Source: Paracoccaceae bacterium (GTDB lineage Bacteria; Pseudomonadota; Alphaproteobacteria; Rhodobacterales; Rhodobacteraceae). Taken from it: a DNA stretch of 33,146 nt. The notes beneath the pieces were generated by a model, which was not told the origin of the DNA, made no database searches, and saw only the letters and a list, made by a program, of their open reading frames with translations. The DNA is taken from NCBI GenBank assembly GCA_007121115.1, contig SKMI01000164.1:1-33146 (forward strand), written 5' to 3'. Shown one piece after another: positions 1 to 33,146 of this stretch. Both the position numbers and the translations under genes were made by a program. The number at the start of each line of letters is the position of its first letter. Positions within the stretch are counted from its first letter, which is position 1.

Positions 1-72
1 GAGATCGGCGCGTCCGAAATCGCCCGCGCCATGACCCGGCACAAGGAGCCCTGGGAGCGCCCCGGCACCTGA
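1..72 (+). CDS. 3' end of a truncated CDS (...EIGASEIARAMTRHKEPWERPGT*), function unknown
   Basis: Open frame from base 1 to TGA at 70-72; too short for family assignment. Confidence 0.5.
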   Translation, partial: EIGASEIARAMTRHKEPWERPGT

Positions 73-79
73 AGGCCCC

Positions 80-155
80 GCCCCGGCGGCATGCGGGGGC
101 AGCGCCCGGGAGGGGTGTGGGGGTGGGTGGGTGGGCGATACCCTGAGCGGGCGCT
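80..155 (-). repeat. Two-stem intergenic element, copy A
   Basis: Element strand: AGCGCCC (155-149) ... CGCCCACCCACC ... GGGCGCT (107-101), then GCCCC hairpin at 80-100. Confidence 0.7.
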
Positions 156-187
156 CTTCTCGTAAATGAAAGCCTTTGCGCCCCGGA

Positions 188-1489
188 TCAGAGGCTCCGC
201 AACCCCGGCCGCATCTGCTTGCGCGCGGGCGCTATCATCAGCTCATGCAACGCCCAGACAAGCGCGTCCACCCGGTCGGGGCTGCCGCGCCCGGTGAAGC
301 CCTGCGCGGTCATCAGCGCCATCTGATCCTCCAGCGCGCCCAGCCGATCCGTATGGAACACCCGGCCCTGTTCATAGAGCGCCGCGACCGGCTCGGCTCT
401 CAGCCCCTTGCCCTGACGCGCGTGCAGTGCCCGGAACGGCACCAGCGGATTGAGGCTGCGCAGCACCTCGGCCACCATGTCGCCGCCCTGGTTGACCTCG
501 GCCACCACCCGGTCCGCGCTGTGGCGGCGCGCGGCGGCCAGCGCGGCCTCGGCCCAGTGGCCGGGCGAGGTGGCGCGCAGACTCGCATCCTCCAGCACCC
601 AGGCGCGCCAGTCCTGCACCGGGCCGCGCGTCACCGCCCCCGCCACCACGATCCCGCACAGGTCCGAGTTCCGTCCCGAGGACACCGCCGGGTCCACCGC
701 CACCACCACCCGGTCCAGCGGCGGCATCGTATCCGCTCGCACGCGCGCCAGCACGGCGGCGGGCCAGAGCGTGCCCTCGGCATCGTCCAGCAGCACCCCG
801 TCCAGTTCCTGCCGCTCCTCGCGCGTGCCCGCATAGCGCGCCCGCACCTCGGCCAGGAAGGAGGGCGCGAGGAAGGCACGGTTCGCCTCGGTCGGCGCAT
901 GGGTGGTGATGGTGGAGGGCGCGGCCAAGAGCCGCTTCAGCGCGGGCTGGTTGCGCGGCGTGGTGGTGACGATGGCGCGCGGATCGGCCCCCAGCCGCAG
1001 CGCGAATTGCAGCATGTCCCATGTCGCTTCGGCATTCGGCCATTTGGCCAGTTCGTCCGCCCAGGCGGCATCGAACTGCGGGCCGCGCAGGGCGTCCGGG
1101 TCGTTGGCGGAAAACGCGGTGGCGGTGGCGCCGTTGGGCCAGATCAGGCGGCGGCGCGTGGCTTCCCACCTTGGCCGCCGGTCCGGGGGTGAGCAGGCGA
1201 GGATGCCGCTGTCGCCGAAGATCATCACCTCGCGCACCTGGTCATAGGTTTCGCCCACCAGCGCCACGCGGCGCGCCGCGGCGCGGTCCAGCGGGCGCGG
1301 GCCTTCGACCTGCGCGCGCACCCATTCGGCGCCCGCCCGGGTCTTGCCCGCCCCGCGCCCGCCCAGCGCCACCCATGTGCGCCAGTCGCCGGGGGGCGGC
1401 AACTGGTGCGGCTGCGCCCAGAAGTCGAACAGCCATGGCAGGGACGCCAGCGCGTTGTCGCTCAACCCGTCCAGGAACTCATGCACCAC
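188..1489 (-). CDS. GTA/phage-type terminase large subunit (RcGTA g2-like TerL)
   Basis: Walker A GGRGAGKTRAGAEW, downstream ATPase and nuclease-like segments (VVVAVDPAVSSGRNSDLCG). ORF track starts at 1615, but GTG at 1489/1486, overlapping the g1 stop, is a more plausible start (DGLSDNALASLPWLFDFWAQPHQLPPPGDWRTW). Confidence 0.88.
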   Translation of the reverse strand: MVHEFLDGLSDNALASLPWLFDFWAQPHQLPPPGDWRTWVALGGRGAGKTRAGAEWVRAQVEGPRPLDRAAARRVALVGETYDQVREVMIFGDSGILACSPPDRRPRWEATRRRLIWPNGATATAFSANDPDALRGPQFDAAWADELAKWPNAEATWDMLQFALRLGADPRAIVTTTPRNQPALKRLLAAPSTITTHAPTEANRAFLAPSFLAEVRARYAGTREERQELDGVLLDDAEGTLWPAAVLARVRADTMPPLDRVVVAVDPAVSSGRNSDLCGIVVAGAVTRGPVQDWRAWVLEDASLRATSPGHWAEAALAAARRHSADRVVAEVNQGGDMVAEVLRSLNPLVPFRALHARQGKGLRAEPVAALYEQGRVFHTDRLGALEDQMALMTAQGFTGRGSPDRVDALVWALHELMIAPARKQMRPGLRSL

Positions 1490-1808
1490 CGCCTGCGGCG
1501 CGGAGGCAAGCCAGCCTGCGCCCGATCTCGTCGCGGGCGGCAGCAAGGTCGAGCTTGGCCCCGCCCCCGGCATCGTCATTTCCGCCGAGGGCGCGGATGC
1601 GTCTGCGTTCTTCATAGATGTTCTCCAATGCCTTGCGCAAAAGGCGCGTCTCGTCCATCACCTCGCGCGCGGCGCGCGCAGGGTCCTGTTCCAGCTCGCG
1701 GAGCACCTGATTGATCCGCGTCATCGCGCGCTCGAACTGCTCGGCGGCGATTGCGGCCGGTCCCGTCAGACCCGCCGTCCCCGGTTGCGGGGTGTCTTCG
1801 TTGCTCAA
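1479..1808 (-). CDS. GTA small terminase-like protein (RcGTA g1-like)
   Basis: 109 aa, helical, directly upstream of and overlapping TerL; frame has only a TTG start (1808) preceded by a GAGGGA-like RBS. Confidence 0.65.
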   Translation of the reverse strand: MSNEDTPQPGTAGLTGPAAIAAEQFERAMTRINQVLRELEQDPARAAREVMDETRLLRKALENIYEERRRIRALGGNDDAGGGAKLDLAAARDEIGRRLACLRAAGGGA

Positions 1809-1964
1809 TGATTGCCCGTCCCTCGATTCTCCGGCGGCCAGATCGGGGCGCAGGTCTGCCGCTGTGCCACCTGCTGTGCCGCCGTCGCCTGCGCCTCCAA
1901 TCCAACCGGATGCGCAACAGGGCTAGCCGAGCCCGGTTAAAACGGCCTTGGAAGGGCGCGCGCC

Positions 1965-3362
1965 TCAGCGGGTGATCGCGTAGGGCAGGACGCCGCGGCG
2001 ATTGTGGTCGATCCGCAATTGCCGCTCCAGCGGCGGGACCGAACGCTGGTGGCAATCGGGACGTTCGCAAATGCGGCAGGAAATGCCGATGGGTTCAAAC
2101 GCCTGCGGGCGCGACAGGTCCATGTCATCGGCATAGACCAGCGACCCCGCCCAGCCGATTTCACATCCCAGCCCGATGGCATAGCGCCGCACCGGCGCGC
2201 GAAAGGCGCCGCCCGGCTTGGTCACGGCGCGGGCGAGGCAGAAGTAGCGCACCCCGTCCGGGGTCTCGGCCAGTTGCCGCAGGAACCGGCCAGGGGTTTC
2301 GAACGCGCGGTGCACGTTCCAGAGCGGACAGGCCCCGCCGAAACGGGCAAATTGCAGCCGCGTGGCCGAATGGCGCTTGGTGATGGTCCCGGCCTGATCC
2401 ACGCGGACAAAGAAGAACGGCACCCCCTTGGCGCCGGGCCGCTGCATCGTGGACAGCCGATGCGCCACCTGTTCGATGGAGGCGCCGAAGCGGTCGGACA
2501 ATTGCTCCAGGTCGTGCCTTGTGTCCTGCGCGGCCTCCAGGAACGCGCCATAAGGCATCAGCGCCGCCCCGGCGAAGTAATTGGCCAGCCCTACCTTGGC
2601 GATCTCGCGCGCGGCATCGCTCTGGAAGCGGGCCAGATCCAGCGTCGCCTCCAGCAGGTCGGCCTGGGCGATCAGCGCCAATTGGTGCAGAAGCTGGAAG
2701 CGCTGGGTGGGCCGGGCCGCGCGCGCCGAAAGCTGCACCTCGGCCCGCGCGGGATCGAAGCTGCGCAGGGGGGCTTCGTCGCCGGTGCGGACCGTCACCC
2801 CCAGCGCGGCCAACCGCTCCGCCGCGCGGTCGAGGATATCGCCGCGCCCTTCACCGGCGAAGCGCTCGGCGGCACGGTCCACGGCGTCGATGTAATTGTC
2901 GCAATAGTGGAAGAAATCGCGCACCTCCTCCCAGGGCGACGCGCGCAGCGGTGAGGCTTCATGGCCCAACGCCTCGTCGAGCGAGGCGAGGCGTTCGTGC
3001 CCCTCGCGATACGCGCGGTGCAGGTCCAGGAAGGCGCGCGCAAAGCCGGGCGCGTTGGCCGCCACCAGCCGCAAGTCGGGCAGCGCGGGCATCGCGGCGG
3101 CAAAGACCGGATCGGCAAAGGCCTCGCGCAGGTCGCTGACCAGCCGCTCGCTGTCGCCCGCCGAAAGCTCGGTCACGTCCATGCCGAACTCGCGCGCCAG
3201 CGCCACCACCACGGCGGTGGAGAGCGGGCGGTTGTTGTTTTCCATCTGGTTCAGATAGGGCAGGGAAATGCCCAGCCGGGCGGCGAATTCCTTTTGCGTC
3301 AGCGCCAGTTGCGTGCGCGTCTCGCGCAGCTTGGCCCCGGCGTAGAGCTTCTTGGGCGGCAT
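1965..3362 (-). CDS. XRE-family short-chain fatty acyl-CoA regulator (ScfR/PccR/RamB-like)
   Basis: N-terminal HTH (LRETRTQLALTQKEFAARLGISLPYLNQMENNNRPLS), long ligand-binding region and C-terminal Cys motif CRICERPDCHQR typical of the family. Confidence 0.88.
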   Translation of the reverse strand: MPPKKLYAGAKLRETRTQLALTQKEFAARLGISLPYLNQMENNNRPLSTAVVVALAREFGMDVTELSAGDSERLVSDLREAFADPVFAAAMPALPDLRLVAANAPGFARAFLDLHRAYREGHERLASLDEALGHEASPLRASPWEEVRDFFHYCDNYIDAVDRAAERFAGEGRGDILDRAAERLAALGVTVRTGDEAPLRSFDPARAEVQLSARAARPTQRFQLLHQLALIAQADLLEATLDLARFQSDAAREIAKVGLANYFAGAALMPYGAFLEAAQDTRHDLEQLSDRFGASIEQVAHRLSTMQRPGAKGVPFFFVRVDQAGTITKRHSATRLQFARFGGACPLWNVHRAFETPGRFLRQLAETPDGVRYFCLARAVTKPGGAFRAPVRRYAIGLGCEIGWAGSLVYADDMDLSRPQAFEPIGISCRICERPDCHQRSVPPLERQLRIDHNRRGVLPYAITR

Positions 3363-3377
3363 GACATCGGCCCCCGG

Positions 3378-3408
3378 TTTGAAAACACGGCCCAGTGAGT
3401 TTGCAAAC
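3378..3408. promoter_or_regulatory. Candidate ScfR/PccR-type operator: TTTGAAAA-N14-TTTGCAAA
   Basis: GTTTGCAAAC perfect palindrome at 3399-3408 plus degenerate copy at 3378-3385 in the 60-bp gap upstream of the ScfR-like gene. Confidence 0.5.
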
Positions 3409-3422
3409 CGCGCGCGGACCCG

Positions 3423-4664
3423 TCAAGCGCCGATGAGCCTCCGCCGCCGCATTGTGTAACCAATGGATGCCACCGACAGCGACGAGGTTGCCAGCAAGAG
3501 CCACAGCAGCGGCGCGGCCCCGGTGTCCGGCGTCAGCAGCGCGCCCGCCAGTGCCGAAAGCGCCGCGCCGCCGCCGATCAGGATCGCCCCGCCGATGCCA
3601 CTCGCGGTCCCGGCCAGATGCGGGCGCACCGACATCATCCCCGAGGTGGCGCTGGGCAGCACCATGCCGTTGCCGACTCCGACGAAGATGAAGAAGCCGA
3701 AGAATACCGCGGGCACCTGCGCCCCGGCGGTGAAGAAGGCGATCATCATGCCCACCCCGGCCAGGCAGATCAGACACCCCCAGAGCACCATCCGGTCCAC
3801 GCCCACCCGCGCCGCGTAGCGCCCGGACAGGAAGTTGCCGAGCGCATAGCCAACCGCAGGCGCGCCGAAATAGATCCCCAGCACCGCGGGCGAGAGGCCG
3901 AACACCTCGGACCCCACGAAGGGCGCACCGCCCAGATAGGCAAAGAAAGAGCCCGAGGCCAGCATCGCCGTGGTGCAATAGCCCCAGAACCGGCGCGAGG
4001 TCATCAGTTCCGGCAGGTCGGCGAAGGTGCTGCGCAGCCCGCCCTTGCCCGGCGCCTTGGTCTCGCCCAGGTCGGCCCAGGTCAGGGCCAGGATGCCGAT
4101 CCCGGCCAGCAGCATCAGCGCGAAACTGCCGCGCCAGCCGAAGACCTCATCCAACAGCCCGCCGACGGCCGGGGCGATCATCGGCACCAGCGCCATCCCC
4201 ATCGTCACATAGCCGATGCGCGATGCTGCCGCGGCCTCGTCCAGCACATCGCGGATGGCGGCGCGGCTGAGCACGATGGTCGAGACCACCACCGCCTGCA
4301 GCATCCGGAAGAACAGGAACACCGTGACGCTGGTGGCGAGCAGCGTGCCTGCCGTCGCGATGATGAACCCCGCCAGCGACCACAGCAGCACCGGACGCCG
4401 CCCGAACCGGTCCGAGATCGGCCCGATGAACACCTGCAACACCGCGTTCACCGCCAGGTAGAGCGACACCGAAAGCTGCATCACCCGGTAATCGGTGTCG
4501 AAATAGGCCGCCATCGACGGCAGCGACGGCAGGAACATGTTCATCGCCAGCGCCGCGAGACCCGCCAGCAACACGAGTGTCAGGACATGCGGCGGGGTGG
4601 TTCGGTCAAGGAAGCGGGTCTGCACCGCACCCGCGGTGCTGACCGTCGCGTCGGTCGATGCCAT
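3423..4664 (-). CDS. Multidrug effflux MFS transporter, Bcr/CflA-like
   Basis: 12-TM MFS protein; motif GPISDRFGRRPVLLWSL; Bcr/CflA-like N-terminus. Confidence 0.88.
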   Translation of the reverse strand: MASTDATVSTAGAVQTRFLDRTTPPHVLTLVLLAGLAALAMNMFLPSLPSMAAYFDTDYRVMQLSVSLYLAVNAVLQVFIGPISDRFGRRPVLLWSLAGFIIATAGTLLATSVTVFLFFRMLQAVVVSTIVLSRAAIRDVLDEAAAASRIGYVTMGMALVPMIAPAVGGLLDEVFGWRGSFALMLLAGIGILALTWADLGETKAPGKGGLRSTFADLPELMTSRRFWGYCTTAMLASGSFFAYLGGAPFVGSEVFGLSPAVLGIYFGAPAVGYALGNFLSGRYAARVGVDRMVLWGCLICLAGVGMMIAFFTAGAQVPAVFFGFFIFVGVGNGMVLPSATSGMMSVRPHLAGTASGIGGAILIGGGAALSALAGALLTPDTGAAPLLWLLLATSSLSVASIGYTMRRRRLIGA

Positions 4665-4704
4665 GGGAAAACGTCCATTGGGCTGAGAAGGTCAGGTTAT
4701 TTCA

Positions 4705-4729
4705 CAAGTGTAATTCACTTGGCGCCAAG
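4705..4729. promoter_or_regulatory. Two overlapping palindromes in the MFS/MarR divergent promoter region
   Basis: CAAGTG-TAATT-CACTTG (4705-4721) and CTTGGCGCCAAG (4718-4729), both perfect. Confidence 0.55.
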
Positions 4730-4865
4730 GTCCAACCCGATTTCGCGCCTGAAGTTAAGGCAGGGTGTCCCGGATTGCGCGCCACGGCGAATGCGCGCAG
4801 ACACTTCCGTTTGAAACCAATGCGGCTGGCTGCTAGTGTACACGCGCACAAAAACGGGTCGACGG

Positions 4866-5336
4866 ATGACAGACAGCGCAAAACGCCGCCCCAAGCGCCG
4901 GTTCGACCAGTCCCTGCCCATTGCGCTGCTGCGCGCCCGCGAGGCCAGCACCCGGCTGCTCAAGCCCCATATCGACCGCTACGACCTGACCATGCCGCAA
5001 TGGCGGGTGATCCGCGCGCTGGCCGAAGGCGGGCCACTGGACGCCAAGACCGTGGCGGAATGCTGCGTCATCCTGCCGCCGTCGCTGACACGGATCTTTC
5101 GCGCCCTGACGCAGCGCGGCCTGACCCGGACGGTCGAGTCCGAGGACGCGCGGCGGCACATGCTGGAGCTCACCGACGAGGGCCGCGTAGTGTTCGAGAA
5201 GGTGATCCAGTCTTCGGAAGGCACCTATGCCGAGCTTGAGGCTGCTTTCGGGCAGGCACGCATGAAGACGTTGCTCGACCTGCTGAACGGGCTTCGCGAC
5301 ACCATCAACACGATGCCTGGTCAACGGCGCGACTGA
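4866..5336 (+). CDS. MarR family transcriptional regulator (HpaR-like)
   Basis: Winged-helix protein: LTMPQWRVIRALAEGGPLDAKTVAECCVILPPSLTRIFRALTQRGLTRT. ATG at 4866 preferred over tracked 4836. Confidence 0.87.
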   Translation: MTDSAKRRPKRRFDQSLPIALLRAREASTRLLKPHIDRYDLTMPQWRVIRALAEGGPLDAKTVAECCVILPPSLTRIFRALTQRGLTRTVESEDARRHMLELTDEGRVVFEKVIQSSEGTYAELEAAFGQARMKTLLDLLNGLRDTINTMPGQRRD

Positions 5337-5408
5337 CGGGGCACCATCCGACCCCGCTGCGGTCAGCGGGGCGGCGACCCTCGGATTGGTGCCGCGTGGA
5401 GCCAGAAA

Positions 5409-5483
5409 AGCGCCCGCTCGGCGGATCGCCCGCCCACCCTCCCCGACCCGCCTCGCGGGCGCTACCCCTGCTGACGCAGGGGT
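5409..5483 (+). repeat. Two-stem intergenic element, copy B
   Basis: AGCGCCC 5409-5415, CGCCCGCCCACC in loop, GGGCGCT 5457-5463, hairpin ACCCCTGC-TGAC-GCAGGGGT 5464-5483. Confidence 0.75.
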
Positions 5484-5531
5484 CGGGACACACCGCGCGC
5501 CCCGGATCCCGATCGACGATCGAGGGCGCGT

Positions 5532-6299
5532 TCAGCTGAACTGTTCGCGCATCAGTCGCTCATCCAACCCGTGACCCGGATCGAACAGTAGCCGATGCGT
5601 GATGCTGCGTTCGGCGCGGATTTCCACCTGCACCACGTCGCGCACCGAGCGACTGTCGGCATCAGCCATCACCGGGCGCTTGTGGGGGGACAGGACCTCG
5701 AACCGGACGGTGGCGTCCATGGGCACCAGCGCCCCCCGCCAGCGCCGGGGCCGGAACGCCGCCACCGGGGTCAGCGCCATCACGTCGGCGCCCATGGGCA
5801 GGATCGGTCCGTGCGCCGAATAGTTGTAGGCGGTGGACCCGGCGGGCGTGGCCACCAGAGCCCCGTCAGCGACCAGTTCTGCCATCCGCAGCATGTCATC
5901 CACGAAAATGCGCAGCTTGGCGGCCTGCGGCCCCTCGCGCAGCAGCGACACCTCGTTGATCGCCAACGCTTCCATCACCTCGCCCGAGACGCGGGTGGCG
6001 CGCATGTGCAAGGGGTTGATCCGCGCCTCCTCGGCTGCTGCGATCCGCTCGGCCAGGCCCTCGTCGGCATAGGCGTTCATCAGGAACCCCACGGTGCCGC
6101 GGTTCATGCCATAGACCGGCGCGCGCAGGTGTTCCGTGGCGTGCAGCGTCTGCAACATGAACCCGTCTCCGCCCAGCGCGACGATCACCTCGGCCTCGTC
6201 GACATTCACTTCGCCGTGGCGGGCCACCAGTTCCGCGCGGGCCGCCTGCGCCTGTTCCATCGAACTGGCGAGAAACGCGATTTTCTTGTATCCGGCCAT
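5532..6299 (-). CDS. nadK: NAD kinase
   Basis: ALGGDGFMLQTLH (GGDG motif), YGMNRGTVGFLMN, DGALVATPAGSTAYNYSAHGPILP. ATG at 6299 used. Confidence 0.93.
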   Translation of the reverse strand: MAGYKKIAFLASSMEQAQAARAELVARHGEVNVDEAEVIVALGGDGFMLQTLHATEHLRAPVYGMNRGTVGFLMNAYADEGLAERIAAAEEARINPLHMRATRVSGEVMEALAINEVSLLREGPQAAKLRIFVDDMLRMAELVADGALVATPAGSTAYNYSAHGPILPMGADVMALTPVAAFRPRRWRGALVPMDATVRFEVLSPHKRPVMADADSRSVRDVVQVEIRAERSITHRLLFDPGHGLDERLMREQFS

Positions 6300-6488
6300 G
6301 CGCCCTCCTGCCCCTTGGCGCAGTCTTGACGGCAAGGCGCAGCGAACTCAAGGCCCGGAAAGGTGCGATGTCGGGTTGCAGACTGCGCGGGGGACCCTAA
6401 GATACCAGCTGACCGGGTGCGGCCAACCCGCGGCTGCCGCCATCCGGACCCTGACATCCCGCCCGCGGGAGAAAGCGTTTCCACCCTC

Positions 6489-8003
6489 ATGTGCGGTTTC
6501 GTCTGCCTCTGGAATATTGGCGACAGCGACCTTGCCCGAACCATGATCGACCGCATAGCCCATCGTGGTCCCGATGCGACCGAGGTCATACACGGTCGCA
6601 ATGCGCCGATCATCATGGCCCATGCGCGGCTGTCGATCATCGGCCCCGACGACGGGCGCCAGCCCATCTATCAGAACGAGGACCTGCTGGTCGCCAACGG
6701 CGAAATCTACAACCACGCCGATCTGCGCGCCATCCTGGGCGAAAGCGCCTTCGAGACCGCGAGCGACAGCGAGGCGATCCTGCACCTCTTCCGCTCGGGC
6801 GAATTGCGCTGGGTGGCGCGGCTGGACGGGATGTTCGCCTTCGTGCTGGCCACGCGCGAGCGCATCATCGCCGCGCGCGATCCGCTGGGCATCAAGCCGC
6901 TCTACATGGCGCGGATCGGCGACGGTCTGGCCTTTGCCTCGGAGTTGAAGGCGTTCGACGGGATCGAGACTGACTCGGTCGAGGCGATCCCTCCCGGCGG
7001 GCTGTTCGACAGCCGCGACGGGCCGCGGCGGTGGTATCGCACCCCCCACGGCGCCGCCGAGGCCGAGCCGGACATGGACATCGAGGCCACAGCCGCCGAG
7101 CTGCGGCTGGTGATGGAAGAAGCCGTTGCCAAATGGATGGTCGCGGATGTCGAGGTCGGCTCTTTCCTGTCGGGCGGGCTCGACAGTTCCATCATCGCGG
7201 CACTGGCCGCGCGCATGGCGCCGGGACGGCTGAAGACCTTTGCGGTGGGCGCCGGGGGCAGCGCCGATCTGATGGCCGCACGCAGGGTGGCTGCGCATAT
7301 CGGCAGCGATCATTTCGAGCACGCCTTCTCCGCCGAGGATGTGGCCGAGGTGCTGCCGCATGTGATCTATCACCTCGAATCGGCGGATGTGGATCTGGTG
7401 CGCAGCGCGGTGCCCACGCATTTCGCCGCGAAGCTGGCGCGGCAACACGTCAAGGCGGTGCTGACCGGCGAGGGCGCGGACGAACTGTTCGCCGGTTACA
7501 CCTATCACCACGACTACATCGACCACCCGCGCGAGCTGGCCGACGAACTGACCCGCTCGCTCAACGCCATGCACAACATCAACCTGCAGCGCGTGGACCG
7601 CATCACCATGGGCCAGAGCCTCGAAGCCCGCACGCCGTTCCTGGACCGGGACCTGATCGACTTTGCGCAGTCCATCCCGGCGACGCTGAAACTCTGCCGC
7701 ACCGATCCGAACGCGGCCGAAAGCACCGGGCCGACCACCGAGAAATGGATCCTGCGCAAGGCGGTGGCCGACCTGTTGCCCGCCGATCTGGTCTGGCGCA
7801 AGAAGGCGCAGTTCGACGAAGGCTCGGGCACCGTGGACATGCTGAAGGGCGCGCTGATGACGCTGGCGGGCAGCGATCAGCCGCTGGACCGTGCGGCCGA
7901 GGCGCGGCTTTACGAGGACATCCTGCGCCGCCACTACGTCACGCCCGGGCTGATTCTGGCGCAGGCGGGCAGTTGGACCTCGGACCGCGTCGCCGCAGGC
8001 TGA
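6489..8003 (+). CDS. asnB: Asparagine synthetase (glutamine-hydrolysing), AsnB type
   Basis: N-terminal nucleophile MCGFVC, RHRGPDA-like [28 protein letters not shown] (PP-loop), [13 protein letters not shown]. Confidence 0.9.
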
Positions 8004-8132
8004 GCCGTCGGACATCTTGCGGTGCAGGGACCGCTGCAACAGCGCCGCAGAGCGCGGAACGGCCACGCTGCGTCGTTTTCGGTGCTTTGAGAACCCCGGC
8101 CGATGCGCTATGTGCACCGGCAAGAGCCAAGC

Positions 8133-8152
8133 GCGCCGGGGTCACCCGGCGC
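8133..8152 (+). other. Perfect hairpin in the glyA leader (GCGCCGGG-GTCA-CCCGGCGC)
   Basis: 8-bp perfect stem, 4-nt loop, ending 23 nt before the glyA ATG. Confidence 0.6.
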
Positions 8153-8175
8153 CGCCCCTGCGCAAGGAGAGAGCC

Positions 8176-9471
8176 ATGAACATTACCCACCGCGATTCCG
8201 GTTTCTTCACCGAAGCGCTTGAGAGCCGCGACCCCGAGCTGTTCGCCGCTGTGCGCGGCGAGCTGGGCCGTCAGCGCGACGAGATCGAGCTGATCGCCTC
8301 GGAGAACATCGTCAGTCGCGCGGTGATGGAGGCGCAGGGCTCGGTGATGACCAACAAGTATGCCGAGGGCTATCCGGGGCGGCGCTACTACGGCGGCTGC
8401 CAGTTCGTGGATGTGGCCGAGGAACTGGCCATCGCCCGGGCCTGCGAACTGTTCGGCGTGGGGTTTGCGAATGTGCAGCCGAACTCGGGATCGCAGGCGA
8501 ATCAGGCGGTGTTCACCGCGTTGATGAAACCGGGCGACACCTTCCTGGCCATGGACCTGTCGGCGGGCGGGCACCTGACCCATGGCGCGCCAGTGAACCA
8601 GTCGGGCAAGTGGTTCAACGCGGTGCATTACGGCGTGCGCTCGCAGGATAGCCGGCTTGACTACGATCAGGTCGCGGCCCTGGCCGTCGAGCACAAGCCG
8701 AAGGTGATCATCGCCGGGGGCTCGGCCGTCCCGCGGGTGATTGATTTCGCCCGGTTCCGCGAGATTGCGGACAGCGTGGGCGCATACCTGATGGTGGACA
8801 TGGCGCATTTCGCCGGGCTGGTGGCGGCAGGGGTGCACCCCTCGCCCTTCCCGCACGCGCATGTGGCCACCACCACCACCCACAAGACCCTGCGCGGCCC
8901 GCGCGGCGGGCTGATCCTGACCGATGACGCGGAGCTGGCGAAGAAATTCAATTCGGCCATCTTCCCCGGCATCCAGGGCGGCCCGCTCATGCATGTGATC
9001 GCCGCCAAGGCCGTGGCCTTCGGCGAAGCACTGCGCCCCGAGTTCAAGGACTACGCGGGCCAGGTCATCCGCAACGCGCAGGCGCTGTCGGAACAGCTCA
9101 TGACCGGGGGGCTCGATATCGTGACGGGGGGCACCGACACGCATGTGCTGCTGGTGGACCTGCGCCCCAAGGGCGTGAAGGGCAACGCCACCGAAAAGGC
9201 GCTGGGCCGCGCGCATATCACCTGCAACAAGAACGGCATTCCGTTCGACCCGGAAAAGCCGATGGTGACCTCGGGCGTGCGGCTGGGCACCCCGGCGGGT
9301 ACCACGCGCGGCTTCGCCGAGACCGAGTTCCGCCAGATCGCAGACTGGATTACCGAGGTTGTGGACGGGCTGGCCGCCAATGGCGCCGACGACAACGGCG
9401 CGGTTGAGACAAAGGTCAAGGCCGAGGTGGCCGAGCTTTGCGCCCGCTTTCCGGTCTATCCCACGCTCTGA
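8176..9471 (+). CDS. glyA: Serine hydroxymethyltransferase
   Basis: [43 protein letters not shown] and PLP-lysine motif [27 protein letters not shown]. Confidence 0.97.
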
Positions 9472-9520
9472 CACCGGCGGGGCCGCTTCAGCCCTGCGCA
9501 CCACCGTCCCCACAAGACCC

Positions 9521-9603
9521 GCCCGCGCGTTTCGCGCGGGCAGCGCCCACAAGAATCAAAGGGACTGGGCGCGCGGGCTGGGTGGGCGCGGCCCGAGGGC
9601 GCT
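9521..9603 (-). repeat. Two-stem intergenic element, copy C
   Basis: Element strand: AGCGCCC (9603-9597), CGCCCACCCAGC in loop, GGGCGCT (9548-9542), hairpin GCCCGCGCG-AAA-CGCGCGGGC (9541-9521). Confidence 0.72.
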
Positions 9604-9720
9604 TTCCGACTGAATCCGGAAAATGCGTCATGCCCGGGCAATGGTCGCGCGGGACGCGGTAATCGGCTTCGCAATCCGTTTCCGGGGCACGCGCCAGCCC
9701 GCGCCCCGCCGCGGCCAATC

Positions 9721-10059
9721 TCAACGTGGCGGATCGTCCTCCTCTGATCCGGACCGGCGGCGGCGGTCGGTGGGGGGCAGCGAATCGCGTGAATCGAACT
9801 TGTTGATATCGGGCCGTGTGGCGCGGCGCCGCGCGTCCCAGCGCGACAGAGCCAGCCAGGCCACCAGACCGACAGCCGCCCAGATCAGCGCCTGGATCAC
9901 CAGCGGTAGCCCCGGCATCAGATAGACCACCAGCGCCGCCACCGCTGCCCCGATGGCAAAGCCCAGCGCCACATAGACGGTGGTCATGATCTCCACCACC
10001 AGGAATACTACGGCGATGATGCCCCAGAGGCTCCAGTCCGGCAGTCCCAGCAATCCCAT
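9721..10059 (-). CDS. NfeD-like membrane protein
   Basis: Short TM protein (WSLWGIIAVVFLVVEIMTTVYVALGFAIGAAVAALVVYL) directly downstream of an SPFH protein gene. Confidence 0.8.
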   Translation of the reverse strand: MGLLGLPDWSLWGIIAVVFLVVEIMTTVYVALGFAIGAAVAALVVYLMPGLPLVIQALIWAAVGLVAWLALSRWDARRRATRPDINKFDSRDSLPPTDRRRRSGSEEDDPPR

Positions 10060-10062
10060 GGC

Positions 10063-10917
10063 TCAGATATCTTTCAGGATCGCCGCCGCCTCACGGAACG
10101 CGTTCGACGGCCCGCCCGGCAGCATGATCAGTTTCGCATTATCGGATTTCGACAGCCCCTCCAGCGCATCGACCTGCATGCGCGCGGTCTGGAAGGTCAG
10201 CGCCTCGCGCGCGTTATCGCCCTCGAGCGAGGCGGCGATCATGCGGTTGGCCTCGGCGTTCGCCTCGGCGATGGCGCGGATCGCATCGGCGCGGCGCTGG
10301 GCCTCGTACAGTTCGGCGTCGGCGTTCAACTCGGCGGCGCGGCGCAGGCCTTCGGCGCGCGTGATGGCGGCGCGGCGTTCGCGTTCGGCGGCCAGCACCT
10401 CGGCCATGGCCTTCTGCGTGGTCTCGTTCAGCTTCACATCGGTGATTTCCGAACGCGAAATGCTGATCCCGTAGGTCTGGCCCGCATCCTCCAACGCCTC
10501 TAGCAGCGCCACGTTCAGCGACCCGCGATCCGACTGCACCTGATCCAGTTCCACCTTGCCCAGTTCCGAACGCACCAGCGACTGCACCAGCCCGATCACC
10601 AGATCGTCGATGTTGTTCACGCGGAACACCGCCGCCTCGGGGTTCTGGATCCGGTAGACGACCAGAAGCTGACAGCCGTAGACCACGTTGTCAGCCGAAA
10701 CCACCTCGAGCGAAATATCGTTGAGCACCTGATCATTGACCGGCACCTTGGAGTGGACCCGGTCCAGGAACGGCACGATGATGTTCACGCCGGCATCCAG
10801 CGTGCGGCGATAGGCGCCCAGCCGGGTGACGACATAGTTTTCCGACTGCGGGACGATCTTGAGGCCCATCAGGACCACGATCACCAGCAAGACGACAAGG
10901 GCGAGAATCAGTTCCAT
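10063..10917 (-). CDS. SPFH/Band 7 (stomatin/QmcA-like) protein
   Basis: IVPQSENYVVTRLGAYRRTLDAGVNIIVPFLDRV and RSELGKVELDQVQSDRGSLN; ATG at 10917. Confidence 0.93.
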   Translation of the reverse strand: MELILALVVLLVIVVLMGLKIVPQSENYVVTRLGAYRRTLDAGVNIIVPFLDRVHSKVPVNDQVLNDISLEVVSADNVVYGCQLLVVYRIQNPEAAVFRVNNIDDLVIGLVQSLVRSELGKVELDQVQSDRGSLNVALLEALEDAGQTYGISISRSEITDVKLNETTQKAMAEVLAAERERRAAITRAEGLRRAAELNADAELYEAQRRADAIRAIAEANAEANRMIAASLEGDNAREALTFQTARMQVDALEGLSKSDNAKLIMLPGGPSNAFREAAAILKDI

Positions 10918-11013
10918 CGAAGGAGTCCCGATATGAATGTGAGAGGCACGAAGGGTGCGCCATGCACCCCGTGAAAGCAATGCGCAATCGTAGCACGGAT
11001 TGACGGTAAAGCG

Positions 11014-11787
11014 TCAGCCCTTGAACGCATCCTTGCGGCGCCGGATCTCGGCGAAGACCTCCACATCCGGGGCGTCGGCCATGCCCACGGCGGCCTTCAG
11101 CTCGGGCAGATGCGCGCGCAGGAAGGGGTTGGTCGCGCGCTCCACGTCCAGCCGCACCACGGCCATGGGATCGCCCGCCGCGCGCATCGCCTCGAACCCG
11201 GCGATGCGTTGCTTCAACGCGGCGTTCTCGGGCTCGATGGTCAGGGCGAATCGTCCGTTCGATGCGGTGTAATCATGACCTGAGCACACGCGGGTGCTGC
11301 CCGCCATGGTATCGAGCCGCAGAAGGCTCATCCACATCTGCTCCGGCGTGCCCTCGAAGATCCGCCCGCAGCCCAGCGCCATCAGGCTGTCGCCGGTAAA
11401 GGCCAGATCGTCGCCGGGAAAGTGAAATGCGATGTGGTTGGCGCAATGCCCCGAAACATCCAGCACCGCGCAGGGTGCATTGCCCACCGCGATCCCCTGC
11501 CCCGGCGACACGGCCTCGTCCAGCGGCGGCAGCCGCTCGGCGTCCGCCGCCGCACCGACCACGCGCGCGCCCGTGGCTTCGCGCAGCGCCTCGACCCCGC
11601 CGACATGGTCGTTGTGGTGGTGGGTGATCAGGATCTGGTTCAGCGTCCAGCCGGCATCGTCAAGCGCGGCCTGCACCGCATCGGCGTCGGGGACATCGAT
11701 CACGGCGGTCTGGCCGGTGGCCTCGTCCCGGATCAGATAGGCATAGTTGTCCGACAGGCAGGGAACCGCACGCAACGTCAATGTCAT
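11014..11787 (-). CDS. gloB: Hydroxyacylglutathione hydrolase (glyoxalase II)
   Basis: Metallo-beta-lactamase motif THHHNDHVGG, GHCANHIAFH, FTGDSLMALGCGRIFEGTPEQM; ATG at 11787. Confidence 0.95.
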   Translation of the reverse strand: MTLTLRAVPCLSDNYAYLIRDEATGQTAVIDVPDADAVQAALDDAGWTLNQILITHHHNDHVGGVEALREATGARVVGAAADAERLPPLDEAVSPGQGIAVGNAPCAVLDVSGHCANHIAFHFPGDDLAFTGDSLMALGCGRIFEGTPEQMWMSLLRLDTMAGSTRVCSGHDYTASNGRFALTIEPENAALKQRIAGFEAMRAAGDPMAVVRLDVERATNPFLRAHLPELKAAVGMADAPDVEVFAEIRRRKDAFKG

Positions 11788-11849
11788 GGTCTCTCTCCAC
11801 GGATTCGGTTTATCCTGTGCCAGAGTGCGACAGCAGCGCCGGGGGATCA

Positions 11850-12623
11850 ATGCATCTCGACGTCACCGATCTGCGTGATTTCTATTATACCACCACGCTG
11901 GGACGCACCGCGCAGAAGGCCGTGCGCGACCAGATCACCACGCTTTGGGACGACACGCGGGGCCTGTGCGTGGCGGGCTATGGCTTCCCCGCGCCGATGC
12001 TGCGCCCGTTTCTGAAACCCGCCCGCCGCGTGGTCGCGCTGATGCCCGCGCCGCAGGGCGTGATGCACTGGCCCGCCGAGATGGACAACCATTCGGTGCT
12101 GGTCGAGGAAACGCAATGGCCGCTGGCCACCGACAGCGTGGACCGATTGCTGATCATGCACGGGCTGGAAAGCTCCGAGCGCCCGGCGGCGATCATGGAG
12201 GAATGCGCCCGCGTGCTGGCCCCGCGCGGCGAGGCGCTGTTCGTGCTGCCCAACCGTTCCGGGCTCTGGGCGCGGCGCGATGGCACGCCCTTTGCGCTGG
12301 GCCGTCCCTATTCGCTGTCGCAGATCACCGCGCTTCTGACCGCACACGGGTTCGAGGCGCTGGACCATGTGGCGGCCCTTTTCTTTCCACCACGCGAAAC
12401 GCCGTTCTGGCTGCGCTCGGCGATGGTGCTGGAACGCGCCGGACGGCGGCTGTCGCGCTACCATGCGGGCGGCGTGCTGCTGATCCGCGCACGGCTGGAC
12501 CGGCCGGCGCCGACCCGGCGGGGACTGCGCGATGCGGTCCACCGCCCGCTGCGGGTGCTGGACGGGGTCACCCAACCCGGCGGCGCGCGCCCGGCACTGC
12601 GCCGTGATCGCTCTGAACCGTGA
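11850..12623 (+). CDS. Class I SAM-dependent methyltransferase family protein
   Basis: Methyltransf_11-like region (LPLATDSVDRLLIMHGLE..., ECARVLAPRGEALFVLPNRSGLWARRDGTPFALGRPYS), divergent from gloB; ATG at 11850. Confidence 0.8.
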   Translation: MHLDVTDLRDFYYTTTLGRTAQKAVRDQITTLWDDTRGLCVAGYGFPAPMLRPFLKPARRVVALMPAPQGVMHWPAEMDNHSVLVEETQWPLATDSVDRLLIMHGLESSERPAAIMEECARVLAPRGEALFVLPNRSGLWARRDGTPFALGRPYSLSQITALLTAHGFEALDHVAALFFPPRETPFWLRSAMVLERAGRRLSRYHAGGVLLIRARLDRPAPTRRGLRDAVHRPLRVLDGVTQPGGARPALRRDRSEP

Positions 12624-12982
12624 TCACTCCGAGCCATGATGGACCGCGCCGCTAAACCCGGCGCCCGTCCCGCCGCGCATGGCGGAATTCAGCCACCGCG
12701 CTCACGGCAGAATGGGCGAATTGTCGCAGGGCGCGGGGGCGGTTCAGGCGCATCATTGCCGCGCCGCAGCATCAGCCGCCGCCGATATAGTCACAGCCAC
12801 CGCTTGACCCTGCCGCGCAAGCGTGAAAAACGCGCTCACACGGCGGTGACCTTCACTGTTGCGGGCACGGGGAGGCTCTGCTAAACCCGCGCCGATTTGG
12901 ATTGCAGCGTCAATCCGCGCATTTCCGTCTCCGGCACCCCTGCGCGGGTCGCTCGGTGACCCCACAAACCGGAAGGCTGGAC

Positions 12983-13543
12983 GTGTCTGAACCCGCTTCG
13001 ATCTCTTCAGGCATAGCGACGCGCTATGCGACCGCCGTTTTCGAACTGGCCAAGGAAGACAACGCGCTCCCCACGCTGGAAAAGGATCTGGACACGCTGG
13101 ACGCCGCGCTCGAAGGCAGCGACGACCTGCGCGCGATGATCGCTTCGCCGGTCTACAGCCGCGCCGATCAGGCCCGCGCGGTCATCGCCGTGGCCGATGC
13201 GCTGGGACTGTCGCAGAACGTGCGCGGCGTGCTGGGGCTGATGGCCACCAAGCGCCGTCTGTTCACCCTGCCGCAGATGCTGACCGCCCTGCGCGCCCTC
13301 ATCGCCGAGGAAAAGGGCGAAGTGACCGCCGAAGTCACCGCCGCCATGGCGCTGGACGACGCACAGAAGGACGAACTGGTGCAGACGCTCAAGGCGCGCG
13401 TCGGCAAGGATGTGAAACTCAAGCTGGCCGTGGATGAAACCCTCATCGGCGGTCTTGTTGTCAAGGTGGGCTCGCGGATGATCGACACGTCGATCCGGTC
13501 GAAGCTCGCGGCTCTCCAGAATGCAATGAAAGAGGTCGGATAA
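12983..13543 (+). CDS. atpH: F1 ATP synthase subunit delta
   Basis: First gene of an atpHAGDC operon; GTG start at 12983; C-terminal [26 protein letters not shown]. Confidence 0.95.
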
Positions 13544-15082
<1,539 letters not shown>

Positions 15083-15102
15083 GCCTCTGAGGGGAACGCA
15101 AG

Positions 15103-15972
15103 ATGCCAAGCCTCAAGGACCTGAAGAACCGGATCAATTCGGTCAAGTCGACCCGGAAGATCACCAAGGCCATGCAGATGGTCGCGGCGGCCAAGCTCCG
15201 CCGCGCCCAGGAAGCCGCCGAGAACGCACGCCCCTATGCCGAACGCATGGAGGCCGTGGTCAACGGGCTGGCGGCATCGGTGCAGGGGTCGGACACCGCG
15301 CCGCGCCTGCTGTCCGGCACCGGGAGCGAGCAGACGCACCTGCTGGTGGTGATGACCGCCGAGCGGGGGCTCTGCGGCGGCTTCAACTCATCCATCGTCA
15401 AGATCGCGCGTTACCGCGCCGAAAAGCTGATCGGCGAGGGCAAGACGGTCAAGATCCTGACCGTCGGCAAGAAGGGCCGCGAACAGTTGCGCCGCGATCT
15501 GGGCGATCACCTTATCGGCCATGTGGATCTGTCCGACGTGAAGCGCGTGAGCTATGACAACGCCCGCGCCATCGCCGAGGACGTGCTGGGCCGCTTCGCC
15601 GAGGGCGAGTTCGACGTGGCGACGATCTTCTACAACCGGTTCCAGTCGGTGATCAGCCAGATCCCCACGCCGCAGCAGATCATCCCCGCCCCGGTGCCCG
15701 AAGACGCCGAGGCCAGCACGCTCTATGATTACGAGCCGTCCGAGGAAGCGATCCTCGAGGACCTGCTGCCGCGGTCGGTGGCCACGCAGATATTTGCGGC
15801 GCTGCTGGAAAACGCAGCTTCGGAACAGGGCGCACGGATGAGCGCGATGGACAACGCCACCCGCAACGCGGGCGACATGATCGACAAGCTGACCATCGAA
15901 TACAACCGCTCGCGCCAGGCCGCGATCACCAAGGAACTCATCGAGATCATCTCGGGCGCCGAGGCGCTCTGA
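15103..15972 (+). CDS. atpG: F1 ATP synthase subunit gamma
   Basis: [37 protein letters not shown]-terminal [23 protein letters not shown]. Confidence 0.98.
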
Positions 15973-17418
<1,446 letters not shown>

Positions 17419-17431
17419 GGAGGGCGCCGCA

Positions 17432-17842
17432 ATGGCCGATACCCTGCAATTTGACCTGGTCTCGCCCGAACGCATGGTCGCATCGGTTGCGGCGCGGGCG
17501 GTGCGCATTCCGGGCGCCGAAGGCGACATGACCGCAATGCCCGGCCACACCCCCGCCCTGACCACCCTGCGCCCAGGCTTCGTGACGGTGGAAACCGATG
17601 GCGGCGAGGATCAGCGCTTCGTGGTCACCGGCGGCTTTGCCGAAGTCGGTGCCGAAAGCGTTTCGGTGCTCGCCGAAAAGGGCATGCCGGGGGCCGAGTT
17701 CACGCAGGAGGTCTATGCCGACATCCTGGCCGAGGCCCGCGCCAAGCTGGACGAAGCGCCGCAGGAACACATGGACATGCTGGCCAAACTGGTCGCCGAT
17801 CTGCAGGCGCTGGCCACCGAAAGCGGCCTGCGCCCGGACTGA
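17432..17842 (+). CDS. atpC: F1 ATP synthase subunit epsilon
   Basis: FDLVSPERMVASVAARAVRIPGAEGDMTAMPGHTPALTTLRPG; last operon position. Confidence 0.95.
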   Translation: MADTLQFDLVSPERMVASVAARAVRIPGAEGDMTAMPGHTPALTTLRPGFVTVETDGGEDQRFVVTGGFAEVGAESVSVLAEKGMPGAEFTQEVYADILAEARAKLDEAPQEHMDMLAKLVADLQALATESGLRPD

Positions 17843-20293
<2,451 letters not shown>

Positions 20294-20294
20294 C

Positions 20295-22382
20295 ATGGCC
20301 GGGCGCCCGGAAATCCTGTTTCCGCTGTTCGCGGGGCTCGACACGCTCGAAGGGGTGGGGCCGAAGACGGCAAAGGCCATGGCCGGGATCGGCGTGGAGA
20401 AACCGCGCGACCTGCTCTTTCACCTGCCCCATTCGGTGATCGACCGAACCCGGCGCAATTCGGTCCAGGGGCACCAACTGCCCGCCACCCTGACGGTCGA
20501 GGTGACGGTCGGCCCCCACCACCCCCCGCGCGTGCGCGGCCGACCCTATCGCATCCATGTCGAGGACGCTCTGACCGAGTTCCTGCTGGTCTATTTCCGG
20601 GGCGGCGAGTATCTGAAGCAGCTTTTGCCCACCGGGCAGCGGCGGCTGGTCTCGGGCAAGGTGGAGCTGTTCGACGGGATCGCGCAGATGGTCCACCCCG
20701 ACCATGTGCTCCGCCCCGAGGAAGAGGGTGAGCTGCCCAGCCATGAACCCGTCTACGCGCTCTGCGCCGGGGTCACGCAGAAGGGGCTGGCGAAGGCCGT
20801 CCATTCCACCATCGCCCGCGTGCCCGATCTGCCCGAATGGATCGACCCGCAGCTTGTCGCGCGCGAGGGCTGGCCCGCCTGGGCCGAGGCCATTCGCACC
20901 GCCCACGCGCCGGAAACCGCCGCCGACTGCGCCGCGCATACCCCCGCCCGCACGCGGCTGGCCTATGACGAGGTGCTGGCCCATCAACTGACCCTCGCAC
21001 TGGCGCGCGCCACCCAGCGGCGCAAGCCCGGGCGCGAAAGCCGGGGCGACGGGCACCTGCGCGCCCGCGTGCTGGCCGCACTCGACTACGCCCCCACCGG
21101 CGCCCAGACCCGCGCCGTGGCCGAGATAGAGGCCGACATGGCCAGCGCGCGCCGCATGAACCGGCTCTTGCAGGGCGATGTGGGCGCGGGCAAGACGCTG
21201 GTGGCGTTCATGGCGCTCCTGATCGCGGTCGAGGCCGGGGGTCAGGGCGTGCTGATGGCACCGACCGAGATCCTCGCCCGGCAGCATCTGGAGGGGCTGG
21301 CGCCGCTGGCCGAGAAGGCGGGCGTGCTGGTAGAGATCCTGACCGGCCGCGACAAGGGGCGCGAGCGCGAGGCGAAGCGCGCAGCCCTCGCGCGCGGCGA
21401 CATCCAGGTGCTGATCGGCACCCATGCGGTGTTCCAGAAGGGGGTGGAGTTCGCCGACCTGCGCCTCGCGGTGGTGGATGAACAGCACCGCTTCGGCGTC
21501 GCCCAGCGTGCCGCACTCTCGGCCAAGGGCGCGGGCGCCGATGTGCTGGTGATGACCGCAACGCCGATCCCGCGCAGCCTGGCCCTGGCGCAATACGGCG
21601 ACATGGATGTCTCGGTGCTGGATGAAAAGCCGCCGGGACGCCAGCCGGTGCGGACCGCGTTGGTGTCGGCGGCGCGGCTCGATGAGGTGGTGGACCGGTT
21701 GCGCCGCGCGCTGGCCGAGGGGCGGCAGGCATACTGGGTCTGCCCGCTGGTCGAGGAATCCGAGGCGGTGACACTCACGGCGGCGCAATCGCGGTTCGAG
21801 CATCTGCGCGCGGCCTTGGGCGAGGGGCACGTGGGGCTGGTCCACGGCCAGATGCCCCCCGCCGAGAAGGACGCGGCGATGGCCCGCTTCGTGGCCGGGG
21901 ACACGGGCGTGCTGGTGGCGACCACGGTGATCGAGGTGGGGGTGAACGTGCCCAACGCCTCGATCATGGTGGTGGAGCGGGCCGAGAGTTTCGGGCTGGC
22001 GCAGCTCCACCAGCTGCGCGGGCGCGTGGGGCGCGGGGCGGCGGCCTCGACCTGTCTGCTGATGTATGACCCGCCGCTGGGCGAGGCAGCCTCGCGGCGG
22101 CTGAAACTGCTGCGCGACACCGAGGACGGGTTCCGCATCGCCGAGGAGGACATGGCGATTCGGGGCGCAGGGGACCTGATCGGCACGGCGCAATCGGGGC
22201 TGCCGCGCTTCCGGGTGGCCGATCTGGAACGGCAGGCGGGGCTGATGGCGCTGGCGCAGTCGGACGCGCGCAAGCTGCTGGTGGACGATCCGGCGCTGGA
22301 AAGCGCGCGTGGGAAGGCGGCGCGGACGCTCCTGTGGCTGATGCAGCAGGATCAGGCCATACGGCTGATCGGGGTCGGCTGA
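20295..22382 (+). CDS. recG: ATP-dependent DNA helicase RecG
   Basis: LLQGDVGAGKTLVAFMALL, DEQHRFGVAQR, VMTATPIPRSLALAQYGDMDVSVLDEKPPGR, QLRGRVGRG. Confidence 0.97.
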   Translation: MAGRPEILFPLFAGLDTLEGVGPKTAKAMAGIGVEKPRDLLFHLPHSVIDRTRRNSVQGHQLPATLTVEVTVGPHHPPRVRGRPYRIHVEDALTEFLLVYFRGGEYLKQLLPTGQRRLVSGKVELFDGIAQMVHPDHVLRPEEEGELPSHEPVYALCAGVTQKGLAKAVHSTIARVPDLPEWIDPQLVAREGWPAWAEAIRTAHAPETAADCAAHTPARTRLAYDEVLAHQLTLALARATQRRKPGRESRGDGHLRARVLAALDYAPTGAQTRAVAEIEADMASARRMNRLLQGDVGAGKTLVAFMALLIAVEAGGQGVLMAPTEILARQHLEGLAPLAEKAGVLVEILTGRDKGREREAKRAALARGDIQVLIGTHAVFQKGVEFADLRLAVVDEQHRFGVAQRAALSAKGAGADVLVMTATPIPRSLALAQYGDMDVSVLDEKPPGRQPVRTALVSAARLDEVVDRLRRALAEGRQAYWVCPLVEESEAVTLTAAQSRFEHLRAALGEGHVGLVHGQMPPAEKDAAMARFVAGDTGVLVATTVIEVGVNVPNASIMVVERAESFGLAQLHQLRGRVGRGAAASTCLLMYDPPLGEAASRRLKLLRDTEDGFRIAEEDMAIRGAGDLIGTAQSGLPRFRVADLERQAGLMALAQSDARKLLVDDPALESARGKAARTLLWLMQQDQAIRLIGVG

Positions 22383-22395
22383 CCCAACCCGTTGA

Positions 22396-22471
22396 AGCGC
22401 CCATTCGGGGTGCCCACCCACCTGCCCCTGCACCCCTCATGGGCGCTGCCCCTGCGCAGCTGCGCAGGGGC
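22396..22471 (+). repeat. Two-stem intergenic element, copy D
   Basis: AGCGCCC 22396-22402, TGCCCACCCACC in loop, GGGCGCT 22441-22447, then 24-bp perfect palindrome GCCCCTGCGCAGCTGCGCAGGGGC 22448-22471. Confidence 0.78.
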
Positions 22472-22505
22472 GGGATACCGGACAGCGGTCTGTTTTTCCC
22501 TATAT

Positions 22506-22566
22506 GTTCCGACCTGTTCTCTTTTGTTCTTGACTCTCCGGCCCTACTTATGGAACATTTGTGAAC
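22506..22566. promoter_or_regulatory. SOS-box-like cluster: three GTTC and two GAAC half-sites at 10-bp period
   Basis: GTTC at 22506, 22516, 22526; GAAC at 22553, 22563; TTGACT (22530-22535) as possible -35. Confidence 0.5.
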
Positions 22567-22582
22567 ATCTCAGGAGGTGCCC

Positions 22583-22705
22583 ATGCTGACCGAACTTGCA
22601 TCCGTGATCACCCGCAACCGTCGCCATCTGGCCGAGGATCTGGCCGGGGCCTGCGCGCTGATCGTCTTGCTGGTCGGCGGGTTGCATCTGCCGTTGTTGT
22701 TCTGA
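22583..22705 (+). CDS. Small single-TM protein, 40 aa (MLTELASVITRNRRHLAEDLAGACALIVLLVGGLHLPLLF)
   Basis: Not in the ORF track (length cut-off). Strong RBS AGGAGGT 7 nt before the ATG, basic N-terminus, hydrophobic C-terminal helix, followed by a terminator. Confidence 0.7.
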   Translation: MLTELASVITRNRRHLAEDLAGACALIVLLVGGLHLPLLF

Positions 22706-22799
22706 TCTGCCTCGGTCCGGTTCGGATTGCGGTCTTGCAGCGCCCGTCCCGCGCCGCCTGCCCTGTCTGATGCCTCAAGCGCACCCCGGACCACACTTG

Positions 22800-22836
22800 C
22801 CGCCGCCCGTGCCCTGCACGTGCGGCGGTTTCTTTT
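22800..22836 (+). terminator. Rho-independent terminator
   Basis: CCGCCGC-c-CGTGC cct GCACG-t-GCGGCGG (12 bp with one mismatch) followed by TTTCTTTT. Confidence 0.85.
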
Positions 22837-23083
22837 CTGCGCAAGGGGTTTTGCCGCACGCCAAGCGCGCCGCCTCCGGCATCTGCGCAACGCGCGCCGC
22901 GCGGTATGCGGACCCGGTCGAAGGTGCTATATTCGGGCGCGCGCCGATTTCTTGCCCGCTCGCCCCCATCTTTGCGCCGCATTGAGCGGGCAGGGTTCTG
23001 GCATCCTGCCGTGATGTGCCACGGCTGCCCGGACCCGGGCAGGCCAACGCACGGCAGGCCCCGCCAACGAAGGAGCCCCACCG

Positions 23084-23674
23084 ATGAAGAATTTTGCCCA
23101 TTACCTGAAGGCCGAGATCGCAGACCTTGAATCCGAGTTGCGCGCCAGCGTGACGTACCGCCGGATCGCCGAAGCCAAGCGGTTGCTGGCCCTCTACGAA
23201 GACGACGTGAGCGCCGACACCGGCGCGGGTGAAGGCACCGAAGCGCCTGCGCCCACCGCCGAAGGCCAGGATGAGGAAGCTGACGAAGAAGCCGCCAGTC
23301 CGCGCAGCCCCGCCGACAAGGACCCGCCCGGGGACATGCGGCAGGCCGCAACCCCGGTGACACCGCTTGACGTGGCTCCGGCCACTGGCGCGGCCACCGC
23401 ACTCCCGGCCGCCGAAGTCCCGCCCGAGACAGCGCCCTTGCAACTCGACCCGCGCGTCGCCGCAGCCGATTCGTCGACAGACCCGGCGGCATCGGAGAAA
23501 ACCGACGCGGGCGCGACGACTGCCGAAGCGGACCCGCAGGGCGTGAGCGATGCGGAAGATCGCCCCGATGCCGACCCCGATGCCGAAAAGGTGGGCACAG
23601 AAGAGGCCATGCCCGAAAGCGAGGCGGCCGATGCGGCCACCCCGCGCCCGAGCATGTCGCGCTTCCGCTGGTAG
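23084..23674 (+). CDS. Acidic low-complexity hypothetical protein with N-terminal helical segment
   Basis: RBS-like GAAGGAG upstream; MKNFAHYLKAEIADLESELRASVTYRRIAEAKRLLALYEDD, then Ala/Glu/Pro/Asp-rich tail. Confidence 0.65.
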   Translation: MKNFAHYLKAEIADLESELRASVTYRRIAEAKRLLALYEDDVSADTGAGEGTEAPAPTAEGQDEEADEEAASPRSPADKDPPGDMRQAATPVTPLDVAPATGAATALPAAEVPPETAPLQLDPRVAAADSSTDPAASEKTDAGATTAEADPQGVSDAEDRPDADPDAEKVGTEEAMPESEAADAATPRPSMSRFRW

Positions 23675-23681
23675 GCGACGC

Positions 23682-25055
23682 TCAGCGCGGCGCCACGCGC
23701 AGATGAATGCCGGTCCCGGAGCGCACCGTCAGGTGCGCCACCGGGACCGGCTTCTGGCCGTCCGGGGTGAAGCGGAAACGGCGCAGGAGCGTGGCGAGAA
23801 TCAGCACCGCCTCGGCCATGGCAAAGCCCGCGCCGGTGCACACGCGCGGGCCGGCGGAAAATGGCAGATAGCCGTCGCGGGCATGCGCGCGTGTCTCCGA
23901 TTCCTGCCAGCGGGCGGGGCGGAAATCATGCGGATCGGGCCAGATGCGTTCGTTACGGCCCATGTGCCACGGGCTGACGATGACCTGCGCGCCGGGCGGC
24001 ACAGCGCGGTCGCGGAAGCGTTCGGCCCGCGCCGCCTCGCGTACCAGCATGGGAACCGGGGGGTAGAGGCGCAGCGTCTCGCGGAAGGCATCGCGGGTGC
24101 GCGGCAGCTTCGACAGCACGCCGAAGTCCGGCACATCGCCGCGCTCCAGCCAGGGGTCCAGCGCGGCGGCCTCGGCGGCAAGCGCGTCTTGCACATCGGC
24201 GTGCGTGGCCAGCAGATAGAGCGCCCAGGCCAGCGCCGAGGCGCTGGTTTCATGCCCGGCCAGGAAGAAGATCGCCACCTGGTCCACCATCTCGGCGGTG
24301 TCGAACCGGGCCCCGGTTTCGGGGTCGGTGGTGGTCATGATCTTGGTGGCCAGATCGTCGGGCGCGGTGCCTTCGGCAATCGCCTGCGCGCGCGCCACCG
24401 TCATCTGGGTGATCAGCGCACGGATGCGGCGGGCGGTGGTGCGGGCGCGGCGCGAGTGCAGGCGCGGCATCCAGCGCGGCAGGGGCAGCAGCGCGCCGAG
24501 GTTCATCAGCGGTTGCGCCGCCTGATGGGCGCGGAACTCGCGGTAGACGGCGGCGGCAGTCGCATCCTCGATCGGGACGGAAAACAGCGTGCGGAAGATA
24601 ACGTCGGCGGCGGCGTGGCTCATGGCGGCCTCGGCGTCCAGCGGGCCGGGGGCGAGGCGCGCGGCGGTCGCCTGCGCGGCGGCCCACATGGCCGGGAAGG
24701 TTTCGCTCAAACGCCCGCCCTCGAACGCAGGGTCGATCATCCGGCGCTGACGGGCCCATGTGGCGCCGTTGGTCAGGAAGACCGAGTTGCCCAGCAGCAG
24801 CCGCAACCCCTCGGCCACGCGCGATGACTTGGGGAAATCCTGCGGGCGTTCCTGCAGCACCAGCCGCACCAGATCGGGTTCGTTGACCATGAAGGAGCGC
24901 AGGAACGGCAGCCGGAACTCGGCCATCCGTGCGCGGTAGAGCTTCGCCGGTTGCGTGGACAGGATGTCCCGGCGGAACATGGCCAAATGGCGCCAGAGCG
25001 GCACCCGGTCCGGGCGGTGATCCGGCATCGGTGGGCGGGTCATGCGGTGCGTCAC
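23682..25055 (-). CDS. Cytochrome P450
   Basis: I-helix AGHETSAS, K-helix ETLR, heme loop FSAGPRVCTG. Start is GTG 25055 or ATG 25043. Confidence 0.95.
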   Translation of the reverse strand: MTHRMTRPPMPDHRPDRVPLWRHLAMFRRDILSTQPAKLYRARMAEFRLPFLRSFMVNEPDLVRLVLQERPQDFPKSSRVAEGLRLLLGNSVFLTNGATWARQRRMIDPAFEGGRLSETFPAMWAAAQATAARLAPGPLDAEAAMSHAAADVIFRTLFSVPIEDATAAAVYREFRAHQAAQPLMNLGALLPLPRWMPRLHSRRARTTARRIRALITQMTVARAQAIAEGTAPDDLATKIMTTTDPETGARFDTAEMVDQVAIFFLAGHETSASALAWALYLLATHADVQDALAAEAAALDPWLERGDVPDFGVLSKLPRTRDAFRETLRLYPPVPMLVREAARAERFRDRAVPPGAQVIVSPWHMGRNERIWPDPHDFRPARWQESETRAHARDGYLPFSAGPRVCTGAGFAMAEAVLILATLLRRFRFTPDGQKPVPVAHLTVRSGTGIHLRVAPR

Positions 25056-26287
25056 AGGGCGGGCCGAGGCTCGGGGTCACGGTCGGTGAAGCGGTTATAG
25101 CTGTCCTCGGTCATGCTGACCGAGGGCTTGCGCCCCGCAAACCGCGCCGCCAGCGTCTGCGGCCCGGCGGTGATGCGGAAATAGTCGTAGTCGCCGGGCC
25201 GATCGAAGGCGCAGAGATACTGGAAATGCAGCCGGAAATAGCGACGGCGGTATTTGGCGAAAGTCTCGGGCGCCAGCGTCTGGCGGAACGCGGCCGAGAT
25301 CACCAGCGGCCAGCGCTTGCCGCTTTCGGGCGCGGCCCCCGAGCAACTGACCGGGTCGCACAGCGCATAGGTGCAGCCGTCGCCGGGCGCGGTCACGTCC
25401 AGCCAGAAAAGCTCGGGCCGCTGGGACAGGTAATGCAGATCGGCGCGCAGGCGCGTTGCCTCGGGCAGGTAGGATTGCATCGGCACCGCATGGCCGAGCG
25501 ACAGGAAGGACAGCGCCGCCCCTTTCTGCGCCGCGCCCTGCCGGATCGCATCGGCCAGCACCGACACGCCCAGGTGCACGCCCGAGGAATGGCCGACCAC
25601 CAGCACCTCGTCCACGTCCGGATCGGCCAGCGCGGCGGCGATGTGGCGGGTGAATTCGGCCAGCCGCGCCTCCAGCTCCGGCGGGTTGCGGCCCCGGTGG
25701 CGCGCGGTGAAGCTGAAATCCAGAAGCAGGTAGTAGACGAAGAACCGCCCGTCCAGCCGCCGGAACGCGCGCAGGATCGGCGGGACCGCCGCCAGCCCAA
25801 GCAGATACGCCGCCCAGCCGGGCAGCGCGAAGGACAGCCCCCAGCCCAAAGCCACCGCCGCCGCCAGCGCCAGCGCCAGTTGGCCCAGCAGCATCACCAC
25901 CGGATACATGGCAGCGATGCCCGGCGCCGCGCGCAGCCGGAACAGCCGGAAGATCGCGCCGGTGGAGATATAGGTCCAGGCGGTGCGCAGAAGCAGCCAG
26001 TAGGTCGCCGCCACCCCGGCCTGCATCGAATCGCGCACGATATCCGCCCATTCCAGGATGCGGATCTCGGCGCGGCTGGTAGTGCCGTCCATCTCGGCCT
26101 CCACCCGCCAGCCGTAGGGGCCGTCGTCCTTGAGCGGTTTCTGCCGCAGGGAGTAGCCGGAGATCGCCGCCTGCGCGGCGCCTTCGGTGCGGTAAAGCTC
26201 GCGGTAGCGGCGTGGCGGGAACGGGTCGTAACCGGGGATGTAGAACACCCGCCGCTCGCGCACGCTCTGCCCGCTGCCATCACCCAT
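25052..26287 (-). CDS. Membrane-associated alpha/beta-hydrolase-like protein
   Basis: Nucleophile elbow VVGHSSGVHLG; central hydrophobic segments; abuts/overlaps the P450 start; ATG at 26287. Confidence 0.75.
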   Translation of the reverse strand: MGDGSGQSVRERRVFYIPGYDPFPPRRYRELYRTEGAAQAAISGYSLRQKPLKDDGPYGWRVEAEMDGTTSRAEIRILEWADIVRDSMQAGVAATYWLLLRTAWTYISTGAIFRLFRLRAAPGIAAMYPVVMLLGQLALALAAAVALGWGLSFALPGWAAYLLGLAAVPPILRAFRRLDGRFFVYYLLLDFSFTARHRGRNPPELEARLAEFTRHIAAALADPDVDEVLVVGHSSGVHLGVSVLADAIRQGAAQKGAALSFLSLGHAVPMQSYLPEATRLRADLHYLSQRPELFWLDVTAPGDGCTYALCDPVSCSGAAPESGKRWPLVISAAFRQTLAPETFAKYRRRYFRLHFQYLCAFDRPGDYDYFRITAGPQTLAARFAGRKPSVSMTEDSYNRFTDRDPEPRPAL

Positions 26288-26363
26288 CGCCGTCACCGGT
26301 CTGCTGTTCGTGGGCAGATTAGCGCCGAAAGCGGGCGGAAATAAGCCCCCGAAATGCCGCCCT

Positions 26364-27146
26364 TCAGGCGCTGAGCGCGCGGGCCGGGCCGCGGCGGCGG
26401 GCGCGGGCGAAGTCGCGCACGGCATCGCCGAAGGCCGCGAAGAGGGGGCGCGAGACCGGGTCCTGCGCCGCGTTCCATTCCGGGTGCCACTGCACCGAGA
26501 GCGTGAAGCCGGGTGCGTCGCGGACGAACAGCGCTTCGGGCGTGTCATCGGGCGCCCAGCCGTCGATGACGATGCGCGCGCCGGGGGTCTTGATCCCCTG
26601 CCCGTGCAGCGTGTTGGTCATCACCTCGGGCGCGCCCATCAGGCGGTGGAAGGGGCCGCCGTCCGAAAAGCGGACCTTGTGGCGCAGGGCGAATTTCTCC
26701 TCCAGCGTGCCATCGGGGGGCATCCGGTGGTTCATGCGCCCTGGCAGGTCGCGGATTTCCGGGTAGAGCGTGCCGCCCATGGCCACGTTGACCTCCTGGA
26801 ACCCGCGGCAGACGCCCATCACCGGCTGCCCTCGCTCCACGCAGGCGCGCACCAGCGGCAGCGCCACGGCATCGCGGGCGCGGTCAAAGGCACCGTGGGC
26901 GGGGGTTTCCGGCTCGCCATATTCCTCGGGGTGGACATTGGGGCGCCCGCCGGTGAGCAGGAAGCCGTCGCAGACCTCCAGGAGTTCGGCCACATCGACC
27001 AGCCGCGGGTCCGAGGGGATCACCATGGGCAGGCAGCCCGAGACCTCGGCCACGGCTTCGGAGTTCATGGACCCCCCGGCGTGGGCCGGATACTGGTCAT
27101 TTATCAGGTAACTGTTGCCGATGATCCCGACGACGGGGCGGTGCAT
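26364..27146 (-). CDS. Gamma-glutamyl-gamma-aminobutyrate hydrolase family protein (PuuD-like class I amidotransferase)
   Basis: PVMGVCRGFQEVNVAMGGTLYPEI (nucleophile Cys), SVQWHPEW (catalytic His/Glu). Confidence 0.9.
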   Translation of the reverse strand: MHRPVVGIIGNSYLINDQYPAHAGGSMNSEAVAEVSGCLPMVIPSDPRLVDVAELLEVCDGFLLTGGRPNVHPEEYGEPETPAHGAFDRARDAVALPLVRACVERGQPVMGVCRGFQEVNVAMGGTLYPEIRDLPGRMNHRMPPDGTLEEKFALRHKVRFSDGGPFHRLMGAPEVMTNTLHGQGIKTPGARIVIDGWAPDDTPEALFVRDAPGFTLSVQWHPEWNAAQDPVSRPLFAAFGDAVRDFARARRRGPARALSA

Positions 27147-27191
27147 GCTCGACCTCCTGCGCTACTGGACAAACATACGCGCGTGCGCGCG

Positions 27192-27257
27192 CAGGGTCGA
27201 GGGGGCAGGCCGCACCGGGCACCGCATGTGACTGCCGGTGCCCGCTTCTTGACCCTG
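27192..27257 (+). promoter_or_regulatory. Nested stem structure in the guaD leader / divergent promoter region
   Basis: Outer CAGGGTC (27192-27198)/GACCCTG (27251-27257); inner CGGGCACCG (27216-27224)/CGGTGCCCG (27236-27244), both perfect. Confidence 0.5.
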
Positions 27258-27352
27258 GCAGCCACAGCCCTGCCCCGAACCGCAAAGCCGCTGGCGCAAG
27301 CCCGGGCAGACCGGCTATGCAGAGGGGAACGCGCCCCAGCCCGAGTGCCCCC

Positions 27353-28663
27353 ATGCCCGACCTGCTGCTTGGCCAGACCCTGCGCTTCACGGCGGACCCG
27401 TTCGTCGAAGGGCCAGACGCAGCCCGCCATGAAACCCACGGGGCCGTGCTGATCGACGGCGGGCGGATCATCGATACCGGCCCTGCGGAGCGTTTGCGTG
27501 CCGCGCATCCCGGTGCGCGGGTGCATGACTACGGCCGCGGGCTGATCTGCGCGGGATTCATCGACGCGCATGTGCACTACCCGCAGACGGCAATCATCGC
27601 GTCCTGGGGCAAGCGGCTGATCGACTGGCTGAACACCTACACCTTCCCCGAGGAGATGCGGTTCATTGACCCCGCCCATGCCCGCACCATCGCCGCACGG
27701 TATTTCGATCTGGCGCTGGCCCATGGCACCACCACCGCGTGCAGCTTCGCCACGATCCACCCCGCCAGCGTGGACGCCTTCTTTGCCGAGGCACAGGCGC
27801 GCGGGCTGCGGGCGCTGGCGGGCAAGACCTGCATGGACCGCAACGCGCCCGAGGGGCTGCGCGACACGGCGCAATCGGCATATGACGACAGCGCTTCGCT
27901 TCTGGCGCGCTGGCACGGGGTGGACCGGCTGTCCTATGTCATCACGCCGCGCTTCGCGCCGACCTCCAGTCCGGAACAACTCGAAGCCCTCGGCGTACTC
28001 TGGGCGGCGCACCCGGACTGCCTGATGCAGACGCACCTGAGCGAGCAGATCGAGGAAATCGCCTGGGTCCGCGACCTGTTCCCGGAGGCGCGCGATTACC
28101 TGGACGTCTACGAGTGCTTCGGTCTCCTTGGCGCGCGCGGGGTCTATGGCCACGCCATCCACCTGACCGAGCGTGAGCGCGCCCGGCTGCTTGAGGTCGG
28201 TGCCGGGCTGGCCCATTGCCCCACCTCGAACGCCTTCATCGGCTCGGGGCTCTTCGATATGGACGGGCTGCGCGCGGCAGGTCAGGTGGTGGGGCTGGCC
28301 ACCGACACCGGCGGCGGGTCCAGCTTTTCCATGCTGCGCACCATGGCCACCGCCTATGAGGTCGCGCAACTACGTGGACGCGCGCTGCACCCGGCGGAGC
28401 TGATCTGGCTGGCCACCTGCGGGTCAGCGCAAGCGCTGCATCTGCAGGATCGGATCGGCAACATCGCGCCGGGGATGGAGGCCGATATCGTGGTGCTGGA
28501 CCTCGCCGCCACCCCCGCCATCGCCCAGGCGGCGGCGCGGGCGGAAACGCTATGGGAGGCGCTGTTTCCCACCATCATGATGGGCGACGACCGCGCCATC
28601 GCGGCGGTCTGGGTGAACGGGACGCCGGTTCTGCAGGGAACGAAAACGGCCGGGGACGCGTAA
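27353..28663 (+). CDS. guaD: Guanine deaminase
   Basis: FIDAHVHYPQTAIIASWGKRLIDWLNTYTFPEE, HLSEQIEEI, HCPTSNAFIGSGLFD, ATDTGGGSSFSML; ATG at 27353. Confidence 0.95.
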   Translation: MPDLLLGQTLRFTADPFVEGPDAARHETHGAVLIDGGRIIDTGPAERLRAAHPGARVHDYGRGLICAGFIDAHVHYPQTAIIASWGKRLIDWLNTYTFPEEMRFIDPAHARTIAARYFDLALAHGTTTACSFATIHPASVDAFFAEAQARGLRALAGKTCMDRNAPEGLRDTAQSAYDDSASLLARWHGVDRLSYVITPRFAPTSSPEQLEALGVLWAAHPDCLMQTHLSEQIEEIAWVRDLFPEARDYLDVYECFGLLGARGVYGHAIHLTERERARLLEVGAGLAHCPTSNAFIGSGLFDMDGLRAAGQVVGLATDTGGGSSFSMLRTMATAYEVAQLRGRALHPAELIWLATCGSAQALHLQDRIGNIAPGMEADIVVLDLAATPAIAQAAARAETLWEALFPTIMMGDDRAIAAVWVNGTPVLQGTKTAGDA

Positions 28664-28706
28664 CCGCCCCCGACCTTATTCTTGCTGCATCTGTTCTGCG
28701 GCCACT

Positions 28707-30059
28707 TCAGCGCAACAGCGCCACCGGTCCCCCCGGTTCCGCTTCCCGCCCGGTGAACTCGTCTTCCAGCCCGGGCAGGCAGCCGCGCAACTGCTGGCGG
28801 CTGTTGTAGTGGATATCGCCCGCAGCCTCGGCATATATACCGCTGGTCGCGCGATTGTTCGAGTTGAAACGGATATCGCCACCGCTGACCACCAGCACGC
28901 CGCGCAGCTCGTTGTTGGAGTTGAACCTGACCCCCTCGACCGCCAGCAGGTAGCCGCCGTATTTCTCTCGGGAGCAATACTCTTCCTCGGTGCCGCCGAT
29001 GCGCACGTTGGAATTCAGCTCCAGCCGCCCCTCGGTGGCCAGGATCACGTTGTCGAGCACGACATTGGCGTCGACCGTGATGTCGCCGGCGGCAACGATT
29101 GCGATATTCTCGAAATGCCGCCCGCCCCGCAGGTGCACGTCTCCATCGACCACGAACAGCGTATCGCGCAGCAGACTCTCGTTCTGGCGGATGCGGTCGC
29201 GGTAGATCGGCCCGAAGGTCACGAACTCCGGCAGGTCCATGTCCTGCGGGCTGCCCGAGCGCAGCGCGGCGATCATGTCGGGTATCTGACCGGGCAGCGT
29301 GATGTCATATCCCATTTCACGCAAGGCCTCGTCGGCACCGGGGTTGTTGGTGTGGCGCTGGAAGTCGCCAAGGTCGGGCATGCTGACCACGGTGCCGGTT
29401 TCGAATCGGTTCTGATTGTGGATCTGCACCCCTTGCTCACCATGCAGACAGAACCCGTCGGTGTAGTTGTTCGAACTGTTGCCGATGGCACGCCCTTCCG
29501 CAAAGAACCCGCCGCCGCTGCAATTCAGGAAACGGCCCGGACCACCGAAGCCCGCAATCGCCCGGCCTGCGACATTCAGCGTGTCGACGCCAGACAGATG
29601 CATCAGGATGGTATTCACCGGATTGTTGTTCGCCTTGTCCCGGCGCGTGACCACCGAAACCGCGTTCGGCGTCACGCCATCGACGGCCGACGCGGTCTGG
29701 AAGCCATCCTCCGTATGGCTCAGCAGGGTGATATCGTCCATGTTCAGCAAACCGGCGCGGTGGTACCCGGCCACCTCGGTGATCATGTCCAGCGCGGCAT
29801 CCTCGCCGTCGCGCAGCCGGATCGCCCCGGCCCGCGCGGCCGCATCGGCCACTACCTGCGCCTCGGCCCGTGCGCTCTGCCCCTGGGCATGATCCAGCGA
29901 CAAGCCACCGACCACGGCCAGCAGGAAAATGAGATAGAGCCCGGTGAGTGACGCGTTGCCCGCGTCGTCCCGGCAGAACGCGGTCAGATGCCGCTTCGGG
30001 TCGACCCCGACAACCGTGGAGCGCAGACGGCGCAGGACTGATTTGACGCGATCTGTCAT
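28707..30059 (-). CDS. TadG-like pilus-assembly protein with Asn-rich repetitive C-terminus
   Basis: N-terminal pilin-like TM segment (DDAGNASLTGLYLIFLLAVVGGLSLDHAQGQSARAEAQVVADAAARAGA); ATGA overlap with the tadE-like gene; ATG at 30059. Confidence 0.78.
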   Translation of the reverse strand: MTDRVKSVLRRLRSTVVGVDPKRHLTAFCRDDAGNASLTGLYLIFLLAVVGGLSLDHAQGQSARAEAQVVADAAARAGAIRLRDGEDAALDMITEVAGYHRAGLLNMDDITLLSHTEDGFQTASAVDGVTPNAVSVVTRRDKANNNPVNTILMHLSGVDTLNVAGRAIAGFGGPGRFLNCSGGGFFAEGRAIGNSSNNYTDGFCLHGEQGVQIHNQNRFETGTVVSMPDLGDFQRHTNNPGADEALREMGYDITLPGQIPDMIAALRSGSPQDMDLPEFVTFGPIYRDRIRQNESLLRDTLFVVDGDVHLRGGRHFENIAIVAAGDITVDANVVLDNVILATEGRLELNSNVRIGGTEEEYCSREKYGGYLLAVEGVRFNSNNELRGVLVVSGGDIRFNSNNRATSGIYAEAAGDIHYNSRQQLRGCLPGLEDEFTGREAEPGGPVALLR

Positions 30060-30466
30060 ATCTCGACCCCCGGTTCCACAAGCTGAACAACCTGCACTTC
30101 CATCGCCCCCACCAGCGACAGGATCATTCCGGTGCCGATCCCCTCGAACGGGCGCGACAACTGCACCACCAGGAAATCGCCCATCTGCTGGAAAGAGGCC
30201 GTGTAACCGGCCATCGACGCGGCGGCGGCTTCCGCCTCGGCAATTGTCATCTGCCCGGTGGCCACCGCGCGCGAGATTTCGCCCGCCGCGTGCCACATGG
30301 CCCCCTGTGCAAGGAAGGCCATCGAGCTGTCCACCACCAGCAGCAGAAATGCCATCTAGAGCGGCGTCCAGAGGACGAATTCGACACTGAGCCCGCCGTC
30401 TTCGCTGCGCAGCCACGCGCGGGACGCATCGGAAAGGGGATGCCTTTGTTCTACCGGGTGTCGCAT
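30056..30466 (-). pseudogene. TadE-like pilus-assembly protein interrupted by in-frame TAG at 30358-30356
   Basis: MRHPVEQRHPLSDASRAWLRSEDGGLSVEFVLWTPL-*-MAFLLLVVDSSMAFLAQGAMWHAAGEISRAV...; both halves are in the same frame and match the TadE N-terminal pattern. Confidence 0.75.
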
Positions 30467-30786
30467 CGGACCTGCCTCGCATGATTTGTTGCATTCTCGA
30501 GCGGTGGCGCTGCGACCACTCTCTTTTTATTCAATATGAGGCGAATTATGACGATCGCGCGGCGGAACCGGGGAGAGTTCGAGACACCGCAAAAAACCCG
30601 ACAAAGGAATCCGGTGCCGAGGCCGGGCATGGCGCAACATGCCGCCCGCGAGGGTCTGATGTGAACGACATGCGAAACCGTTCCGCGTGCTTGGGCTTCC
30701 GAGCGACCTCGCCACCCTGAAGCTTGTATCGGACGGTGGACGCAGGCTTGCAGGTCCGATCCTGCCCGCCCATGCCGGGGTGGCGA

Positions 30787-30870
30787 GACGCGCGCGCGTC
30801 AGCGCGCGCCCGGCCCAACGGGACGGGGGGCGCCCCAGCGCCCCGACGACGGGCGGGAGAGCCCCGTCTT
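30787..30870 (-). other. GC-rich hairpin cluster downstream of cmk
   Basis: Plus-strand GCGCGCGC-GTCA-GCGCGCGC (30790-30809) and GGGGCGC-CCCA-GCGCCCC (30827-30844), plus GACGGG...CCCGTC pairing on the minus strand. Confidence 0.55.
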
Positions 30871-30897
30871 GACGCGTTGCGCCGCCCGGTGACGTCT

Positions 30898-31512
30898 TCA
30901 GCCGCCAGAGGACCTTTCCAACCGCTCGGCCACCACCGCCACGGCGCGCGCCACCGCCGCCTCGATGCTCAGGCCCGATGTATCCAGTTCCACCGCATCC
31001 GCCGCCGGGCGCAGCGGCGCGTCCGCGCGGCCCATGTCCCGCGCATCGCGGGCACGCACCTGGTCGAGCACCGAATCGAAGCTTTCCGGCGCCGTATCGC
31101 CGCCCGCTTCCAGCCAGCGGCGCCGGGCGCGCACTTCCGGCGCGGCGGTCACGAACAGCTTCACCGCCGCGTCAGGGCAGATCACCGTGCCGATATCGCG
31201 CCCGTCCAGCACCGCGCCGCCCGGGCGCGCCGCGAAATCGCGCTGAAACGCCACCAGCGCCCCGCGCACCTCCGGCAGCGCCGCCACGCGGCTGGCGGCC
31301 TCCCCCGCCGCCTCGGAGCGCAGATCGTCGCGCGCCAGATCGGCCTCGGTCAGCGACTGCGCCGCGGCCACCGGATCGCCGCCCTTCGCGCCCACCGCGC
31401 GATACAGAAGCCCCGTGTCCAGATGCGCAAACCCGAAACGCGCCGCTACCGCACGGGCGACCGTGCCCTTTCCCGCGGCGGCCGGACCGTCGACGGCGAC
31501 GGTAAAGGGCAT
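30898..31512 (-). CDS. cmk: Cytidylate kinase
   Basis: [52 protein letters not shown]. Confidence 0.96.
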
Positions 31513-31543
31513 GTCCGCGCTTCTGTCCTGCCCGGGCACAGGA

Positions 31544-32893
31544 TCACCCATCCCGCCGGATATCGGCGCCAAGATCCCGCATCAACGCCTCGAACACCGG
31601 GAAAGAGGTGGCGATCGGCCCGGCATCATCGACCGTGACGGGGTCCCGAGCTACCAGCCCAAGGCACAGGAAACTCATGGCAATGCGGTGGTCCAGGCGA
31701 CTTTCCACCGTGGCCCCGCCCGGCACGCCATCCCCGCCGCAGCCGTGCACGGTCAGGCTGTCCCTGGTCTCCTCGACCCGCACCCCGCAGGCTTCCAGCC
31801 CGCGCGCCATGGCGTCGATCCGGTCGGATTCCTTGACCCGCAACTCCCCGATCCCGCGCATCACGGTGGTTCCTTCGGCGCTGCCGGCCAGCGCCGCCAG
31901 CACCGGATATTCGTCGATCATGCTGGCCGCGCGGTCGGGCGGCACCTCGATGCCGCGCAGCGCTCCCCCATGGCGCAGGCGCAAGTCGGCCACCGGCTCG
32001 CCGCCTTCCTCGTGCGGGTTTTCAAAGGCGATGTCGGCGCCCATGTCGCGCAAGGTCAGGTAAAGCCCGTTGCGGGTGGGGTTCTGGCTGACGCCGGGAA
32101 TGCGCACATCCGAGCCCGGCACCATCAGCGCCGCGCAGGCCGGAAACGCCGCCGAGGACGGATCGCGCGGCACCGCCACCGCTTGCGGGCGCAACTCCGG
32201 CTGTCCGGTCAGCGTGATCACCCGGCCCTCTGAGGTGTCTTCGACCGCCACTTCGGCGCCGAAGCCGCGCAGCATCCGTTCGGTGTGGTCGCGCGTTGGC
32301 TCGGGTTCGATCACCACCGTCTGCCCCGGCGCGTTCAGCCCCGCCAGCAGCACCGCCGATTTCACCTGCGCCGAAGCGACCGGCAGCGTGTAGCGCACCG
32401 GCACCGGGTCGGCCGCACCGATCACCGTCATCGGCAAACGCCCGCCGGAGCGCCCGAAGGCGCGGGCCCCGAACAGCGCCAGCGGATCGGTCACCCGCCC
32501 CATGGGCCGGGAATTCAGGCTGGCATCGCCGGTGAAGGTGGCGGTAATCGGCGTGGTCGCCATGGCACCCATGATCAGCCGCACCCCGGTGCCGGAATTA
32601 CCGCAGTCGATCACCGCCTCGGGTTCGGCAAAACCGCCAACGCCCACGCCGTGGACACTCCAGTGCCCTGGACCGTGGCGCGTGACCTCGGCCCCGAAGG
32701 CGCGCATGGCCGCGGCGGTATCCAGCACGTCCTGCCCCTCCAGGAGCCCCTCGATCCGCGTCTCACCCACCGCCAACGCACCGAAGATCAGGGCGCGGTG
32801 ACTGATGGACTTGTCCCCCGGCACCTCGGCGCTGCCGCGCAGGGGCCCGCCGCGGCGGGCGGTCATGGGGATTGCGGGGCCATGGGATGACAT
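31544..32893 (-). CDS. aroA: 3-phosphoshikimate 1-carboxyvinyltransferase (class II EPSP synthase)
   Basis: [58 protein letters not shown] at 32893. Confidence 0.97.
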
Positions 32894-33146
32894 GCTCTTG
32901 CAACTCCTTCGCTCCGGACGGCGCGTCGGCCTTGAACGGTCGGCGGTAGCCGGGACACTGCGCGCGGCCTCGACCGGAGACGCGCCGCGCGCGGTCATAC
33001 CGCAGCCGCATCCGCGCGTCCATAAGCCTTGGCGCGCCACCGGAAAGCGCTCCGTTCCGGTGTCGGACGCGGAGGGCCGAGGGGCACTCCCGCCCCCTGC
33101 ACCGCCGCAGGTTCCCTGCGACGCTGCAGGCGTTGGGCCGGGCGCC

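Follow-up and report, generated by a model that had tools for sequence, protein, structure and literature searches.

An overlooked gene downstream of recG in Rhodobacteraceae: a putative LexA-controlled 40-residue membrane protein with a structured 3′ RNA

Downstream of recG in the 33,146-nt stretch of DNA analysed here (the window) lies a compact unit without an annotated gene: an array of GTTC and GAAC half-sites, a ribosome-binding site, a 40-codon ORF, and a terminator. The question it raises is whether this is a DNA-damage-linked small membrane protein gene behind SOS-box-like sites, as an initial annotation had proposed, and what such a protein might do. To our knowledge, no SOS division inhibitor is known in the Rhodobacteraceae, an abundant family to which the marine roseobacters and models of photosynthesis belong, and none was found in the literature searched. 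The features of the locus are:

20295-22382, + strand: recG, the upstream neighbour, outside the regulation of the array (Pfam RecG_wedge, DEAD, Helicase_C, RecG_dom3_C)
22448-22471, + strand: GC-rich hairpin downstream of recG and ahead of the new promoter (fold of 22440-22500, -34.5 kcal/mol, z -2.5)
22495-22509, + strand: TTTC-N7-GTTC, a one-mismatch LexA box (15.3 bits with the LexA matrix)
22506-22529, + strand: three GTTC half-sites at 10-bp steps (22506, 22516, 22526), in the same place as the family array at -21/-11/0
22530-22535, + strand: putative -35 element TTGACT, by the family consensus (TTTACA or TTGACA in relatives)
22553-22566, - strand: inverted half-sites GAAC-N6-GAAC, over the -10 and the probable start
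22572-22578, + strand: Shine-Dalgarno sequence AGGAGGT
22583-22705, + strand: ORF of the 40-aa single-TM small protein, ATG start, encoding MLTELASVITRNRRHLAEDLAGACALIVLLVGGLHLPLLF
22706-22798, + strand: structured 3′ RNA in a reduced form (fold z -2.9 with the terminator)
22714-22720 with 22786-22792, + strand: outer helix of the 3′ RNA, GGTCCGG with CCGGACC
22740-22743 with 22751-22754, + strand: hairpin of the 3′ RNA, GCGC / loop CCGTCCC / GCGC
22799-22834, + strand: intrinsic terminator, GCCGCCGC..GCGGCGGTTTCTTTT

The elements first described for this unit are where they had been placed: the half-site positions (GTTC at 22506, 22516, and 22526; GAAC at 22553 and 22563) are exact, their N6 spacing is correct for the window, the AGGAGGT site and the 40-codon ATG ORF are both present as described, and the strong terminator corresponds to a hairpin at about 22799-22830 (-24.8 kcal/mol, z -3.7). 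The hairpin at 22448-22471 is probably the end structure of the recG transcript. The next ORF downstream (23084-23674) encodes an acidic, repetitive Ala/Glu/Asp sequence of 196 aa with no Pfam or NCBIfam match; since it was found solely within the window's genus (in two congeners), it was rejected as a conserved operon partner.

Comparison among relatives indicates that the ORF is a real gene, family-wide and previously overlooked. A search with the peptide alone, against 150 genomes of the family representing one genus each, matched 98 of them, nearly all once. Profile A1, built from 20 copies of the peptide, matched 344 of the 397 Rhodobacteraceae genera sampled (303 of 349 high-quality genomes), almost always in single copy, and had no matches outside the family among 387 alphaproteobacterial genomes. 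When 20 listed negative genomes were searched with a broader profile, 12 were recovered at E ≤ 0.01; of 13 weak matches in these genomes, 11 follow directly on recG with a recognisable array of half-sites upstream, and a twelfth, located on a truncated contig, has the array too. Because these 12 genomes all have the array, the peptide can be placed in at least 356 of the 397 genera. Conservation in relatives extends to the half-sites as well as the peptide, the array being kept base by base.

Among 88 distinct aligned copies, the start codon is always ATG, the length is exactly 40 aa in 75, an SD-like motif is present in 83, and variation within codons is greatest at the third position; recG lies directly upstream on the same strand in 85. 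Homologues in named genomes were sought by a DNA scan with the operator, no stretch of the peptide being conserved enough for a back-translated query. This gave 80 readable loci, nearly all in Rhodobacteraceae, with the end of recG upstream in 78 and the peptide downstream in 78; genera include Sulfitobacter, Leisingera, Tritonibacter, Celeribacter, and Cereibacter, coverage of named species being partial. The Pfam and NCBIfam profile search returned no families for the 40-aa ORF, and neither the peptide nor the RNA turned up in the literature searched, to which access was partial. In this family the gene is a nearly ubiquitous candidate that lacks annotation and whose switch is conserved.

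The peptide is laid out as a helix at residues 2-11 and another at 13-39, with a basic N-terminus and a TM segment at about 20-38; the AlphaFold model has the 13-39 helix, with pLDDT 97 in the block 21-30. It has a single hydrophobic helix, with basic residues before the TM segment in 88 of 88 copies and after it in none of the 88. By these features the predicted product falls in the class of small single-pass inner-membrane proteins, oriented N-in. Four residues, D19, G22, L34, and P37, are invariant in the seed set of copies.

The switch can be read from 84 family promoters, aligned without gaps and anchored on the third GTTC (position 0), which have the form tttGTTCnCaaATGTTCttAaAAAGTTCTTTACa-N10-aataTGAGAACAAAggggCAACAaa. 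GTTC is found at -21 in 80%, at -11 in 96%, and at 0 in 100% of these, followed at rigid distances by inverted half-sites, GAAC at +27 in 94% and CAAC at +38 in 81%. The pair at -11 and 0 is GTTC-N7-GTTC, a perfect canonical N7 LexA box abutting the -35 (box B); the inverted pair at +27 and +38, over the -10 and start (box C), is GAAC-N7-CAAC, or in several divergent members GAAC-N7-GAAC. Further GTTC repeats occur upstream at 10-bp steps, giving N6 spacing at -31/-21/-11 in most genera. The family -35 consensus, GTTCTTTACA, carries 1.4-2.0 bits per position up to the C. In our reading of the alignment, the -35 would be TTTACA/TTGACA, the extended -10 TGA-GAACAA at 17 bp, and the start CAACA near +39, with the C of CAAC possibly used in initiation.

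GTTC-N7-GTTC is the LexA box reported for alphaproteobacteria (PMC3323433; PMC12700426), and about 97% of Caulobacter SOS promoters carry a single one (PMC12700426). In the genomes studied here it is also the motif at recA, lexA, and uvrA. With a LexA matrix trained on 74 lexA, recA, and uvrA boxes, 72 of 85 B boxes score at or above the 10th percentile of the training sites. Across 61 genomes, an 18-mer operator core, WGTTCNNAAAAAGTTCTT, was found at 21 sites. Twenty are at the small gene; the other, an identical core, immediately precedes the classic SOS gene uvrA in one genome (L173/L294, G039:C23). A reversed-pattern control had no occurrences in the 61. The lexA promoter carries similar tandem arrays, with an N7 spacing followed by N7 or N6. 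The conserved N7 boxes, the core common to uvrA, and the lexA arrays are together strong comparative evidence for LexA control, which by motif identity very probably holds across the family.

A different regulator of GTTC half-sites, tolerant of 10- and 11-bp steps (an OmpR-type response regulator, for example), would make the resemblance to LexA sites coincidental. The N6 steps at -31/-21/-11 in most genera would suit such a protein, as would the conserved spacer bases and the N6 spacing found throughout the array in part of the window's genus. It would have to account, however, for a canonical N7 pair in 96% of promoters, perfect inverted GAAC-N7-GAAC pairs in several divergent members, the identical core at uvrA, and N7/N6 tandem arrays at lexA too, and we consider it very unlikely. 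With LexA as the preferred regulator, the strong conservation of the operator outside the GTTC cores still suggests a constraint beyond LexA binding, and that of the N6 step at -21/-11 in most genera suggests some use for it.

The window's own array has drifted from this pattern. It is not a product of chance: in 20,000 dinucleotide-preserving shuffles of 22383-22582, a GTTC triplet at 10/11-bp steps never appeared (the GAAC pair did in 0.14%). Its -35-proximal and -10 pairs, both N6, score poorly with the LexA matrix; the best match in the whole window is the TTTC-N7-GTTC at 22495-22509, the next scoring 6.4 bits. Steps of 10 bp throughout the array are found in the window and one congener (L002), while of two further genomes in the genus, L112 has N6 spacing upstream but lacks the second inverted site, and L110 has kept N7 at the -35.

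Two explanations for the N6 spacing were tried and rejected: that it is the organism's own LexA spacing, since its recA and lexA boxes are N7, as are the one-mismatch sites at its uvrA, and that its LexA has an altered DNA-binding domain, since the recognition region is the same as in relatives. For these reasons the N6 spacing is best seen as local, genus-level drift rather than a new LexA specificity. The initial annotation had left a choice between a spacing variant and another regulator; the first has mostly held up and the second mostly has not, N6 spacing at the -35-proximal box being specific to the window's genus. LexA control is nevertheless a less assured prediction for the window's genus than for the family. 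Across the family, the compound operator with its mixed 10- and 11-bp steps offers a natural series for the limits of LexA spacing drift.

Two side observations concern other SOS components. The uvrA promoters of the window's genome and two congeners (L316, L303, L307) have LexA boxes with one mismatch, either GTTT-N7-GTTC or GTTG-N7-GTTC, a hint that SOS boxes are loosened generally in this genus. In two genomes, G070 (L054) and G120, no RecA match was found, and the match to the LexA DNA-binding domain in G070 is partial; these may be assembly gaps.

The interval from 22706 to 22798, unnoticed in the first reading, is not an empty spacer: it corresponds to a structured RNA kept in relatives. 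Between stop codon and terminator, CTGTCCC is found in 64 of 88 loci (2.7 expected) and TGCCTG in 72 of 88 (6.9 expected). Individual folds share one architecture: CUGCCUGCG at the 5′ end, an outer helix that is long but interrupted, hairpins with CUGUCCC or CUGCC(U) in their loops, and then the terminator, which is of the GCGGCGGTTTT type in 123 of 158 loci; multibranched forms are seen in L105, L097, L084, L016, L023, and other relatives. Arms from the same RNA pair better than arms exchanged between species, the outer helix beating all 12 swaps in 25 of 81 cases (6.2 expected) and hairpin P2 beating all swaps in 19 of 81.

An automatic global alignment of all the 3′ RNAs recovered the terminator alone, and a covariance model was therefore seeded on ten similar sequences. 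It matched 59 of 95 loci at E ≤ 0.1, all reported in the expected stretch behind the ORF. In the resulting alignment, which was fitted to the structure and so leans towards it, each of the 24 modelled pairs varies at both positions, and compensatory cells number 232, compared with 61.5 after shuffling; when pairing partners are offset by 1-3 columns, pairing falls from 88% to 30-46%. A second model matched 49 of 121 family genomes, once each, and none of about 189 genomes outside the family; all 45 matches whose peptide has known coordinates are located 4-73 nt downstream of it. Both the window's genus and other divergent genera are poorly served by the RNA model: the window copy is placed at this locus at 15.5 bits (E 0.31, not significant alone). 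It is reduced, yet it keeps the GGUCCGG/CCGGACC outer helix and the GCGC-CCGUCCC-GCGC hairpin. A search of Rfam at the gathering score gave no matches in the window and ten relatives; absent from that database, the attached 3′ RNA would count as a new class of RNA linked to DNA damage.

On balance we lean towards explaining the whole locus as a LexA-repressed SOS unit, encoding an N-in single-TM brake on division or the envelope and ending in a structured 3′ RNA. LexA on the compound operator would cover the -35 (box B), the -10 and start (box C), and the extra upstream half-sites, keeping the transcript off. On DNA damage, RecA would trigger LexA self-cleavage, and RNA polymerase would transcribe a monocistronic RNA of roughly 270 nt in the window species, longer in relatives, terminating in the folded 3′ RNA and terminator. 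The encoded inner-membrane peptide would have its basic N-terminus in the cytoplasm and its helix ending, with HLP, at the periplasmic face, and would most plausibly delay division, like SidA in Caulobacter, by acting on a partner in the membrane that belongs to the divisome or the envelope. This scheme builds on ORF conservation, synteny, operator, and RNA structure, each established by sequence comparison. The original proposal of a DNA-damage-linked small membrane protein is strongly supported by the conservation of peptide, position, and operator, and, being near-universal with an SOS-like switch and a structured RNA, the gene is a strong candidate for the missing DNA-damage checkpoint factor of the Rhodobacteraceae.

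The division brake itself is a tentative assignment by analogy, to which we give somewhat less than even weight. The SOS division inhibitors known from the literature searched, SidA, YneA, and SosA, are all small and cross the membrane once. Like the protein described here, the Gram-positive YneA, SosA, and similar inhibitors have a single TM segment, and they are SOS-induced and stop septation; unlike it, they are larger, with an extracellular LysM domain in the YneA type, and no sequence relation was found. SidA of Caulobacter crescentus, a LexA-controlled, single-pass inner-membrane protein of 29 aa, blocks division via FtsW/FtsI/FtsN (PMC4211646). The likeness to SidA lies in a very short single-pass inner-membrane protein, of alphaproteobacterial origin and under apparent LexA control; the differences are a length of 40 aa with conserved residues of its own, the linkage to recG, the compound operator, and the structured 3′ RNA. 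The protein would work like SidA without being detectably homologous: profile A1, the query in this comparison, found no sequence relative outside the family in the 387 alphaproteobacterial genomes.

As a small hydrophobic SOS peptide, the product would be equally compatible with a toxin of the TisB type, depolarising the inner membrane to bring on dormancy, with the RNA holding back translation. The general plan of tisB indeed combines a LexA-type operator with a structured message that encodes a short hydrophobic peptide, and the locus shares with TisB and other type I toxins of E. coli its SOS-type switch. Type I toxins have long occluding leaders. Here, in contrast, the predicted leader is 18-65 nt from the putative start, with a good Shine-Dalgarno sequence in 83 of 88 copies, and pairing of the 3′ RNA with its own ribosome-binding region or ORF is no better than with the counterparts from other species; because of the short leader and the lack of self-pairing, such a toxin is the less likely reading. 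The conserved D19, G22, L34, and P37 also exceed the needs of a generic pore peptide, and the gene belongs to the family-wide core, with no known antisense partner. Taken together, we find a TisB-type role unlikely.

The 3′ RNA might instead be the main product, with the ORF secondary: an SOS-induced small RNA whose CUGYC loops would pair with messages, or which would titrate a protein that binds RNA. Strong covariation and the conserved terminator would fit this, as would the CTGYC motifs, which number 3.7-4.4 per RNA vs. 0.6 expected and are mostly unpaired, leaving about four exposed CUGYC. Repetition of one short exposed motif in several hairpin loops recalls the CsrB/RsmZ sponge RNAs, from which this RNA differs in its motif (CUGYC, not GGA), its position in the 3′ UTR of a coding transcript, and its lack of an Rfam match. 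The peptide, however, is more widespread (at least 356 of 397 genera) than the detectable RNA (49 of 121 genomes), and the window's genus has a reduced RNA but an intact peptide, so that an RNA-first gene seems distinctly improbable. Within the preferred reading, the predicted RNA may stabilise the message or, after processing, act through its exposed CUGYC loops. A dual-function gene under LexA control across the family, pairing a division-halting peptide with a new class of structured, trans-acting 3′ sRNA that offers four or five CUGYC motifs to messages or to a protein, is conceivable but rather doubtful.
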